A program made the translations under genes and the position numbers. From NCBI GenBank assembly GCA_032881465.1, contig CP126168.1:3349501-3413500 (forward strand): DNA of 64,000 nt. The letters are read 5' to 3'. Below, in pieces: positions 1-64,000 of this stretch. The DNA comes from Parvibaculaceae bacterium PLY_AMNH_Bact1. Lineage in GTDB: Bacteria > Pseudomonadota > Alphaproteobacteria > Parvibaculales > Parvibaculaceae. The notes below the pieces were generated by a model that saw nothing but the letters and a program-made list of their open reading frames with translations, was not told where the DNA came from and did not search any database. Position 1 is the stretch's first letter. Each line of letters starts with the position of its first letter.

Positions 1-2
1 AA

Positions 3-206
3 GCCTGGATGAAATGGGCAGGACACGGACGACGAAAAGGCAAATCAGCACAAGATCTGCACCATGAAATGTCAGACGAAACAGCGGATCTACTGGGCCA
101 CATCCTCCTGTTCGCACAACAGAATAATATCGACTTGGAAGCAGCCATCAGCCGCAAATGGCGGTTCGATCCAACCGCCGATGTACCTGCCTCTGAAAAC
201 GACTAG
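3..206 (+). CDS. MazG-like pyrophosphohydrolase, C-terminal fragment
   Basis: This is the 3' end of a gene that begins before the window; the frame is open to the left edge and stops with TAG at 204-206. The 68 visible residues contain ETADLLGHILLFAQQNNIDLEAAI split over a helix pair, which resembles the end of the MazG/nucleotide pyrophosphohydrolase fold (E-x-ADvL...LADxxGIDLExAI). Members hydrolyse non-canonical or alarmone NTPs. The stop overlaps the stop of the converging gene by 4 bases. The metal-binding EExxE part would lie outside the window, so activity cannot be judged. Confidence 0.55.
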   Translation, partial: AWMKWAGHGRRKGKSAQDLHHEMSDETADLLGHILLFAQQNNIDLEAAISRKWRFDPTADVPASEND

Positions 207-1012
207 CCAAGAAGTTTTGTGAGATCGCCATAAGGAGGATCATCATTTGTGAAGGTGAAGCTTCCCTGATCTCTAATCTCTTTGGCGGCTTTCAAAAACC
301 CACCAAGCGCCGCGGCCGCCAGGGCACTTCCGGTACTGATCCGCTTAACGCCAACAGCGGCCAGCTGATCAACGGTTAGCGTATGGCCCGGCAGGCCCGC
401 CAGCACATTGACCGGGCGGTCAACCGAGCGCACCAGCTCTGAAATCTCATCAATATCTGTCAGACCTGGCGCATAAAGCACGTCAGCACCTGCTTCCTGG
501 TAGGCCTGCAACCGTTCGATGACAGCGTTGAGATTCCGATCACCCACGAGATAGTTCTCGGCGCGCGCCGTCAGAACAAAAGAAACCTCGCCGCTGTGCG
601 CCATCTCGGCAGCAGCTTCAATCCGAGCCTTTGCCATGTCGAGGGGATAGAGCAAACGCTCCGGCGTCATGTCTTCAATGGATCCGCCCGCAAGCCCGGC
701 AGCAATGCCAAGCCGGATCGTTTCAGCCACTGCTTCGGGCGCGTCACCCCAGCCATTTTCCATGTCCGCATTCACTGGCAAAGAGGTTGCTTCAACAATC
801 TGCGAAATATGCGCAAGCATAACCTCACGCCCCACCCGGTTATCCAGTGTACCGATAGAGTAGGCATACCCGGCACTTGACGACGCAAGCGCCTCAAACC
901 CCAGCCCCTCAAGAAGACGCGCCGTGCCCCGATCATACGGGTTTGGGATGACAAGAGGCTTATCCTGTGTGTGAAGCGCCTTTAAACGTTCGGCTTTTTC
1001 TTTCTGGCTCAT
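203..1012 (-). CDS. isocitrate lyase/PEP mutase family protein
   Basis: This 269-residue protein belongs to the isocitrate lyase/phosphoenolpyruvate mutase superfamily, TIM-barrel enzymes that make or break C-C or P-C bonds next to a carboxylate, in the cytoplasm. The sequence shows the N-terminal LVIPNPYDRGTARLLE strand, the metal-binding region PVNADMENGWGD, and the SIEDM segment typical of the oxaloacetase/carboxyphosphonoenolpyruvate-mutase-like subgroup. The KKCGH motif of true isocitrate lyase is not present, so a glyoxylate-cycle role is unlikely. The ATG at 1012 is preferred over an upstream in-frame GTG at 1036 because AGGAG sits 8 bases before it. The substrate is unknown. Confidence 0.85.
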   Translation of the reverse strand: MSQKEKAERLKALHTQDKPLVIPNPYDRGTARLLEGLGFEALASSSAGYAYSIGTLDNRVGREVMLAHISQIVEATSLPVNADMENGWGDAPEAVAETIRLGIAAGLAGGSIEDMTPERLLYPLDMAKARIEAAAEMAHSGEVSFVLTARAENYLVGDRNLNAVIERLQAYQEAGADVLYAPGLTDIDEISELVRSVDRPVNVLAGLPGHTLTVDQLAAVGVKRISTGSALAAAALGGFLKAAKEIRDQGSFTFTNDDPPYGDLTKLLG

Positions 1013-1086
1013 GCGTCTTACTCCTGTTCTGGTCACCCGCTGGATATATGGATAGAGCGGACGGAACGCTCGCCATTTTCGGACGC

Positions 1087-1914
1087 CTACAAAGCTGAAG
1101 GGGTGAGGAACCGTTCCAGAATTTTTCGCTGCTCATCTGTTTCAACGGGCAACCCAAAATGCTGATCCAGCAGCGCGACCATCTCTTCGACATCTGCGAT
1201 CTCATGGACGGTCTGATCTTCACCCTGTTTACGTTCAACAAATGTGTTGTTGAAAATCATCCGCCGCGCCTCAGCGGAGGGGCGTTCCACAATCAGGTTG
1301 TTGGTAAAGAGAGACTCAGGATGGGTCGACGTGTACCAGCTCGATAGTTCGTAGTCGACGGGCGATTGCGGCGTCAGCGTAAACACACACACATTCGCCC
1401 ACTGTTTCCCCAGATCAGCCTGGATGGTGTAGTTCTCGCCATTCTGAACGATGCGGTGATCTTCATGCCGCGTCTGCTGAACAAGATCAGGGACAAGCTT
1501 CAACACGCCTGTCAGGCGAATACCGCCAAACCCACCATCGTAAATGTATGTCCCATCCTCAAAATCAACGCGGATCAGCATATGTGTGAGCGGCGCGGCA
1601 ACTTCATCCGCCACCATCCACCGGACGCGCCCGATTAAGCCCGTCGCCTGGAAGCCCAATTGACGAAGAGCGGCGAGCGCGAGCCCATTCTGCTCGAAGC
1701 AATATCCGCCGCGACAGGCGCCAACGATCTTGCTCTGCAATGTGGCAAGATCAAGCTGCACACCCCGCCCGAACAGAATGCTCAAATTTTCAAACGGAAC
1801 GGAGGTGGCATGAGCAAACTGGATCGCCGTCAAATTCTCCAGTGTCGGCTCGCGGCCGCCCTCATAGCCGATACGGGCGAAATAGGCATCAAGATCGATT
1901 TGAGCGTCAGACAT
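1087..1914 (-). CDS. nat: arylamine N-acetyltransferase
   Basis: This cytoplasmic enzyme transfers acetyl from acetyl-CoA to arylamines and hydrazines. At about 275 residues it has the usual length. The catalytic Cys is in RGGYCFEQN, the His in THMLIRV and the Asp in YIYDGGFGG, giving the complete Cys-His-Asp triad. The C-terminal domain is present. A GTG two codons earlier (1920) is possible; the ATG at 1914 begins MSDAQIDL. The gene stands alone on the minus strand, and a strong terminator of the preceding mmsA gene separates the two, so it must have its own promoter in the short gap. Its native substrate cannot be inferred. Confidence 0.9.
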   Translation of the reverse strand: MSDAQIDLDAYFARIGYEGGREPTLENLTAIQFAHATSVPFENLSILFGRGVQLDLATLQSKIVGACRGGYCFEQNGLALAALRQLGFQATGLIGRVRWMVADEVAAPLTHMLIRVDFEDGTYIYDGGFGGIRLTGVLKLVPDLVQQTRHEDHRIVQNGENYTIQADLGKQWANVCVFTLTPQSPVDYELSSWYTSTHPESLFTNNLIVERPSAEARRMIFNNTFVERKQGEDQTVHEIADVEEMVALLDQHFGLPVETDEQRKILERFLTPSAL

Positions 1915-1928
1915 GGGCACACCACCAC

Positions 1929-1961
1929 AAAAAAGGAGTGCTCCCTATGTAGGAGCACTCC
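1929..1961 (-). terminator. rho-independent terminator of mmsA
   Basis: A perfect 10-bp inverted repeat (GGAGTGCTCC at 1935-1944 with GGAGCACTCC at 1952-1961) is followed on the minus strand by six T residues. It lies 55 bases past the mmsA stop. Confidence 0.85.
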
Positions 1962-2015
1962 CGTCATTTACCTAGAGCCAATTCCGAACTCCAACTGCCT
2001 TTTGTTCCCTTGAGC

Positions 2016-3515
2016 TTACTTCATCGTAGGGATCACGAAGCTGGAGCCTTCTTTCACACCGGTTGGCCAGCGAGACGTGACCGTCTTCACTTTGGTGTAG
2101 AACTTCACACCCTCTGTGCCGTGTTGGTTCGTGTCACCAAAGGCAGACCGTTTCCAGCCGCCAAACGAATGGTACGCAAGGGGCACAGGAATCGGCACAT
2201 TAATGCCCACCATGCCCACATTCACTTTCGATGCGAAGCTGCGCGCTGCGTCCCCATCACGGGTAAAGATCGCAACTCCGTTGCCATACTGGTGTGCACT
2301 CGGCAGTTCCGCAGCTTCTTCAAATGTCTCAGCCCGCACAACAGAGAGAACCGGCCCGAAAATCTCTTCTTTCCAGATGTCCATATCAGGCGTCACATTG
2401 TCGAACAGCGAGCCACCGATAAAGAAACCATCTTCATAACCTTGAAGCTCAAAACCGCGACCATCAACGAGCAGATCTGCGCCCTGCTCAACACCGCGAT
2501 CGATCCAGCCAGCAACCTTATCGCGCTGTTCAGCGGTCACCATCGGTCCATAGTCTGCGTCCGCATCTGTCGAGAGACCAACTTTCAGACTTTCAACGCG
2601 CGGAATAAGTTTCTCAATAAGCCGGTCGCCCGTCTCCTTGCCCACTGGCACAGCAACTGAAAGCGCCATACAGCGCTCACCAGCAGAGCCATAGCCTGCA
2701 CCGATGAGATCATCCACAACTCGGTCAAGGTCAGCATCCGGCATGATGATGGCGTGATTTTTCGCGCCACCCATAGCCTGCACACGCTTCCCGTGGGCAG
2801 CACCTGTTGCGTAGATATATTCCGCAATCGTAGAAGAACCGACAAAGCTAATGGCTTCAACCCGCGGATCAGTCAAAAGCGTATCGACCGCTTCCTTGTC
2901 CCCATTCACAACATTAAGGACACCAGCGGGTGCACCTGCTTCCATGAAAAGTTCTGCCAGGCGCAAAGGCACGCTTGGATCTTTTTCAGATGGCTTGCAG
3001 ACAAATGTGTTGCCGCAGGCAATCGCTACACCAAACATCCACATGGGGATCATGGCCGGGAAGTTGAACGGGGTGATACCGGCACACACGCCCAAAGGCT
3101 GACGCATGGAGTACATGTCGATGTCAGGGCCTGCGCCTTCGGTAAACTCGCCTTTCTGGAGGTGCGGAATGCCACAGGCAAACTCAATCACTTCCAGACC
3201 ACGCTGAATGTCGCCCTTACTGTCGGCGATAACCTTGCCATGTTCAGACGAGAGCATTTCGGCTAGCTCATTCATATTGTCTTCGAGCAGGCGTTTGAAG
3301 TCGAACATCACCCGCGCGCGACGCTGCGGGTTTGTAGCGGCCCAGCCCGGAAACGCAGCAGCGGATGATGCAATGCCCGCCCGCACTTCATCTGCGCTCG
3401 CAAGTGGCGTCTGAGCGGTAACCTCACCCGTATTCGGATTGAAGACACCAAGCGTCCGATCGCTTGTGCCAGCGACTTTCGCGCCGTTGATAAAGTGGTG
3501 AAGGTCCATGGTCAT
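2016..3515 (-). CDS. mmsA: CoA-acylating methylmalonate-semialdehyde dehydrogenase
   Basis: The enzyme oxidises methylmalonate or malonate semialdehyde to propionyl-CoA or acetyl-CoA with NAD and CoA, in valine, thymine and inositol breakdown. The 499 residues match the family length exactly. Visible hallmarks are the PFNFPAMIPMWM segment, the NAD-binding FVGSST motif, and the nucleophile region SAGERCMALS with the catalytic Cys; FGGWKRSAFGD is near the C-terminus. The ATG at 3515 was chosen because GGGAG lies 7 bases upstream and a longer reading frame to 3662 adds residues unlike the family. It is monocistronic, with a terminator downstream. Confidence 0.95.
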   Translation of the reverse strand: MTMDLHHFINGAKVAGTSDRTLGVFNPNTGEVTAQTPLASADEVRAGIASSAAAFPGWAATNPQRRARVMFDFKRLLEDNMNELAEMLSSEHGKVIADSKGDIQRGLEVIEFACGIPHLQKGEFTEGAGPDIDMYSMRQPLGVCAGITPFNFPAMIPMWMFGVAIACGNTFVCKPSEKDPSVPLRLAELFMEAGAPAGVLNVVNGDKEAVDTLLTDPRVEAISFVGSSTIAEYIYATGAAHGKRVQAMGGAKNHAIIMPDADLDRVVDDLIGAGYGSAGERCMALSVAVPVGKETGDRLIEKLIPRVESLKVGLSTDADADYGPMVTAEQRDKVAGWIDRGVEQGADLLVDGRGFELQGYEDGFFIGGSLFDNVTPDMDIWKEEIFGPVLSVVRAETFEEAAELPSAHQYGNGVAIFTRDGDAARSFASKVNVGMVGINVPIPVPLAYHSFGGWKRSAFGDTNQHGTEGVKFYTKVKTVTSRWPTGVKEGSSFVIPTMK

Positions 3516-3572
3516 TAGTCTACTCCCGCCCTGGGGCCCGGCAATCGGGCAAAATCCTGCCCGTTGCTTAGC

Positions 3573-3606
3573 GCTCTGGGTGAGGGCTCGCAAGCCCCAC
3601 CGGGAG
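3573..3606. other. large imperfect hairpin upstream of mmsA
   Basis: GCTC..GAGC, GGTG..CACC and GGGCT..AGCCC stack into one stem-loop with a CGCA loop inside the 179-bp gap between acr3 and mmsA. There is no T-tract on either side, so it is not an obvious terminator. It could be a structured mmsA leader. Function unknown. Confidence 0.4.
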
Positions 3607-3694
3607 CAATTGTCGAGGATATTGCGAATGAAGGCAGGGAGGAGCGGTAGCCGTAGCGGCAATCACGCCTTCAGCCCTTCTCATGCCGGCCGGT

Positions 3695-4774
3695 CTAGTC
3701 ACCACCTTGAGGGACAGAAATAGGCTTTTCTGCCGCAAACCAGCGTCTTTTCAGCCACAGCGCCACGCTCACCAGACCGATCAGCACCGGCACTTCGACC
3801 AGCGGCCCGACAACCGTGGCAAAGGCCACCGGCGACGCGATCCCGAATGCCGCGATGGCCACCGCGATGGCCAACTCGAAATTGTTCGAGGCCGCCGTGA
3901 AAGACAAGGACGTGGTCCGTTCATAATCCGCACCGAGAGCCTTGCCCATCGCGAAACTGACCGCGAACATGACAAGAAAATAGATAGCCAGCGGCACCGC
4001 GATGCGCAGGACATCCAGCGGGAGCTCCAGCACGGCCTCCCCTTTCATCGCAAACATGATCAGGATCGTGAACAGGAGCGCTGTCAGCGTGATAGGGCCG
4101 ATACGCGGGAGGAATTTTTCCGCATACCATTCGTCGCCCTTTCGGGCGCGCAGAACACGCCGCGTCAGATAACCGGCGGCAAAAGGAACACCAAGATAGA
4201 GCAGGACGGCACCTGCAATCGTGTCGAAACTGATATTGAGAACCTGCCCCTCAAGCCCAAGCAAAGGGGGCAGCACACTGAGAAAGAACCAGGCATAGAC
4301 ACTGAAAAAGACCAGCTGGAAGATGGAGTTGAAGGCGACCAGTCCTGCCACATATTCATTGCTGCCCCGTGCCAACTGGTTCCAGACGATGACCATGGCA
4401 ATGCAGCGTGCCAGACCGATAATGATGAGCCCGGTCATATATTCCGGCTGGTCGCTCAGAAAAACAACCGCCAGCACAAACATCAGCACCGGTCCGATCA
4501 CCCAGTTCTGCACCAGTGACAGCAGCAACACTTTCCGGTCTTCGAAGACACGCGGCAGTTCCTCATACTTCACCCGCGCAAGGGGCGGATACATCATGAG
4601 GACGAGGCCTATCGCAATCGGCAAATTTGTGGACCCGATAGTCATCGAATCTATCAAACTAGGCACACCGGGGATGATGGTTCCCGCAGCGGTCCCAATA
4701 CCCATCGCAACAAAGATCCAAAGCGTGAGATACCGGTCAAGAAATGATAAACGTTGAGCAGAACTTTCAGACAT
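3695..4774 (-). CDS. acr3: ACR3-type arsenite efflux transporter
   Basis: Acr3 exports arsenite across the inner membrane by proton-motive force. The 359-residue protein has about ten hydrophobic segments. The conserved motif [16 protein letters not shown] carries the essential membrane Cys, and FNSIFQLVF and [18 protein letters not shown] are family signatures. Starting at 4774 gives [19 protein letters not shown], which fits family N-termini; the open frame runs further back into arsC but without support. It is the last gene of an operon, 22 bases after arsC, so arsenite made by ArsC or freed by ArsI can be expelled. No clear terminator follows. Confidence 0.95.
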
Positions 4775-4796
4775 AGTGCCTTCTTCTTTTTTGGAG

Positions 4797-5324
4797 CTAA
4801 GCGCTTTCGTTCTTCTGATCTGTGGAGGCCTTGCCGATCTTGTCCAACTCGCGCTGCAGCGCCAGCTCATCCAGACTGGACATCGGCAGGTTCACGAAGA
4901 TATCAATCCGCGCTTTGATCTGACGTAACACATCCAGGAAGACGGCGCGCTTTTCCACCTCTGGGCCAACAAAGGCGGCAGGGTCTTCAAAAGGCCAGTG
5001 TGCACTCATAGGCTGACCCGGCCAGATAGGACAGACTTCGCCAGCGGCGTTGTCACAAACCGTAAAGACAAAATGCATCTTCGGCGCACCGTCCACAGCA
5101 AACTCGTCCCACGACTTCGAGCGCAGACCATCGACAGAGATCTTCGCTGTCTTGAGCGTTTCAAGTGCTGCATCGTTCGGCGCACCCGTGGGGTGACTTC
5201 CCGCAGAATATCCTCGAAAGGGAATGCCGGGAATGGAATTGAGATAGGCCTCTGCAAGCAGGCTGCGTGCGGAGTTGCCGGTGCATAGAAAAAGAACATT
5301 GTAGATCGTGGAATGACCCGACAT
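4797..5324 (-). CDS. arsC: arsenate reductase, low-MW phosphatase type
   Basis: ArsC reduces arsenate to arsenite so it can be exported. The N-terminus carries the P-loop LCTGNSARS, the LMW-PTPase-like CX5R catalytic motif, and FTVCDNA and EVCP provide further cysteines for the redox relay expected of thioredoxin- or glutathione/glutaredoxin-coupled members. The 175-residue protein has a C-terminal helical extension. The ATG at 5324 is preceded by a near-perfect ribosome site (AAGGGAGG). A 106-base gap separates it from the upstream dioxygenase gene, the widest within the operon, so a secondary promoter is possible. Confidence 0.93.
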
Positions 5325-5430
5325 GGTACCTCCCTTAGGAAACAGATATATGTCCGCAGACGATTTCATGGACATTTTACGTTTTAGTGACAATTCAGTA
5401 GGTGCCGGACCCTGCAGGCCTGAACATCTA

Positions 5431-6411
5431 CTACGAAATCCCCTTCCTCAGCATCTCATCGCCCAGCGAAAACTGATGGGAGGTGAGCCACAACCTCAAC
5501 AAATGACGCTTCTCTTCCGGCTCATCCCAATCTTCATATTCGGTACGTTTGTGGAGAATCGCAGCATTCTTGAGGAATTGCATATCGCCTGGCTCAAAAT
5601 GCATATCAAGATAGAAATCCTCACGATTGGCTATCTTCTCAATCATTTCCACACACGCAATCTGGTCCGCGCTTAACTGGGGAGCGCCTTCATGTACTTG
5701 CGATTCACGAATGTACCAGGGGATGAAAAAGGTCCGAAGCCGCCCTTGGTCCTCATGACATATAGGGAAATCAAACCAAGGCTGCTGCCCAGGCTTTTGT
5801 TGCCCTTGCGTGTCGAACGGAAACGTCTCTCGAAGAACCGTGGCGAGGTCCGGTCGTTGTTTCACCAGCTCATTGTATATAGTCACAGAACTCACAATCC
5901 GGCTCACGCCACCGCTACGTCCGCCCCGCAAACAAAACAGGCCAATAATGTCTGCACCGTCTGTATGAAAATCCTGCTCTACTCGCGTTTTGTATAAGCG
6001 CACACCATAGGCGTTTGGATCTGCACCCACATCACGCACATGACCCAGCAGATCACCATCGGTATTTTGAGGAACCGCCTCGCCCATGTGAAGACCGATA
6101 CCCCAGTAAACAAGCTCGCAATCTTCCTTGCTGTATTCGCGAACTGGAAATCCACGAACAAGCTGGAACCCGCGGCCTAGGTTAAGTTCACTCATCCAAG
6201 AGTGAATTTTCTTCCCTAGACTGGGAAGCGGAAAATCCTCCACATTCCAGGCATCCATGTCCTTTCCCGTAGAGCAGGCAACGGCAAGTGCGGCGGACAA
6301 CTCATCGATGTCCGCCACGCTCAATTGGTAGACCCAGGCAGTGTCTGATTGGATCTCCGTTCCACGCCACGCGTCTGGCGTATCAAAATGCAACACAGGC
6401 ACCTCACTCAT
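5431..6411 (-). CDS. TauD/TfdA-family 2-oxoglutarate dioxygenase in ars operon
   Basis: This 326-residue protein looks like an Fe(II)/2-oxoglutarate dioxygenase. The facial triad is visible as His149-x-Asp151 in QDFHTDGAD and a distal His287 in AILHKRTEYED, and an Arg suited to bind 2-oxoglutarate lies in RHLLRLWL. GFQLVRGFPV is typical of the TauD fold. Its ATG is only 3 bases after the arsI stop, so the two are translated together. Being between arsI and arsC, it is probably induced by arsenicals. Its substrate is not known to me; an organoarsenical or another organic acid are both possible. It is not a standard ars gene. Confidence 0.85.
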   Translation of the reverse strand: MSEVPVLHFDTPDAWRGTEIQSDTAWVYQLSVADIDELSAALAVACSTGKDMDAWNVEDFPLPSLGKKIHSWMSELNLGRGFQLVRGFPVREYSKEDCELVYWGIGLHMGEAVPQNTDGDLLGHVRDVGADPNAYGVRLYKTRVEQDFHTDGADIIGLFCLRGGRSGGVSRIVSSVTIYNELVKQRPDLATVLRETFPFDTQGQQKPGQQPWFDFPICHEDQGRLRTFFIPWYIRESQVHEGAPQLSADQIACVEMIEKIANREDFYLDMHFEPGDMQFLKNAAILHKRTEYEDWDEPEEKRHLLRLWLTSHQFSLGDEMLRKGIS

Positions 6412-6414
6412 CGC

Positions 6415-6867
6415 TCAGCAACAACCCGCGGCTCCGGTCACAGGAGTTGGCGTCTCAGTGACTTCGGGAGAGACTGGTTCAACACTAATGCCCGTGCCGC
6501 GTTCTTCCGTCTGATGGTGTGTAAAGAACGCTTCCCACGCAACGCCGTCAGGATCAGTGGTCCAGCTTTTCTCCGATTTATGGTAGCAGCAGGTGGTGAC
6601 ACCTTCCGGCAAATAGGGACCTTCAGCCTGCTTGAGCTGGTCAAACAGGGGCGCAAGCTCTTCTTCGCTCTCCACCTGAATGCCCGCATGATTAAAGCCA
6701 GATTGTTCTGCTCCCGCTTCAAGAACGAAATTCACCCGTGGGTCATCAAGCATCCATTTCGCATAGTCATCTTTTTGAGTGGTCGGCTCCTGTCCAAAGA
6801 GCGTCGAATAGAAAGCCACAGACTTTTCCAGATCTGCAACACCAAAGCTTACATGTAATCTCTTCAT
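6415..6867 (-). CDS. arsI: ArsI-type C-As lyase (VOC/CadI family)
   Basis: ArsI is an Fe(II)-dependent extradiol-type dioxygenase that cleaves the C-As bond of trivalent organoarsenicals such as methylarsenite, giving arsenite. The 150-residue protein has the metal ligands at His5 (RLHVSF), His60 (FNHAGIQV) and Glu112 (AWEAFF), and the vicinal cysteine pair Cys93-Cys94 (TTCCYH) that binds the arsenical in characterised ArsI. A second Cys pair ends the protein (AAGCC). The ATG shares the ATGA overlap with the arsR stop, which fixes the start and shows coupling. The older name for this family is CadI, cadmium-induced. Confidence 0.9.
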   Translation of the reverse strand: MKRLHVSFGVADLEKSVAFYSTLFGQEPTTQKDDYAKWMLDDPRVNFVLEAGAEQSGFNHAGIQVESEEELAPLFDQLKQAEGPYLPEGVTTCCYHKSEKSWTTDPDGVAWEAFFTHHQTEERGTGISVEPVSPEVTETPTPVTGAAGCC

Positions 6868-7196
6868 GTTCCTGTTTCCTCTAACGACGGCGCACACGCG
6901 CCCTGACAACAATCTTCCAATAGGTAATCGGCAAGGGCACGCATGCCGCCGAGATTTGCTGTGTAAATGATCGAGCGCCCGTCACGCCGCGCAGAGACAA
7001 GCCCCGCCCGCGTGAGCTCCTTCAAATGAAAGGAAAGTGTGGGAGCAGCGACACCCAATTGCTCTGCCAGGCCGCCAGCGGGCAATCCCGCCTCATCGGC
7101 ATTTGGTGAGTGGGCACGCACCAGCGTACGGAAAATTTCCAACCGGGTTTCCTGAGCCAAAGCGCCAAGTGCTTCTATCGCGTTCATCATTTCCAT
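6864..7196 (-). CDS. arsR: ArsR-family arsenite-responsive repressor
   Basis: A 110-residue winged-helix repressor that should bind the ars promoter and release it when arsenite binds. The recognition helix region is APTLSFHLKELTRAGLVSARRDGRSIIY. Metal-sensing cysteines are at the C-terminus (EDCCQGAC), like the Acidithiobacillus-type ArsR with a CC..C site, and not in the helix-3 position of plasmid R773 ArsR. It is first in the operon and overlaps arsI by 4 bases. A palindrome just upstream of the start is a likely operator. No Shine-Dalgarno is clear, so the message may be nearly leaderless. Confidence 0.93.
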   Translation of the reverse strand: MEMMNAIEALGALAQETRLEIFRTLVRAHSPNADEAGLPAGGLAEQLGVAAPTLSFHLKELTRAGLVSARRDGRSIIYTANLGGMRALADYLLEDCCQGACAPSLEETGT

Positions 7197-7202
7197 ATTT
7201 TG

Positions 7203-7231
7203 ATAATTATAGAATTATAATGAGATTTCAA
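7203..7231 (-). promoter_or_regulatory. candidate ArsR operator and ars promoter
   Basis: The palindrome ATAATTATAGAATTAT (7203-7218) begins 7 bases upstream of arsR, in a very AT-rich patch between divergent genes. It overlaps a TATAAT-like -10 (7206-7211), with TTGAAA at 7226-7231 as a possible -35, although the 14-base spacer is short. Autoregulation by ArsR is inferred. Confidence 0.5.
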
Positions 7232-7321
7232 CCCCAATTCTCCAGAAAATCGAAATATCTGAAAAGACCCGCAGTTTTGCTAGGGTGAGGTAGGACAATT
7301 GACCGATGAGGAGGACAGCAA

Positions 7322-7624
7322 ATGATCGTCATTACCGGACAGGCAGCCATTGCCGCAGACAAGATCGACGCCTTCCGCCCTGTGGCAGAGCGACAAGTCA
7401 CCCTCTCCCGCAAGGAAGAAGGCTGCCTCAACTATGGGTACTACGAAGACGCCATGGCACCAGGCACCTTCCTTTTCTATGAAGAATGGAAGGACCAGGC
7501 AGCGGTCGATTTTCACTTTGCTCAAGCCTATTGCCTGGAATTTATGACTGCCGCTGGCGAACTCTCCTCAACACCGCCAAAGGTCAACATTCACCAGGTC
7601 GCGAACACACAAGTGATTGGATAA
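7322..7624 (+). CDS. antibiotic biosynthesis monooxygenase (ABM/YgiN-like)
   Basis: A 100-residue dimeric ferredoxin-like-fold protein of the ABM domain family, which includes quinol monooxygenase YgiN. The sequence shows MIVITGQAAIAADKID..F at the first strand, EEGCLNYGYYED, and FLFYEEWKDQAAVDFHFA, the characteristic W-x-x-x-x-A..H core. A GAGGAGG ribosome site precedes the ATG. It is divergent from arsR and shares its intergenic region, so it might respond to the same signal, but nothing else ties it to arsenic. Confidence 0.85.
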   Translation: MIVITGQAAIAADKIDAFRPVAERQVTLSRKEEGCLNYGYYEDAMAPGTFLFYEEWKDQAAVDFHFAQAYCLEFMTAAGELSSTPPKVNIHQVANTQVIG

Positions 7625-7665
7625 GGCAGACTATTGTTCCGACCAAAATCTATTCAGGCCAGAGT

Positions 7666-8037
7666 CTATTCAGCGTTGTGACAAACCGCTTCGATATTGT
7701 GGCCATCAAGGTCGAGCACAAACGCACCGTAGTAATGCTCGTGATAGATCGGACGAAGCCCTGGCGCACCATTATCCTTCGCGCCCGCCACAATCGCTGC
7801 TTCGTAAAACGCATCAACCGTCGCTCTGTCTTTCGCCAACAAGGCCACATGGAGCTTCGGTGCGGGAGCGCCCTGCTCAATCCAAAAGTCAGGCTTCCCA
7901 TTTTCGCCAAATCCGGCAAACGGGCCGACCTCCGGCATCTCCATAATCAAATCATAGCCAAGTGGCTTCAAGGCCAGCCGATAGAACTCTTTTGACTGTT
8001 TAAAGTCCGAGACACTAATGCCAACGTGATCAATCAT
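7666..8037 (-). CDS. VOC family (glyoxalase-like) protein
   Basis: This 123-residue protein has a glyoxalase/bleomycin-resistance fold: MIDHVGISVSDFKQSKEFY opens the first beta-alpha module, and HEHYYGAFVLDLDGHNIEAVCH ends the second with a Glu metal ligand. The start at 8037 follows an AAGGGAAG ribosome site and is the family start. It may bind a divalent metal and act on a small vicinal-oxygen substrate; which one is unknown. It lies tail to tail with the ABM gene. Confidence 0.85.
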   Translation of the reverse strand: MIDHVGISVSDFKQSKEFYRLALKPLGYDLIMEMPEVGPFAGFGENGKPDFWIEQGAPAPKLHVALLAKDRATVDAFYEAAIVAGAKDNGAPGLRPIYHEHYYGAFVLDLDGHNIEAVCHNAE

Positions 8038-8154
8038 CGGGTCTTCCCTTCTTGTTGTTCGGATGCCCCGCAAGGATGGCAAACACTTCTATGTCGAACA
8101 AGCAAACAACACCGGCAGACAGTGCCTGTCCTGACAGCTTTTGTCAGCAGATAC

Positions 8155-8187
8155 GAAAACGCCCCGGCCTCATCAAAGGCCGGGGCG
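8155..8187 (-). terminator. terminator after the YbjN-domain gene
   Basis: The stem CGCCCCGGCCT/AGGCCGGGGCG with a CATCAA loop (8160-8187) is followed on the minus strand by GTTTTC. It lies just past the stop at 8213. Confidence 0.85.
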
Positions 8188-8212
8188 TCTCGATCACCAA
8201 AATGAAGGAGGC

Positions 8213-8713
8213 TTATCCTTCCCATTCAATCAGGTCTTCAAACTTGTCGACCACTTCTCCAAAGGTTGCGACCGTATTGATGAAGTTCACATCAGAGATG
8301 CCGCCTTCAAGCGTGACCCATTGCTCAATCACGGGATCATTCTCATCATCGATGTAAGCCTGACTGAAGCGCTCGCCCGCATTGAAGTCGTTGATGGCTT
8401 TGTAGCTTGGACGATTGTCCATGGACCAGCCCACATAAAGCTGCAGAAATTCACATGCCTTGCCTGTTTTGCCGCATTCGTAGAAATAGATGACGGCGTT
8501 TGAGTCAGCGAGCTTGAAGTTCAGGATCGGGAGATCCTCGTAATCAGTATCCGCGATATGCGCATCATCATACCCATTGTCTTTGAGCATCTGCAAAATG
8601 TCATTGGGTTCAATCGTCCCAATATATTCAGCAGCGCTCGCAGGTGCGGCGGCAATACCCATCGTTCCAAGAGTAAGTAGCGTTGCGCCGAAAAGGCGTT
8701 GTATCTGGTTCAC
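8213..8713 (-). CDS. secreted YbjN-domain protein
   Basis: A 166-residue protein with a clear N-terminal signal peptide (hydrophobic core after NQIQRLFG, cleavage expected after PASAA) and a YbjN-like domain: EFLQLYVGWSMDNRP, INDFNAGERFSQAYID and EQWVTLEGGIS. YbjN domains resemble type III secretion chaperone folds, and E. coli YbjN is tied to stress and motility; a periplasmic version is of unknown role. It starts with GTG at 8713, with AGGAG 9 bases upstream. It is a single gene with its own terminator. Confidence 0.8.
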   Translation of the reverse strand: MNQIQRLFGATLLTLGTMGIAAAPASAAEYIGTIEPNDILQMLKDNGYDDAHIADTDYEDLPILNFKLADSNAVIYFYECGKTGKACEFLQLYVGWSMDNRPSYKAINDFNAGERFSQAYIDDENDPVIEQWVTLEGGISDVNFINTVATFGEVVDKFEDLIEWEG

Positions 8714-8891
8714 GTCGCCAGGCTCCTATGTTGCATACCCCGTTTAAGATTCACTCTACCCCACCCAAAACCCCATGCAAGCTGTGCATTTGATTTTCGC
8801 CGAGAACCGCTGTTTTTCTCAACTGCTGCAGACAAAGTATCAATGCCTTAAAGCAGCGCACCGCCTTGGCGATAGAGCTTCAGACAAGTAT

Positions 8892-9938
8892 TTAGTCAGA
8901 GTCTTCTGTCGGCTCCGGTAGAGTGATTCCTTCAGGTACATTCAATGGCGGGGCCGCAGAACCATATCGGGCGGTGGAAAACTGATGTTGGGACATGCCT
9001 TCGACGTTACGAAAGTCAGCACCATCAATTTTCATCCCCGCACAAGCTGCACCTGTCATGTCAGCATCTTCTAAATCCACGTATCTCAATTCTGTGCCGA
9101 ACAACCATGTTTCATTAAGCTTTGCACGCCAGAGCCTCGCCGAGTTGAGCTTAGCAAATGACAAACGCGCGTCTGAAAGATCGACATACCAGAGGCGCGC
9201 ATCCTCCAGATTTGATCTTTCAAGGCTGAAACCAGAAAGATCGGCGCGCGGCAGATCCAAACCTCTAAGATTAGTTGCCCGCAAATCTATACCTCCCGAT
9301 TTGCGAAGAGGATGATCTTTCCGCAATATCCGGGCAAGAACAGCAAGAGTCGCAACGACATCAATAGGTGGCGATGCGCCAACTTCAGTTTGGGTCGACA
9401 AAGGTGCCTGGTGGCGAACAAACGCGGCAAGCGTTGACACAACAGTGTCAAAATCGCGTTCACTATCTTTTGCAATGCGTTCCAATGCATACACCGCACC
9501 ATAGCGCACAGCATCGTTTTCGCTACCCAGCTGCTCCACCGCTTTTGTGAACCGATCGGTGATCTGCGCTTGCTCTGAAAGCCTTCGGTTTTGTTCAGCG
9601 ATTCTACGATTGTCTTCGGCAATCCTAGCCTGCTCATCCAAAGCTTTCGTTCTTCGCGCTGCGAGCGATAGACCATAAAGACCTGCCGCACCTGCAGCGA
9701 CAGTCGCAAGTGACCAAAGAAGATTGCGCATGCCTTCCGGATTTTCGCTCCAGAATGCGACTGAGAGAAAGTCATTTTCGGAGTCTGGAACGCGCCCCAA
9801 CAGCAGCCAGGTGACAATGACAGCGCTAAAGCCAAAACCGAGATAGGGAACAGGCGATTGCCAAACATGTCGGCCAATGCGCGTAACGTCTGCGATCAGA
9901 TCGTCAATCAGTTCTACGATGGCGGCGAGAAGGCCCAT
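8892..9938 (-). CDS. membrane-anchored pentapeptide-repeat protein
   Basis: This 348-residue protein has two N-terminal membrane helices (about residues 32-48 and 70-90). A charged coiled coil rich in EQ/RR follows (95-130), then an HEAT-like helical segment, and a C-terminal pentapeptide-repeat helix (about 215-310, repeats such as LRGLDLPRADLSGFSL and DLEDADMTGAAC). The repeats form a right-handed quadrilateral beta helix that usually mediates protein binding. It would sit in the inner membrane with the repeats in the cytoplasm. No enzyme motif is seen and its role is unknown. Confidence 0.8.
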   Translation of the reverse strand: MGLLAAIVELIDDLIADVTRIGRHVWQSPVPYLGFGFSAVIVTWLLLGRVPDSENDFLSVAFWSENPEGMRNLLWSLATVAAGAAGLYGLSLAARRTKALDEQARIAEDNRRIAEQNRRLSEQAQITDRFTKAVEQLGSENDAVRYGAVYALERIAKDSERDFDTVVSTLAAFVRHQAPLSTQTEVGASPPIDVVATLAVLARILRKDHPLRKSGGIDLRATNLRGLDLPRADLSGFSLERSNLEDARLWYVDLSDARLSFAKLNSARLWRAKLNETWLFGTELRYVDLEDADMTGAACAGMKIDGADFRNVEGMSQHQFSTARYGSAAPPLNVPEGITLPEPTEDSD

Positions 9939-10036
9939 GGGCTCCGTCCAAAATGACCGTTTTGAACAGGACCCCCGATTCTCAGGGCTGCGTCAAGGCG
10001 GGAAGGCTGATCCGCCGTTTTTCCCACACACTCAGC

Positions 10037-10131
10037 CGTCATACCCGGGCTTGTCCCGGGTATCCAGGGCAAGGAAATGCCCACCGTGCCCCAAGCCCCT
10101 GGATTGCCGGAACAAGTCCGGCAATGACGCA
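10037..10131 (+). repeat. dispersed palindromic repeat A, copy 1
   Basis: A 95-bp element built of two hairpins: ACCCGGGCTTGTCCCGGGT and TTGCCGGAACAAGTCCGGCA, joined by a spacer that includes CCAGGGCAAGGAAATGC. A second copy lies inverted at 27597-27692. Elements of this sort (ends CGTCAT/ATGACG) are abundant between genes in alphaproteobacteria. The 309-bp gap 9939-10247 holds this element and the sdhB terminator, and no gene. Confidence 0.85.
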
Positions 10132-10190
10132 TAGATTTGGAGCGAAAGTCAGGAGACCAACCGAGGAGGTCCGAACGACGCCACCCAAAC

Positions 10191-10226
10191 AAAAAAGGCC
10201 GCCAACCTTGTCAGGCAGCGGCCTTT
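10191..10226 (-). terminator. terminator of the sdhCDAB operon
   Basis: AAAGGCCGC (10194-10202) pairs with GCGGCCTTT (10218-10226), and the minus strand continues with a T-run. It is 22 bases past the sdhB stop. Confidence 0.85.
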
Positions 10227-10247
10227 GAAACTTGGAACGCGAAACAA

Positions 10248-11027
10248 TCAGACGCGGCGTTCGACCATCATCTTCTTGATCTCGGCAATGGCCTTAGCGG
10301 GCGAGAGCCCCTTCGGGCAGGCCTTCGCGCAGTTCATGATTGTGTGACAGCGATAAAGCCGGAACGGGTCTTCCAGATTATCGAGACGCTCACCTGTTGC
10401 CTCATCGCGGCTGTCAATCAACCAGCGATAGGCCTGCAACAATACAGCAGGCCCAAGATAGCGATCGCCATTCCACCAGTAAGACGGGCAAGACGTGGAA
10501 CAACATGCACAGAGGATACACTCATAAAGACCGTCGAGCTTTTCGCGATCTTCCGTTGACTGCTTCCACTCTTTTTCAGGCTGCACAGACGTCGTCTGGA
10601 GCCAGGGCTCAATGGACGCATGCTGCGCATAGAAATTCGTGAGATCCGGCACCAGATCCTTCACCACATCCATGTGTGGCAAAGGATAGATCTTCACCTC
10701 ACCCTTCACCTCATCAATACCTTTGGTGCAGGCAAGCGTGTTGGTGCCGTCAATATTCATGGCACACGATCCGCAGATACCTTCACGGCAGGACCGGCGG
10801 AAGGTAAGCGTCGGGTCCGTCTCATTTTTAATCTTGATGAGCGCGTCGAGCACCATGGGTCCGCAGGAATCCATGTCGACCTGATACTCATCAATGCTCG
10901 GGTCCGCTTGTGCATCTGGGTCGTACCGGTAAACCTTGAACGTGCGCAGGTTCTTCGCGTCCGCAGGAGCGGCGTGCTTTTTGCCTTTGGTGGGCTTGGA
11001 GCCTTTAGGCAGTGCTAGTTCAACCAT
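10248..11027 (-). CDS. sdhB: succinate dehydrogenase iron-sulfur subunit
   Basis: SdhB carries the [2Fe-2S], [4Fe-4S] and [3Fe-4S] clusters that pass electrons from FAD in SdhA to ubiquinone at SdhCD (complex II, TCA cycle). The 259-residue protein shows [16 protein letters not shown] for the 2Fe-2S site, [16 protein letters not shown] for the 4Fe-4S site and [15 protein letters not shown] for the 3Fe-4S site. A Lys-rich N-terminal stretch ([12 protein letters not shown]) is typical of alphaproteobacterial forms. The start has a GGAGAG ribosome site, 18 bases after sdhA. It is the last gene of the operon. Confidence 0.98.
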
Positions 11028-11045
11028 CTGTCTCTCCTTACCGCC

Positions 11046-12842
11046 TTAATAGACACGCTCTTTAGGTTCGATATAGTCGACTTCATTCGTCATCGTGTAC
11101 GTGTGCACAGGACGATAGGTCAGCGTCACGTTCCTTGCATCATCCACCCAGGAAAGTGTGTGCTTCATCCAGTTTTCATCATCTCGGGTCGAGAAGTCTT
11201 CCCGGGCGTGGCCGCCACGGCTTTCCTTCCGCGCATCCGCACCATTCATCGTGGCACGGGCCTGAATGATGAGATTGTCGAACTCAAGCGTTTCAATGAG
11301 ATCGGAATTCCAGATGAGCGACCGGTCGGTGACACCAATGTCTTCTGAACCCGCGTGAACCTGCTCCATGAGCTTCACGCCCTCTTCCAGAACATCGCCG
11401 GTCCGGTAGACCGCGCAATTGTTCTGCATTACACGCTGCATGCGACCACGCAGCTCTGCCGTTGGCGTGCTGCCCTTGGCATTGCGGAAGTGATCAAGAC
11501 GCTCAATCGAGTTCTGACCCGCATTTTTCGGAAGTGGTTTGGTTGGTCCGCCTGCGGTGAGTTTCTCGCCAGCACGAAGGCCGGCCGCCCGGCCAAACAC
11601 AACCAGGTCGATAAGTGAATTGGAACCAAGGCGGTTTGCACCGTGAACCGACACACAAGCCGCTTCGCCAATAGCCATAAGGCCCTGAACCGTTTTCTCC
11701 GGATCGTTCGGATCACCCGCGATGACTTCCCCATGATAGTTGGTAGGGATGCCGCCCATATTGTAGTGGACAGTTGGAATAACCGGGATCGGCTCTTTGG
11801 TAACGTCGACGCCTGCAAAGATGCGCGCAGACTCAGAAATACCTGGCAGACGGGCTGCCAGGATATCCGGGTCCAGATGGTCGAGATGCAGGAAGATATG
11901 ATCATTCTCTGTGCCTACGCCGCGCCCTTCACGAATTTCCATGGTCATGGAACGTGAGACCACATCGCGGGACGCGAGGTCTTTCGCCGATGGGGCATAG
12001 CGCTCCATAAAGCGCTCACCCTCGGAATTGACGAGATAGCCACCTTCCCCACGCGAGCCCTCAGTGATCAGGCAGCCCGATCCATAAATGCCCGTTGGGT
12101 GGAACTGCACAAACTCCATGTCCTGAAGCGGCAGCCCAGCGCGAAGGGCCATCGCGTTTCCGTCACCGGTACACGTGTGTGCAGATGTGGCGGAGAAATA
12201 GGCCCGGCCATAACCGCCAGTTGCCATGATCGTCTCATTGCTGTGGAAACGATGCAGCGTGCCATCGTCCATCTTCAGGGCAACAACACCGACACAGGCA
12301 CCTTCATCATCCATGATGAGGTCGATGGCGAAATACTCAATGAAGAACTCCGCATCATAACGAAGCGACTGACCATAAAGCGTATGCAGGATCGCGTGAC
12401 CAGTCCGGTCAGCTGCCGCACAGGTGCGCTGCGCAATGCCCTTGCCATACTCTGTCGTCATACCACCGAAAGGACGCTGATAGATCTTGCCCTCTTCCGT
12501 CCGGCTGAACGGCACGCCAAAGTGCTCCAGCTCATACACGGCTTCCGGTGCATTGCGGCAGAGATATTCAATGGCGTCCTGGTCGCCCAGCCAGTCAGAC
12601 CCCTTTACGGTGTCATACATGTGCCACTTCCAGTCATCCTGGCCCATATTGCCAAGCGCTGCGGAAATGCCACCCTGCGCCGCAACCGTATGCGAGCGCG
12701 TTGGGAAGACCTTGGTGATGTTCGCGGTCTTAAGGCCCGCCTGCGCACAACCCAAGGTCGCGCGAAGACCAGCACCACCGGCACCCACCACAACCACATC
12801 AAATGTGTGATCTGTAAACTCATATTCTGTCGAGGCGCTCAT
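11046..12842 (-). CDS. sdhA: succinate dehydrogenase flavoprotein subunit
   Basis: SdhA oxidises succinate to fumarate with covalently bound FAD on the cytoplasmic face of complex II. The 598-residue length is normal. It shows the dinucleotide fold [15 protein letters not shown], the FAD-linking histidine region [18 protein letters not shown], the substrate-loop motif HPTGIYGSG and the active-site region [10 protein letters not shown]. The Arg/His set [11 protein letters not shown] and [11 protein letters not shown] are also intact. It follows sdhD by 17 bases with an AGGAG ribosome site. Confidence 0.98.
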
Positions 12843-12859
12843 CGCCGTCTCCTACTGGA

Positions 12860-13243
12860 TCAGCCGCCAAAGCCGAGCTTCAGCACTGCATAGATGCAGG
12901 CAAGGCCGACCACTGCCGCGAAAAAATTATTGCCGATGATGGAGAGCAGCTTCATGCCCTCACCATTCACATAATCCTCGATAATCTCTTTCATGCCGAT
13001 GCGCATGTGATAGACGCCCGACAGAATGAGAAGCAGGAAGAGGATCGATACCACCGGCATGGAAAGATAGGCTTTGACCGTCGCATAGTCGGCACCCACA
13101 AGGGCAACAACCGATGCGAGCGCAAAGATCACCAGAGGAACATTGGCGACAGCTGTAAGCCGCTGCAGCCAGAAGTGATCTGTGCCGGATTTTGCCGATC
13201 CATGGCCCCGAACGCGGGAAAGAGGAGTGCGCATATCAGACAT
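12860..13243 (-). CDS. sdhD: succinate dehydrogenase membrane anchor SdhD
   Basis: A 127-residue hydrophobic anchor with three membrane helices (about 32-52, 60-82, 100-123). HMRIGMKEIIEDYV carries the His that ligates haem b in this family and DYV, which is close to the quinone site in homologues. Its ATG begins one base after the sdhC stop, which fixes the start. Together with SdhC it forms the quinone-binding, haem-containing membrane part of complex II. Confidence 0.93.
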   Translation of the reverse strand: MSDMRTPLSRVRGHGSAKSGTDHFWLQRLTAVANVPLVIFALASVVALVGADYATVKAYLSMPVVSILFLLLILSGVYHMRIGMKEIIEDYVNGEGMKLLSIIGNNFFAAVVGLACIYAVLKLGFGG

Positions 13244-13244
13244 T

Positions 13245-13661
13245 TCAGATCACCCCCGCCATGGCATAGGCAACAAGCCAGACAACCACCGTAAGGACCA
13301 AAGAGCCCGCCAAGGTAAGCCGTGCCAGCCACTCAACAGTGCGAAGCTCAAACCCCTTGCCCATGTCCCAGATGAAGTGGCGAACGCCACCCAGCAGGTG
13401 GTGGATCAACGCCCATGTATAACCGATAAGAACAAGGCGCCCGAACCATGAGGTCGCAACATCCATAAAGACGCCATAAGCCTCAGGTCCCGTCGCAGCA
13501 GCAATCAGCCACCAGGCAAGAAGAAGTGTGCCGAAATAGAGAGCTCCCCCGGTGATCCGATGCACGATCGACATCATCATAGTGAGCATAGGCCGGTAGA
13601 TCCCCATATGGGGCGACAGCGGCCGGGCGCGCCCAGGTGCCTTCACAGACGTTTCTGCCAT
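13245..13661 (-). CDS. sdhC: succinate dehydrogenase cytochrome b556 subunit
   Basis: The 138-residue protein has the family signature RPLSPHMGIYRPMLTMMMSIVHRITG, with the quinone-site Ser and Arg, and HHLLGGVRHFIWDMG with the haem-ligand His. Three membrane helices are visible. It is the first gene of sdhCDAB. A stable hairpin ends 16 bases before its ATG, directly upstream of the AAGGA ribosome site. Confidence 0.96.
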   Translation of the reverse strand: MAETSVKAPGRARPLSPHMGIYRPMLTMMMSIVHRITGGALYFGTLLLAWWLIAAATGPEAYGVFMDVATSWFGRLVLIGYTWALIHHLLGGVRHFIWDMGKGFELRTVEWLARLTLAGSLVLTVVVWLVAYAMAGVI

Positions 13662-13677
13662 GGTTCTGTCCTTGATA

Positions 13678-13711
13678 GGTGTCGTCCGGCCCCTCCGCCG
13701 GGTGCGACACC
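13678..13711 (-). promoter_or_regulatory. hairpin in the sdhC leader
   Basis: GGTGTCG pairs perfectly with CGACACC, with an inner CCGGC/GCCGG stem. It lies immediately upstream of the sdhC Shine-Dalgarno, and a TATATT -10-like box lies about 10 bases above it, so the hairpin would be at the very 5' end of the mRNA. It may stabilise the message or gate ribosome entry; this is inference. Confidence 0.4.
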
Positions 13712-13857
13712 GTTGGGAATATAGGCCCCGTGTTTAGCGAAGACAGGGGGACATGGCAAATAACAAGGCCCCAGAGAGGGCCAGTTTTTGGTACTTTTAC
13801 TTAGTTTTTGAGAGCGCTTCGCAAGAGCGTCCAATTTAGGAGAACTCGCGGAAGGAT

Positions 13858-14043
13858 TCAGCCCCGCGCTTCTTCCCGAGCGACTTGATGCTTCACCCAG
13901 GTAAGCGCCTTCTTAGCATCAGTGAACTGACGCTGCGGGTAGCTGCTTGTTTGAACGCGCATAGACAAATTACCCATCAGGTGAGCCAGCTTGCCAGGCG
14001 TGACGATCCCCAGCTCGCCCTCGACCAAAGTCACCCGCCTCAT
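13858..14043 (-). CDS. shortened paralogue of the 14115-14519 protein
   Basis: This 61-residue protein reads as the two ends of its upstream neighbour fused together. VTLVEGELGIVT matches the N-terminal VTLVEEEPGIVT, and it then jumps to TPGKLAHLMGNL...YPQRQFTDAKKALTWVKHQVA, matching TPGKLTQLVGNL...FPQRQFVDAEEARAWLRDQVA. About 70 residues of the core are missing at the joint. A good GGGAGGA ribosome site precedes the ATG, so it may still be made. Function unknown; it could be a degenerate copy or a stand-alone C-terminal module. Confidence 0.6.
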   Translation of the reverse strand: MRRVTLVEGELGIVTPGKLAHLMGNLSMRVQTSSYPQRQFTDAKKALTWVKHQVAREEARG

Positions 14044-14114
14044 ACACCGTCCTCCCTATTGGGCTTTACGAAATACACCTTACGCCAAAACCCGTTACAC
14101 GCATTTTGGTGGCC

Positions 14115-14519
14115 TTAGTTGGCGACGCGGTGTCCACTTTGATCATTTGCCACCTGGTCCCTCAACCAAGCCCGCGCCTCCTCAGCATCAACAAATTGCC
14201 GCTGCGGAAAGGGACTGTTTTGGAACTGCATGAACAGATTACCGACCAATTGGGTCAGTTTGCCTGGAGTGAGAATCGCGCTGGCAATTGTAAAACTGGC
14301 AAGATCATGTTTGGAAAGCACAGCACCTACTTTCGCCAGATCGGTTGCAGACTTTGCCTTCACCAAGACAGCAATGCGGCCTTCTCCCCACTCTTCCTGG
14401 GATCGTTCAACGACATCTTGCACCAATTCAGCAGTGGCTATGGCGGTCCCATAGTCGATCGTAACAATACCCGGTTCTTCTTCGACCAAAGTCACGTCGC
14501 CCACGACTGCCCGCTTCAT
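14115..14519 (-). CDS. SpoIIAA/STAS-like hypothetical protein
   Basis: A 134-residue cytoplasmic protein. The alternation of strands and helices (VTLVEEEPGIVTIDYG, RIAVLVKAKSATDLAKVGAVL, SFTIASAILTP, then FPQRQFVDAEEARAWL) resembles the SpoIIAA-like/STAS fold often ending in an F-D-x-x-E-A-x-x-W-L helix. This is a weak structural guess. The start at 14519 has GGGAG 8 bases before it; a longer start at 14534 overlaps that site. A truncated copy follows 71 bases downstream. No operon partners. Confidence 0.6.
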   Translation of the reverse strand: MKRAVVGDVTLVEEEPGIVTIDYGTAIATAELVQDVVERSQEEWGEGRIAVLVKAKSATDLAKVGAVLSKHDLASFTIASAILTPGKLTQLVGNLFMQFQNSPFPQRQFVDAEEARAWLRDQVANDQSGHRVAN

Positions 14520-14613
14520 GCATTTTTCTCCCATTCATCCCGTAACCATGTTTTACCTTATTCTGACCCAAATTTCTCAGCGTCTAATTCGAAAGCACTA
14601 AATCAGACCCACC

Positions 14614-15459
14614 ATGGATCATTCCTTCTGCGTTATCGACCAAAATGGAGTAATACTCCAACAAAATGAAACTGAGGTCTTTCCCCTTTACAGCATCACC
14701 AAAACGATCATCGCAGCTCTGATCCTCGATTTGGGCTTGGAAATTGATAGACCTGCCTCAGACTGGTTGGACAAAAGCTGGCTGCCGCGGGGCGATGAGA
14801 TCAGCCTGCAGCAGCTGTTAACCCACACATCAGGCCTTCGCGACTACTTCAGCGTCGCCGAGTACCACAGATCCGTGAAGGCCGGTCGAACCGCTTGGCC
14901 CGACGCTGAGTTCGCCCAACACACGTTGAGGCAATCGCTTTTGTTCGAACCAGGACAGGGCTGGGCCTACTCCAATCCAGGCTATTGGGTGCTGAAGCGG
15001 ATCTGCGAGTTGGAAAGTAGGATGAGTTTCGCAACCCTAGTGAACGAGAGGATTGCCTCACGTTTTGACGCGCCCTCGCTACATGTCGCAAGCGGCCTGT
15101 TTTCCGATGACCTTCCTCGTTACGAAGCAGGCTGGGTCTGGCACGGTCTGGTCTGTGGCAATGCCAAGGACACGGCGCAGTTCATGACCTCAGACCTTGT
15201 ATCAAAGCTCGCCCGCCAGCTCGTTCCAGTGTCGAATGCGGGCCCCCTCTATCCAGAGGCAGCCTATGGACTAGGGATCATGGGAGATCTGAGCGGCACG
15301 AACTATGGGCATAATGGCAGTGGCCCGGGCTTCAGCACATCCTGCTTTCGCTTTCCAGGAACCAGCATCACCGTCAGCTACTTTATGTCCTATGATGGAC
15401 CGGACGACGCAGCCTACCGCCAGATGATGGCTATCGCCGCGAGGTACACCGCAATCTAG
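14614..15459 (+). CDS. class C beta-lactamase-fold serine hydrolase
   Basis: A 281-residue member of the beta-lactamase/transpeptidase-like family. The nucleophile motif SxxK is YSITK, the second motif YxN is WAYSNPGYW, and the third is GHNGSG near residue 230. The LLTHTSGLRDYF loop is diagnostic. No signal peptide is visible, so it is probably cytoplasmic and more likely an esterase or peptidase than a cell-wall enzyme. The ribosome site is poor. A 15-bp palindrome shared with three other local sites lies within codons 11-16. It precedes the tetR gene by about 50 bases and may be cotranscribed. Confidence 0.85.
   Translation: MDHSFCVIDQNGVILQQNETEVFPLYSITKTIIAALILDLGLEIDRPASDWLDKSWLPRGDEISLQQLLTHTSGLRDYFSVAEYHRSVKAGRTAWPDAEFAQHTLRQSLLFEPGQGWAYSNPGYWVLKRICELESRMSFATLVNERIASRFDAPSLHVASGLFSDDLPRYEAGWVWHGLVCGNAKDTAQFMTSDLVSKLARQLVPVSNAGPLYPEAAYGLGIMGDLSGTNYGHNGSGPGFSTSCFRFPGTSITVSYFMSYDGPDDAAYRQMMAIAARYTAI
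14646..14660. promoter_or_regulatory. 15-bp palindrome, site 1
   Basis: TGGAGTAATACTCCA, a perfect 6-bp-arm palindrome around AAT, inside the start of the serine hydrolase gene. One of four local sites with consensus TRGAGYRATACTCYA. Confidence 0.55.
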
Positions 15460-15490
15460 CCATTGCCACGGTCTTGCATGACGCTCCTGT

Positions 15491-15505
15491 TAGAGCAATA
15501 CTCTA
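15491..15505. promoter_or_regulatory. 15-bp palindrome, site 2 at the tetR start
   Basis: TAGAGCAATACTCTA ends 4 bases before the ATG of the TetR-family gene, occupying the ribosome-site region. This is the position expected for an autoregulatory operator. Confidence 0.6.
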
Positions 15506-15509
15506 TATT

Positions 15510-16094
15510 ATGGCCACCAGAGAAAACAAAACCTACGCCGCCGGCGTGGCAGCTGCAAAGAAACTCTTTTCAGAGCGGGGCTATGACGCGGTTTCAACCG
15601 CTGAGATCCGCGCAGCAGCGGGCATGTCCAATGGCAGCCTCTTTCATCATTTTGAGAACAAAGAAGGCATTGCCGTTGCGGTTTTTGTCACCCTTGTGCG
15701 TAGCTATCAGGCTGAAATTGGTGAAAAACTTGCCCCTACCCGCCGCGCTGCCGATGGCATAGAGGCCTTCATTCGCGCGCACAATCTATGGATTGAGAGG
15801 GATCCGGATGGCGCCCGCATCCTCTTTAACGGCCATCATCCGAGCTGGAGCGAAACAGCCCTGAAAAAGATCCGAGCCGAGAACCAGGGCTTCGGACAAA
15901 CGCTCCTCGACTGGAAAAACAACCTGCAAGACAAGGAACAGTTGAAGGACTGGAGTCTTGCTCTAATTCTGGCAACATTAGTGGGACCAACCCAGGTTAT
16001 GTGTCGTGCCTGGTTGTCCGGGCAATCAAAAGCCCCGCCGAGTGAAAACATTGAAAGCCTTGTAAAACTGGCAAAAAATGCCCTGCTTTCATAG
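15510..16094 (+). CDS. TetR-family transcriptional regulator
   Basis: A 194-residue regulator. The helix-turn-helix is clear: AAKKLFSERGYDAVSTAEIRAAAGMSNGSLFHHFENKEGI, divided over three helices. The C-terminal ligand domain (IEAFIRAHNLWIERDPDGARILF) suits a small lipophilic effector, unidentified. The frame could start at a TTG (15474), but the ATG at 15510 gives the usual N-terminus. No Shine-Dalgarno is seen, because a palindrome occupies that place; the message may be leaderless or start upstream. It probably regulates itself and perhaps the adjacent hydrolase. Confidence 0.88.
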   Translation: MATRENKTYAAGVAAAKKLFSERGYDAVSTAEIRAAAGMSNGSLFHHFENKEGIAVAVFVTLVRSYQAEIGEKLAPTRRAADGIEAFIRAHNLWIERDPDGARILFNGHHPSWSETALKKIRAENQGFGQTLLDWKNNLQDKEQLKDWSLALILATLVGPTQVMCRAWLSGQSKAPPSENIESLVKLAKNALLS

Positions 16095-16162
16095 GCCCTG
16101 TCGAAACATCCCCGAAGAGCGAGCATCACCACATCTATCGTCCCCTGAACACAACTTGATGC

Positions 16163-16177
16163 TGGAGCAATACTCTA
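16163..16177. promoter_or_regulatory. 15-bp palindrome, site 3
   Basis: TGGAGCAATACTCTA lies in the gap after tetR and overlaps the stop codon of the converging gene, whose TAG is formed by the end of the motif. Confidence 0.5.
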
Positions 16178-17080
16178 GTCGGACATCTCTTTTGCACAGA
16201 TATCGATCTGAACCGCCAAAGCGGCGCTTTCCCCGCCATCGACATAACCATCATCACCCGCTGCAATCTGGACGGCCTTCTCCAGACAAACCGTAAGTAC
16301 GTCGGCAGACGGTAGGTCAGACGCCGCTTCATATCTGAGGCCTAAAGGCGTGATCGTTCCTTCTGGATCCACTTCATGCGCCATTGTAACAGCCGTACAA
16401 CAAACCGCACAGGACGGCGCGTTTCCCACAGCCTCCCCATATTGCTCTTTCGCCCTCGCCCATTGGGCCTCAAAGGGAAGATCAGAGAACGGTGCGACCA
16501 TGATATCCCAGGGCGTCATGTTCGCACTGGCAATCAGTCGCCCATCCGGAGTGGTATGCGTCCCAGCAAGGCCGCCATTGCAGCGGTCGCCAAAGGCCTG
16601 AACCTTGATGTCTCGAAGCTCAGCCCCTTCCGCAGCGAGCCGCCCCGTCACGAGAGAGCTGAAAACGCCGGACCCGCCCCAATTATCGTACGCCTCAACA
16701 GCAATCCATCCCTCATCGGACAGGTAAGCAACTCGAGCGCCTGAGAATCGACGCTCAAAATTCGGATCCTCTGGCGCCCCGCGATGGAGTGATACTCTAT
16801 TCCAATCCTCGTCAACGACAATTTCTGCGTCCGCCGGAGAACAGTCTTGAAGGCTCACCTGGTTCGGAGCCTGCGGGGCATCAGGCGAGAATGATGCATC
16901 TAAGAGGGGCCAGAGGCAGGCGGGGTCGACCGCAACCAGCGCCTTTTCGGAGGAGAGATCAGCCCTCCCCTGTCGACTGGAGCCCCCAGATTCCTCAACA
17001 AAAAAGGCGCCAAACCCAAGAAATAGGCCCGCCACAGCGACAACAACCAGTGCACCGCCAATACCAACAAGACGCCCCAT
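16175..17080 (-). CDS. membrane-anchored hypothetical protein
   Basis: The 301-residue protein has one N-terminal hydrophobic helix (residues 4-28, uncleaved anchor or signal) and an otherwise soluble, acidic, probably periplasmic body with several cysteines, among them PSCAVCCTAV. I do not recognise the family. A GAGG lies just before the ATG. One palindrome of the TetR-linked set is inside the gene at 16785-16799 and another covers its stop codon. Nothing in the neighbours indicates a function. Confidence 0.7.
   Translation of the reverse strand: MGRLVGIGGALVVVAVAGLFLGFGAFFVEESGGSSRQGRADLSSEKALVAVDPACLWPLLDASFSPDAPQAPNQVSLQDCSPADAEIVVDEDWNRVSLHRGAPEDPNFERRFSGARVAYLSDEGWIAVEAYDNWGGSGVFSSLVTGRLAAEGAELRDIKVQAFGDRCNGGLAGTHTTPDGRLIASANMTPWDIMVAPFSDLPFEAQWARAKEQYGEAVGNAPSCAVCCTAVTMAHEVDPEGTITPLGLRYEAASDLPSADVLTVCLEKAVQIAAGDDGYVDGGESAALAVQIDICAKEMSD
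16785..16799. promoter_or_regulatory. 15-bp palindrome, site 4
   Basis: TGGAGTGATACTCTA, inside the coding region of the anchored hypothetical protein, 620 bases from site 3. It matches the shared consensus at all invariant positions. Confidence 0.45.
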
Positions 17081-17106
17081 GAAACCTCACAGAAAATGAG
17101 CTCAGA

Positions 17107-18156
17107 CTATCGTGGCATCAGCACCCAATAATCGAGATCCAAAACCACTCCCTCATCATATCCCTTGTCTGCCGGGCCAGGGAATGAAGTGCATGGCAGA
17201 TCCTTCGTTGCGATTGTCCGCAATCGAAGCGCGCCAAGGTCAGATCGCCCGTCCAGCTCAACACTGTCCAGCACTTCTGACCAGGCAAAAACCGTGTCAC
17301 CGCCAAAGCACGGCGCCACATGACGCCCGCCATTAATCGCCGCAATCAGATACGCGTTTCCCAACCCGTTAAAAGTGAGCGCGCGGGCCATAGAGATCAC
17401 ATGCCCGCCATACATAAGCCGGCGTCCGAACCGCCCCTGGCCTTCTGTGAACTGGTTGAAATGCACCTTCGCCGTGTTCTGGTAAAGCCGCGTCGCCATC
17501 ATGTGCTCGGCTTCTTCGATGGTCACCCCATCCACATGATCGATCTTTTCGCCTACCTGATAATCTCCCCACCGATGGGAGGAACCAGATAGTTGAGTGT
17601 CAATATCAGCAAAGCCCGTGGCGGCGGGCAGAATGAAGTGTTTGGGTTCCACAACCTTTGGAAGGGTTGGGACATCTTCTACAGGCGCGGGCGAAGCCTC
17701 ATCCCGTTTTCGAACCATCACCCAGCGCACATAGTCGAGCACATTGTCGCCTGTCTGGTTCGACCCAGTGGACCTCACATAAACGACGCCGGTCTTGCCA
17801 TTCGAGTTTTCTTTGAGCCCAATCACCTTCGATATTGTCGTGATGGTATCTCCAGGGAACACAGGCTTGAGGAAACGGCAATCTGCGTAACCAAGGTTCG
17901 CCACAGCGTTCAAAGAGATATCCGGAACCGTTTTGCCAAACACAAAATGAAAGGCCAGCATATCGTCGACAGGCGCTTGGGCGTACCCGACCTGCTGCGA
18001 AAACGCATCCGACGATTGCAGCGCGAACCGCATAGGAAACAAACTATTATAGACAGCAACATCGCCGGCAGTGATCGTCCGCGGCGTGGCATGGGTCAGA
18101 ACCTGACCGACACTGAAATCCTCAAAAAAGTTTCCCGAACCCGTCTTATCGCTCAT
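17107..18156 (-). CDS. mch: MaoC-type mesaconyl-CoA hydratase
   Basis: A 349-residue double hot-dog dehydratase that closely resembles mesaconyl-C1-CoA hydratase (beta-methylmalyl-CoA dehydratase) of the ethylmalonyl-CoA pathway, which lets acetyl-CoA be assimilated without isocitrate lyase. Signature stretches are FFEDFSVGQVLTHATPRTIT, PVDDMLAFHFVFGKTVPDIS, NAVANLGYADCRF and LDYVRWVMVRKRD. A second domain carries FGRRLMYGGHVIS. A CitE-like enzyme of the same pathway type lies two genes upstream. The direction and spacing suggest mch is the last of a three-gene run. Confidence 0.85.
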   Translation of the reverse strand: MSDKTGSGNFFEDFSVGQVLTHATPRTITAGDVAVYNSLFPMRFALQSSDAFSQQVGYAQAPVDDMLAFHFVFGKTVPDISLNAVANLGYADCRFLKPVFPGDTITTISKVIGLKENSNGKTGVVYVRSTGSNQTGDNVLDYVRWVMVRKRDEASPAPVEDVPTLPKVVEPKHFILPAATGFADIDTQLSGSSHRWGDYQVGEKIDHVDGVTIEEAEHMMATRLYQNTAKVHFNQFTEGQGRFGRRLMYGGHVISMARALTFNGLGNAYLIAAINGGRHVAPCFGGDTVFAWSEVLDSVELDGRSDLGALRLRTIATKDLPCTSFPGPADKGYDEGVVLDLDYWVLMPR

Positions 18157-18260
18157 CGTCGATCTGCCTCTAAACTGCTCACCATTAGGTGCAGCCTATA
18201 TCAGCCTCCAGCGGGCCTGTACACATGCCCCAGCCCATCCTGTTAAGGCATAGGGCAGCG

Positions 18261-18776
18261 CTAGCCCTGTGGTTCGACAAAATCCTCCGGCGAAAACTGC
18301 TGCGCTGCATCCTCATCAATGTAGCGCATGGTGCCCTCTGCCCAGACCCCGATCTTCCCGATAGTAGGGAAGTGCGACATGTCCGTCGGTGTGCGCTCGC
18401 CGCCCATGAGGTAAACCAGATCGGCCTCGCCTGTATTATAGAGCTGATGAACCGCCCCATCGATCGGGAACCCAACATAGTCGCCAGGACGAACCGCAAC
18501 CCGCTCCCCATCAATCTCCATCTCCCCGTTTCCTTCAAGGATGAAGACAAACTCCTCCTGAGCACTGTGAGAATGGGGGACAAAGCTCTCACGGCCAGGT
18601 GGAATGCGTCCGAGCCCAAGCTGCGCGCGCTGCATGCCCACACGGTCTGACAGCGGAACAAATGAAATCGCCGAATTGGGGTTAAGCGGATGCGTGAAAG
18701 AATAGATCTCTGCCGGCTGCAGCTCCGCCGTCCGGATCACATAGTCTTCCGCTGTCGGTTTCTTGGTTTCACCCAT
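18261..18776 (-). CDS. cupin-domain protein
   Basis: A 171-residue single-cupin protein. The metal-binding motifs are HSHSAQEEFVFILEGNGEMEIDG (His, His, Glu) and PGDYVGFPIDGAVHQLYN (second His). MSHFPTIGKIGVW near the end is seen in a subgroup of hypothetical cupins. Metal-binding is likely; the reaction is unknown. It lies between mch and a CitE-like gene on the same strand, so a role in handling a CoA-linked or C4/C5 acid metabolite is possible but unproven. Confidence 0.85.
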   Translation of the reverse strand: MGETKKPTAEDYVIRTAELQPAEIYSFTHPLNPNSAISFVPLSDRVGMQRAQLGLGRIPPGRESFVPHSHSAQEEFVFILEGNGEMEIDGERVAVRPGDYVGFPIDGAVHQLYNTGEADLVYLMGGERTPTDMSHFPTIGKIGVWAEGTMRYIDEDAAQQFSPEDFVEPQG

Positions 18777-18840
18777 GATCGTGCTCCCATCTATCGATGC
18801 CTCATCACACCAAAAGAGAACGTATCATGAACAATCAGAC

Positions 18841-19728
18841 TCAGCCAGTAGCTTCTAACTCGGCAATCGCATCAGCAATGGCAACAACCCGTTCCGCAAT
18901 CTCAGCATGGAGCAGCTCGACCATCTTACCGTCCACCTTGATCACGCCCTTACCCGAGTTCTCCGGCTGCTTGAACGCCTCAATCACCTCACGCGAGAAG
19001 GCAACCTCGTCAGCATCGGGAGAAAAGATCGTATTGCATGGGCCCACCTGGCTTGGATGGATCAACGTCTTTCCATCCAGCCCCAAATCCCGGCCCTGCT
19101 CGCAAATCGCCGAAAAGCCACTCTCGTTCTTAATGTCATTATAGACACCGTCAAGAATGGTGATCCCGTAGGCACGGGCCGCCAACATGCAAAGGCCCAG
19201 CGACGTCACCATAGGCAGCCGGTCTGGTGTATGAGCACAACGCAGCTCTTTGGCAATATCATTAGTGCCCATGACCCAGGTCGTCATGCGCGTCTCAGAC
19301 ACCGCTGCCGCAATTGCTTGTGCCTGCAACATAGCCAAGGGTGTCTCCATCATCGCCCAGAGCTGCATTCCCTCATGCGCCCCTGCTTTATCAAGCAGCG
19401 CCGAGGCAGCGCGGACGTCCTCTGCAGAACTGATCTTCGGAACGAGAATAGCGTCAGGACCCGCAGCGACTGCCGCTTCGATATCTGCCGCACCCCATTC
19501 TGTCGTCAGGGCATTCACTCGAATAATGATCTCCCGCTTCCCATATCCACCTTGTTTGACCGCATCACAAACCTGGGCCCGCGCCTCAGCTTTGGCGTCC
19601 GGCGCCACAGCATCCTCCAGATCAAGAATGAGTGCATCAGCTGGTATCGAGCGTGCCTTCTCCAACGCCCGCGCATTTGATCCCGGCATGTAAAGGACAG
19701 AACGGCGTGGGCGAGCGGCAGAGGTCAT
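18841..19728 (-). CDS. CitE-like CoA ester lyase/thioesterase
   Basis: A 295-residue HpcH/HpaI-CitE family TIM barrel. RSVLYMPGSNARALEKA, LILDLEDAVAPDAK (Glu/Asp metal ligands), IIIRVNALTTEWGAADI, WAMMETPLAMLQA and WVMGTNDIAKEL are diagnostic. The close spacing of GKTLIHPSQ and the GVYNDIKNE stretch look like (3S)-malyl-CoA thioesterase (Mcl2 of Rhodobacter), which releases malate in the ethylmalonyl-CoA pathway; a malyl/beta-methylmalyl-CoA lyase is the alternative. The start has GGAGAA 6 bases upstream. It heads the run toward the cupin and mch. Confidence 0.88.
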   Translation of the reverse strand: MTSAARPRRSVLYMPGSNARALEKARSIPADALILDLEDAVAPDAKAEARAQVCDAVKQGGYGKREIIIRVNALTTEWGAADIEAAVAAGPDAILVPKISSAEDVRAASALLDKAGAHEGMQLWAMMETPLAMLQAQAIAAAVSETRMTTWVMGTNDIAKELRCAHTPDRLPMVTSLGLCMLAARAYGITILDGVYNDIKNESGFSAICEQGRDLGLDGKTLIHPSQVGPCNTIFSPDADEVAFSREVIEAFKQPENSGKGVIKVDGKMVELLHAEIAERVVAIADAIAELEATG

Positions 19729-19949
19729 GAGAAATTCTCCAGACAGAGGGTGGTATGAATTGGGCGCAGACTAGTGAGCTTGGCCGAGAGTGCCAAGTCA
19801 GAACAGGGTCAAACCCCACAATTTATCGATGGGATGGCACAGGGCGCCATATTCAAACCCGTCGCAAAGCCACCCCCAATTAACAATAGTGAAACCCCTG
19901 GTCTGCCAAACTGCCCAGCGGTGGCGATTGATATTCTATGAGGTAGATC

Positions 19950-22475
19950 ATGGATCTCGCATCGTCATTCAGCGCAGTTGCGTCATCGCTGACAGATGGA
20001 TTTGTCACCATTGACAGCAAAGGCATCATTGCCGCTGTGAACCCCGCTGTGGAAGACATTTTCGGCTATAGCAGTCAAGAGCTTCACGGGAAAAACATCT
20101 CGATCCTCATGCCTCCAGACGATGCCGATGCGCATCAGTCCTACATCGACACATCCACTGTTGGCGAAAAGGGCAGAGTGCTTGCAACCAATCGGACACT
20201 GCGTGGCCGTCGAAAAGACGGAACAATCGTTCCGGTGACCGTCACCGTATTCGCCCTCAAAGCGAACACAAAAGAGAAGTTCTATGTCGGCCTCATCACA
20301 GATCAATCCGATGCCGTCGCACTCAGCGAAGAACGTCGCAGAGCGGAACTCCTATACAGCAATATCGATTTGCTGGACGGTGTAGGCCTGTGGCGCATTG
20401 ATGTGAATTCCCGTGCCCTTGAATGGACGGACCAACTCTTCGAAATACATGGCCTCAGCAGAGAGTTTTTTGGCCTTACGATCGACAGCGCGATTGCATG
20501 CTACCACCCAGAAGACCAGAAAAGCGTCGCGGCGAATTTTGCCGCCGCCATTGAAACCGGTCGGAGCTTCTATTTTACAGGTCGCATCATCAGACCCAAT
20601 CAGACCGTCCGCCACATACGCACGACCGGAAAAGCAGCGCATGGGCCCGACGGAACACCCATCGCTGTGTTCGGCACTACGTTGGACATTACTGAACAAC
20701 AGGAACGAGAAAAACGCCTCTCACGCTACAGTCAACAACAAGGCGTCCTTAAGGAGATTCTCTACAAATATTCCCATGGTCAAACGCCCGCAAAATTTTT
20801 CGCGCAGGCCTTCAATTCAATTTCCAACTACCCCTGGAGCTATGCGATTACCGCGCAAGCGCTTCTCCTCAAAAATGCTGGCACCAAGGAGTTCGAAGCA
20901 GCTGCCAACATTGGTTTTGACACAGAGGAAATTGAAGACCTGCAAATCTGTTGCACGGCACCAGAAAGGTCAAATCATCTGGACAGTTTTATACTCGTTC
21001 CGCTTCTTCACAATACTAAAACACTGGGCTACCTGGCCTTTAGGCGAAGCCTTCAAACCAACGCGGGCAATGCTTGTACAGCGCAGGAAGAAAACTTCCT
21101 CTCTGCCATCGCCGACATTCTTGCCATTTGCCTCATCGATATCAACAAACAGGAAACGATTGCGGATCAAAACTCAGAGCTGAAAGCAGAAATCGTAAAA
21201 GTTCAGAAACTCAGCAAGCAGTTCGAAAAGCAAGCTCAGTCACTTCAAATCCTGTCGGACGAGTTGGAGGTCGCAAAAGAAAAGGCGGAGACCGCCAGCG
21301 AAACCAAATCAGCCTTCCTCGCAAACATGAGCCACGAGATGCGCACACCCCTAAATGGTGTTCTTGGCATGCTGTCGGTGCTTGAAATGTCATCGTTAGA
21401 TGACGAGCAAGTCGAGTGCATTGATCTTGCAAAACAAGCGGCCTACGCAGCGCTCGAACTCATGAATGACCTGCTGGATCTCTCGCAGCTTGCAGCAGGC
21501 AAGCTCTCCATCACGCCGGAGGAGTTTCGTCTGGAAGATCTTATCACGCGCCTGGAAACCATGTTGGGGCCCAAGGCCAAAGGAAAGGATCTCGACCTCC
21601 TTATTGAAAATGATCTCGGCCAGGCGACCATCGATGGCGACGCACTTCGATTACAACAGATCCTCATCAACCTTGGCGACAACGCCATAAAGTTCACCGA
21701 ACAAGGAAGTGTGAAGATCGAATTTTCACAAACACCTGAGCAAGGTGACCTGTGCATTACCGTTACCGATACTGGCGCGGGTATGACACCTGATCAGCTG
21801 GACCGAATTTTTGACCGTTTCGAGCAGGTAGATCCCTCCTCAACCCGCAAGCAAGAAGGTGTTGGACTTGGACTGGCAATCTGTCAAAACCTGGCAGAGT
21901 TGATGCAAGGTGAGATCATGGTGACGTCGGAAAAGGGCGTCGGCACCCACTTTACAGTAACGCTCCCGCTTCCTGTCTCGCAATCAACGGGCGCCGAACA
22001 GAAAAACCGCGCAGCACCCAAACCCACTGTTCGCGAAGGGCTCAAAATTCTCGCGGCGGAAGACAACATCGTCAATCAGGAGCTCTTGCGACGCTTGAGC
22101 AAAATTCTTGAGATAGACCTCACCATCGTCAACAACGGTGCCGAAGCAGTGGACGCAGTCGAAGCGCAGGATTTTGACTTGGTCTTGATGGACGTACATA
22201 TGCCCATCATGGATGGTGTCAGCGCATCGAAAACCATTCGCGCAGCTGGCTCTTCCATTCCCATTGTCGCCGTTACCGCCGATGTAATGGACAAGGACAG
22301 GAAGCGTTTCGAAAACGCGGGCATGCAGGGCTATGTCAGCAAGCCCTATGAAATTGGCGCCCTGCTCTGCGAAATTGAGCGCATGCTAGATCTGACGAAC
22401 CACCAACAGTCTGACTTGGAAGAAGTCACGCAGCAGCGGACTGAACTATTCGATCACGCGGCAAACGCAACGTGA
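19950..22475 (+). CDS. PAS-PAS hybrid histidine kinase
   Basis: An 841-residue soluble hybrid sensor kinase with no membrane helix. PAS domain 1 spans about 10-120 ([20 protein letters not shown]), PAS 2 about 130-250 and a GAF-like stretch about 265-400. A coiled coil (400-455) leads to HisKA with His462 in [12 protein letters not shown], and an HATPase follows (N-box [10 protein letters not shown]-boxes DTGAGM and GVGLGLAI). The receiver domain (about 698-815) has phospho-acceptor Asp748 in [13 protein letters not shown]. The signal is cytosolic and unknown; the output likely goes through a phosphotransferase encoded elsewhere. GAGG precedes the ATG. Its 3' end overlaps the converging Amt-kinase gene by 50 bp. 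Confidence 0.95.
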
Positions 22476-24558
22476 TTGTAGTCCCCTCGCCGGGCACTGA
22501 ATTGATCACAAAGGTGGCATCATGCAAGCGTGCAAGGGCGACGGTAAGCGGAAGGCCAAGCCCTGTTCCCTCAGCCGAATAGACTGTTTCGTCCGTCGAT
22601 ATCTGCCTGAAGGGTTCAAGCGCTTTTGACATATCATCTTTCGCGATACCGATCCCAGTGTCGCTCACTTGTAGCGCCACCCGACCATCAGGTTCAACAA
22701 AGGCTGACAGGCGCACGGTACCCTTCTCCGGTGTAAACTTAACAGCATTCGAGACAAGATTGAGCACCATCTGTCGCATAGCACGCTTGTCTGCGATGAC
22801 CGGTGGAACGCCTGGCGCGACGGAAACCTCAAAGGCAATCAACTCTTCATCGGCACGGTGACGGATCATAGAGGCGCAGGAATCAAAGAGACTCCTAAGA
22901 TCCAGTTCGTCTTCATCCAACTCAAACCGGTTCGCCTCAATTTTTGACAGGTCCAGAATATCGTTGATCAAGCTCAGCAAATGGCGGCTGGAGCTATGAA
23001 TATCATCAACATACTCTTTATATTGCTCGTTCTCCAGCGCGCCAAAAAGCTCCTTATTGATGATCTCCGAAAACCCAATAATGGCATTAAGCGGCGTCCG
23101 CAGCTCATGACTCATATTCGCCAGAAACTCTGATTTGGAGGCATTGGCGAGTTCCGCCTTGTCACGCGCATCTATGACCTGCGCGATAGCAGTATCGTTC
23201 GCCAGTACTTGCTGTGTAAATCGGTCGAGGACTTTATTGTAGCGCACCGCAATCTCACCAGCTTCGGTGAAATTTTCTACTGGGACGTGATTTGAAAAAT
23301 CACCCCGTCTGCTTTGGTCTTCCATCACATTCAAAAGACTGAGCAATGCTGAGCTAGCACCATGCTCCGACACATTGAGCCCTTCTCGTTCCGCCCGTGA
23401 GCTCACCCGCAAAGGAACAAACGCATCGATAAAGGCCAGCGCAGAAAACGAAACACCAAATGCGTAGGCGCCGATAGCAGCGATACCCAGCAACTGAACA
23501 CCCAACTGGTCGGTCCGAGCAACGCCTTCGCCAAAGAAGGAGGTATCTGCAAATAGGCTGACAGCAATGGTGCCCCAGATACCAGCAGCAAGATGAACCG
23601 GCACCGCGCCGACAGCATCGTCAACTTCCCAAATATCAAGTTGGACAGTTGCGGCAAAACACACAACCCCTCCGATCGCCCCAATCAACACCGCGTCTGA
23701 AACGGCAACCATGTTTGCCGATGCGGTGATTGCCACCAGACCCGCAAGGACACCATTAAGCACCGCATTGGGGTGAGGTCGGCCATGCTTGAGCCATGTA
23801 AGCAAGATCGCAGCGCCGCCCCCGGCGGCGGCAGCGAGCAGCGTGTTTACCAGAACAAGAGGAACCGACCCATCGAACGCGAGCGTCGACCCACCGTTGA
23901 AACCAAACCACCCGATAAAGATGAGAAACATACCCAGCGCAGCCATTGGCATATTGTGGGGCTCGATCTCTCTGCCCTCGGATCCAAAACGGCCCAGGCG
24001 GGGCCCGAGAACCAGCACCGCCGCAAGCGCGACCCAGCCACCGACGGAATGCACAACAGTGGACCCGGCAAAATCGATAAAACCCAATGCCTCCAGCCAG
24101 CCTTGCGTCTCTGTATTGAGAAGGCTCGCCCACGCCCAGTGGCCGGTAACGGGGTAGATGATCGCCGCAAGCAAAACAGAGGCAATGATGAAACTGCGAA
24201 AGGACATGCGCTCAGCAACAGCACCAGAGAAGATCGTCACGGCAGTGCTGCAAAAGGCAAGCTGAAAGAAGAAGAAGGCGATCAACCAGACATCATTCGC
24301 TGTTGCATTAAAACCAACGCTTGGAAAGAAGCCGCTCGCACCGATGACACCATTATTCGACGCCCCAAACATAAGGCCGAAGCCCACGGCCCAGAACAGA
24401 AGGCTCGCAATGCAAAAGTCACTGATATTTTTCAGCGCAACATTGATCGAGTTTTTCGCGCGCACGAGGCCCGTCTCTAAGCAGATAAATCCCGCCTGCA
24501 TAAGCAGGACCAACACGGTGCAGATAACGACCCAGCCAGCATCAATTGTCAGCGGCAT
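22426..24558 (-). CDS. ammonium transporter-histidine kinase fusion
   Basis: A 710-residue protein with an N-terminal Amt/Rh channel domain (about 1-385, eleven membrane helices), a linker (390-460) and a kinase (HisKA about 475-540 with His484 in [12 protein letters not shown], HATPase 560-700 with [23 protein letters not shown]). The channel retains the twin pore histidines His170 ([13 protein letters not shown]) and His322 ([11 protein letters not shown]), plus Phe102 and Phe220. It is therefore probably an ammonium sensor that may still conduct. The ATG at 24558 has GAGGG 8 bases upstream. No GlnK gene or free response regulator is adjacent. Confidence 0.95.
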
Positions 24559-24689
24559 ACTCAACCCTCTAGCAACACAGGACGCCATAATTCAGCGTCG
24601 CGAAACACGAGGGGAGGATCACCTTCGAAGCGTTAAGGGCATGAAAATGAACATCTCAATTTGCGAGAATGTTGCGATGCAAACACAGA

Positions 24690-24727
24690 AAATCAAAAGG
24701 GCCCCAGCCGTTTCTTGCCAGAGCCCT
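24690..24727 (-). terminator. terminator after asd
   Basis: An 11-bp stem with G-T pairs (24698-24708 with 24717-24727) is followed on the minus strand by TTTTGATTTT, just past the asd stop. Confidence 0.7.
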
Positions 24728-24750
24728 AACGATTGAATTGTCTTTAGGCG

Positions 24751-25776
24751 TTATGCCGCTTTTTTGATCAGCCCGCGCTCAAGCAGCAGCTCCGCAATCT
24801 GGATGGCGTTGAGCGCAGCACCCTTACGCAGATTGTCTGACACACACCAAAGGCTGAGGCCATTTTCAAGCGTCGGGTCAACACGAATGCGGCTGACAAA
24901 CACAGCGAAATCACCAACGCAATCTACCGGTGTGATGTAACCGCCGTCCTCACGCTTATCGATCACCAACACACCAGGTGCTTCCCGCAAAATCTCACGC
25001 GCCTGAACATCATCGATTTCGTTTTCGAACTCGATGTTCACGGCTTCAGAATGCCCCACAAAGACCGGCACCCGAGCAACCGTCACGGAGACTTTGATTT
25101 TGGGGTCCAGGATCTTCTTGGTCTCAATAACCATCTTCCACTCTTCGGTGGTGCCGCCATCTTCCATGAAGTCGCCGCCATGAGGAATGACATTGAACGC
25201 GATCTGCGCGGGATAAACTTCCTTGACGATGGGGTCGTTCACGAAGATCGCCCGCGTCTGATTAAAAAGCTCATCCATCGCGTCCTTGCCCGTACCGGAC
25301 ACTGACTGATAGGTCGAAACAACAATCCGCTTAATTTGCGCTGCATCATGCAAAGGTTTCAACGCCACCATCAACTGCATTGTCGAACAATTGGGATTGG
25401 CAATAATGTTCTTGTTCGAGAACATGTCGATATCTTCCGGGTTCACCTCCGGAACGATAAGCGGCACATCAGGATCTGTCCGCCACTTGGACGAATTGTC
25501 TATCACCACGCAGCCCTTGGCGGCGATCTTTGGCGACCATTCGCCGGACACCGTGCCCCCAGCTGACATCAGGCAGATATCAGTACCGGTGAAGTCATAG
25601 TTCTCAAGCGCCTGGCATTTCAAAGTTCGATCACCAAAGGAGACTTCTTTGCCCTGGCTGCGACGGGACGCAAGCGCCACCACTTCTGTCGCCGGGAACT
25701 TCCGCTCGTCCAGAATGTTCAGCAATTCATGGCCCACATTTCCCGTGGCACCAACGATGGCGATTTTCAAACCCAT
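24751..25776 (-). CDS. asd: aspartate-semialdehyde dehydrogenase
   Basis: Asd reduces aspartyl phosphate to aspartate semialdehyde with NADPH, the branch point to lysine/diaminopimelate, threonine and methionine. The 341-residue protein shows the Rossmann start IAIVGATGNVGHELL, the catalytic Cys in IIANPNCSTMQ and the general-base His in NVIPHGG..MEDGGTTEEWKM, where GGTTEEWK marks the Gram-negative-type subfamily. AAGGAGAAG precedes the ATG. It follows leuB after a 160-bp gap holding repeat B copy 1, and ends at a terminator. Confidence 0.97.
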   Translation of the reverse strand: MGLKIAIVGATGNVGHELLNILDERKFPATEVVALASRRSQGKEVSFGDRTLKCQALENYDFTGTDICLMSAGGTVSGEWSPKIAAKGCVVIDNSSKWRTDPDVPLIVPEVNPEDIDMFSNKNIIANPNCSTMQLMVALKPLHDAAQIKRIVVSTYQSVSGTGKDAMDELFNQTRAIFVNDPIVKEVYPAQIAFNVIPHGGDFMEDGGTTEEWKMVIETKKILDPKIKVSVTVARVPVFVGHSEAVNIEFENEIDDVQAREILREAPGVLVIDKREDGGYITPVDCVGDFAVFVSRIRVDPTLENGLSLWCVSDNLRKGAALNAIQIAELLLERGLIKKAA

Positions 25777-25884
25777 CTTACTTCTCCTTGAGCCAACTCG
25801 CCCTGTAGTGACGGCAAGTTCTCTTCTTCGGATGACCGCCTGATGCGGTCATGTCCGGGCAACAGGTAGTCGGTTAAACTCTGG

Positions 25885-25935
25885 CAAGCGTTTCCAGAAA
25901 AAGTGTAGGGCGGTTTTTCGTCCGGAAACGCGACA
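25885..25935. repeat. dispersed palindromic repeat B, copy 1
   Basis: About 51 bp bounded by inverted arms GCGTTTCC and GGAAACGC, ending CGTCCGGAAACGCGACA, between leuB and asd. Copy 2 is at 41839-41887 and a half copy at 52151-52166. I recall very similar intergenic elements in Hyphomicrobiales. Confidence 0.75.
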
Positions 25936-25938
25936 TAA

Positions 25939-27045
25939 TTAGGAGGTCCGTTTGGTGAGTGCCGCAAGAATTGCGTCGCCCATTTCAACGGTGCCAACCT
26001 GTTTCATTCCCGGCTGCATGATGTCGCCAGTGCGCAAGCCGTCAGCGAGCACATCTTCCACAGCGCCTTCCAACAGATCTGCATCGGCGCCGAGATCGAA
26101 CGTGTAGCGAAGCGCCATCGCAAACGAGAGAACCGTCGCAATCGGGTTCGCAAGACCCTGACCGGAAATGTCCGGTGCGGAGCCATGCACGGGTTCGTAC
26201 ATGGCGCACGCTTTGCCGTTTTCATCTTTCGCACCGAGAGACGCAGACGGTAGCATGCCGAGCGACCCGGTGAGCATCGCAGCAACGTCCGACAACATGT
26301 CGCCGAACAGATTGTCAGTGACAATCACGTCAAACTGCTTCGGGTTTTTCACAAGCTGCATGCCGCAATTGTCCGCGAGCATGTGCTCAAGCTTCACATC
26401 CGGGAATTCTTCCGCGCCAAGCTTCACCATCTCCTGATACCAAAAGAGGCCGGACTGCATCACATTGCGCTTCTCAACGGACATGACGCGATTGTCGCGC
26501 TTCTTTGCCAGATCAAAAGCGACCCGGCCGATACGCTGAATTTCATGCGTGTCATAAACCTGCATGTCATAGCCACGGCGTTCGCCGTTCGGCAGATCAT
26601 CAATGCCTTTAGGTTCACCGAAATACACACCGCCAGTCAGCTCGCGCACGATCATGATGTCGAGCCCCTGAACGAGCTCAGTCTTAAGCGACGAAGCTTC
26701 AGCCAGCGCCGGGAAACAAATGGCAGGCCGCAGGTTGGCGAAGAGACCGAGATCTTTCCGCAGACGCAGGAGACCGGCTTCTGGGCGCACCTCAAACGGC
26801 ACGTCATCCCACTTAGGTCCACCCACAGCGCCGAGCATGACCGCATCGGCAGCTTTCGCCTTCTCGACCGTCTCATCTGTCACGGCGACACCATGGGCGT
26901 CATAACAGGAGCCACCCACGAGCTCATTCTCAACGACCCCGTCAAAGTCCCGGTTCTCGTTAAACCAGGAAATGACGCGCTCAACTTCGCCCATCACTTC
27001 AGGACCAATGCCGTCACCGGCAACTATGAGAATATTTCTGCTCAT
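25939..27045 (-). CDS. leuB: 3-isopropylmalate dehydrogenase
   Basis: LeuB oxidises and decarboxylates 3-isopropylmalate to 2-oxoisocaproate with NAD, in leucine synthesis. The 368-residue protein has [13 protein letters not shown] at the start, [27 protein letters not shown] with the catalytic Tyr/Lys context, and the metal-binding [32 protein letters not shown] is the dimer/NAD motif. It is separated from leuCD by a small membrane-protein gene and repeat A. Confidence 0.98.
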
Positions 27046-27240
27046 GGCTCAACTAAACCTTTGAATTTATTTGCATTTATGGAGTTCATAGCCCCATCGC
27101 CGCTCAAACCCATATCGAGCGCGGAAGGTCCTTTTCCTCATCAAATGCGGAATTTCCGAGGGTCTTACCGCCTTTTCGGGGTTCTGTCACCCTTCAGGGC
27201 CTGGATTCACAGGAATCCTGGTTGAATTAGGCGTGAGTGT

Positions 27241-27528
27241 CTACTTGCTCGCCGGAGGTCTGGGAGGCTTGTCGTCACCCCGGCCGAAGATATAGCCCGC
27301 GACACCGCCCAGCAGCGTCGCGATGACCTCCGTCGGCATCTCGCTACTCACCACCAGCAACATCAAAATGGTGGGCAACAGCAGAACAAGACCCAGGCCT
27401 TGCAGATTATAGGGCCCAAGGCCCTTGGCCTTGATCCGCTCTGCCATGATGCGAAGCCCAAACCAGCCCATCATCAGCGCCAGCCCTGAGGCAGCAATCG
27501 TTGCGATCAGCTTTGCGTCGAGTTCCAT
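27241..27528 (-). CDS. small two-helix membrane protein
   Basis: A 95-residue hypothetical protein with two membrane segments (about 6-27 and 44-62) and a short glycine-rich third hydrophobic patch (LLGGVAGYIFGRG), ending in a Pro/Lys-rich cytoplasmic tail. A GGGAGG ribosome site supports the ATG at 27528; the frame extends to 27591 without support. It interrupts the leuCD-leuB run but shows no link to leucine synthesis. Family not recognised. Confidence 0.65.
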   Translation of the reverse strand: MELDAKLIATIAASGLALMMGWFGLRIMAERIKAKGLGPYNLQGLGLVLLLPTILMLLVVSSEMPTEVIATLLGGVAGYIFGRGDDKPPRPPASK

Positions 27529-27596
27529 GAGAGCCTCCCATCCCAATAGGAAGGATAAGCGTAGCGTTTCACGCGCAAACGCGAAACCCATCCACC

Positions 27597-27692
27597 TGCG
27601 TCATTGCCGGACTTGTTCCGGCAATCCAGGAGCGAACTCGCTCGGCCCGCATTTCCTTGCCCTGGATCCCCGGGACAAGCCCGGGGATGACA
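27597..27692 (-). repeat. dispersed palindromic repeat A, copy 2
   Basis: The inverted counterpart of 10037-10131. Reading the minus strand, CCCCGGGCTTGTCCCGGGG and TTGCCGGAACAAGTCCGGCA flank the shared spacer CCAGGGCAAGGAAATGC; the rest of the spacer differs between copies. It lies between leuD and the small membrane protein gene. Confidence 0.85.
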
Positions 27693-27720
27693 GCTGGAGA
27701 AAAAGGGGATTGGCACACAA

Positions 27721-27752
27721 CAAAAATCCCCGGAAGCGAGGCCACCGGGGAT
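27721..27752 (-). terminator. terminator after leuD
   Basis: ATCCCCGG pairs with CCGGGGAT (27726-27752), followed on the minus strand by TTTTTG. It lies about 30 bases beyond the leuD stop. Confidence 0.85.
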
Positions 27753-27780
27753 CAATGTGTTCTCAGAATGAAGTGAGTGC

Positions 27781-28386
27781 TTAGAGCCAGGGCTGCTCTG
27801 CGCCCCGCGTCTTTTCAAAGGACGTGATCTTCTCTTCCTTCTGAAGCGTAAGACCCACATCATCCAAACCTTCCAGCAGGCAATGCTTGCGGAAGGGATC
27901 AATGTCGAAGGAGATCGTGCCGCCATCAGGGCCTTTAATCTCTTGAGCTTCCAGATCAACTGAGACGGTGGCGTTGGCACCGCGCTCCGCATCATCCATC
28001 AGCTTGTCTACATCGCCCTGTGAAAGCTTGATGGGCAGGATGCCGTTCTTGAAGCAGTTATTATAAAAAATGTCGGCAAACGAAGTGGAGATGATCACCT
28101 TGATGCCAAAGTCCGCAATCGCCCAGGGCGCATGCTCTCGCGACGAGCCACAACCAAAATTATCACCGGCAACAAGGATCTCTGCATTCCGGTACTGAGG
28201 CTTGTTCAGCACGAAATCTGGAATCTCTGCCCCCTCTTTTGTGAAACGCATTTCATCAAACAGGTTCTTACCAAGACCCGTCCGCTTGATGGTTTTCAGG
28301 AACTGCTTTGGAATGATCATGTCCGTGTCGACATTCAGGATCGGCAGGGGGGCGGCAACGCCATCTACTTTTTTAAACTTATCCAT
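27781..28386 (-). CDS. leuD: 3-isopropylmalate dehydratase small subunit
   Basis: LeuD is the swivel-domain subunit that with LeuC isomerises 2- to 3-isopropylmalate. At 201 residues it is standard. [19 protein letters not shown] and the substrate-site signature [15 protein letters not shown] are present. The ATG at 28386 has AAGGAG 7 bases before it; a GTG one codon earlier is not needed. It follows leuC by 11 bases and ends at a strong terminator, so leuCD form one transcript. Confidence 0.98.
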
Positions 28387-28397
28387 CACTGCTCTCC

Positions 28398-29795
28398 TTA
28401 AACTTTTCGTACGTCAACAAAGTGACCCGCAATCGCAGCCGCGGCCGCCATCTCTGGCGACACAAGGTGTGTGCGTCCGCCCCGGCCCTGACGACCTTCA
28501 AAGTTCCGGTTCGACGTTGAGGCACAGCGCTCGCCTTCGGCAAGCTTGTCCGCATTCATCGCCAGACACATGGAACAACCCGGCTCACGCCAGTCAAAAC
28601 CTGCTTCAATGAGGATCTTATCGAGCCCCTCCTGCTCCGCCTGCTCTTTCACCAAGCCAGAACCCGGCACGACCATTGCACTCACAGTCGAGGCAACTTT
28701 TTTGCCCTTCGCAACACGGGCAACTTCGCGAATGTCCTCGATCCGCCCATTGGTGCACGACCCGATAAACGCACGATCAATTTTGATGTCCGTCATAGGC
28801 GTATTGGCCTCAAGGCCCATATAGGCAAGTGAGCGCTCAACTGCTGTACGCTTCGCTGCATCTTCAATCTTAGATGGATCAGGAACAGAGCCTTCAATCG
28901 AAACAACGTTCTCAGGGCTGGTGCCCCAGGTAAGCGTTGGCGGCAGGTTAGACGCATCAAGCGTCACGACCTTGTCGTAATGCGCGCCTTCATCAGATGG
29001 CAGTGTCTTCCAGTACGCTACAGCTGCGTCCCAGTCAGCACCTTGTGGGCTGCGCGGACGGCCTTTCAAATATTCAAACGTCTTTTCATCCGGCGCGATA
29101 AGACCAGCACGCGCACCGCCTTCAATCGACATGTTGCAGACCGTCATCCGGCCTTCCATAGACAGGGCGCGGATAGCTTCGCCCGTATATTCCATCACAT
29201 AGCCGGTCCCGCCAGCTGTGCCGATCTCACCGATGACGGCGAGAATGATGTCTTTTGCCGTCACGTGATCGGGCAGCGTGCCGTTCACTTCGATCTTCAT
29301 GTTCTTGGCTTTGGATTGGATCAGCGTCTGGGTTGCCAGCACATGCTCCACTTCCGATGTGCCGATGCCGTGGGCCAGTGCCCCGAAGGCACCGTGAGTT
29401 GACGTGTGGCTGTCACCGCAAACGATCGTCGTACCGGGAAGCGTAAAGCCCTGCTCTGGTCCAACGATATGCACAACACCCTGTCGGATATCGAGCATCT
29501 CCAGATATTCAACACCAAAATCCTTGGCGTTCTTTTCCAGTGTCTCGACCTGAATGCGGCTTTCTTCATCCGCGATGCCGTTGGCCCGACCTTCGGTTGG
29601 CACATTGTGGTCAGCGACGGCCAATGTCTTTTCAGGCGCGCGAACCTGACGGCCCGACATGCGTAAGCCCTCAAAGGCCTGCGGGCTTGTCACTTCATGC
29701 ACAAGGTGACGATCAATATAGAGAAGGCAAGTTCCGTCATCTTGAACATCCACCATGTGGGCATCCCAGATTTTGTCATACATCGTACGAGCCAT
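28398..29795 (-). CDS. leuC: 3-isopropylmalate dehydratase large subunit
   Basis: LeuC, 465 residues, binds the [4Fe-4S] cluster that coordinates the substrate hydroxyl. The cluster cysteines are in [17 protein letters not shown] and [43 protein letters not shown] is present in parts, and [20 protein letters not shown] is the end signature. AGGAGAAGAG precedes the ATG. It is the first gene of leuCD, after the rplS terminator. Confidence 0.98.
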
Positions 29796-29885
29796 TTACT
29801 CTTCTCCTCTTGAACGCGCTCATCGCAGTGAACGCATCTCACTTGGTCAAATTTCAAGTCATGAGCACTTTGGGAGTGCCCGAAA

Positions 29886-29922
29886 CAAAAAGCGGGCGAA
29901 AGGCCCTCTGGCCTTGCCCGCT
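29886..29922 (-). terminator. terminator after rplS
   Basis: AGCGGGC/GCCCGCT with inner AAGGCC/GGCCTT (29891-29922) is followed on the minus strand by TTTTTG. It should end the ffh-to-rplS transcript. Confidence 0.88.
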
Positions 29923-29961
29923 CTTCGTGTGCCTTAAAGCCTGATCTCAGGCAGTGGCTTC

Positions 29962-30345
29962 TTATTTTGCAGCGGCGGACTTCTTGTTCCGGTGATCCTG
30001 ACGCTCCGCAATACGGGCCGATTTACCGCGACGGCCACGTAGGTAGTAGAGCTTCGCGCGACGGACACGTCCGCGACGAATGACCTTAATGCTGTCGATC
30101 AGCGGACCGTGAACTGGGAACACGCGCTCGACGCCTTCACCGTAGGAGATCTTTCGAACAGTGAAGCTCTCGTTTACGCCTTCACCGCCACGGGCAATGA
30201 CAACCCCTTCGAACGCCTGAATACGTTCGCGGGTGCCTTCCACCACCTTAACGTTCACCTGAACGGTATCGCCCGGATCGAAAACCGGAATCTCTTTGCC
30301 CAGGGACGCAATTTGCTCTTTTTCAAGCTCTTGGATGATGTTCAT
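29962..30345 (-). CDS. rplS: 50S ribosomal protein L19
   Basis: L19 sits at the 30S-50S interface. At 127 residues it has the family length. [30 protein letters not shown] and the C-terminal [23 protein letters not shown] are diagnostic. The start at 30345 gives [13 protein letters not shown], as in other alphaproteobacteria; an upstream frame to 30417 lacks family residues. It follows trmD after 75 bases. Confidence 0.98.
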
Positions 30346-30420
30346 CGCTTCAAACCTTTTTAGCCGGATACGGCACGTTTTCGGAACGGATTCCCCGAAA
30401 GCGCGCGTGAGTACCACATA

Positions 30421-31152
30421 TCAATCTGTTAGGCGACCTTCTTTGTGCATTTTTTGCCACAAATCTGGCCGCCGCTCTTTTGTTAACCTCTCGGATTGCT
30501 CCCGGCGCCATGCCGCGACCTTTCCGTGATCTCCAGAGGTGAGAACGGCAGGGATCTCCTTGCCTTCCCAGGTCCCGGGCCGCGTGTAATGCGGATATTC
30601 CAGGAGACCTCCTTCAAAACTCTCATCTTCGCCGGAGGCTTCCGCCCCCATCACCCCTGGAAGCAGTCGGATAACTGCATCCAGAAGCGCCAATGCCGCA
30701 GGCTCCCCGCCCGACAGCACAAAATCGCCAAGGCTCACCTCTTCGAGGTTGCGGCCCTGAATGACCCGCTCATCTATGCCCTCAAACCGGCCACAGAGAA
30801 GCACCACACCGGGGCCCTCTGCCAGCTCCCGCACCCTTGCCTGCGTAAGCGGCGCGCCCCTGGGGCTCAGATAGAGCCGTGGACGTGCATCTCCGGCGGG
30901 ACTTGCCGCATCAATGGCATCGCCCAGCACATCTGCCTTCAGGACCATGCCAGCCCCACCCCCAGAAGGGGTATCATCCACCTGGGCATGTTTACCCTGG
31001 CCGAAGTCTCTTATGTTGATGGTCTCCAGAGACCATCTGCCGTCTTCCAGCGCTTTGCCAGCCAGCGAGAACCCGAGCGAGCCCGGAAACATCTCCGGAA
31101 AGAGCGTCAGGACACTCGCAGACCACGCTTCCTGAGCGTCCCGCTCAGCCAT
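30421..31152 (-). CDS. trmD: tRNA (guanine37-N1)-methyltransferase
   Basis: TrmD methylates G37 next to the anticodon from S-adenosylmethionine, preventing frameshifts. The SPOUT knot is visible: [12 protein letters not shown] at the start, [27 protein letters not shown] and [42 protein letters not shown] closes the protein. The ATG at 31152 (243 residues) overlaps the rimM stop by 8 bases and has GAGG 7 bases upstream; longer starts at 31170 and beyond lie within rimM. Confidence 0.97.
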
Positions 31153-31780
31153 TGCCACCCTCGTTTCCATCAGCCCTATCGCCTGTCCGGGCATTCTCCC
31201 GCGCCCGGGCCTTAGGGCTGCGCCGCCGTTTCCGAGGCTTTGGCTTCGCCTTTTCCTCTTCCGTCTCAAACGTACCCAACGGCGGGTCCGCGATCAGCTT
31301 GCCAGCGGCAATATCAACACTAGGGACGTTCTCTTCTGTGAACGCCATCATGACTGTGGCCGCCCCGTCAGCGGGGGCGATCTCCAGAATATCTCCAGCG
31401 CCAAAGTCAAAAACCCCGGACACGGTTCCCAGGACCGCGCCGTCTGTGGCCTCAACCGTGAGGCCCACCAGGTCAGCGTGGAACCAGCCTTCATCCTCTG
31501 GCTCGGTCTCTCCGAGATCAGCTCGGGTGACTATCAGCTCCGCGCCTTTCAGCGCTTCTGCTGCATCCCGACCCTTGATCCCCTCAAGCTCAATCGTCAC
31601 CAGGCCTTTGCCAGCCCCTGTGACCTTGATCTCCCGAGAGACACCGCGAACCATCACCGGCCCATAATCACCAATGGCCTCTGGTTCACCCGTGAAGGGT
31701 TTCACCCGAAGACCTCCACTGACACCATGAGCGCCGGTAACAACGCCCAAAATAATTTCTGCATCAGCTTCACGGGTCAT
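31145..31780 (-). CDS. rimM: ribosome maturation factor RimM
   Basis: RimM assists 30S assembly, binding S19 through its PRC-barrel half. The 211-residue protein starts [22 protein letters not shown] and has the PRC part [32 protein letters not shown]. It carries a long basic tail ([19 protein letters not shown]) not found in short forms. The start at 31780 is chosen by family alignment from memory; the ribosome site is poor, so coupling to rpsP, 22 bases upstream, is likely. Confidence 0.95.
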
Positions 31781-31802
31781 GGAAGAAACGCGGGTGAGGG
31801 GC

Positions 31803-32207
31803 TTAGCCCTCAGCTGCGGCCTCTTCTGCGGGTGCTTCTTCAGCTGGAGCTTCAGCAGCAGCTTTGGCATCTTCAGCCGCTTGACGTTCAGCTTCCAATC
31901 GTTCCTGAGCCTTCTGGCCAGGCTTCGCCTTGTTTGGATTGTTACGTGCAGGACGCTTCGCAATGCCCGCAGCATCCATAAAGCGCAGAACCCGGTCTGT
32001 TGGTTTCGCACCATTGGAAACCCAATGCTGAATGCGCTCAACTTCAAGCTTCACGCGGTCAGCGTGATCTTTTGGCAGCAGCGGATTGTAGCTACCTACT
32101 TTTTCAATGAAACGGCCATCACGTGGGGAACGAATGTCAGCAACAACGATCCGGTAATACGGACGCTTCTTGCTGCCACCCCGGGCCAGTCTGATCTTCA
32201 ATGCCAT
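31803..32207 (-). CDS. rpsP: 30S ribosomal protein S16
   Basis: S16 is a 30S assembly protein. [35 protein letters not shown] is diagnostic. The 134-residue length is due to an Ala/Glu-rich C-terminal tail (about 105-134) that is usual in alphaproteobacterial S16. A GGAGAAAATC ribosome site precedes the ATG. It follows the chorismate mutase gene by 33 bases. Confidence 0.98.
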
Positions 32208-32240
32208 ATCGATTTTCTCCTTGAACGGCGCGCGACTGAG

Positions 32241-32543
32241 TTAGCCGCGAATTGCTTTGTGATTACGAATAACTTCCTCGATGAGAAAGTTGAGAAACTT
32301 TTCGGCGAAGGCGGGATCAAGATCCGCGTCTTCCGCCAGTTTGCGCAGACGCGCGATTTGTCTTTCTTCCCGGGCAGGGTCTGCCGGCGGAAGATCGTGT
32401 GCTGCTTTCAACTCCCCCACGGCCTGGGTGCACTTAAAGCGCTCCGCCAGCATGTGAATGAGTGCTGCATCTACATTGTCGATGCTTGAGCGAAGCTTTC
32501 CGAGCACTTCTGTGGCCCGCGCACTGTCGTCAACTTGGCTCAT
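32241..32543 (-). CDS. AroQ-type chorismate mutase
   Basis: A 100-residue all-helical enzyme turning chorismate into prephenate for phenylalanine and tyrosine. LRSSIDNVDAALIHMLAERF carries the first active-site Arg and the helix; KAAHDLPPADPAREERQIARL and EEVIRNHKAIRG carry the others. It is stand-alone, with no dehydratase domain. Its ATG overlaps the ffh stop as ATGA, so it is translated with the SRP protein, an arrangement common in alphaproteobacteria. Confidence 0.93.
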   Translation of the reverse strand: MSQVDDSARATEVLGKLRSSIDNVDAALIHMLAERFKCTQAVGELKAAHDLPPADPAREERQIARLRKLAEDADLDPAFAEKFLNFLIEEVIRNHKAIRG

Positions 32544-34087
32544 CTTTTCTTGCCCTTCTTACCACCACGCCCAGTCGGCAAACCTGGAAGACCGCCCGGT
32601 GCACCACCAAGACCAGGCAAGCCCGGAACACCACCCGCGATGGAACCGGTTGGAAGCCCCGGCATCCCACCGGCTTGATCCCCAAGCAGGCGCTGGATTT
32701 CAGCCGGGTCGGTTGGCATATCAGCAGGGAGGTCAGCTGGCATTTCCGGCATGCCGCCGCCAAAGAGACTGCCCAGCCCCTTCATGCCACCCTTCGCCAT
32801 CTTCTTCATCATGTCCGCCATCTGACGATGCATCTTGAGCAGGCGATTAATCTCTTGAACCGTGGTCCCCGATCCAGCAGCAACCCGCTTCTTGCGGCTT
32901 GCGTTCAGGATCTTTGGATTGCGACGTTCAGCTTTGGTCATGGAGGAGATGATCGCGCCCTGACGTTTGATGACGCTGTCATCCAGGTCGGCCGCATTCA
33001 TCTGCTTCTTCATCTTGCCCATGCCCGGCAACATGCCCATCACACCAGCCATGCCGCCCATGCGGCCCATCTGCTTCAATTGCTCTGCGAGATCATCCAG
33101 GTCGAACTGACCCTTCTTCATCTTCGCCGCCATCTTGTTCGCTTTTTCAGCGTCGATGGTCTCTGCCGCTTTCTCAACCAGACTGACAACGTCGCCCATA
33201 CCAAGAATGCGACCGGCGACACGGTCCGGTGCGAAATCTTCTAGCTCATCAAGCTTTTCACCCGTACCAAGAAGCTTGATCGGCACGCCGGTAACAGCAC
33301 GCATGGAAAGCGCGGCACCACCACGACCATCACCGTCCGTCCGGGTGAGCACAATACCCGTAAGGGACATACGCTCGTGGAACTGTTCGGCCACATTGAC
33401 CGCGTCCTGACCCGTCAGACTGTCTGCAACGAGCAGGATTTCATGAGGCTCTGAGACGGCACGCACATCAGCCATCTCGGCCATCAATGCTTCATCCACA
33501 TGCAAACGACCCGCGGTGTCGAGCATGATCACATCAAACCCGCCAAGCTTCGCTGCCTGCACCGCCCGCTTAGTAATATCGACCGGCTGCTGCCCCTCAA
33601 TGATCGGGAGCGTAGCAATCTCTGTTTGCTCACCCAGAACCTTCAACTGTTCCTGAGCGGCAGGACGGCGCACGTCGAGCGACGCCATCAAAACCTTTTT
33701 CTTCTCAGTCGCTGTCAGGCGTTTCGCGATCTTCGCGGTAGAGGTCGTCTTACCAGACCCCTGCAGACCCACCATCATGATGACAACGGGCGCGGCGGCG
33801 GCAAGAGAGATCGGCGCGGGCTCGGTGCCCAGCGTCTCAACCATCGCGTCATGGACGATTTTGACGACCTGCTGGCCCGGCGTCACCGAGCGCAGCACTT
33901 CCTGACCGACAGCACGTTCGCGCACTTTGTCGATGAAGGCCTTAGCAACAGGCAGAGCAACATCGGCTTCAAGGAGCGCGCGGCGCACTTCGCGCATCGC
34001 TTCGTCCACGTCTTTTGGTCCGAGGGCACCCTTGCCTCTCAGATTGTCAAAAACGGACCCAAGCCGGTCTGTTAAGCTCTCAAACAT
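32540..34087 (-). CDS. ffh: signal recognition particle protein Ffh
   Basis: Ffh is the SRP GTPase that binds 4.5S RNA and nascent membrane-protein signals. The 515-residue protein has the N domain, the G domain (GLQGSGKTTSTAKIA P-loop, DVRRPAAQEQL, DTAGRLHVDE, TRTDGDGRGG), and the M domain with a long Gly/Met-rich tail (GGGMPEMPADLPADMP, PGLPGLGGAPGG). The start at 34087 gives MFESLTDRLGSVFDNLRGKG. The receptor gene ftsY is 6 kb away on the other strand. A promoter, three hairpins and a terminator precede it. Confidence 0.98.
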   Translation of the reverse strand: MFESLTDRLGSVFDNLRGKGALGPKDVDEAMREVRRALLEADVALPVAKAFIDKVRERAVGQEVLRSVTPGQQVVKIVHDAMVETLGTEPAPISLAAAAPVVIMMVGLQGSGKTTSTAKIAKRLTATEKKKVLMASLDVRRPAAQEQLKVLGEQTEIATLPIIEGQQPVDITKRAVQAAKLGGFDVIMLDTAGRLHVDEALMAEMADVRAVSEPHEILLVADSLTGQDAVNVAEQFHERMSLTGIVLTRTDGDGRGGAALSMRAVTGVPIKLLGTGEKLDELEDFAPDRVAGRILGMGDVVSLVEKAAETIDAEKANKMAAKMKKGQFDLDDLAEQLKQMGRMGGMAGVMGMLPGMGKMKKQMNAADLDDSVIKRQGAIISSMTKAERRNPKILNASRKKRVAAGSGTTVQEINRLLKMHRQMADMMKKMAKGGMKGLGSLFGGGMPEMPADLPADMPTDPAEIQRLLGDQAGGMPGLPTGSIAGGVPGLPGLGGAPGGLPGLPTGRGGKKGKKR

Positions 34088-34133
34088 CGCGTCCTTTATC
34101 GGCGGAAATCCGCCAGAAAAAAAGCCAAAGCAC

Positions 34134-34168
34134 AAAAACACCTGTGAGCGAACCCTCGCCGACAGGTG
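34134..34168 (-). terminator. intrinsic terminator before ffh
   Basis: Stem CACCTGT/ACAGGTG with inner GCGA/TCGC, then TTTTT on the minus strand. It sits between a promoter and the ffh start, so it must end a separate RNA or be a regulated attenuator. Confidence 0.7.
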
Positions 34169-34230
34169 GTGATCCCGGCCTCCCTCAGGAGGCCTCATCA
34201 GGACCGAAGCGTACAAACAGCTTCGAAAGA
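34134..34230 (-). ncRNA. candidate small or leader RNA upstream of ffh
   Basis: Reading the minus strand from a predicted start near 34230, three hairpins follow in order: CGAAGC/GCTTCG (34205-34225), GGCCTCC/GGAGGCC with a TGAG loop (34177-34194), and CACCTGT/ACAGGTG with an inner GCGA/TCGC stem (34139-34168) followed by five T. This is the form of a free small RNA of about 95 nt, or of an attenuator ending 47 bases before the ffh ATG. I do not recognise a known RNA family; the SRP RNA signature GGAAGGAAGC is absent. Confidence 0.4.
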
Positions 34231-34236
34231 GCGCGC

Positions 34237-34265
34237 AAACTAGGCAGAAAGGGGGTTTCTGTCAA
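34237..34265 (-). promoter_or_regulatory. promoter upstream of ffh
   Basis: A consensus TTGACA -35 (34260-34265, read on the minus strand) is 17 bases from TAGTTT (34237-34242). It points toward the hairpin unit and ffh. Confidence 0.6.
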
Positions 34266-34347
34266 ACATTCCGCGCTGAAACAGGGTTAGCCCCGGTTAA
34301 CCTCGTTTCCTAACAAGCCGTTAACGGGCTGGGGATAGTTTAGCCCC

Positions 34348-34611
34348 ATGATAGATGCACTCGGCACAGCAACCCAAGGGGCTCACAATGCCCTCCAGAG
34401 CTTCGACCAGGCGGCGACCCAAATCGCCAAAGCCGGGACAAATGCTGTGGAGCAGGTGACGAGCAATGGCAGCACACCGCCTGCAAAAACGGATGGCATC
34501 GTCAAAGCGGTGGTGCAGATGAGCCAGGCCGAAACCAACTATGCAGCCAACGCAAAGGTCATCGAGACAGTCGACAAGTTGATGGGCGACACCCTCGACA
34601 TTCTGGCTTGA
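34348..34611 (+). CDS. orphan flagellar rod C-terminal-like small protein
   Basis: This 87-residue protein ends in VVQMSQAETNYAANAKVIETVDKLMGDTLDIL, which resembles the conserved C-terminal helix of the flagellar rod/hook proteins (FlgB/C/G/E: V.M..A...Y.AN.KV..T.D.M....L.I). The N-terminal half is Ala/Gln-rich and helical. No flagellar gene is nearby. It may be a true FlgC-like fragment protein used elsewhere or a relict. It converges on the CinA-type gene with one base between their stops. Confidence 0.6.
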   Translation: MIDALGTATQGAHNALQSFDQAATQIAKAGTNAVEQVTSNGSTPPAKTDGIVKAVVQMSQAETNYAANAKVIETVDKLMGDTLDILA

Positions 34612-34612
34612 G

Positions 34613-35104
34613 CTAGGCGCCAGCCTCTTCCAAACACTCAATGAGAAGTTCAAGCTGCGCCTTCCCGAAGAGGCGCATGTTCTCTACGCGATCAGCCACC
34701 CCAGTCTCAACAAGCCGCGCTTTTGAAACCGGCCCCGATACTGCCACAACCGCCGTGCCGGGCTGCGGTCCATAAGGCGACCCTGCAGGACCTGCCGCCC
34801 CCATCTCACTCGTCGCCCAGTCGGATGCCATTTGGCTGCGAAACCCATCAGCCATGGCCTGCGCAAACTCAGGCGTCAGCGGCGCCAGCCCCTCGAGCTT
34901 CAGAGTTGAACGGTCCCTCAGAATGCGTCCTGCTTCACGGGTATAGACGACGGTAGAACCCAAAAAGAAGGCAGACGCACCCGGCTGAGCAATGAGAGCC
35001 GCAGACACAAGTCCCCCGACAGAACTTTCGCCCACAGCGATCTTCTCACCCCGTGACTTCAGAAGATCTGCAGCGGTCTTCGCCAATGGCAATAGGCTTT
35101 CCAA
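34613..35104 (-). CDS. CinA C-terminal type nicotinamide-nucleotide amidase
   Basis: A 163-residue stand-alone CinA C-terminal domain (PncC type), predicted to deamidate NMN to nicotinate mononucleotide in pyridine nucleotide salvage. KIAVGESSVGGLVSAALIAQPGASAFFLGSTVVYT has the catalytic Ser in the first strand-loop, and SEMGAAGPAGSPYGPQPGTAVVAVSGP matches the second motif. Translation appears to start at a TTG (35104), with AAGGAAG 6 bases before it; no early ATG exists. It converges with the 87-residue gene. Confidence 0.85.
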   Translation of the reverse strand: MESLLPLAKTAADLLKSRGEKIAVGESSVGGLVSAALIAQPGASAFFLGSTVVYTREAGRILRDRSTLKLEGLAPLTPEFAQAMADGFRSQMASDWATSEMGAAGPAGSPYGPQPGTAVVAVSGPVSKARLVETGVADRVENMRLFGKAQLELLIECLEEAGA

Positions 35105-35212
35105 ACGAAACTTCCTTCACAAAATGATTACTGCCGCAGTTTAATAATATGCGAAATGCCGTTCGCGTCGGCGCCGCATCATTGGTAGTATACATTGGCT
35201 ACCGGAGGAAAG

Positions 35213-36451
35213 ATGCGCGTTCTTCAACTTGTCAAAACAAGCCATGGTGCACGTTGGGCACTAGAGCAGGTGCAAGAGCTCTGCAAAATGGGCGTGGAAG
35301 TGCATGTAGCGCTTCCCAACCTCGCCGGTGGGTTTGCCAATGCATGGACCGAAAGCGGCGCTAAGGTTCATATTGTAGACATTGGGTTTCCTGCTCGTGA
35401 GTTGTGGCGCCTTCCTTCTGTTATCTCATCATTCAAAAATCTGGTAGAGCGAGTCCAACCGGACCTCATACATAGCCATTTCGTAAGCACCACACTGACG
35501 ATGCGAATGGCACTCCAAAACGATCAATCGATAAAGCGTGTATTTCAGGTGCCCGGACCACTCCATCTGGAGAACGCAATCTTTCGTAACTGGGAACTGA
35601 CCTCCAGCAACAGCCAGGACTATTGGATCGCCTCCAGCAACTTCATCGAAAAACTCTATCGCGACGCTGGCATATCACAAGACCGGCTCTTTCTGAGTTA
35701 TTATGGCAACCATCTCAGCGATGAGATTTCCTCAGCGCGAACTGAAATGCGCAAGCTCTTTGGCATCTCCGAAGAACAGCGGGTCGTCGGTAGCATCAGC
35801 TACATGTATCCTCCCAAATATTTTCTGGGACAGGTACGCGGACTGAAGCGCCACGAGGTGTTAATCAAAGCGTTTTCCCACCTTGGAGAATTGCGCAGTG
35901 ATGTGACCGGCGTTCTTATTGGAGGACAGTGGGGCGGGGGAAAATCCTATGAGCGTCGATTGCGCAGAAGAGCCAAGTCAGTGGCAACCATGCGCATCGA
36001 AATGCCCGGCGCAATCCCACCACAGAACTCACAAAATGTTTGGCCTCTGTTCGATCTGGCGGTTCATATCCCGAGCACTGAAAATTGTGGCGGTGTGGTG
36101 GAACCACTCGCTGCTGGCGTACCAGTATTGACCAATCGTGTCGGCGGCATTCCAGAAGTTGTAATTGACGGGGTCAGCGGCCTCTCGGTTGAAGAGGATT
36201 CACCGAAAAATATCGCGATCGCCATAAACCGTGCACTCAACGATCTACCCAAACTGGGATTGATGGCGAAAGAGGGCCAAAGCCTTGTCAAAACCATGTT
36301 CGATGTACGCCGCACAGCCGCGGAAATTCGCGCGATATACGAACACATTCTGAACGAGGGTCAAAAGCCGAAACGTTTCAATAGCAGAGACTTTCTCGAA
36401 ACAAACTTCCAGGAAAAAGCAACCAACGTTGTTCCGCTGAACAAGTCCTGA
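35213..36451 (+). CDS. glycosyltransferase family 4
   Basis: A 412-residue GT-B fold enzyme that should add a sugar from an activated donor to a surface polysaccharide. The N-terminal half starts MRVLQLVKTSHGARWALEQV. The donor-binding EX7E motif is in STENCGGVVEPLAAGVPVLTNRVGGIPE, split around ENCGGVVE. The ATG at 35213 has GGAGG just before it. It lies tail to tail with a flippase gene, 7 bases apart, suggesting both serve glycan assembly. Donor and acceptor are unknown. Confidence 0.9.
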   Translation: MRVLQLVKTSHGARWALEQVQELCKMGVEVHVALPNLAGGFANAWTESGAKVHIVDIGFPARELWRLPSVISSFKNLVERVQPDLIHSHFVSTTLTMRMALQNDQSIKRVFQVPGPLHLENAIFRNWELTSSNSQDYWIASSNFIEKLYRDAGISQDRLFLSYYGNHLSDEISSARTEMRKLFGISEEQRVVGSISYMYPPKYFLGQVRGLKRHEVLIKAFSHLGELRSDVTGVLIGGQWGGGKSYERRLRRRAKSVATMRIEMPGAIPPQNSQNVWPLFDLAVHIPSTENCGGVVEPLAAGVPVLTNRVGGIPEVVIDGVSGLSVEEDSPKNIAIAINRALNDLPKLGLMAKEGQSLVKTMFDVRRTAAEIRAIYEHILNEGQKPKRFNSRDFLETNFQEKATNVVPLNKS

Positions 36452-36458
36452 TCTACCC

Positions 36459-37793
36459 TCAAAATGCGGCGGGACTAATCCCAAGCCGGTGCCGCACGGC
36501 AAAAAACATTACACAAGCTGGGATGGCCGTTGTCAGAGCAGTAGCAATCGACGCCCCCAACATTCCAAACTGTGGAATGAGCAGCCCATTGAGCATCAAG
36601 TTAGCAACCACACTGAACAACAAAATTCGGGCAGCCGTGTCTTCAGCCGATGTCATCGTAAGCAGCAGGGCAGCCGGACCAAAACAAGCGGCAAACGTTT
36701 GCCCCCCCACCAAAACAAGAAGCGGGACATAGACCGCCACAAACTGATCGCCGAAGAAACCCAAAATAACACTCCCCCCAACCGCAAAAAGAGCACCCAT
36801 TGGGAGAAGCGTCGCAAGAGAGATGCGCGCCATCAGCTTCACAAGGCGGGCCAGTGCCGCTGTATCTTTTTTGGCATAGAGGCTTGCGATCATCGGAGCA
36901 CCAATAGACCCAAGGGCGACAATTGCAAAAATGGAAATGGCGGAAAGTCGGCTGGCTATGGAATAGAGGCCCGACTGGTCCGTACTTGTCAGCAGGCCGA
37001 GCATCACAATATCCATTTGTGTCAAAACAAGCCCTGCGCCAGACACCAGCAGGAGTTGGGTTGATACCTGACGCCAGATCTTAGGTTCGCGCTCAGCCTC
37101 AGCAGAAAATACATCGGCCGGCAGACTGTTGCGCAGCCAGCCCCATCCCAACACGAGCCCAACGGCGGCTGAAACGGCGGTAATCGCCATCGCATCACCA
37201 CCATCGACCGACACCCCCGCCAAGAGCAACAGCGAGACCGCGAGCGTGACCCCATAGGGCCGAATGACAAGATCCGGTATTTGTGCCCGAACGATCCACA
37301 GCCGCCCTCGCAAAGCAAATTGGTTCATCTGCGACAGAGCAACGAGCGGCAGGAATATGAGCCCCCAAAACCCGGTCTCGCGCAAACCGGGAGCAGCGAA
37401 AGGACCGATGAACAGGAGCGTCAAAAGGCCAAATAGCGAGATTGCCGCCGAAACAAAGCCGACACGGGTTGTCATCCAGACAATGACGCCTTTCAGCAAC
37501 CCCCACTTTTGTTGCGCAGAATAGACAGACACAAAACGGAGGACCGCGCTGTCCATCCCCTGTCGCGCCGCCATGCTGATCAGCAGCACCACCGACAGCA
37601 CGAAGGCATAGTGACCAAAGGCTTCAACCCCAAGACCGCGCGCCAGAACAGCATTCATGACCAGAAAGCCCAAAAGGCCGAGGCCCTTCAACACCAGGTC
37701 ACGGGCACCATTAACCAAAAGCTTCCGAGACTGTTCTTCCCCTGACAGGAAACGCTCCGAGATCTCATCCATCAGTAGTTTCAAACGACTCAT
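36459..37793 (-). CDS. Wzx-like polysaccharide flippase
   Basis: A 444-residue integral membrane protein with about 12-14 hydrophobic segments. The N-terminal GLGLLGFLVMNAVLARGLGVEAFGHYAFV and later TQMDIVMLGLLTSTDQSGLYSIASRLS are typical of the oligosaccharide flippase/polysaccharide biosynthesis family of the MOP superfamily, which moves lipid-linked glycans across the inner membrane. It converges with a glycosyltransferase. No polymerase or ligase gene is present in the window, so the locus is partial or the product is small. Confidence 0.88.
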   Translation of the reverse strand: MSRLKLLMDEISERFLSGEEQSRKLLVNGARDLVLKGLGLLGFLVMNAVLARGLGVEAFGHYAFVLSVVLLISMAARQGMDSAVLRFVSVYSAQQKWGLLKGVIVWMTTRVGFVSAAISLFGLLTLLFIGPFAAPGLRETGFWGLIFLPLVALSQMNQFALRGRLWIVRAQIPDLVIRPYGVTLAVSLLLLAGVSVDGGDAMAITAVSAAVGLVLGWGWLRNSLPADVFSAEAEREPKIWRQVSTQLLLVSGAGLVLTQMDIVMLGLLTSTDQSGLYSIASRLSAISIFAIVALGSIGAPMIASLYAKKDTAALARLVKLMARISLATLLPMGALFAVGGSVILGFFGDQFVAVYVPLLVLVGGQTFAACFGPAALLLTMTSAEDTAARILLFSVVANLMLNGLLIPQFGMLGASIATALTTAIPACVMFFAVRHRLGISPAAF

Positions 37794-37967
37794 GCGAACC
37801 TTAGGTGCAGCCCATAAAAGGCGCCAAAACAGCAGGCATTTGGGAAAAACCCACCCGCCTTCATATCACTTAGTTTGTCCAAAAGCCCAGAAACCGCAGC
37901 CCAATGTCACAATTCCGGCTTTGAAAAACTGGCATTCCCACACCAAAAAGGCCATATAACGCCCATT

Positions 37968-38834
37968 ATGAGTGAGCTAGGCGCCATACCCTTTAGGAAA
38001 ATGAACGGCCTCGGCAATGATTTTGTCGTGGTGGATATCCGCACGCGCCCTGTCGCGTTTTCAAATGCGATTGTGCGTGCCATCGCAGACCGTGACACGG
38101 GGATTGGCTGTGATCAGTTTATCTTGATCGAGCCCCCGCGTGCGGGGGGCGATTGCTTTATGGGGATCAGGAATGCCGACGGCGACGAAGTAGAAGCCTG
38201 CGGCAATGCGGCCCGCTGCATCACGGCGCTAATGCTCGACGAAACGGGCAAGGATCAGGTCACGGTTGAGACCATCGGCGCAATCACCAAAGGCTGGCGG
38301 GCAGCGAATGGTGACATTACCGTCGACATGGGCACCCCAAAGCTCCAATGGGACCAAATCCCCCTGTCGGAAGAAATCCGAGACACGCGCGGCATCGAGT
38401 TACAGATAGGGCCGATTGATGCGCCGATCCTGCACACACCAGCCGCTGTGAACATGGGCAACCCCCATGCCATCTTCTTTGTGGATGACATTGAAGCCAT
38501 CGACCTGACACAGGTTGGCCCGCTTCTGGAGAACCACCCTATGTTCCCTGAGCGCGCCAACATCTCGCTGGCGCACGTAACAGACCGCGGACACATAGAT
38601 CTCAAAGTCTGGGAGCGCGGTGTTGGTCTTACAAAGGCCTGCGGCACTGCCGCCTGCGCTGCAGCCGTTGCAGGTGCACGCAAGCGCCTCACTGACCGTG
38701 TATCGACGGTGAGCCTCCCCGGCGGGAACCTTCAGCTTGAATGGCGCGAGAACGACGATCATGTGCTGATGACTGGCCCTGCGACGTTTGATTATGACGG
38801 TGAGCTCGACAGCCGTTTTTTTGAGGCGGCCTAA
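37968..38834 (+). CDS. dapF: diaminopimelate epimerase
   Basis: DapF converts LL- to meso-diaminopimelate for lysine and peptidoglycan. The 288-residue enzyme shows FRKMNGLGNDFVVVD, the first catalytic Cys in VEACGNAARC and the second in TKACGTAACAA. The start at 37968 gives MSELGAIPFRKMNG; a longer frame from 37875 is not family-like. The stop overlaps the mtaB start by one base, and dapF-mtaB-ftsY-yciB run together. Confidence 0.97.
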   Translation: MSELGAIPFRKMNGLGNDFVVVDIRTRPVAFSNAIVRAIADRDTGIGCDQFILIEPPRAGGDCFMGIRNADGDEVEACGNAARCITALMLDETGKDQVTVETIGAITKGWRAANGDITVDMGTPKLQWDQIPLSEEIRDTRGIELQIGPIDAPILHTPAAVNMGNPHAIFFVDDIEAIDLTQVGPLLENHPMFPERANISLAHVTDRGHIDLKVWERGVGLTKACGTAACAAAVAGARKRLTDRVSTVSLPGGNLQLEWRENDDHVLMTGPATFDYDGELDSRFFEAA

Positions 38835-40138
38835 TGTCTGTCACACCCAAGAAAGAGACGAACGCAGCAGACGTCGATCCCAATGTAGACATCGTGACCT
38901 TTGGATGTCGCCTGAACAGTTACGAGTCCGAAGTCATGAAGGCACATGCCGCAAAGGCAGGCCTCGACAATGCGATCATCTTCAACACCTGCGCTGTCAC
39001 CAATGAAGCCGTACGCCAGGCCCGCCAGGCCATCCGTAAGGCACGCCGCGACAATAATACCGCACGCATAATTGTTACTGGCTGCGCCGCCCAAATTGAT
39101 CCGGCGCAGTTTGGTGACATGGATGAAGTCGATCTCATCATCGGCAACGAGGAAAAAACTGACGCGTCTGCATTCGCAAGACTAGCCGTCGAGGGCATTG
39201 GCTCTGAGCGCATCCGGGTAAACGACATCATGTCGGTGAAAGAGACCGCCGGGCACCTGGTTGAGGGCTTTGAGGGCCGCGCCCGCGCTTTTGTTCAAGT
39301 GCAAAATGGCTGCGATCATCGCTGCACCTTCTGCATCATCCCCTATGGCCGAGGCAACTCAAGATCCGTGCCCGCTGGCGAAGTCGTCACCCAGGTGCGC
39401 GCCCTTGTAGAAAACGGCTATCGGGAAGTCGTCGTCACCGGTGTCGACATCACATCTTATGGGTCTGACCTGCCTGGCAATCCATCGCTGGGCAATCTCT
39501 GCGCGCGCATATTGAAACTGGTGCCTGAGCTAAAACGATTGCGTCTTTCATCCATCGACAGCATTGAAGCCGACCCTGAATTGATGCGGCTCATCGCCGA
39601 TGAAGAACGGCTAATGCCGCACCTTCATCTTTCGTTGCAGGCGGGCGACAACATGGTGTTGAAGCGGATGAAACGCCGCCATTCCCGCGAAGACGCTATT
39701 GCCTTCTGCCAGGAAGCAAAACGCCTTCGACCAGAAATGGTGTTTGGGGCCGATATCATTGCAGGCTTCCCGACAGAGACAGACGAGATGTTTGAAAACT
39801 CACTGCGCCTCGTGGAAGAGTGCGACCTTACCTGGCTGCATGTCTTTCCCTACTCTGCGCGCCCAGGAACACCGGCAGCACGCATGCCCCAGGTCGACGG
39901 TCGCCTTATTAAGGAGCGCGCCAGGCAATTGCGCGACGCAGGAGGCAAACGAAGCGCAGCCTTCTTAAAGAGCCGCATCGGACAGACAGAAAACGTCTTA
40001 ATGGAAACAGAAGCCCGCGGACGAACAGAACAGTTCGCGGAGATCACCATGGCCGTGCCGATGCGCGCGGGAGAGATTGTGAAAACAAGAGTAGTGACTA
40101 CAGCAGATGGACTGCTGAGCGGCGAGGCATGCACGTGA
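38834..40138 (+). CDS. mtaB: tRNA t6A37 methylthiotransferase MtaB
   Basis: MtaB adds a methylthio group to t6A37 of ANN-decoding tRNAs, using two [4Fe-4S] clusters and S-adenosylmethionine. The UPF0004 domain (FGCRLNSYESEVM, FNTCAVT, TGCAAQ) has its three cysteines, and the radical SAM motif is NGCDHRCTFCIIPYGRG (CxxxCxxC). 434 residues is normal. It overlaps dapF by one base and ftsY by ten. Confidence 0.95.
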   Translation: MSVTPKKETNAADVDPNVDIVTFGCRLNSYESEVMKAHAAKAGLDNAIIFNTCAVTNEAVRQARQAIRKARRDNNTARIIVTGCAAQIDPAQFGDMDEVDLIIGNEEKTDASAFARLAVEGIGSERIRVNDIMSVKETAGHLVEGFEGRARAFVQVQNGCDHRCTFCIIPYGRGNSRSVPAGEVVTQVRALVENGYREVVVTGVDITSYGSDLPGNPSLGNLCARILKLVPELKRLRLSSIDSIEADPELMRLIADEERLMPHLHLSLQAGDNMVLKRMKRRHSREDAIAFCQEAKRLRPEMVFGADIIAGFPTETDEMFENSLRLVEECDLTWLHVFPYSARPGTPAARMPQVDGRLIKERARQLRDAGGKRSAAFLKSRIGQTENVLMETEARGRTEQFAEITMAVPMRAGEIVKTRVVTTADGLLSGEACT

Positions 40139-41109
40139 GCGAGATAGAAGACAGGAACCTCCAAGGTGTTGAGACAGCACCGGAAACCCCAGAGAAGAAG
40201 TCCCTCTTCAAGCGCATGAAGGATGGCCTGACGCGCTCCACTCGCGCTATGTCGGATGGCGTCACAGGCATCTTCACAAAACGCAAATTGGACGGTGAGA
40301 CACTTCAGGATTTAGAAGACCTGCTGGTTACATCAGATCTCGGTCTTGATGTTGCCGTGGAGATCACAGAAGCCGTCGCCAAAGATCGATACGACAAGGA
40401 AGTTTCCCCGGAAGAAGTTCGCGAAATCCTCGCCGAAGAGGTCGCGCGCGTTCTGAAACCCGTCGAATATCCTTTCCGTGTGGAGGCGGCCAAAAAACCA
40501 TTCATCACGCTCGTAGTAGGCGTAAACGGCGCAGGCAAGACAACAACCATTGGCAAGATAGCCTCAAAGACAAAAGCCGAAGGCAAGTCGGTCATGCTGG
40601 CAGCAGGAGATACGTTCCGCGCCGCAGCAATCGAACAACTCTCCGTTTGGGGCGAGAGGGTTGGCGCGCCGGTTGTCACGACAAAAGTTGGCGGCGACTC
40701 CGCAGGTCTTGCCTATGAAGCCGTGGAGCGCGCCCAGAAAGACGGTACAGATCTTCTGATGATTGATACCGCCGGGCGTCTGCAAAATAAGACGGACCTT
40801 ATGGCAGAGCTTGAAAAAGTAATCCGGGTCATTCGCAAACTCGATGACACCGCGCCCCATGCGACCCTGCTTGTTCTGGACGCCACGACGGGCCAGAACG
40901 CCCTTAACCAGGTTGAGGTCTTTACAAAGATCGCCGGCGTCACCGGGCTCGTTATGACCAAACTGGACGGCACAGCCCGAGGCGGCATTTTGGTCGCCAT
41001 CGCGCGTAAATATGGCCTGCCCGTGCACATGATCGGTGTGGGGGAAGGCATTGATGATCTCCAGGACTTCTCAGCTGAAGGCTTTGCAAAAGCTCTGACC
41101 GGCACTTGA
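40129..41109 (+). CDS. ftsY: SRP receptor GTPase FtsY
   Basis: FtsY docks ribosome-SRP complexes at the membrane. The 326-residue form has a short N-terminal acidic/basic A region, the NG domain with GVNGAGKTTTIGKIA (P-loop), AGDTFRAAAIEQL, DTAGRLQNK and TKLDGTARGG, and LPVHMIGVGEGIDDLQDF at the end. It starts 10 bases before the mtaB stop, so translation is coupled. Confidence 0.98.
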   Translation: MHVSEIEDRNLQGVETAPETPEKKSLFKRMKDGLTRSTRAMSDGVTGIFTKRKLDGETLQDLEDLLVTSDLGLDVAVEITEAVAKDRYDKEVSPEEVREILAEEVARVLKPVEYPFRVEAAKKPFITLVVGVNGAGKTTTIGKIASKTKAEGKSVMLAAGDTFRAAAIEQLSVWGERVGAPVVTTKVGGDSAGLAYEAVERAQKDGTDLLMIDTAGRLQNKTDLMAELEKVIRVIRKLDDTAPHATLLVLDATTGQNALNQVEVFTKIAGVTGLVMTKLDGTARGGILVAIARKYGLPVHMIGVGEGIDDLQDFSAEGFAKALTGT

Positions 41110-41176
41110 TCCGACTGATTGACTGGTACGTATAGAACATAGGCTCCCAACTGATGAGCGCAAAACAGCGAGTAAC

Positions 41177-41833
41177 ATGACCGACATCGCGGAAAAGACC
41201 GAAAAAGAAGCATCCCCCAAAAGCGAAGGGGGTATGAGCGGCAAACAATGGCTGCGCATGAGCCTTGAGCTTGGGCCTCTGATTGTCTTCTTCCTGATGA
41301 ATTCAAAAGCTGATGCGTTTTTCGGCTCTCCACCGGAACAAAACATCTTCTATGCGACGGGCATGTTCATGGTTGCGACCATCATCGCCCTCATCGCCAC
41401 CTATGTCCTGTTTAAGAAGATCCCCATGATGCCGCTGGTCACTGGTGGTTTTGTGCTTGTTTTTGGAGGGCTCACCGTCTTCTTGCAGGACGAACAATTC
41501 ATCAAGATCAAACCAACCATCACAAACATATTGTTTGCGGCGGGCTTGTTGGGTGGACTGGCCTTCGGCAAACCCACAATGAAATATCTCTTCGACGGCG
41601 CTTTTAAGCTCGATGAAATGGGATGGCGCAAACTCACCTTTCGCTGGGGAACCTTTTTTATCTTCCTCGCGATTGTGAACGAGATCGTCTGGCGGAATTT
41701 CTCAACAGACTTCTGGGTCAGCTTCAAAGTCTTCGGCATCATGCCGATCACAGCCGTCTTCGCCATGTTCCAGGTAAAAGTTGTCTCCGATCATCAATTG
41801 GTGAAACCGGAAACCGACACGAAGGAAGTTTAA
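41177..41833 (+). CDS. yciB: YciB/IspZ-family inner membrane protein
   Basis: A 218-residue protein with five or six membrane helices. LELGPLIVFFLMNSKAD, IKPTITNILFAAGLLGG, KLTFRWGTFFIFLAIVNEIVWR and KVFGIMPITAVF are family signatures. YciB homologues (septation protein A) affect envelope synthesis and division. A 19-residue charged N-terminal extension precedes the first helix. It follows ftsY by 67 bases; repeat B copy 2 lies just after it and may help end transcription. Confidence 0.95.
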   Translation: MTDIAEKTEKEASPKSEGGMSGKQWLRMSLELGPLIVFFLMNSKADAFFGSPPEQNIFYATGMFMVATIIALIATYVLFKKIPMMPLVTGGFVLVFGGLTVFLQDEQFIKIKPTITNILFAAGLLGGLAFGKPTMKYLFDGAFKLDEMGWRKLTFRWGTFFIFLAIVNEIVWRNFSTDFWVSFKVFGIMPITAVFAMFQVKVVSDHQLVKPETDTKEV

Positions 41834-41838
41834 GCACA

Positions 41839-41887
41839 AAGCATTTCCAGCTGAAGTTGCAGCACTTCAGCGTCCGGAAATGCGACA
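41839..41887. repeat. dispersed palindromic repeat B, copy 2
   Basis: Outer arms GCATTTCC/GGAAATGC and inner arms CTGAAGT/ACTTCAG fold into one long hairpin, ending CGTCCGGAAATGCGACA. It lies between the yciB stop and the converging DUF2332 gene. Confidence 0.75.
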
Positions 41888-41930
41888 AAAATAGAGTAGT
41901 TCATCAAACCCGATCTGACCGCGAACCACT

Positions 41931-42980
41931 TTAGAGCCACTTCACCGATGCACCGTGAGGATGCGCAATCGCGAGGTCCTGTGTCTCGCCACCCGGCCAT
42001 AAATTAAGACGCAAAGTCGGTGGATCTTTGACATCAATCGGCTCCAGCCTAAGCCAGGCGACCGGGCTTTCCTCTGAGGCCTCCTCGCCAGCTTGACGGA
42101 TCGTGCTCTCAATCCGGGCCCGCATGTCCTCGGGCATGTATTGCCACATGACCGTGTGAGCAATAACGCTGACGGCATTGGACGCAAGACCGTCGAGAGC
42201 CTTTTCCACAAAGACATCCGCGCTTTCAGGGAGCACACGCGTTTCAAGGTCCTTAGCGATAGCAACCGCGCCACGAAGACGCGCAAGACGCTCAGGCTGA
42301 TCCGGCCAGATATAGGATTCCAACAGACGTTGGTTCTCATGAATGCCCACATCTACCGGCGCGATGTCACAGCATTGACGCTCGGCAATCCGGAGATCCA
42401 CGTGAAGCGGCGGAAGCCCACCGTGCCAATCGGGCCTAAGCGACACTGGTGAGGCTTTGTCACCCCAAGCCTCTTTTCCAAATCGATAGTAAAAACGGTC
42501 GCACCCAAGATTAAGGCCGGCACTCGCGCCAATCTCAAACACATGAAGGGGCAATCCCGTTTGCGCAGCAATCGACAGGTACCCGCCAATCATCACGGCG
42601 GAACGCCCGACTTCATTGGTCTGCGGTGGTCCCACAAGATAGGCCTCATAATGGGGCCGGTTATGAGTGATGTCTTCCACCAAGACCGTGCGTAAAACAT
42701 CATCATTTTGCCCGGCGCTGCCTGCCACTGCATACATTTTTCCCAAAGTACCATTCGGGTCATCCAACGCCCTGCGATGAAGCGCACCAGCTACTCTTAG
42801 CGCAAGTGCAGCGGCGACCGGCTCTTCAGCAAAATCGGCAAGCAAGTCACCCACAACACCGCCAGCAGCAATATCTTCAGCCAGAGCGTTAAGAACACGA
42901 GCTGTAAATGGTGACCCCAAATTCTCACAAAACCCGGCCTGCAGTTTGAAGGCGTCTGCGGCACCAATCGGGTCTGTCAT
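41931..42980 (-). CDS. DUF2332 family protein
   Basis: A 349-residue cytoplasmic protein of the DUF2332 family. The central GLPLHVFEIGASAGLNLGCDRFYYRFG resembles the glycine-rich SAM-binding motif I of Rossmann methyltransferases, and VIAHTVMWQYMPEDMRARIE follows as in the family. A methyltransferase-like activity is therefore plausible but unproven. Its ATG overlaps the NUDIX stop as ATGA, so the two are an operon. Confidence 0.85.
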   Translation of the reverse strand: MTDPIGAADAFKLQAGFCENLGSPFTARVLNALAEDIAAGGVVGDLLADFAEEPVAAALALRVAGALHRRALDDPNGTLGKMYAVAGSAGQNDDVLRTVLVEDITHNRPHYEAYLVGPPQTNEVGRSAVMIGGYLSIAAQTGLPLHVFEIGASAGLNLGCDRFYYRFGKEAWGDKASPVSLRPDWHGGLPPLHVDLRIAERQCCDIAPVDVGIHENQRLLESYIWPDQPERLARLRGAVAIAKDLETRVLPESADVFVEKALDGLASNAVSVIAHTVMWQYMPEDMRARIESTIRQAGEEASEESPVAWLRLEPIDVKDPPTLRLNLWPGGETQDLAIAHPHGASVKWL

Positions 42981-43573
42981 GAACTCTTGCCATGTCCCGG
43001 CATCTGATTGCCGAGTTCCCCTTCAGGGTTGGCGAAAGGAACGATGGTCTCCTCTCCCAGCACAGAGCGGAACTGGGTGAGCGCCCAATACACGCTTGGA
43101 AAAGCAAGTTCGTCCCAGGGAATTTCATCCCAGGTGAAAAGACCAACTTCCAGACTCTCAGCGCCTGCTGAAAATTCAGGTGTTGGCAATTCTGCCCGAT
43201 ACATAAGCTGCACCTGCGAGATACGTGGAATGTTGTAGACTGCAAGTAAGTCTTTGATCTCTATCTTCGCATTGGCTTCTTCATACGCTTCTCTACGCGC
43301 CCCATCTTCAGTGGTCTCCCCTTCTTCCATAAAACCTGCCGGGAGCGTCCAAAACCCATGTCTTGGTTGAATGGCCCGGCGACACAAAAGAAACGCATCC
43401 CCATGGGTCACAACCGATCCGACAACAATCTTTGGGTTTACGTAGTTAATGAAACCACATGTGTCGCAAACGGCTCGGGGAAAATTGTCTCCATCTGGCA
43501 CGCGATGACTGAAACCACTGGGGGCAGGTAAGCCAAGTCTAGCACCACCGCTTTTCTCGTTTTCATTTCCCAT
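42977..43573 (-). CDS. NUDIX hydrolase
   Basis: A 198-residue hydrolase of nucleoside diphosphate-linked substrates. The NUDIX box is complete: GFMEEGETTEDGARREAYEE, with the catalytic glutamates. Before it are two cysteines in CDTCGFINYVNPK, the start of a zinc-ribbon-like segment as in the NudC/ADP-ribose-type group. A GTG at 43588 could extend it by 5 residues. It heads a two-gene unit with DUF2332. Confidence 0.9.
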   Translation of the reverse strand: MGNENEKSGGARLGLPAPSGFSHRVPDGDNFPRAVCDTCGFINYVNPKIVVGSVVTHGDAFLLCRRAIQPRHGFWTLPAGFMEEGETTEDGARREAYEEANAKIEIKDLLAVYNIPRISQVQLMYRAELPTPEFSAGAESLEVGLFTWDEIPWDELAFPSVYWALTQFRSVLGEETIVPFANPEGELGNQMPGHGKSS

Positions 43574-43772
43574 AACGCACTCACCCACCTCATCCGCTTA
43601 CGGATTGATCAAATTAGGGCGACATTTTGACGCCCTTCGACGAATTCCAACTAATTTAACACAAGAAATTGAACGCCGCCGTCACCATCTGAATAACAGC
43701 GCTTGGCGCACCGAACCAAATATGCGATCTACTGCGGCAACAGAATGAACAATGAGTTCCAAAGGAGTTACA

Positions 43773-44315
43773 ATGGCGACTCGTAAGTCGAAAGGCTTCG
43801 ACCTGGATGGTTCCCTCAGCCACCTGCTTCGTCGAACACAACAATTTGCTTATGACCAATTCGCTCAAGCTGTGAGCGATAGTGGTCTTACCCCCCGTCA
43901 ATTTGTCGTCCTCGTTGCCGTTGGTGACGCTGAAGGACTAAGCCAAACAGACTTGGTAAACCGTACAGGGATTGACCGGTCTACATTGGCCGACATGGTC
44001 GCGCGGATGATTGATCGCGGCCTCCTTACACGCAAACGCACCAAAGAAGACGCACGGGCAAACTCTGTACGTCTGTCAGCAGCAGGGCGCCGTGCGCTCA
44101 AAGCAGCAGAACCCGGAGCGCAGGCTGCAGAAACAGCGCTCCTCGCGCTCATTCCAAAGACGGTTCAAAAGGACCTCAAGAAGAACTTAGGCCTGCTTGC
44201 AGATGCGGTGACGGAAGCAAAAGAAGCAGCTCCCGCGCCCAAAAAGAAAGTCGTTACACGAAAGAAGACGGCGAAGAAGAAAGCGCCTGTGCGGAAGAAA
44301 ACGGCACGACGCTAA
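43773..44315 (+). CDS. MarR-family regulator with Lys/Ala-rich tail
   Basis: A 180-residue regulator. The winged helix is LTPRQFVVLVAVGDAEGLSQTDLVNRTGIDRSTLADMVARM in sequence, followed by the wing KRTKEDARANSVRLSAAGRRAL. After about residue 150 it has a histone H1-like tail (APKKKVVTRKKTAKKKAPVR), which would bind DNA without sequence preference. AAGGAG lies 5 bases before the ATG. The tail is of the same kind as on the aconitase at 48755. Target genes unknown. Confidence 0.9.
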   Translation: MATRKSKGFDLDGSLSHLLRRTQQFAYDQFAQAVSDSGLTPRQFVVLVAVGDAEGLSQTDLVNRTGIDRSTLADMVARMIDRGLLTRKRTKEDARANSVRLSAAGRRALKAAEPGAQAAETALLALIPKTVQKDLKKNLGLLADAVTEAKEAAPAPKKKVVTRKKTAKKKAPVRKKTARR

Positions 44316-44338
44316 CGACCGTTCAAAGAACAAACAGC

Positions 44339-44376
44339 AAGACGCTGGTGAAGCAATTCACCGGCGTCTTTTCGTT
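44339..44376 (+). terminator. terminator after the MarR gene
   Basis: AAGACGC..GGTGAA pairs with TTCACC..GCGTCTT (44339-44370), followed by TTTTCGTTT on the plus strand. Confidence 0.88.
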
Positions 44377-44398
44377 TCAGCTGGTTGCTTTCGACAAT

Positions 44399-44806
44399 CT
44401 AGATGGTGATGTCCAGAACAGATCCTGGCGATCGCGGCGCTTCATTTTCCGTCACAGCCAGCTTCTCGTGCGCAAAGGGCGCTTCACGACGGCCATTATT
44501 CACTGAAACATTGTCGACAGGCTGGAAAGCGATCTCGGCAACATCATCCGCATTTTCAGCTATCGGAGTGTCCGCGACCTGCGCTCCACGGCCGCCATCG
44601 CGACTGGCCGCATCCAGCGCTTCTGCACTGATTTCAATCTTAAAAGCTTCTGTCTCTTCCGAGATCCGCCGAACCGGCGTCGCGCCTTTGGATGGGGCGG
44701 CTTTCGCATCAACAACAAAACCAGACGGAGCGGTGCTGCGGGGCGCAATTGTCTTCTGCGCATACGCCTGAGCGGCTATCTGTGCTGCACTGACCACCGG
44801 TTTCAT
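44399..44806 (-). CDS. hypothetical protein
   Basis: A 135-residue, Ala/Pro-rich, mostly disordered protein without signal peptide or membrane helix. It starts MKPVVSAAQIAAQAYAQ and ends PGSVLDITI. The family is not recognised. Compact N-terminal helix, low complexity middle and a short conserved-looking C-terminal hydrophobic strand are all that can be seen. It is an isolated gene between a plus-strand terminator and ccmG. Confidence 0.5.
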   Translation of the reverse strand: MKPVVSAAQIAAQAYAQKTIAPRSTAPSGFVVDAKAAPSKGATPVRRISEETEAFKIEISAEALDAASRDGGRGAQVADTPIAENADDVAEIAFQPVDNVSVNNGRREAPFAHEKLAVTENEAPRSPGSVLDITI

Positions 44807-44904
44807 TTACGAAAAAGTAACCCTGAAAATTCGCGATTTGGCCCAAAACCTGGGATATCGCTCATTATCAAACAATTAGGGCTAATAAACGCTTAAAGCG
44901 CGCC

Positions 44905-45471
44905 TCAAGGACCTGGGGAATCTGGGGACAACTTGGGGCCCCGGGCCCGCTCAATAGCGGGCAAAATCTTCTCTGTCAGGCTTGTCGGATCAATCGCGCC
45001 CACATGTTTGAGGACGATCTTGCCCTCGCCGTCGACCACAAACGTTTCTGGCACCCCATAAACACCCCAATCGATGGACACCCGTCCATCACGGTCTGCG
45101 CCGACGCGCGCAAAAGGATTGCCAAGTGTTGCGAGGAACCTCTGAGCGGCATCACCACTATCTTTGTAGTTCAGCCCAAATATCGGAGCACCACTTTCCC
45201 GCGCCAAAGCCTCCAACAGCGGATGCTCCTGACGGCACGGCACACACCAGGACGCCCAGACATTCACCACAGTGACCTCGCCTTGAATGAGGTCATCGGT
45301 CGCAAACCCTGGCACGCCGGTATCTGCGACAGCGGGAAGCGTGAAGTCTGGCACCGGCTTGCCCAAAAGGGCTGAGGGAACTTCTGACGGGTCGCCGCCA
45401 AAAATCGCGACGTAAAAAAGAGCGGCAAGGCCAAAAAATCCGACAACGGGAAGAAGCGTTGAAAGCTTCAT
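44905..45471 (-). CDS. ccmG: cytochrome c maturation thioredoxin CcmG
   Basis: CcmG (DsbE) is a membrane-anchored periplasmic thioredoxin that reduces the apocytochrome CXXCH cysteines. The 188-residue protein has an N-terminal anchor (about 5-25), the redox motif in NVWASWCVPCRQEHP, and the family-specific YGVPETFVVDGEGKI with cis-Pro. Its ATG overlaps the ccmD stop as ATGA. It is the last gene of ccmABCDG. Confidence 0.95.
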   Translation of the reverse strand: MKLSTLLPVVGFFGLAALFYVAIFGGDPSEVPSALLGKPVPDFTLPAVADTGVPGFATDDLIQGEVTVVNVWASWCVPCRQEHPLLEALARESGAPIFGLNYKDSGDAAQRFLATLGNPFARVGADRDGRVSIDWGVYGVPETFVVDGEGKIVLKHVGAIDPTSLTEKILPAIERARGPKLSPDSPGP

Positions 45472-45644
45472 GCCCGCTTGCGCTCCGCACGCGCTTCAAG
45501 CTCCGCAACCAGACGCTTTTGTTTCTTAAGGTCCAACCAGCTTTGCAGCGCAAGGCCAAACATCACGATGACAGCAATCAGAAAGGACGACCAGATATAG
45601 GGCCCATACCCGCCCATATTGAAGAACTCTGCCCAGCTATCCAT
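45468..45644 (-). CDS. ccmD: haem exporter subunit CcmD
   Basis: A 58-residue single-helix protein found by reading the gap between ccmC and ccmG. It begins MDSWAEFFNMGGYGPYIWSS, then has a membrane helix (about 19-36), then a basic tail (KKQKRLVAELEARAERKRA). GGYGPYIWSS is the CcmD signature. It helps release holo-CcmE from CcmABC. Its TGA overlaps the ccmG ATG, and it starts 5 bases after the ccmC stop. Confidence 0.92.
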   Translation of the reverse strand: MDSWAEFFNMGGYGPYIWSSFLIAVIVMFGLALQSWLDLKKQKRLVAELEARAERKRA

Positions 45645-45649
45645 GAGAC

Positions 45650-46381
45650 TTACGCCGCTGCCTGTTGCATCTGAAGGGTGCGCACTTTACGTCGCAAAAT
45701 TTCCGCCCGCATTCGCACCATCAAGACGCCGATAAAGAAAAATGTGAAGCCCAGCGCCACCACAAAGAGCGGCCAGAGCAAGGACGAATGGATGGTAGGT
45801 CCATCGAGACGGAAGACACTTGCGGGCTGATGAAGTGTGTTCCACCAGTCAACCGAGAAGCGGATGATCGGAAGGTTGACCGCCCCCACAATCGCAAGCA
45901 CCGCGGCCACGCGCGCCGCACGGTTTGGGTCCTCAATAGTGGCCCAGAGCGCCATATAGCCGAGATAAATGAACAGCAGCACCAGCGTAGACGTCGTGCG
46001 GGCATCCCACACCCAATAGGTTCCCCACATGGGCTTGCCCCACAATCCACCTGCAACAAGCGCGAGGAAGGTAAAGACAGCGCCGATAGGTGCCGCAGAC
46101 TTCGCAGCTACATCTGCCAGCGGATGACGGAAGATCAGCGCCACAATGCTCGACGCCACCATGATCCCGTAGCCGAACTGAGAGAGCCAGGCAGACGGGA
46201 CGTGCACAAACATAATCCGCACACTGTCGCCCTGCTGGTAGTCAGGCGGTGCAACAAAGAACGAAAGATAGAGGCCAATTCCAATACCCGCCCCCGCCAG
46301 CGCCCAGACGTAAGGAAGCACAATCGCGGAGAAGTTCATAAACCGCGTCGGATTGGCATATGTGTGAATTGACCAGGCCAT
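45650..46381 (-). CDS. ccmC: haem exporter CcmC
   Basis: CcmC, 243 residues with six membrane helices, binds haem and loads it onto CcmE. The tryptophan-rich periplasmic loop is WGTYWVWDARTTSTLVLLF, and the two axial His are in HVPSAWL and TLHQPASV. The ATG at 46381 starts MAWSIHTYANPTRF; an upstream Met at 46423 is also in frame. The ribosome site is weak. It follows ccmB by about 70 bases. Confidence 0.95.
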   Translation of the reverse strand: MAWSIHTYANPTRFMNFSAIVLPYVWALAGAGIGIGLYLSFFVAPPDYQQGDSVRIMFVHVPSAWLSQFGYGIMVASSIVALIFRHPLADVAAKSAAPIGAVFTFLALVAGGLWGKPMWGTYWVWDARTTSTLVLLFIYLGYMALWATIEDPNRAARVAAVLAIVGAVNLPIIRFSVDWWNTLHQPASVFRLDGPTIHSSLLWPLFVVALGFTFFFIGVLMVRMRAEILRRKVRTLQMQQAAA

Positions 46382-46453
46382 ATCAGTCTGATGTAGCCCG
46401 AGGGATGCAAAGCGGCAAGTCACGTTCTGGAGGCATCTCGCCGCAGGGTTTTC

Positions 46454-47128
46454 TCATTTCACCGCCACCCGGAGTGCCGCTGCGCCACCAACAGGCCCCA
46501 CAACGAGGGACGCAAGGCTCACGGCTCCGAGCAGAAGCAGCGATTGCCCGCCTAAATCGCCCGGAACAGCCACAAGAGCCGCCCTGCTGGCGCTCACACC
46601 AAAGATCAGCACCGGCACATAAAAAGGCAGCACAAGCAGCGAGATCAGCAGACCACCGCGCCGCACCCCAACAGAGAGAGCCGCCCCGACCGCCCCCAAA
46701 AGAGACAGGGCAGGTGACCCAATCAGCATGGCACCCATCAGTGGCAACATGCCCTCAAGCGGCAGGTTGAGCATAAGACCCAAGACCGGAGCGGCGATCA
46801 CCAGAGGCAAACCTGTCGTGAGCCAATGGCTGACCGCTTTTGCCAGCACGGTGAGCTCCAGCGGCTGGGGCGCCAGGACCAGCAGATCGAGCGTCCCGTC
46901 TTCCTGGTCTGCTTGAAACAATCGATCAAGTGTCAGTAGGGCCGAGAGCAGGAGCGCCACCCACAACATGCCCGGCGCAATACGGGTGAGCAGATTGAGG
47001 TCCGGACCAATCCCGAAAGGGACGATCGACAGGACAATCAGGAAAAAGAACACCGCCATCCCGCCGCCACCACCGACCCGCGTGGCAAGACGCACATCCC
47101 GCTGCACCAAAGCAAAGAAAGCGTTCAT
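46454..47128 (-). CDS. ccmB: haem exporter permease CcmB
   Basis: CcmB is the membrane subunit of the CcmAB ABC complex. The 224-residue protein has six helices and starts NAFFALVQRDVRLATR. DQEDGTLDLLVLAPQPLELTVLAKAVSHW is the family signature around the ABC-coupling loop. The ATG overlaps the ccmA stop as ATGA. Confidence 0.95.
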   Translation of the reverse strand: MNAFFALVQRDVRLATRVGGGGGMAVFFFLIVLSIVPFGIGPDLNLLTRIAPGMLWVALLLSALLTLDRLFQADQEDGTLDLLVLAPQPLELTVLAKAVSHWLTTGLPLVIAAPVLGLMLNLPLEGMLPLMGAMLIGSPALSLLGAVGAALSVGVRRGGLLISLLVLPFYVPVLIFGVSASRAALVAVPGDLGGQSLLLLGAVSLASLVVGPVGGAAALRVAVK

Positions 47129-47742
47129 GTCGGTGCCCCCCCATTGCTGCTCAAGTCCAGGGTGCGCGTGCCCTCAATGCCTAGGTCAACATGAGTTGCC
47201 GCAAGAATAGTCCCGCCGGTCTTAAGATGGGCCCGCATAAGGTCGCCAAGCGCAGTGATACTTGCTGTATCAAGGGATACGGTCGGTTCATCGAGAAGCC
47301 AGAGAGGTCGGTCAATGAGCGCCAAGCGCGAAAGCCCCAATCGCCGCTTTTGACCGGCCGACAGAACACCGGCAGGCAGGTGTCCAAGATGGTCGAGACT
47401 GAAAGCGTCGAGAGCGCGCTCCACTTGGGTAACAGAAACACCATAGAACTCAGCCCAGAAACTCAAATTTTCAAACACGCTAAGCGGTGCTTTCACCGCA
47501 TCCAGATGTCCCGCATAGAGCGCAACGTCCGCGATAGTTTGGTCCGCCCTCGCCCCCTGCAATGTAATTTCACCACCCGTTACCTCCAGCAAACCGCCAA
47601 GCTGGCGCAGAAGACTGGATTTGCCGGACCCGTTCGGCCCCACAAGGGTTAGCATCTCACTTGGTGCGACTTGAAAAGACAGATCACGAAAGACTTCGCG
47701 CTCACCGCGCACGCAGGAAAGGTTCGTGACGGTGAGGCCCAT
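47125..47742 (-). CDS. ccmA: haem exporter ATP-binding subunit CcmA
   Basis: CcmA hydrolyses ATP to release haem-bound CcmE. The 205-residue ABC protein has Walker A VGPNGSGKSSLLR, signature LSAGQKRRLGLSR, Walker B LWLLDEPTVSL and the switch His in ATHVDL. The ATG at 47742 gives MGLTVTNLSCVRGE; the open frame continues back over the crotonase gene but is not coding there. It starts 7 bases after the crotonase stop, so both are probably cotranscribed. ccmE, F and H are not in the window. Confidence 0.95.
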   Translation of the reverse strand: MGLTVTNLSCVRGEREVFRDLSFQVAPSEMLTLVGPNGSGKSSLLRQLGGLLEVTGGEITLQGARADQTIADVALYAGHLDAVKAPLSVFENLSFWAEFYGVSVTQVERALDAFSLDHLGHLPAGVLSAGQKRRLGLSRLALIDRPLWLLDEPTVSLDTASITALGDLMRAHLKTGGTILAATHVDLGIEGTRTLDLSSNGGAPT

Positions 47743-47749
47743 CAGCGGC

Positions 47750-48556
47750 TCAGATGTCGTCAAAATTGCCGCCTCGTCCCTTACCACCCGCAAACCGCGT
47801 CGCTCCGGCAACAGTTTCGCCTGATGCAAGCACCGCACGTCCTCGTATGGTTTCACCCGCCATTGCCTGATCATAAGGCAGATCCCACTGCTCATAAGCA
47901 GACATCCTGTCGCTGCGCAGACAATTTTGAGGGAACCGCGCCAGTTCTTCTGCGAGCGCCTCTGCTGCAGCGCGCCCCTCTCCCGCAGGGACAACACGGT
48001 TGGCAAGCCCGAAACTCAGCGCTTCTTCAGCATCCACGGGCCGCCCCGTCAGGATCAAATCCATAGCGCGCGAATGGCCAATGAGACGGGGAAGCCGAAC
48101 GGTGCCTCCATCAACCAAAGGCACGCCCCACCGGCGACAAAACACCCCCATCACAGCATCTGCTTCCATGACCCGCATGTCACACCAGAGTGCGAGCTCC
48201 ATGCCGCCTGCGACCGCATAGCCAGAAATGGCACCGATGACCGGTTTGGAGAGCACCATGCGCGATGGCCCCATGGGGCCGTCAGCAGCAAGGCGGTCAA
48301 ACTGAAGCCCGGTGCCGGCAGGTGGAACGCTATTCCCGCTACCCCCGCCTTGGGCGACCGCTTTCAGGTCCGCACCTGCACAAAAGGTTCCGTTTGCCCC
48401 AACAAAAACGCCAACAGACGCTTCATCATCTCTCTCAAATGCGAGAAATGCTTCTGCGAGCTCTTCTGCCGTCGCCCGATCAACAGCGTTTCGCACATCT
48501 ACCCGGTCGAGAATGACCGTCGTTACAGCGCCGCTTTTTTCTGTTCTTACTGCCAT
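47750..48556 (-). CDS. enoyl-CoA hydratase/isomerase family protein
   Basis: A 268-residue crotonase. The oxyanion-hole motifs are GTFCAGADLKAVA and GAISGYAVAGGMELALWCDM. The expected catalytic Glu pair is only partly visible: CRRWGVPLVDGGTVRLPRLIG has Asp where hydratases have Glu, so isomerase or another CoA chemistry is possible. It precedes ccmA by 7 bases, an unusual head for a cytochrome maturation operon. The ATG at 48556 (MAVRTEKSG) is preferred to 48589. Confidence 0.88.
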   Translation of the reverse strand: MAVRTEKSGAVTTVILDRVDVRNAVDRATAEELAEAFLAFERDDEASVGVFVGANGTFCAGADLKAVAQGGGSGNSVPPAGTGLQFDRLAADGPMGPSRMVLSKPVIGAISGYAVAGGMELALWCDMRVMEADAVMGVFCRRWGVPLVDGGTVRLPRLIGHSRAMDLILTGRPVDAEEALSFGLANRVVPAGEGRAAAEALAEELARFPQNCLRSDRMSAYEQWDLPYDQAMAGETIRGRAVLASGETVAGATRFAGGKGRGGNFDDI

Positions 48557-48754
48557 CTCGCAACCCGTTCTCAACTGCCTCAAAACCATCCCAAAACAAA
48601 CACGTCTTGAGACACATATTTTTGCTCATTATCCGTCATATTGCCCCCTTCCGGCCATAGCCTTGGCACATGTTTCTGACTATAGTCCGCCCCGTCGATT
48701 GGCGCGGGCGCGCCATTTGGCGCAGCACCACATTTTTCGAGGAGAGCGGACCCC

Positions 48755-51700
48755 ATGGCCAAGAAACCGGCAAAGAAAAAGGCCCCTGCCAAAAAGAAAA
48801 CAACCGCTAAGAAGGCGACTAAAAAGAAGCCTGCAGCAAAAAAGAAAGCAGCCAAAAAAGCTGCAAAGAAGACAGTGAAGAAAAAGGCACCGGCGAAAAA
48901 GAAAGTCGCCGCTAAGAAGAAGGCTTCTGCAAAGAAGAAATCTCCTGCCAAGAAGAAAGCTGCAAAGAAAAAAGTAGCTAAGAAGACAGCAAAAAAGGCC
49001 TCTAAGAAAAAAGCGCCCGCGCGAAAGAAAGCGGCCAAAAAGGCAGCTAAGAAAAAAGTAGCCAAGAAGACAGCGAAGAAAAAAACCGCAAAGAAAACAG
49101 CGGTAAAGCCTAAAAAGAAAGCCGCAAAGAAAAAGGCGGCAAAGAAGGCTTCCAAAAAGAAGGCTCCCGCTAAAAAGAAAACACCGGTGAAAAAGGCCCA
49201 AGCGCGCAAAGCAGCTCCCGCCAAGAAAAAACAAGCCAAAAAGGCGCCTGCGAAGAAGGCTCCTGCCAAGAAAGCCGCACCTAAGGCCAAAGCTCCAGCG
49301 AAAAAGGCGCCAGCTAAAAAAGCTCCTGCCAAAAGAGCAACACCAAAGGCAGCGCCTAAAACAAATTTGAAGCCGCTTGGCACCAACAGTTTTGATGCTT
49401 ACTCAAATCTCAAAGTCGGCAACAAGAACTACGTCTATTACGATCTGAAGAAGGCCGAAGAAAACGGCCTGGAAGGCGTCTCCCGCCTCCCCTTCAGCCT
49501 GAAAGTGCTTCTGGAAAACCTCCTGCGCTTTGAAGATGGCCGCACGGTCAACAAGGCTGACATCTCAGCGGTCAAAGATTGGCTCAAAACCCGGAAATCC
49601 ACCCGGGAAATCGCCTACCGTCCAGCCCGTGTGCTGATGCAGGACTTCACCGGCGTTCCTGCCGTTGTTGACCTTGCCGCAATGCGGAACGCTGTTGCCA
49701 AGCTCGGTGGCGATCCAAAGCGGATCAACCCACAGGTGCCTGTTGATCTCGTGATTGACCACTCTGTGATGGTGGACAAGTTCGGCACCCAGACAGCGTT
49801 TAAGGAAAACGTGGATCTGGAATATGAACGCAACCAGGAACGCTATGAATTCTTGCGTTGGGGCAGCCAGGCATTTGATAATTTCCGCGTTGTGCCTCCT
49901 GGAACCGGTATCTGCCACCAGGTGAACCTGGAATATCTGGCTCAGGCTGTTTGGACCCGGACCGAAAAAGACGGTGCGTCCAAGACAGTTGAAATGGCTT
50001 ACCCGGACACATGCGTCGGCACAGACAGCCACACCACCATGATCAATGGCCTGTCGGTTCTTGGTTGGGGTGTCGGTGGCATTGAGGCAGAAGCTGCGAT
50101 GCTCGGGCAGCCTGTTACCATGATGATCCCAGAAGTCATCGGCTTCAAACTGACCGGCAAAATGTCGGAAGGTGTGACCGCTACTGACCTGGTGCTCAAG
50201 GTTGTTGAAATGCTCCGCGAGCGCGGTGTGGTTGGCAAATTCGTCGAATATTTCGGCAATGGCCTAGATCACCTGTCTCTGGAAGACCAGGCAACCATCG
50301 CCAACATGGCCCCAGAATATGGTGCCACCTGCGGCTTCTTCCCGGTTGATGCGGAAACCATCAAATATCTCCGCGCAACAGGTCGGGACAAAGCCCGTGT
50401 CGATCTTGTGGAAGCTTATGCCAAAGCACAGGGCATGTTCCGCACCTCAGACACACCAGACCCCGTCTTCACAGACACGCTGGAACTGGATCTGGGCTCT
50501 GTTGTTCCTGCTCTTGCAGGACCAAAGCGTCCGCAGGACCGTGTTGACCTGACGGATCTGGCTGAAAGCTTCGCAGGCACACTTGCTGGCGAATACAATA
50601 AGGCCTCCGAAGCCGACACGCGCTTTGATGTCGATGAAGAAAACTTCACCATCGGTCATGGCGATGTCACCATTGCCGCGATCACGTCGTGCACCAACAC
50701 CTCGAATCCAAGCGTGTTGATTGCCGCCGGTCTTGTTGCCAAGAAAGCGCGGGCCCTCGGTCTGGAAGTGAAACCTTGGGTGAAAACGTCCCTGGCGCCT
50801 GGATCTCAGGTCGTGACGGAATATCTCGAAAAAGCAGGCCTTCAGAAGGAGCTCGACGGTCTCGGTTTCGATCTTGTGGGCTATGGCTGCACAACCTGCA
50901 TCGGGAACTCAGGCCCTCTGCCACCGGCAATCTCCAAGTCGATTGCTGACAATGACGTGGTCGTCTCTTCGGTTCTTTCAGGCAACCGGAACTTTGAAGG
51001 CCGCGTGAGCCCGGACGTCCGCACCAACTATCTGGCCTCACCGCCACTGGTTGTGGCTTACGCCCTGGCTGGCACGGTGACGAAAAACCTCACCAAAGAG
51101 CCCATTGGCAAAGGCAAGAATGGCAAAGACGTCTATCTGAAAGACATCTGGCCAACCAATAAAGAGATTGCCGATACGGTCCGCACAGCTGTGACCCCAG
51201 CCATGTTCCGCGAACGCTATGCGGACGTGTTCAAGGGCGACAGCAACTGGCAGGCAATCAAGACAAGCAAAGGCGAAACATACGGCTGGAACGATGACAG
51301 TACCTATGTTCAGAACCCGCCTTACTTTGAAGAACTGTCTGACACACCGGCGCCGCTGGAAGATGTGCATGATGCCCGCATCATGGGTCTCTTCGCAGAC
51401 TCGATCACAACCGACCACATTTCACCGGCCGGTTCGATCAAGGTGGACAGCCCAGCAGGGTCCTACCTCACCCGCAACCAGGTGGGTGTGCAGGACTTCA
51501 ACTCCTATGGCTCTCGCCGCGGGAACCACCAGGTGATGATGCGCGGCACCTTCGCCAATATCCGCATCAAAAACCAGATGGTCCCAGGGACCGAAGGCGG
51601 GGTGACGAAGCTCCAGCCCGAAGGCACCGAGATGCCAATCTATGATGCCTGCATGGAATACAAAGAGCGGGGCACCCCGTTGGTTGTCTTCGCAGGCAAA

Positions 51701-52069
51701 GAGTACGGCACGGGGTCCAGCCGCGACTGGGCCGCAAAAGGCACCTTCCTCCTCGGCGTCAAAGCCGTGGTGGCAGAAAGCTTTGAGCGGATCCACCGTT
51801 CCAACCTGATCGGCATGGGTGTTGCCCCATTGCAGTTCAAAGACGGGGACAGCTGGGAAAAACTGGGCCTCGATGGATCCGAAACCGTTACCATCACAGG
51901 GCTCGAAGAGATTGGCCCTCGCGACGAAGTAACGGCTGTGATCACCTTTGCGGACGGCTCGACTAAGTCGGTTGATCTGACCTGCCGGATCGATACCCAG
52001 GATGAAGTGGATTACTACGCCAATGGCGGCATTCTCCACTATGTTCTGCGCGGTCTCGCTGCCGACTAA
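48755..52069 (+). CDS. acnA: aconitase A with N-terminal histone H1-like tail
   Basis: Residues 1-202 are almost entirely Lys, Ala and Pro with [14 protein letters not shown] repeats, like histone H1 or bacterial H1-like DNA-binding proteins. From about residue 205 it is a complete Acn[21 protein letters not shown], cluster cysteines in [10 protein letters not shown] and [14 protein letters not shown], and swivel-domain [12 protein letters not shown] and [15 protein letters not shown]. Aconitase isomerises citrate and isocitrate in the TCA cycle. No ATG exists between the tail and the enzyme; a TTG at 49367 is a weak alternative start. GGAG precedes the ATG at 48755. The reading frame is unbroken and ends at a strong terminator. 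Confidence 0.93.
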
Positions 52070-52091
52070 GCACAAGAAAACGACAGAAATT

Positions 52092-52124
52092 GGGGCGTTC
52101 CAGCTATCTGGAGCGCCCTTTTTT
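52092..52124 (+). terminator. terminator after aconitase
   Basis: GGGCG-TTCCAG pairs with CTGGA-GCGCCC (52093-52118), followed by six T. Confidence 0.9.
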
Positions 52125-52150
52125 GTGCCAAAAATGTTTTGTGGTGTTAC

Positions 52151-52166
52151 TCCCGGAAACGCGACA
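52151..52166 (+). repeat. half copy of repeat B
   Basis: TCCCGGAAACGCGACA matches the right arm and end of repeat B copies 1 and 2; the left arm GCGTTTCC is missing. Confidence 0.5.
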
Positions 52167-52247
52167 ACAAAGGTAAACGGGCATACTCACATTGGCCTCA
52201 CCTCAAATTTACTCGCGTGGGGAATAGCAGCTACCTATGTTTGGTCC

Positions 52248-52982
52248 ATGAAAAACCTCCTTGCCAAATCCGTCCTCGCTCTGGGCATCAGCCTTGGTTC
52301 GCTGACCTCTCTTGCCCAAGCTGGGGAACGTCCCATTGTTGTTGAACTCTTCACGAGCCAGGGCTGCTCGTCCTGCCCACCAGCGGACGCATTCCTGAAC
52401 GAACTGGCAAAACGCGATGACGTGCTGGCCCTCTCCCTGCCTGTAAATATCTGGGACTATCTCGGCTGGCGGGACACGCTCGCCAAGCAGGCCTTTACAG
52501 ACCGTCAGCGGGCTTATGTGGAAAATCTCGGTGGTCGGTCGGTCTATACGCCGCAGATGGTAATCGATGGCGTGGAAGATGCTGTCGGCTCAAGAACCGG
52601 TCATGTGAACAGCGCCATCGACCTTCGCCGCGAGATGAAAAAAGAAGACGTCTCTATCGACTTCGTGTCAGACGGCGACACCGTTCAGCTGAATGTGGGC
52701 GCCCTTGCAACGGGTCAAGAGGCTACGCTGTGGTTGGTGCGCTACGTGAAAGAAACACCTGTCGTTATTGAACGAGGCGAGAACTCAGGTGAAATCATCA
52801 CCTATTCCAACGTGGTGCGAGAGATGGTGCCCGTGGGCATGTGGAACGGTGACGCGATCAGCCTCACTATGCCCAAGAGTGATCTCGTGGGCGAAAGCTA
52901 TGATGGCTGCGCTGCCATCCTTCAGGTCGAAGGCAATGGCCAGATCCTCGGCGCCGCCCGCCTCGACATGAGCACACTCTAA
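52248..52982 (+). CDS. DUF1223 thioredoxin-like periplasmic protein
   Basis: A 244-residue protein with a signal peptide (cleavage expected after SLAQA) and the DUF1223 core: PIVVELFTSQGCSSCPPADAF, a thioredoxin-like fold with a CSSCP redox-like motif, then VNIWDYLGWRDTLA and RSVYTPQMVIDG with a cis-Pro-like turn. These suggest a periplasmic thiol protein; the partner is unknown. The ATG at 52248 gives the signal peptide; the ribosome site is unclear. It converges with the DUF4340 gene 3 bases away. Confidence 0.88.
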   Translation: MKNLLAKSVLALGISLGSLTSLAQAGERPIVVELFTSQGCSSCPPADAFLNELAKRDDVLALSLPVNIWDYLGWRDTLAKQAFTDRQRAYVENLGGRSVYTPQMVIDGVEDAVGSRTGHVNSAIDLRREMKKEDVSIDFVSDGDTVQLNVGALATGQEATLWLVRYVKETPVVIERGENSGEIITYSNVVREMVPVGMWNGDAISLTMPKSDLVGESYDGCAAILQVEGNGQILGAARLDMSTL

Positions 52983-52985
52983 GCG

Positions 52986-54104
52986 TTAGGGCGCATCCGT
53001 CCCATCGACCACCGGGCGGGTAAGCCCACCCATTGTTTGGGTCAGGCGCAGCCCGAGGTTCTGCTCCAGCTTATAAGCCCAATCGCCCATTTGGGTGTTG
53101 ATCTCGGCGACCTCTGCATCCAGTGCACTCGTGTCCGCATCCTCAGCGATCATGGATCGGTCCACAGATGCAACAATCTTTGCCCACATGCCCGTATTGG
53201 CACCCGCCATGGTCAGGGTGAGCTTCAGACCGTCAAACGTCACGATCTCTGCAACAGGGGGATTGTTGAAGATGATAGAATCGACCGGCACAGCATCCAG
53301 GAACTCAAAGCTCGCAAAGGCCGTCGCACTTGCATTCACTATCGGTGCGCCGCGCGAGACAGCACCTACAGGCAGGTTTTCTACAACAAAGTTGGGGTGC
53401 TCCGGCGACGAACGCGACAGGATCGTGGGCGCTTCAGATATGGACCAAAGCGTCACTTTCTGGATGCGGTCCAGCTCAAGCTTCACAACTGTTGGGTCGA
53501 GCCAGTTCGCGACATCCTTGTCGAGAGAGATTGACCCCCGCGCAAGCCATGTCTGGTCCTCACCATCACGGCGCACATAGAGAAATCCCCGCCCCTGCAG
53601 ATCAGCACTGGATTCAACGATCTCACCTGCCAGCAGGCCGGCAATTTCATTCCCGTCTTTATCTAGGAGTTGCACGCGAACGGCGCGGCCAAGATTTTCC
53701 GGCTCTAAGAGACCAAGGTTGCGGTGCCACTCAGGGTTAGATGTGCGCGGTTCAAACGTTTCAAGTTCTGTGAGGCCCAGAATGGTCTTGCGAACCCGGT
53801 CAACGCGCGCCGGGTACCCTTCACGCTGAAGAACCCGCCAGATGCCGTCTTCGCCCCGCTCAATTGTAATATTGTCGACGCCTTGCATGCCCTGGCCGGT
53901 CGTATACACCAAACGTGTAGCTTGGCCAGCCCTCTCATTCAGGTCGGGAAAAAAGAGCTCCGGTTCGAAACGAACAGATGTTGCTTGTCGTTGGGTTGAC
54001 AACGCAACGGCAGCGGCCACCACAAAGAAAAGCGTCACGGCCGCCAACAGCACCAGATTGCGGAACGGACCTGGTGCGCGCAGCGTTTCCTGTATCTTAG
54101 CCAT
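52986..54104 (-). CDS. DUF4340 protein of a Gld-type ABC cluster
   Basis: A 372-residue protein with an N-terminal membrane helix (about 17-35) and a periplasmic body of DUF4340 type: repeated strand pairs such as NITIERGEDGIWRVLQREGYPARVDRV and LLAGEIVESSADLQGRGFLYVRR. These proteins regularly follow GldG in uncharacterised ABC exporter operons. It is the fourth gene after ATPase, permease and GldG-like genes. GGGAG precedes the ATG. Function unknown, probably a periplasmic partner. Confidence 0.85.
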   Translation of the reverse strand: MAKIQETLRAPGPFRNLVLLAAVTLFFVVAAAVALSTQRQATSVRFEPELFFPDLNERAGQATRLVYTTGQGMQGVDNITIERGEDGIWRVLQREGYPARVDRVRKTILGLTELETFEPRTSNPEWHRNLGLLEPENLGRAVRVQLLDKDGNEIAGLLAGEIVESSADLQGRGFLYVRRDGEDQTWLARGSISLDKDVANWLDPTVVKLELDRIQKVTLWSISEAPTILSRSSPEHPNFVVENLPVGAVSRGAPIVNASATAFASFEFLDAVPVDSIIFNNPPVAEIVTFDGLKLTLTMAGANTGMWAKIVASVDRSMIAEDADTSALDAEVAEINTQMGDWAYKLEQNLGLRLTQTMGGLTRPVVDGTDAP

Positions 54105-54115
54105 GAGCGCTCTCC

Positions 54116-56041
54116 CTAAAGTCCAGCGCGGCGTTTCCGCCGCTGCGCGCGAAGAAGCGCCAACACCAATGCCAGGCCCGCTATTAAGAGCGGGACAAGC
54201 GCCACATTTACAAACCGCACCGTGGACCCCAAATCTTCAATACCGCGCCGCAGGTTACGCTGCACATCACGAAGTGCGGTCCGGCTCTCAGCGAGCTCTG
54301 CCCGGAACTGGCGAATTTCCAGTGCTTCGTCTTCAGAAAGAAATTCCTCAACATCTGCGCCAGCCGGCGCGCGCGTTTGAAGAGCCGCAAGCCGCTCTTC
54401 CGTCTCAGCAATCTTCGCCTGAAGCGCTTCTTCTTCCGCAAGGAAAGTCGCTTCCGCTTCCCGGCGCAGCTCATCCACGACCAAGAAGGGACGTTCGGAT
54501 TTTTCGCGCGCGCGGAGAGAAATGAGATCGTTCGACCCCATCAGATTGTCGACCGCGTTCAAAATAAAGGTCGCATTGTCCGCCATCGGGATCGCGATCC
54601 GTTCACCCAGATAGCTCTGCTCCTGCACCCAGAAACGGTCATCAAAAATTTCGGAGTCTGCGACGATAATGAAGTTCGCATCCCCGTTCGATTCCGCGAG
54701 ATGACTTTCAGGGTCAGGAGACGCGCCGGGCTGCGCATCCTCGCTCGGCGGTGGTGGGCCATCTGCAAAGGCAGACTTGAGCGGACCAGCAACACGCGCA
54801 GCAATCACATATGCCTCGTCAGTCGGTTCAAAAGCACGAAGAAGCGCATCCGGCGTCGGGCCGGTTTTCACAAATTCCAAGTCAAGCAACATGGAGTCTG
54901 TCGACGAACTGAGGATTGGAGAAAATGTTGTCGTTGCATCTTCGCGCGGCAGGAGGTGACCCACAGTACCTAGGTTGAGCCGGTCGATATCCGCAGTGAC
55001 AACATCATCGCTGTTTGCGTCATCCGGTCCAAGCGCCATCCAGACCACATAGTCTGTTTGCTGGCGACGCACATTCCGGCCTGCCTGCACCCTTTGCGCA
55101 TTACCCCGGTCACCAATGACTTTTGTCGGATCAAGGTCCACGCCCCAACTGGCCATCAGCTGATCAAGGCTCGAGGCTTCCGTATAGCCCTGAACAGGCT
55201 GCCCGTTCGGACCCGCAGTCAAGCTCACCTCAGAATGAGGATCAAGGAAGACCAGAGCCCGACCTCCACGCATCATGAATTGGTCGATGGCATAGGTCGT
55301 TTGCTCATCCAGCGGTTTGGGATGTGCAATCATCACCACGTCAATGGAGTTTGGGATGCTGTCAAAATCCTGCTCGAGGAATTCAAGAGAAAAACGATCC
55401 AGCAACTCATCATAGATGAGGAAAGACTGGCTCTCGCCGCGCATGGCTGCCTGCAATCCACCTGCCCCTGTATCAAGCGGAAGGTTGGTCACAATCCCAA
55501 GCACAGGTTTTTCCGGACGCTTCAGATTCTGAATGAGGCGGGCCACATCATATTCCAGATATTCTTCCCGCTCGTCGGTAAAGAAAGGAATGGCCTCAAG
55601 CCCATCCACAAGATTGGTGCCCGCCAGCCCAAAATAGATGACTTCACCTTCAGTGGTCGGCGCCCCTTTTAGACCCAATGATTGCGCCCGGTCTTCTTCT
55701 TCGGAGAAAGGCTCAGGGTCGATCACTTCAAGCACGAGATTGCCGTCCGCATAGGATCGCATCTCTTCCAGAATATCCCGCACACGGCCGGCATAGGTTC
55801 GAATGCGCGGATAGTCTGTCGCTAAAGATTCTGAGAAGAAGAAACGCAACGTAATCGGCTCCTCAATCTCCTGAAGCATGTTCCGTGTGCCATCAGACAA
55901 CGTGAACAAAGAGCTTTGCGTGAGATCAATCCGGCTTGTGCGAAACGAAATGTTGGAGAAGAGGTTTACTGCAACAAAGAAAACAGCAAGCAGAACGAGC
56001 GTCGCAATCGAAATGGCGCGGCGGGAGATTTGCGTATTCAT
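54116..56041 (-). CDS. GldG-like ABC-associated periplasmic protein
   Basis: A 641-residue protein with a helix at each end (about 10-30 and 612-632) and a large periplasmic domain. NISFRTSRIDLTQSSLFTLSDGTRNML and DGNLVLEVIDPEPFSEEEDRA are signatures of the GldG/ABC_transp_aux family. A coiled coil lies before the last helix (about 530-605, EEEALQAKIAETEERLAAL). GldG was named for Flavobacterium gliding but homologues occur in non-gliding bacteria. It follows the permease by 4 bases. Confidence 0.9.
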   Translation of the reverse strand: MNTQISRRAISIATLVLLAVFFVAVNLFSNISFRTSRIDLTQSSLFTLSDGTRNMLQEIEEPITLRFFFSESLATDYPRIRTYAGRVRDILEEMRSYADGNLVLEVIDPEPFSEEEDRAQSLGLKGAPTTEGEVIYFGLAGTNLVDGLEAIPFFTDEREEYLEYDVARLIQNLKRPEKPVLGIVTNLPLDTGAGGLQAAMRGESQSFLIYDELLDRFSLEFLEQDFDSIPNSIDVVMIAHPKPLDEQTTYAIDQFMMRGGRALVFLDPHSEVSLTAGPNGQPVQGYTEASSLDQLMASWGVDLDPTKVIGDRGNAQRVQAGRNVRRQQTDYVVWMALGPDDANSDDVVTADIDRLNLGTVGHLLPREDATTTFSPILSSSTDSMLLDLEFVKTGPTPDALLRAFEPTDEAYVIAARVAGPLKSAFADGPPPPSEDAQPGASPDPESHLAESNGDANFIIVADSEIFDDRFWVQEQSYLGERIAIPMADNATFILNAVDNLMGSNDLISLRAREKSERPFLVVDELRREAEATFLAEEEALQAKIAETEERLAALQTRAPAGADVEEFLSEDEALEIRQFRAELAESRTALRDVQRNLRRGIEDLGSTVRFVNVALVPLLIAGLALVLALLRAQRRKRRAGL

Positions 56042-56045
56042 GTCT

Positions 56046-56780
56046 CTATCCCGCCTTCTTCATATCAACAACGATGCCGCAGGCCACAAGCCAAACGCCT
56101 ATCAGTGTGACGAAATAGATAATATCGCGAAGATCAATCACGCCTTCCACGATCGCCTCAAAGTGCGTAAGGAAGCTAAACGATGCAATCGTTGTCAGAA
56201 CCGCTTGCGGCGCCCAGACCGAGACAAAGTCCGTCACAATGGGAAGGCCGGATACCGTGAAGAGGAAACACACAACCACGCTCACGACAAACGCAATGAC
56301 CTGGTTACGTGTTGTAGCGGAAATGCAGGACCCGATTGCAAGATAGCCACCAGCCATAAAGAAGGAACCCACATAGCCCGCGAGAATGACCCCATGATCA
56401 GGATCGCCGAGATAGGCGACCGTCAGCCACATAGGGAACGTGAGCGACAATGAGATGCCGGCAAACACCCAGGCTGCCAGAAACTTGCCGAGCACAGCCG
56501 ACCAAAGGGGGATTGGGAGCGACAGCAATAGTTCAATTGTGCCGACGCGGCGCTCTTCTGCCCAGAGACGCATCGCAATAGCCGGTATCAAAAAGAGGTA
56601 AAGCCAGGGATGGAACTGGAAGAAGCCTTTGAGGTCAGCTTGTCCGGCTTCAAAATGGCCACCGAGATAAAAGGTAAAGCCACCGACGCAGAACAGGAAG
56701 ATAATCATGAAGACGAAGGCGAGCGGCGTAGCAAAATAGCCAGCCAGTTCCCGCTTAAAGATCGCAACAGTCTCTCTCAT
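56046..56780 (-). CDS. ABC transporter permease, GldF type
   Basis: A 244-residue membrane protein with six helices. It starts with a cytoplasmic FKRELAGYFATPLAFVFMIIFLF helix and contains MRLWAEERRVGTIELLLSLPIPLWSAVLGKF, the ABC-2 coupling region. It pairs with the ATPase, whose TGA overlaps its ATG. Confidence 0.92.
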   Translation of the reverse strand: MRETVAIFKRELAGYFATPLAFVFMIIFLFCVGGFTFYLGGHFEAGQADLKGFFQFHPWLYLFLIPAIAMRLWAEERRVGTIELLLSLPIPLWSAVLGKFLAAWVFAGISLSLTFPMWLTVAYLGDPDHGVILAGYVGSFFMAGGYLAIGSCISATTRNQVIAFVVSVVVCFLFTVSGLPIVTDFVSVWAPQAVLTTIASFSFLTHFEAIVEGVIDLRDIIYFVTLIGVWLVACGIVVDMKKAG

Positions 56781-57748
56781 GCCGCATTCCCCGTCGCCTG
56801 TTCCGTATCCGGGCGCGTTAATGATCGGAACACTTCATCCAGACGCCCAGGCTCTCCGTAAAGCGTCCGCACATTCCAGGACTTATCCCGCGCCAGATTG
56901 CCAACACGATCCACAAGGCTCGTATCCGCTTCGTCTGCGCTCGCCGCAAACAAGGTGAAAGAATGGTCCGCGCCGCGGGCATCTTCCTCGATGGACGCGA
57001 CCCCTTCGATAGCTGCAAGGACAGGGCGCGCAGCATCTGCATCACTCGCATCAAGGGTCAGCGTCACCGCATTGTGGTAGCGCGACCGCGCCGTTAAGGC
57101 TGCAGGCGTTCCGTCAGCCACAATACGTCCACGGTCAATGATGAGGGCACGGCTGCAGATCGCATCAACCTCTTCAAGAATATGGGTCGAAATGATGATC
57201 GCTTTCGTCGGCGCCATCTCAGCAATAAGTTTGCGCACGGCAAATTTCTGATTGGGGTCGAGACCATCCGTCGGCTCATCCATAATGAGCACCGGTGGAT
57301 CATGAAGAATGGATTGAGCAAGCCCCACCCGACGACGAAATCCCTTAGAGAGGGTTTCAATCGGTTGCTCCATCACACCGCCAATTTCCGTACGATCCAC
57401 AGCTCGCGCGATGGCGGCAGTGGCTGCAGAGCCTTTTAGCCCCCGGATATCCCCGATGAAGCGCAAAAACTGGAGCGGGGTCATATCGGCATAGGCAGGC
57501 GCGCCTTCGGGCAGATAGCCAATCATACGCTGAGCAGCCAGAGTGTCGGGCCCAACCTTGTGGCCGCAGACACTGATATGACCGGCTGTTGGTGCCAGAA
57601 ACCCCGTCACCATCTTCATAGTCGTGGACTTACCAGCGCCATTTGGCCCCAGAAATCCCAGAACTTCGCCACGCGCCACAGAAAAGCTGATCCCGTCTAC
57701 CGCAGTGAACGGACCGAACTTCTTCACAAGCCCATCTATTTCTATCAT
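56777..57748 (-). CDS. ABC transporter ATP-binding protein, GldA type
   Basis: A 323-residue ATPase with Walker A LGPNGAGKSTTMK, signature LSKGFRRRVGLAQ, Walker B VLIMDEPTDGLDP and the switch His ISTHIL. A C-terminal regulatory domain (about 225-310) follows. It is the first gene of a four-gene exporter operon (ATPase-permease-GldG-DUF4340). The substrate is unknown; surface polysaccharide or lipoprotein are possible. Confidence 0.93.
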   Translation of the reverse strand: MIEIDGLVKKFGPFTAVDGISFSVARGEVLGFLGPNGAGKSTTMKMVTGFLAPTAGHISVCGHKVGPDTLAAQRMIGYLPEGAPAYADMTPLQFLRFIGDIRGLKGSAATAAIARAVDRTEIGGVMEQPIETLSKGFRRRVGLAQSILHDPPVLIMDEPTDGLDPNQKFAVRKLIAEMAPTKAIIISTHILEEVDAICSRALIIDRGRIVADGTPAALTARSRYHNAVTLTLDASDADAARPVLAAIEGVASIEEDARGADHSFTLFAASADEADTSLVDRVGNLARDKSWNVRTLYGEPGRLDEVFRSLTRPDTEQATGNAA

Positions 57749-57949
57749 CGCTGCCGCAGAACCGCCGCTGGTGGATGAACTCTGGTCGTTTGCCGTAATG
57801 ACTGTATCTCCCGATCAGATGGATCTGGTGCCCATCTTTCCCCCCTTTCTTATGCCATTGCGACAGGCGCGGCGACAAGGGGGCACCACGTGAACAATCG
57901 GTCATTTTCGTAAACGTGCCAGAGGGTTAGAGAACCACTGAGGGCGAAA

Positions 57950-58768
57950 CTAGCGGATCGGGTAACGGATTCCCGCCAGGATTTCCGACTGCCGGGCAGC
58001 CACCGCCTCCCGGCTGTCTTCATCGTTGGGCATGACAGCGAAAAACTGTCCGTCCCGCAACGCGTCGACGCCCCATTGTCCCACCTGATCCACCGACATC
58101 CCAGCGTCGCGCCAATGAGCGCCAGCCTCCTCCGGTGCATGACGGGGACCACCGAACTTCTCTGGCCGCGCCCTGGCACCATCCCAAATACGCGTATTCA
58201 CAAGGCCTGGACAGAGCACAGTCACGCTGATGCCCTCAGGGGCAAGCTCTGTGCGAAGTCCTTCCGCTATCCCCATCACCGCATATTTGGACGCAGAATA
58301 GGACGGCGTTCCAGCATCAGGGTGGGTGAGGCTTGCCATGGACGCGGTGACCCCGATGGCACGGAACCCGCTCTGCTCTTTCAAACTGTCAGAGAAAGCC
58401 CGAACCGTGTCGATGACACCATCCACATTCACCTGATACATCCAACGCAAATTCTCGCGCCGGGCCGTGGTGAAACCTTGTCCGATGCCAAGGCCAGCAT
58501 TGGCCCAGACGATCTGCATCGCTCCTAGCGCTGCAACAGCCGTCGCAGCCATCTCTTTGGTAGCGCCATCATCTGTAACATCACACGCCAGTCCGACGGA
58601 TTTGACCCCCATAGCAGCTGCTTCCGCTGCCACAGCCTCAGCGGCATCACGCCGAATGTCGGTGACAGCCACATTGGCGCCTGCCTTTGCCAGCTCAAGC
58701 GCGAGAGCACGGCCAATCCCATCGCCCCCACCTGTAATCACCGCATTCTTACCCGCAAGGTCCTGCAT
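57950..58768 (-). CDS. SDR family oxidoreductase
   Basis: A 272-residue short-chain dehydrogenase. TGGGDGIGRALA is the glycine-rich NAD(P) motif, ACDVTDD contacts the adenine, WANAGLG is the NAG motif, and S..YSASK has the catalytic Ser, Tyr and Lys. DIRR after the second strand favours NAD. GGGAG sits 6 bases before the ATG at 58768. Substrate unknown. A second SDR gene follows upstream, in the same direction, about 35 bases away. Confidence 0.9.
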   Translation of the reverse strand: MQDLAGKNAVITGGGDGIGRALALELAKAGANVAVTDIRRDAAEAVAAEAAAMGVKSVGLACDVTDDGATKEMAATAVAALGAMQIVWANAGLGIGQGFTTARRENLRWMYQVNVDGVIDTVRAFSDSLKEQSGFRAIGVTASMASLTHPDAGTPSYSASKYAVMGIAEGLRTELAPEGISVTVLCPGLVNTRIWDGARARPEKFGGPRHAPEEAGAHWRDAGMSVDQVGQWGVDALRDGQFFAVMPNDEDSREAVAARQSEILAGIRYPIR

Positions 58769-58801
58769 GCTTTCTCCCGTCATTTCACTAAAGGTGGGGC
58801 G

Positions 58802-59524
58802 CTACACCCGAAGCATCAAGCCACCATCTACGTTGAGCCCATGGCCTGTGACAAAGCCCCCATCGTCTGAGGCCAGGAACAGAGCGCCCCGCGCCAGATC
58901 GATCGGTTCCCCCAAACGCTTCAACGGCGACTTCTTAGCCCAGATCTCGGCAATCTTTGGGTCTTTAAAGTTGACCGTCATGCCAGTTCGAATGGCACCT
59001 GGAAGAATATAGTTCGCCGTAATGCCATATCGACCAAGCTCAAGTGCCAGATTACGAGTAAGACCAGCTACACCGGCTTTTGCCGCACTATAGGCGGCCA
59101 GGCCATAATCAGTACCGTCCGCCATCACCGACGCCACATTGATGATGCGGCCAGCCTTGCTTTCTTTGAGATGCGGGATAGCTGCTTTGGAGAGTTTAAA
59201 GTGAGGTGTGAGATTGACCGCGAGGCACTTGTCCCACAGATCATCCGGGAACTCCTCAACCGGTGCTCCCGCGCCGATCCCCGCATTGTTCATGAGAATG
59301 TCGAGCTTCCCGAAGCGCTCGACTGCGCCACCAATGATGCGAGCAGTTGCGTTCTCTGAACTCACATCCTGATCAAGCGTTTGGATATTTTCATGGTCCA
59401 ACGAAAACGGGTTTAGATCGACCGCCAGAACCTTAGCCCCTTCAGCAGCAAACATTTCTGCTGTTGTCCGCCCGATCCCACTCGCTGCTCCCGTAACAAT
59501 CGCTACCCTGTCTTGCAGACGCAT
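58802..59524 (-). CDS. SDR family oxidoreductase, FabG-like
   Basis: A 240-residue classical SDR: VTGAASGIGRTTAE, DLNPFSL (acidic residue, so NAD-preferring), MNNAGIGAG, and active-site Tyr-Lys in YSAAKAGVAGL. The C-terminus GHGLNVDGGLML is typical of FabG-like enzymes. GGGGAG precedes the ATG at 59524; the open frame runs to 59671 without support. It is upstream of the other SDR; both may act on related hydroxyacyl or alcohol substrates. Confidence 0.92.
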   Translation of the reverse strand: MRLQDRVAIVTGAASGIGRTTAEMFAAEGAKVLAVDLNPFSLDHENIQTLDQDVSSENATARIIGGAVERFGKLDILMNNAGIGAGAPVEEFPDDLWDKCLAVNLTPHFKLSKAAIPHLKESKAGRIINVASVMADGTDYGLAAYSAAKAGVAGLTRNLALELGRYGITANYILPGAIRTGMTVNFKDPKIAEIWAKKSPLKRLGEPIDLARGALFLASDDGGFVTGHGLNVDGGLMLRV

Positions 59525-59946
59525 TTTCTTCTCCCCTGTTTTTATGTCGTTTGGGAGGAGTGTATCAGACAAGAAAAATGCGCTTTCAGCAAAAGTCGCA
59601 GACTGTTGCGCTCGCGAAAGGGCACAAGAAAAAAAGGGTGAGCCACTTCTGAATGTCAGAGGAAGCACCACCCTTCAGTCTGTTGCCTCACATCTTCCCA
59701 AAACAAGCAGGGGAATAATCGAGGAGATCTAAGTGGCCCGACCCCGAATGATCCGGTGGGGCTGGGGGGCTGAAAGAACCGGAGACTTTCGAGACCGGGC
59801 CTGTAAGGCAACAATTGAAAGGTAGGAGCGCCATGTGTCCGGTCCGCGGCTGAAAAAAGGCAAGATTGTGATTTCTGCGCAACACATCCTACTCAACGCC
59901 GCAGAATTCCTTGTTTTCTGGGGCCACCCGAGCGATCATTTGGCCA
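59525..59946. other. 422-bp gap with hairpins and no gene
   Basis: No convincing coding frame is found. On the minus strand a transcript would end at the hairpin AAGGGTG/CACCCTT followed by seven T (59629-59675). Further in, paired GC-rich stretches at 59738-59772 and CCGG/CCGG pairs near 59780-59800 suggest a folded RNA, but I cannot assign a family. Checked by eye for SRP RNA, tmRNA and RNase P signatures with no match. Confidence 0.35.
59629..59675 (-). terminator. terminator-like hairpin with no assigned gene
   Basis: AAGGGTG (59634-59640) pairs with CACCCTT (59669-59675), with an inner GAAG/CTTC pairing, and the minus strand continues with a T-run. No protein gene ends here. Confidence 0.6.
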
Positions 59947-60354
59947 ATGGATCGATCGCCCACAGGAATAAAACCCGCCAACCACCCCAACAGCCAAGGC
60001 TCTAGCCTCGTTATCGTGGGCAATGGGTATCAGGCTGGTCGCAGAGCGCCTCAGGCGGAAGTTTCCTGGCACCGCCGGGAGCTTGACGTCATCCTCAACC
60101 TCTACGGGCGCAAAGTAGCCGCCGGGGAATGGCGGGATTACGCCATTGACGGATTAAAGGACAAAGCGATCTTTTCCGTCTTCAGGCGCTCCAGTGAGAT
60201 CCCGCTCTTTCGGATTGAGAAACACCCAAAACTTGCCCGCAAGCAGGGCGCCTATCAGGTGGTCGCAGCAACTGGCGCCATTCTGAAACGCGGCCATGAC
60301 CTTGCCCAGGTGATCCGCGTGCTCGACAAAAAGAAGCTCCGCCTGGTCGACTAA
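59947..60354 (+). CDS. DUF2794 family protein
   Basis: A 135-residue protein of the DUF2794 family, found in alphaproteobacteria. VSWHRRELDVILNLYGRKVAAGEWRDYAID is the signature, followed by FSVFRRSSEIPLFRIEKHPKLARKQG. A disordered first 40 residues precede it. The start at 59947 (MDRSPTGIK) is the first ATG; a TTG at 59911 is also in frame. Function unknown. It converges with the antiporter gene, 12 bases apart. Confidence 0.88.
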   Translation: MDRSPTGIKPANHPNSQGSSLVIVGNGYQAGRRAPQAEVSWHRRELDVILNLYGRKVAAGEWRDYAIDGLKDKAIFSVFRRSSEIPLFRIEKHPKLARKQGAYQVVAATGAILKRGHDLAQVIRVLDKKKLRLVD

Positions 60355-60366
60355 AACGACCCGCCG

Positions 60367-61581
60367 TCAGACCGCGGGTTTCTTAGGCAGAATCCATTGC
60401 AACAGAAGCGGCACCATCATGGTTGTGACAACTGCGGTGATGATGAGACCGGAAATAAACGTCTGACCGTTCTGAGCGAACAGACCCGTATCAATCGCAA
60501 TTGAGATGACGACAAGTTCCACCGCACCACGCGCGCTCATGCCTGTGCCGATCGCAAGGGCCTCTCGCCGTCCAAACCCCATGGATAGAGCTGGCAACCC
60601 CGCGCCAAGAAGTTTGCCCGAAAAGGCAATCGCTATCAGACCCAAAACCAGGATCGGTGCCGCCACAAGAACGGAGAAGTCGATATGGAGACCGATTGTT
60701 GCAAAGAAGATCGGGCCCAGGAAACCACCCGTAATGCCGACAACAACGATCCGCATCTCGTTATAGGCGCGCACACCAACACGCTCGGGCTCGAAGAAGA
60801 GACCGGCCATAAAGGCACCCATGATCCAGTGAAGACCAAGAAGATGAGCAAAGAGACCATAGGCGAGCGCCACAAGCATCAGCGTGGTGAATTCCGCAGC
60901 TGCAAGCTGAAGCACCTTAAGCCGCGCCGCCACCCGAGGATAAACATGCACACCAAGAGGGACCGTCACCGCAAAGAAGACACCAACCTGGCCAATCAGC
61001 AGCAGGATTTTGTCCGCCCCCACTGTGTCACCATCAGAAATCAGACTGGTGAGAACCGCCAGCAGAAAAAGACCAATCACATCATCAAAGATGGCGGCTG
61101 CAACGACCGTCTGCCCAAGGGCGCTGCCGAGCAAGCCCTGCTCTTCAAGGATTTTGACGGTGGCAGGAATAGCCGTGATAGACAGCGCCACGCCGATAAA
61201 GAAGCACTGAGCCACTTTCAAGTGGCTGCCAGGTAGAACCCAAAAACCCAGTGCGAACCCAGCTATAAAGGGAACCAGCGCGCCTCCAAGGGCAACAAAA
61301 AGAGAGCCTTTGGATTGGCGTCCGATATCGCGCGGCTTCATATCAATACCGGCTTGCAGCACCAGAAAAAAAATGCCCGCTTGAGCAATCAGCTCAAGCT
61401 CCTCGGAAAAAGCGAGCCGCCCAAGCCCGGGATAGGTGGTGCCCACCAGGTAAAGGAGAATGGACAGCAGGATGCCTACACTGATCTCGCCGACGGACGC
61501 CGGCAGGGAAAGGCGCATTGCCCCCTCCCCCATCACACGGGTCGCGAGAAGCAGAACCAATAGACCAAGTAGAATCTCCAT
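60367..61581 (-). CDS. CPA2-type cation:proton antiporter
   Basis: A 404-residue membrane protein with about 12 helices. SVGEISVGILLSILLY, FFLVLQAGIDMKP, and AAAIFDDVIGLFLLAV with the two Asp of the ion site mark the Kef/NapA-like CPA2 family. It should exchange Na+ or K+ for H+ for pH and salt balance. No RCK/TrkA nucleotide domain is attached, unlike KefB/KefC. It stands alone. Confidence 0.9.
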   Translation of the reverse strand: MEILLGLLVLLLATRVMGEGAMRLSLPASVGEISVGILLSILLYLVGTTYPGLGRLAFSEELELIAQAGIFFLVLQAGIDMKPRDIGRQSKGSLFVALGGALVPFIAGFALGFWVLPGSHLKVAQCFFIGVALSITAIPATVKILEEQGLLGSALGQTVVAAAIFDDVIGLFLLAVLTSLISDGDTVGADKILLLIGQVGVFFAVTVPLGVHVYPRVAARLKVLQLAAAEFTTLMLVALAYGLFAHLLGLHWIMGAFMAGLFFEPERVGVRAYNEMRIVVVGITGGFLGPIFFATIGLHIDFSVLVAAPILVLGLIAIAFSGKLLGAGLPALSMGFGRREALAIGTGMSARGAVELVVISIAIDTGLFAQNGQTFISGLIITAVVTTMMVPLLLQWILPKKPAV

Positions 61582-61629
61582 GCCGCTAAAATAGGCGAGG
61601 AAACACGTTCAGGCCATGATAGAGCGCAA

Positions 61630-61661
61630 AAGAAAACCCCGGCACCTCAAAGGTCCGGGGT
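61630..61661 (-). terminator. terminator after the BI-1 gene
   Basis: ACCCCGG-ACCT pairs with AGGT-CCGGGGT (61636-61661), followed on the minus strand by TTTTCTTTT. Confidence 0.88.
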
Positions 61662-61686
61662 CTCCAAACTCATATGCTCCGCAGAA

Positions 61687-62433
61687 CTACTCTGAGCGCA
61701 TAATGCCCAAGAGGTTCAGGATATGAATGAACATCACAATGAAGCTGCCATAGAGCGCGAAAGCGCCAAAGATGGCTTTCTGTTTGGTGACAACACCTGT
61801 GTCACCACCGCTATAGATGTCTTTCACCATCTGCGTCTCATAAGCGGTCACCGCTGCAAACAGCAGAACCACAATGGCGGAGATCACAAAGCTGAAGCCA
61901 ATGCTCTGGAAAATGAAGGCATTTGCCAGCATCGCGACAATCAGGCCAACTGAAGCCATGAAGAAGAAACGGCCAAAGGCTGAAAGATCCCGCTTCGTAG
62001 TGTAGCCATAGAGGCTTGTCGCGCCGAACATGACCGATGTGATCAGGAAAGCCTGTGCAATCATGCCAGGGCCGTTCGGGATGTTCATGAACGCGTAGAT
62101 CATGGGAGAGATCAACAGACCCCACATGCCCGCATAAGCCCAGTAACAAACATGGGCCAGCGTCGTTGACCCAGCGTTTGAGAAAATCAGCTTCGGCGCA
62201 AACCAGCCAAGGCCCAGCACACCAGCAAACAGAACCCATTTCATAGGTCCAAGCGCAACCGCAGCCATCAACTCAGGGTTTGCCCCCATGAACAGGGTCA
62301 CACCTGCTGTGAAGGCGACGCCAAGCGCCATGTAATTGTAGACGCGCAACATATATGTGCGCAGACCCTCGTCCAGGTCCGCAGCGCGGGTAGCAGTACC
62401 GGCGCCCATACGTTGTTGGTCAAATTCAGCCAT
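61687..62433 (-). CDS. Bax inhibitor-1/YccA family protein
   Basis: A 248-residue protein with seven helices. YMLRVYNYMALGVAFTAGV at the first helix, and ETQMVKDIYSGGDTGVVTKQKAIFGAFALYGSFIVMFIHIL at the last, in sequence, are family hallmarks; the late Asp residues line the calcium-leak channel in BsYetJ. YccA-type members modulate FtsH proteolysis in E. coli. A sigma-32-like promoter is 40 bases upstream, so it may belong to the heat-shock response. Confidence 0.93.
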   Translation of the reverse strand: MAEFDQQRMGAGTATRAADLDEGLRTYMLRVYNYMALGVAFTAGVTLFMGANPELMAAVALGPMKWVLFAGVLGLGWFAPKLIFSNAGSTTLAHVCYWAYAGMWGLLISPMIYAFMNIPNGPGMIAQAFLITSVMFGATSLYGYTTKRDLSAFGRFFFMASVGLIVAMLANAFIFQSIGFSFVISAIVVLLFAAVTAYETQMVKDIYSGGDTGVVTKQKAIFGAFALYGSFIVMFIHILNLLGIMRSE

Positions 62434-62472
62434 CGTTCCAATGATCCTTTTGATCGAAAACTCTGACAACGA

Positions 62473-62501
62473 ATATGGGGAGTTTGAGCACCAATTTCAA
62501 G
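62473..62501 (-). promoter_or_regulatory. sigma-32 (RpoH)-type promoter for the BI-1 gene
   Basis: On the minus strand CTTGAAA (62495-62501) and CCCCATAT (62473-62480) are 14 bases apart, matching the RpoH consensus CTTGAAA-N14-CCCCATNT. The start of transcription would fall about 33 bases before the ATG. Confidence 0.75.
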
Positions 62502-62571
62502 CAGAACCGGTGTCCTAGAATGTGACCAAACCTTAACAAAAATAAGGGTTTAATCCCCAAATTTGCTCTGG

Positions 62572-64000
62572 TTACTGAGACCTTAAAACAGGAGCTGCTT
62601 TGGCCGACAGTGCATTCCAGGTACCAAGCAAACCAAGGCCAACAGTGATAATGGCAGCGCCCGCAATGGTAACGCCCAGGGTCACCGGCAGGAATGCCCA
62701 GGGTGCCTGCATGACCTGGGTGACGACCAGCCAGGCAGCGACCGAGCCGACTGCAGCGGCAACCGTCGCCGTCCCGACACCCAGAAGCGCATATTCCCAG
62801 ATATAGGCTTTGAGAACTTTGCCGCGTGTTGCACCAAGCACTTTAAGCACCACAGCGTCATAAACCCGTCGCCTGTGACCTGCAGCCATGGCGCCTGCCA
62901 GCACCATGATGCCGGACGCGAGCGTCACGATAGAGGTAGCCCGCACCGCCATGGCAAAGTCTTCCAGCAGCTTGTTCACCGCCTCCAACGCCTCTTTCAC
63001 CCGGACGATTGTTATGTTGGGGAAAGTCCTCGACACCTGTCGCTGCAGCTCGATTTCGCCTGCTTCGTCCATAGCAAGTGTCGCCAGGTGGGTGTGAGGT
63101 GCAGCTGCCAGCGCGGACGGCGAGAAGACGAAAATGAAGTTGATGCCCACATTCCCCCAGTCGATCTCGCGTGTATTGGCCACGGTTGCGGTCAGGTTCC
63201 GGCCCAGCACATTGACCGTAATTTCATCGCCAATGCCGATCCCGAACCCTTGCGACATTTCCTCAGTGATCGAGATCAGTGGAGGACCGGCATAGTCAGC
63301 AGCCCACCAGTCACCCTGCATAAGCTCAGAACCACCAGGCAAGTCTTGTGAATAGGTAATGCCGCGGTCACCCTGAAGCATCCAGGCTACATCCGGGGCC
63401 GCCACCACATCTTCTGCGGCCACGCCCTGTACCGACACGATCCGACCGCGAAGCATGGGCACCCGGTTGAGAGCTCGAACCCCCTCGGTGCTGGTCACAA
63501 TTTCTTCGAATTCTTCAACCTGATCGGGACCAATGTCGACGAAGAAGAAGGACGGCGCGCGCTCCGGCAATTCCCCATTGATCTGATCGGCAATATTTCC
63601 ATCGATGAGGGAGATAGTCACAAGCAGCGTGAGACCCAGCCCGAGCGACAGAACCACACTTGCGGTCGCCGATCCTGGTCGGTAGAGATTGGAGAGCGCC
63701 AGGCGCAGTTCCGGGTTTCGGAATCGTGGCGCGCGACGCGCGAGCGCCATGAGACCGAGCGCCGTAAGACGAAGCCCCACAAAACTCGCCACCGCGCCAA
63801 CGATGAACCAGGCAGCAAAGTCTGGCCGATCCGCAAGACCAATGGCGAGCCCCGCCAAAGCCACCAGGGCTAGAGCCATCACAACGATATAGGCCGGGCG
63901 CGGCCACACACGCGACGGTGCGACAATGTCGCGAAAGAGACCCGTTGCAGGAATTTCCCGTGCTCGCGCCAGCGGCCAGACGGCAAACGCGAGAGCAGCC
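62572..64000 (-). CDS. FtsX-like ABC permease, C-terminal part
   Basis: The gene continues past the window edge; the visible 476 codons are the C-terminal half of a large FtsX-family permease, like YbbP/LolCE-type proteins. PLARAREIPATGLFRD (near 63955) is the conserved loop before the second FtsX repeat. The periplasmic MacB-like domain spans about 60-250 of the visible part, and the last three helices follow (IVTLASGIMVLAGAMAAG, VVLKVLGATRGKVLKAYIWEYALLG). It probably pairs with a YbbA-like ATPase outside the window. Confidence 0.88.
   Translation of the reverse strand, partial: AALAFAVWPLARAREIPATGLFRDIVAPSRVWPRPAYIVVMALALVALAGLAIGLADRPDFAAWFIVGAVASFVGLRLTALGLMALARRAPRFRNPELRLALSNLYRPGSATASVVLSLGLGLTLLVTISLIDGNIADQINGELPERAPSFFFVDIGPDQVEEFEEIVTSTEGVRALNRVPMLRGRIVSVQGVAAEDVVAAPDVAWMLQGDRGITYSQDLPGGSELMQGDWWAADYAGPPLISITEEMSQGFGIGIGDEITVNVLGRNLTATVANTREIDWGNVGINFIFVFSPSALAAAPHTHLATLAMDEAGEIELQRQVSRTFPNITIVRVKEALEAVNKLLEDFAMAVRATSIVTLASGIMVLAGAMAAGHRRRVYDAVVLKVLGATRGKVLKAYIWEYALLGVGTATVAAAVGSVAAWLVVTQVMQAPWAFLPVTLGVTIAGAAIITVGLGLLGTWNALSAKAAPVLRSQ

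Follow-up and report, generated by a model that had tools for sequence, protein, structure and literature searches.

On the minus strand of the window (the whole 64,000-nucleotide stretch of DNA analysed here, from a Parvibaculaceae genome that forms one contig of 3.74 Mb), an oxygenase gene of the TauD family, below called tauD, lies within an ars operon whose genes follow the order arsR-arsI-tauD-arsC-acr3. The features are as follows.

7197..7235, minus strand: possible promoter/operator ahead of arsR, with a promoter-like site and an AT-rich stretch
6864..7196, minus strand: arsR, ArsR/SmtB repressor with C-terminal CCQGAC cysteines (NF033788, 64.3 bits, cut-off 55; motif)
6415..6867, minus strand: arsI, ArsI/CadI VOC-family C-As lyase with TTCCY motif (NF041414, 116.7 bits, cut-off 116; motif)
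5431..6411, minus strand: tauD, TauD-family Fe(II)/2-oxoglutarate oxygenase gene, 326 amino acids (PF02668, 122.7 bits; linkage; tree)
5959..5967, minus strand: codons of H149-x-D151, presumed proximal iron ligands (invariant, 58/58)
5551..5553, minus strand: codon of H287, presumed distal iron ligand (invariant, 58/58)
5494..5508, minus strand: codons of R302 to R306 (invariant, 58/58)
5325..5430, minus strand: tauD-arsC spacer, its arsC-proximal half visually similar to the spacer between arsI and arsC in genome G003, whose operon lacks the cassette
4797..5324, minus strand: arsC, LMW-phosphatase-type arsenate reductase (PF01451, 45 bits, cut-off 23.2; start by inspection)
3695..4774, minus strand: acr3, arsenite efflux pump (TIGR00832, 435.7 bits, cut-off 282.8; start by inspection)

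The span 5431-6867 thus holds two minus-strand genes, arsI and tauD, separated by a 3-base gap (6412-6414) between the stop of arsI and the start of tauD; arsR and the start of arsI overlap by 4 bases, and tauD stands 106 bases from arsC if the arsC start at 5324, chosen by inspection, is used. Coordinates and ars models agree with an earlier note on this DNA, which had placed the gene 3 bases after arsI and ahead of arsC in an organoarsenical operon. ArsI exceeds its equivalog cut-off marginally (116.7 versus 116) and carries the vicinal cysteine pair of TTCCY, and the best named model for ArsC, TIGR02691, gave 72.3 bits, below its cut-off of 174.3. Promoter-like sites in the scanned region were not above chance (4 seen, 2.3 expected), and a promoter/operator ahead of arsR is at most suggested by the sequence.

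Several genes around this operon, or elsewhere in the genome, are recorded here as side observations. A divergent gene for an ABM-type monooxygenase (7322-7624; PF03992), found 80% identical and in the same placement in genome G005, adjoins the operon, as does a second VOC protein (7666-8082; PF00903). Downstream of acr3, at 203-3662, lie three genes that we take to encode PEP-mutase/isocitrate-lyase-like, arylamine N-acetyltransferase and methylmalonate-semialdehyde dehydrogenase proteins, their order kept in locus L030 at 71-91% identity. At another locus of the same genome (L215:3709-4761; genome positions 1175708-1176760) an ArsM-related methyltransferase of 350 residues ends in Cys-Cys and matches the ArsM model in two pieces of 113.5 and 90.9 bits, below the cut-off of 263; similar matches occur in G003, G005 and G006. 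Across the 9 genomes searched, neither ArsM nor ArsH gave a match above cut-off, with weak ArsH matches in 2.

The TauD-family protein

Membership of the window protein in the TauD family is clear (PF02668, 122.7 bits, cut-off 27), and H149, D151, H287, R302 and R306 are invariant in all 58 aligned sequences, the window's own counted. The facial triad HxD...H is present together with the 2-oxoglutarate-binding arginine (H149, D151, H287, R302), bearing out the earlier description of a TauD-type dioxygenase with a full facial triad. By analogy with the TauD family we take H149, D151 and H287 to be the iron ligands and R302 presumably to be the 2-oxoglutarate arginine, and judging by motif we place R306, the second arginine, where TauD has its sulfonate-binding arginine. 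R306 would fit an oxyanion such as arsinate; because it is invariant family-wide, it is weak evidence for an arsenical oxyanion.

No family model with a named substrate matched the protein above cut-off, with scores of 24.1 bits against TIGR02410 (cut-off 268.3), 22.2 against TIGR02409 (414.75) and 17.3 against NF049936 (400). The nearest solved sequences are 7n7v, annotated 'Predicted hydroxylase' (E 7.2e-51), for which no mention was found in the literature searched, and FrbJ (5eqn; E 1.6e-39). As to the double-stranded beta-helix fold typical of the family, an AlphaFold model of the protein, built from a 4-sequence alignment, is too poor to use (mean pLDDT 51), and the relation to the solved 7n7v is one of sequence homology.

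Linkage to ars genes in two families

Close orthologues of the protein, about 62-78% identical, were found in 4 of 40 genomes of the window's family, namely the window genome, G005 (78% identical to the window protein), G029 (65%) and G030 (63%), the next best match being 47%. These genomes are species representatives, partly drawn evenly from larger groups, such that all counts given here are sample counts; an order-level query gave the same 40, and G005 is counted as one with 'Rhodobiaceae bacterium NORP32', a metagenome bin and the closest relative found that bears a name. A scan of genome contigs returned two loci. All four orthologues sit between arsI and arsC, and the operon ends with acr3 in three cases and with an aquaporin-family gene (PF00230; aqpS by context only) in G005. 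ArsI itself occurs in 28 of the 40 genomes, so the gene accompanies it in 4/28; in the 24 others the search of whole genomes gave no close TauD, and this includes the genomes of loci L183 and L189, which break off at a contig end shortly behind arsI, and of L186 and L188, which show no arsC.

A second lineage was recovered from six genomes (G608, G946, G982, G1196, G1205, G1223), whose TauD proteins are about 42-46% identical to the window group. G608 belongs to another family (f12), and its relatives came from 249 genomes of that family (G946, G982) and 376 genomes of its order (G1196, G1205, G1223); 59 genomes of the genus of G982 yielded no further one. In all six genomes tauD is followed by a gene for a flavin monooxygenase (FMO) whose best model is ArsO (NF040505; 264.5 bits in G608, 276.8 in G982, under the cut-off of 425). 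In G982 the pair lies in an operon of the order arsR-arsI-tauD-FMO-arsC-aquaporin, with an ArsI of 133.3 bits (cut-off 116) and with ArsC and aquaporin below named cut-offs. In the remaining five genomes, which share a genus, the tauD-FMO pair stands at loci L097, L211, L222, L223 and L224, and no ars genes were found in the 14-17 kb read around it; an MFS transporter adjoins the pair in 4 of these 5 loci. Among the three sister-subclade genes compared, dN/dS was 0.15-0.21, indicating constraint and nothing further; among the four close orthologues synonymous sites were saturated.

Outside these ten proteins, none of 51 loci with TauD homologues (L006-L029 and L031-L057, about 27-47% identical, a few shortened by contig ends) had any of ArsR, ArsI, ArsC and Acr3 in the surrounding 1.5 kb or so, nor did 9 of them that were read up to about 5 kb per side. 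Of 385 genomes sampled from the class, 53 carried a TauD homologue (E <= 1e-70), and the one in the window alone exceeded 47% identity. Conversely, ArsI was found at 67 places in 64 genomes of an equally large class sample (E <= 1e-25). When three TauD queries were run at E <= 1e-5 against the neighbourhoods of 60 of the 66 non-window places, some of them cut by contig ends, no TauD-family gene came up; the other 6 places were left out. Across 398 genomes sampled from the phylum, matches at E <= 1e-80 came from the window genome and G608 alone.

A conserved location in ars operons across genomes was thus found for 4/4 family orthologues and 1/6 members of the sister subclade. The earlier note had taken absence of conserved linkage, together with no arsenical phenotype, as the mark of an incidental insertion; linkage held in two bacterial families (the four orthologues and G982), and it is not incidental. 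Chance or a reading artefact is rejected because of the homologues, the conserved residues and the occurrence in two families.

One clade, and operons with and without tauD

In a tree of 62 proteins, the four close orthologues and the six sister-subclade proteins group into a single clade (ultrafast bootstrap 98, SH-aLRT 94), within which the four have support of 100/98 and the six of 100/100; a long-branch warning concerns rows outside the ten. Trees were computed without the partial L019, and the L066 copy was swapped for the same gene read from L097. Half of the clade (5/10 members), in two families, sits in ars operons. Four residues, I156, Q204, W232 and K281, are present in 10/10 clade members and 0/52 other proteins, position 204 being Glu in 50 of those 52, and the ten share a C-terminal motif, F-x2-GD-x2-L-x2-G. 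Departures from conserved columns numbered 3 for the four close orthologues, 0, 1, 1, 2 and 3 for other groups of 2-6 members and 22 for the distant trio L027-L029; since control groups show similar counts, such departures alone prove little. The gene, its conserved residues, its conserved linkage and its clade-specific residues are direct observations.

Operons with and without the gene occur among close relatives. Three genomes of the window's genus (G003, G006, G007) have an arsR 98-99% identical to that of the window (99% in G003) and no gene between arsI and arsC, and their operons end, unlike the window's, with an aquaporin gene. By eye, the arsI-arsC spacer of G003 resembles the arsC-proximal part of the tauD-arsC spacer in the window. 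Given these cassette-free operons and the likeness of the spacers, tauD looks like a discrete cassette placed between the arsI stop codon and a G003-like spacer. In another genus the arsI and arsC genes of G029 are close relatives of those of G013, but the cassette is present only in G029. Trees of ArsI, ArsR and ArsC did not bring the four operons with tauD together (4 changes, the same number as for shuffled labels), so they do not discriminate between repeated gain, repeated loss and recombination.

Three further observations concern the sequences at these junctions and the spread of the gene. The arsI-tauD junction of the window (6404-6423) and the arsI-arsC junction of G006 (L108) both carry TGTTGCTRAGCGATGAGTGA, a possible recombination point. 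In G003 (L107, 6455-6471), after the arsI stop and before arsC and the aquaporin gene, lies a perfect match to the direct-repeat pattern that we assumed for a Pho box (CTGTCAC-N4-CTGTCA; 0.02 expected with up to one mismatch), which makes phosphate-starvation control of arsenate reduction possible in that genome; the ars operon of the window had no match to the pattern at up to 2 mismatches. Plasmid-borne spread was considered and rejected: the best plasmid matches, at 41.8% (window protein) and 41.4% (G982 protein), are not close. No TauD match was found in viral contigs.

A proposed role in organic arsenic breakdown

These results suggest that the TauD-family ars gene of these few aerobic bacteria probably encodes an unrecognised enzyme for the breakdown of organic arsenic. 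Of the two roles raised in the earlier note, action on another arsenical is the more likely one. In its specific form, our preferred reading is that of a dedicated organoarsenical oxygenase which hydroxylates beside arsenic and feeds ArsI, to which we give a probability of roughly 0.45. The scheme that follows infers how the gene is regulated, which class of substrate its enzyme acts on, the reaction and its product, and the sequence of the steps. The gene would be co-expressed with the ars operon under control of ArsR, and its enzyme would hydroxylate a C-H adjacent to arsenic, as TauD does adjacent to sulfur. In a di- or polyalkylated arsenical a C-As bond would then break to leave a mono-organyl arsenical, candidate substrates being dimethylarsinate or a compound formed when algal arsenosugars or arsenobetaine are broken down; ArsI would cleave the mono-organyl arsenical to arsenite, which Acr3 or the aquaporin would remove. 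TauD-type enzymes hydroxylate carbon beside a hetero-atom, after which the product falls apart, and we know of no use of di- or polyalkylated arsenicals by ArsI. Besides the linkage, the single clade with its private residues and the cassette-like placement, the phosphonate pathway to which FrbJ belongs counts in favour of this reading. Counted against an organoarsenical role are the 5 of 10 clade members without an ars gene in the stretch read, the 24 of 28 arsI-bearing family genomes that lack tauD, and the occurrence of clade-private residues in control groups too.

A narrower proposal, which we think unlikely, would make the enzyme the missing aerobic demethylase that converts dimethylarsinate to a monomethyl arsenical and formaldehyde, such that together with ArsI one operon would take dimethylarsenic to exportable arsenite, the FMO of the sister subclade first oxidising the trivalent form. 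In the parts of the cited papers available, the mechanism of dimethylarsenate demethylation, carried out by methanogens in anoxic soil, is called 'unclear' (PMC10579292), and SAR11 is described as aerobically oxidising the methyl carbons of dimethylarsenate, with information on the biochemical steps scarce (PMC6426599). The same source proposes as candidates for the dimethyl step ArsI itself, whose action on dimethylarsenate it describes as not yet tested, or, in SAR11, an ArsI-domain protein whose level rises with dimethylarsenate (PMC6426599). Given these proposals and the anaerobic methanogens, the dimethyl step may need no TauD-type enzyme, which weighs against the preferred reading too.

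The gene could instead be a passenger, coding for an oxygenase with a non-arsenical substrate, brought into an ars operon and since dispersed together with it. Its patchy occurrence (4/28 family genomes with arsI) and the tauD-FMO pairs without an ars gene in the stretch read (5/6 sister-subclade genomes) fit such a history. We consider it somewhat unlikely: tauD directly follows arsI in two families whose proteins are about 42-46% identical and whose operons differ, it occurs with either efflux gene, and the private residues are common to the clade. That the position behind arsI is kept in 5/5 ars operons also speaks against an enzyme that would detoxify an intact organoarsenical (the antibiotic arsinothricin, for instance) through hydroxylation with the C-As bond kept, leaving ArsI to handle other arsenicals. 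This reading, which we hold to be quite unlikely, draws on FrbJ, which works in a phosphonate antibiotic pathway and is, with 7n7v, among the nearest solved sequences, and on the arsinothricin genes, described in the available part of one report as lying within an arsenic resistance operon (PMC8552651).

Placement directly behind arsI would suit an enzyme that processes the carbon product released by ArsI, one of the roles raised in the earlier note. We find this highly improbable, since no such gene lies beside arsI in 24/28 family genomes and 60/60 other neighbourhoods, and since to our knowledge formaldehyde is not a substrate of TauD-type enzymes. Formaldehyde is what methylarsenite yields, according to the available part of a 2018 ars gene survey (PMC6205960), and the idea has accordingly lost ground.

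The part of that survey at hand contains no occurrence of TauD, oxygenase or dioxygenase (PMC6205960), and in the accessible portion of a paper that mentions arsenic, TauD, arsI and dioxygenase the tauD and ars genes are listed apart (PMC11647585). Among the matches listed from the partly available open-licence literature, no description of a TauD-family ars gene was found, in line with the earlier note, which was aware of none, and titles and abstract beginnings among those matches named no bacterial TauD-type enzyme for demethylation of dimethylarsenic, arsenobetaine or arsenosugars. Monomethylarsenic demethylation is assigned to ArsI, and because the aerobic demethylation of dimethylarsenic is left open in the available parts of the cited papers, tauD becomes a direct candidate for that step under the preferred reading of an organoarsenical oxygenase feeding ArsI. 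As a soluble oxygenase gene directly behind arsI it would be a second specific gene besides the ArsI-domain candidate, and the operons of close relatives with and without it provide a natural genetic control.

Compared with known systems, the window protein shares with taurine dioxygenase (TauD) and PF02668 the family, the facial triad and the arginine pair, and its clade differs from them by the private Q204, W232 and K281 and the C-terminal motif. With the gamma-butyrobetaine and trimethyllysine dioxygenases and TmpA it has the superfamily in common, but it scores far under their equivalog cut-offs. FrbJ has R-x-E, as in the paralogues, where the window clade has Q-x-Q or H-G-Q, whereas 7n7v shows neither in a pairwise alignment. 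ArsO is the nearest named match of the sister-subclade FMO, which, being under the cut-off, is ArsO-like rather than ArsO, and the window operon lacks such a gene. Finally, with the arsI-containing ars operons of the family and class (arsR-arsI-arsC followed by acr3 or aquaporin) the window operon shares the genes and their order around the cassette, and it differs from them by the additional 2-oxoglutarate oxygenase gene between arsI and arsC; what is new here is an accessory gene in an already known kind of operon.
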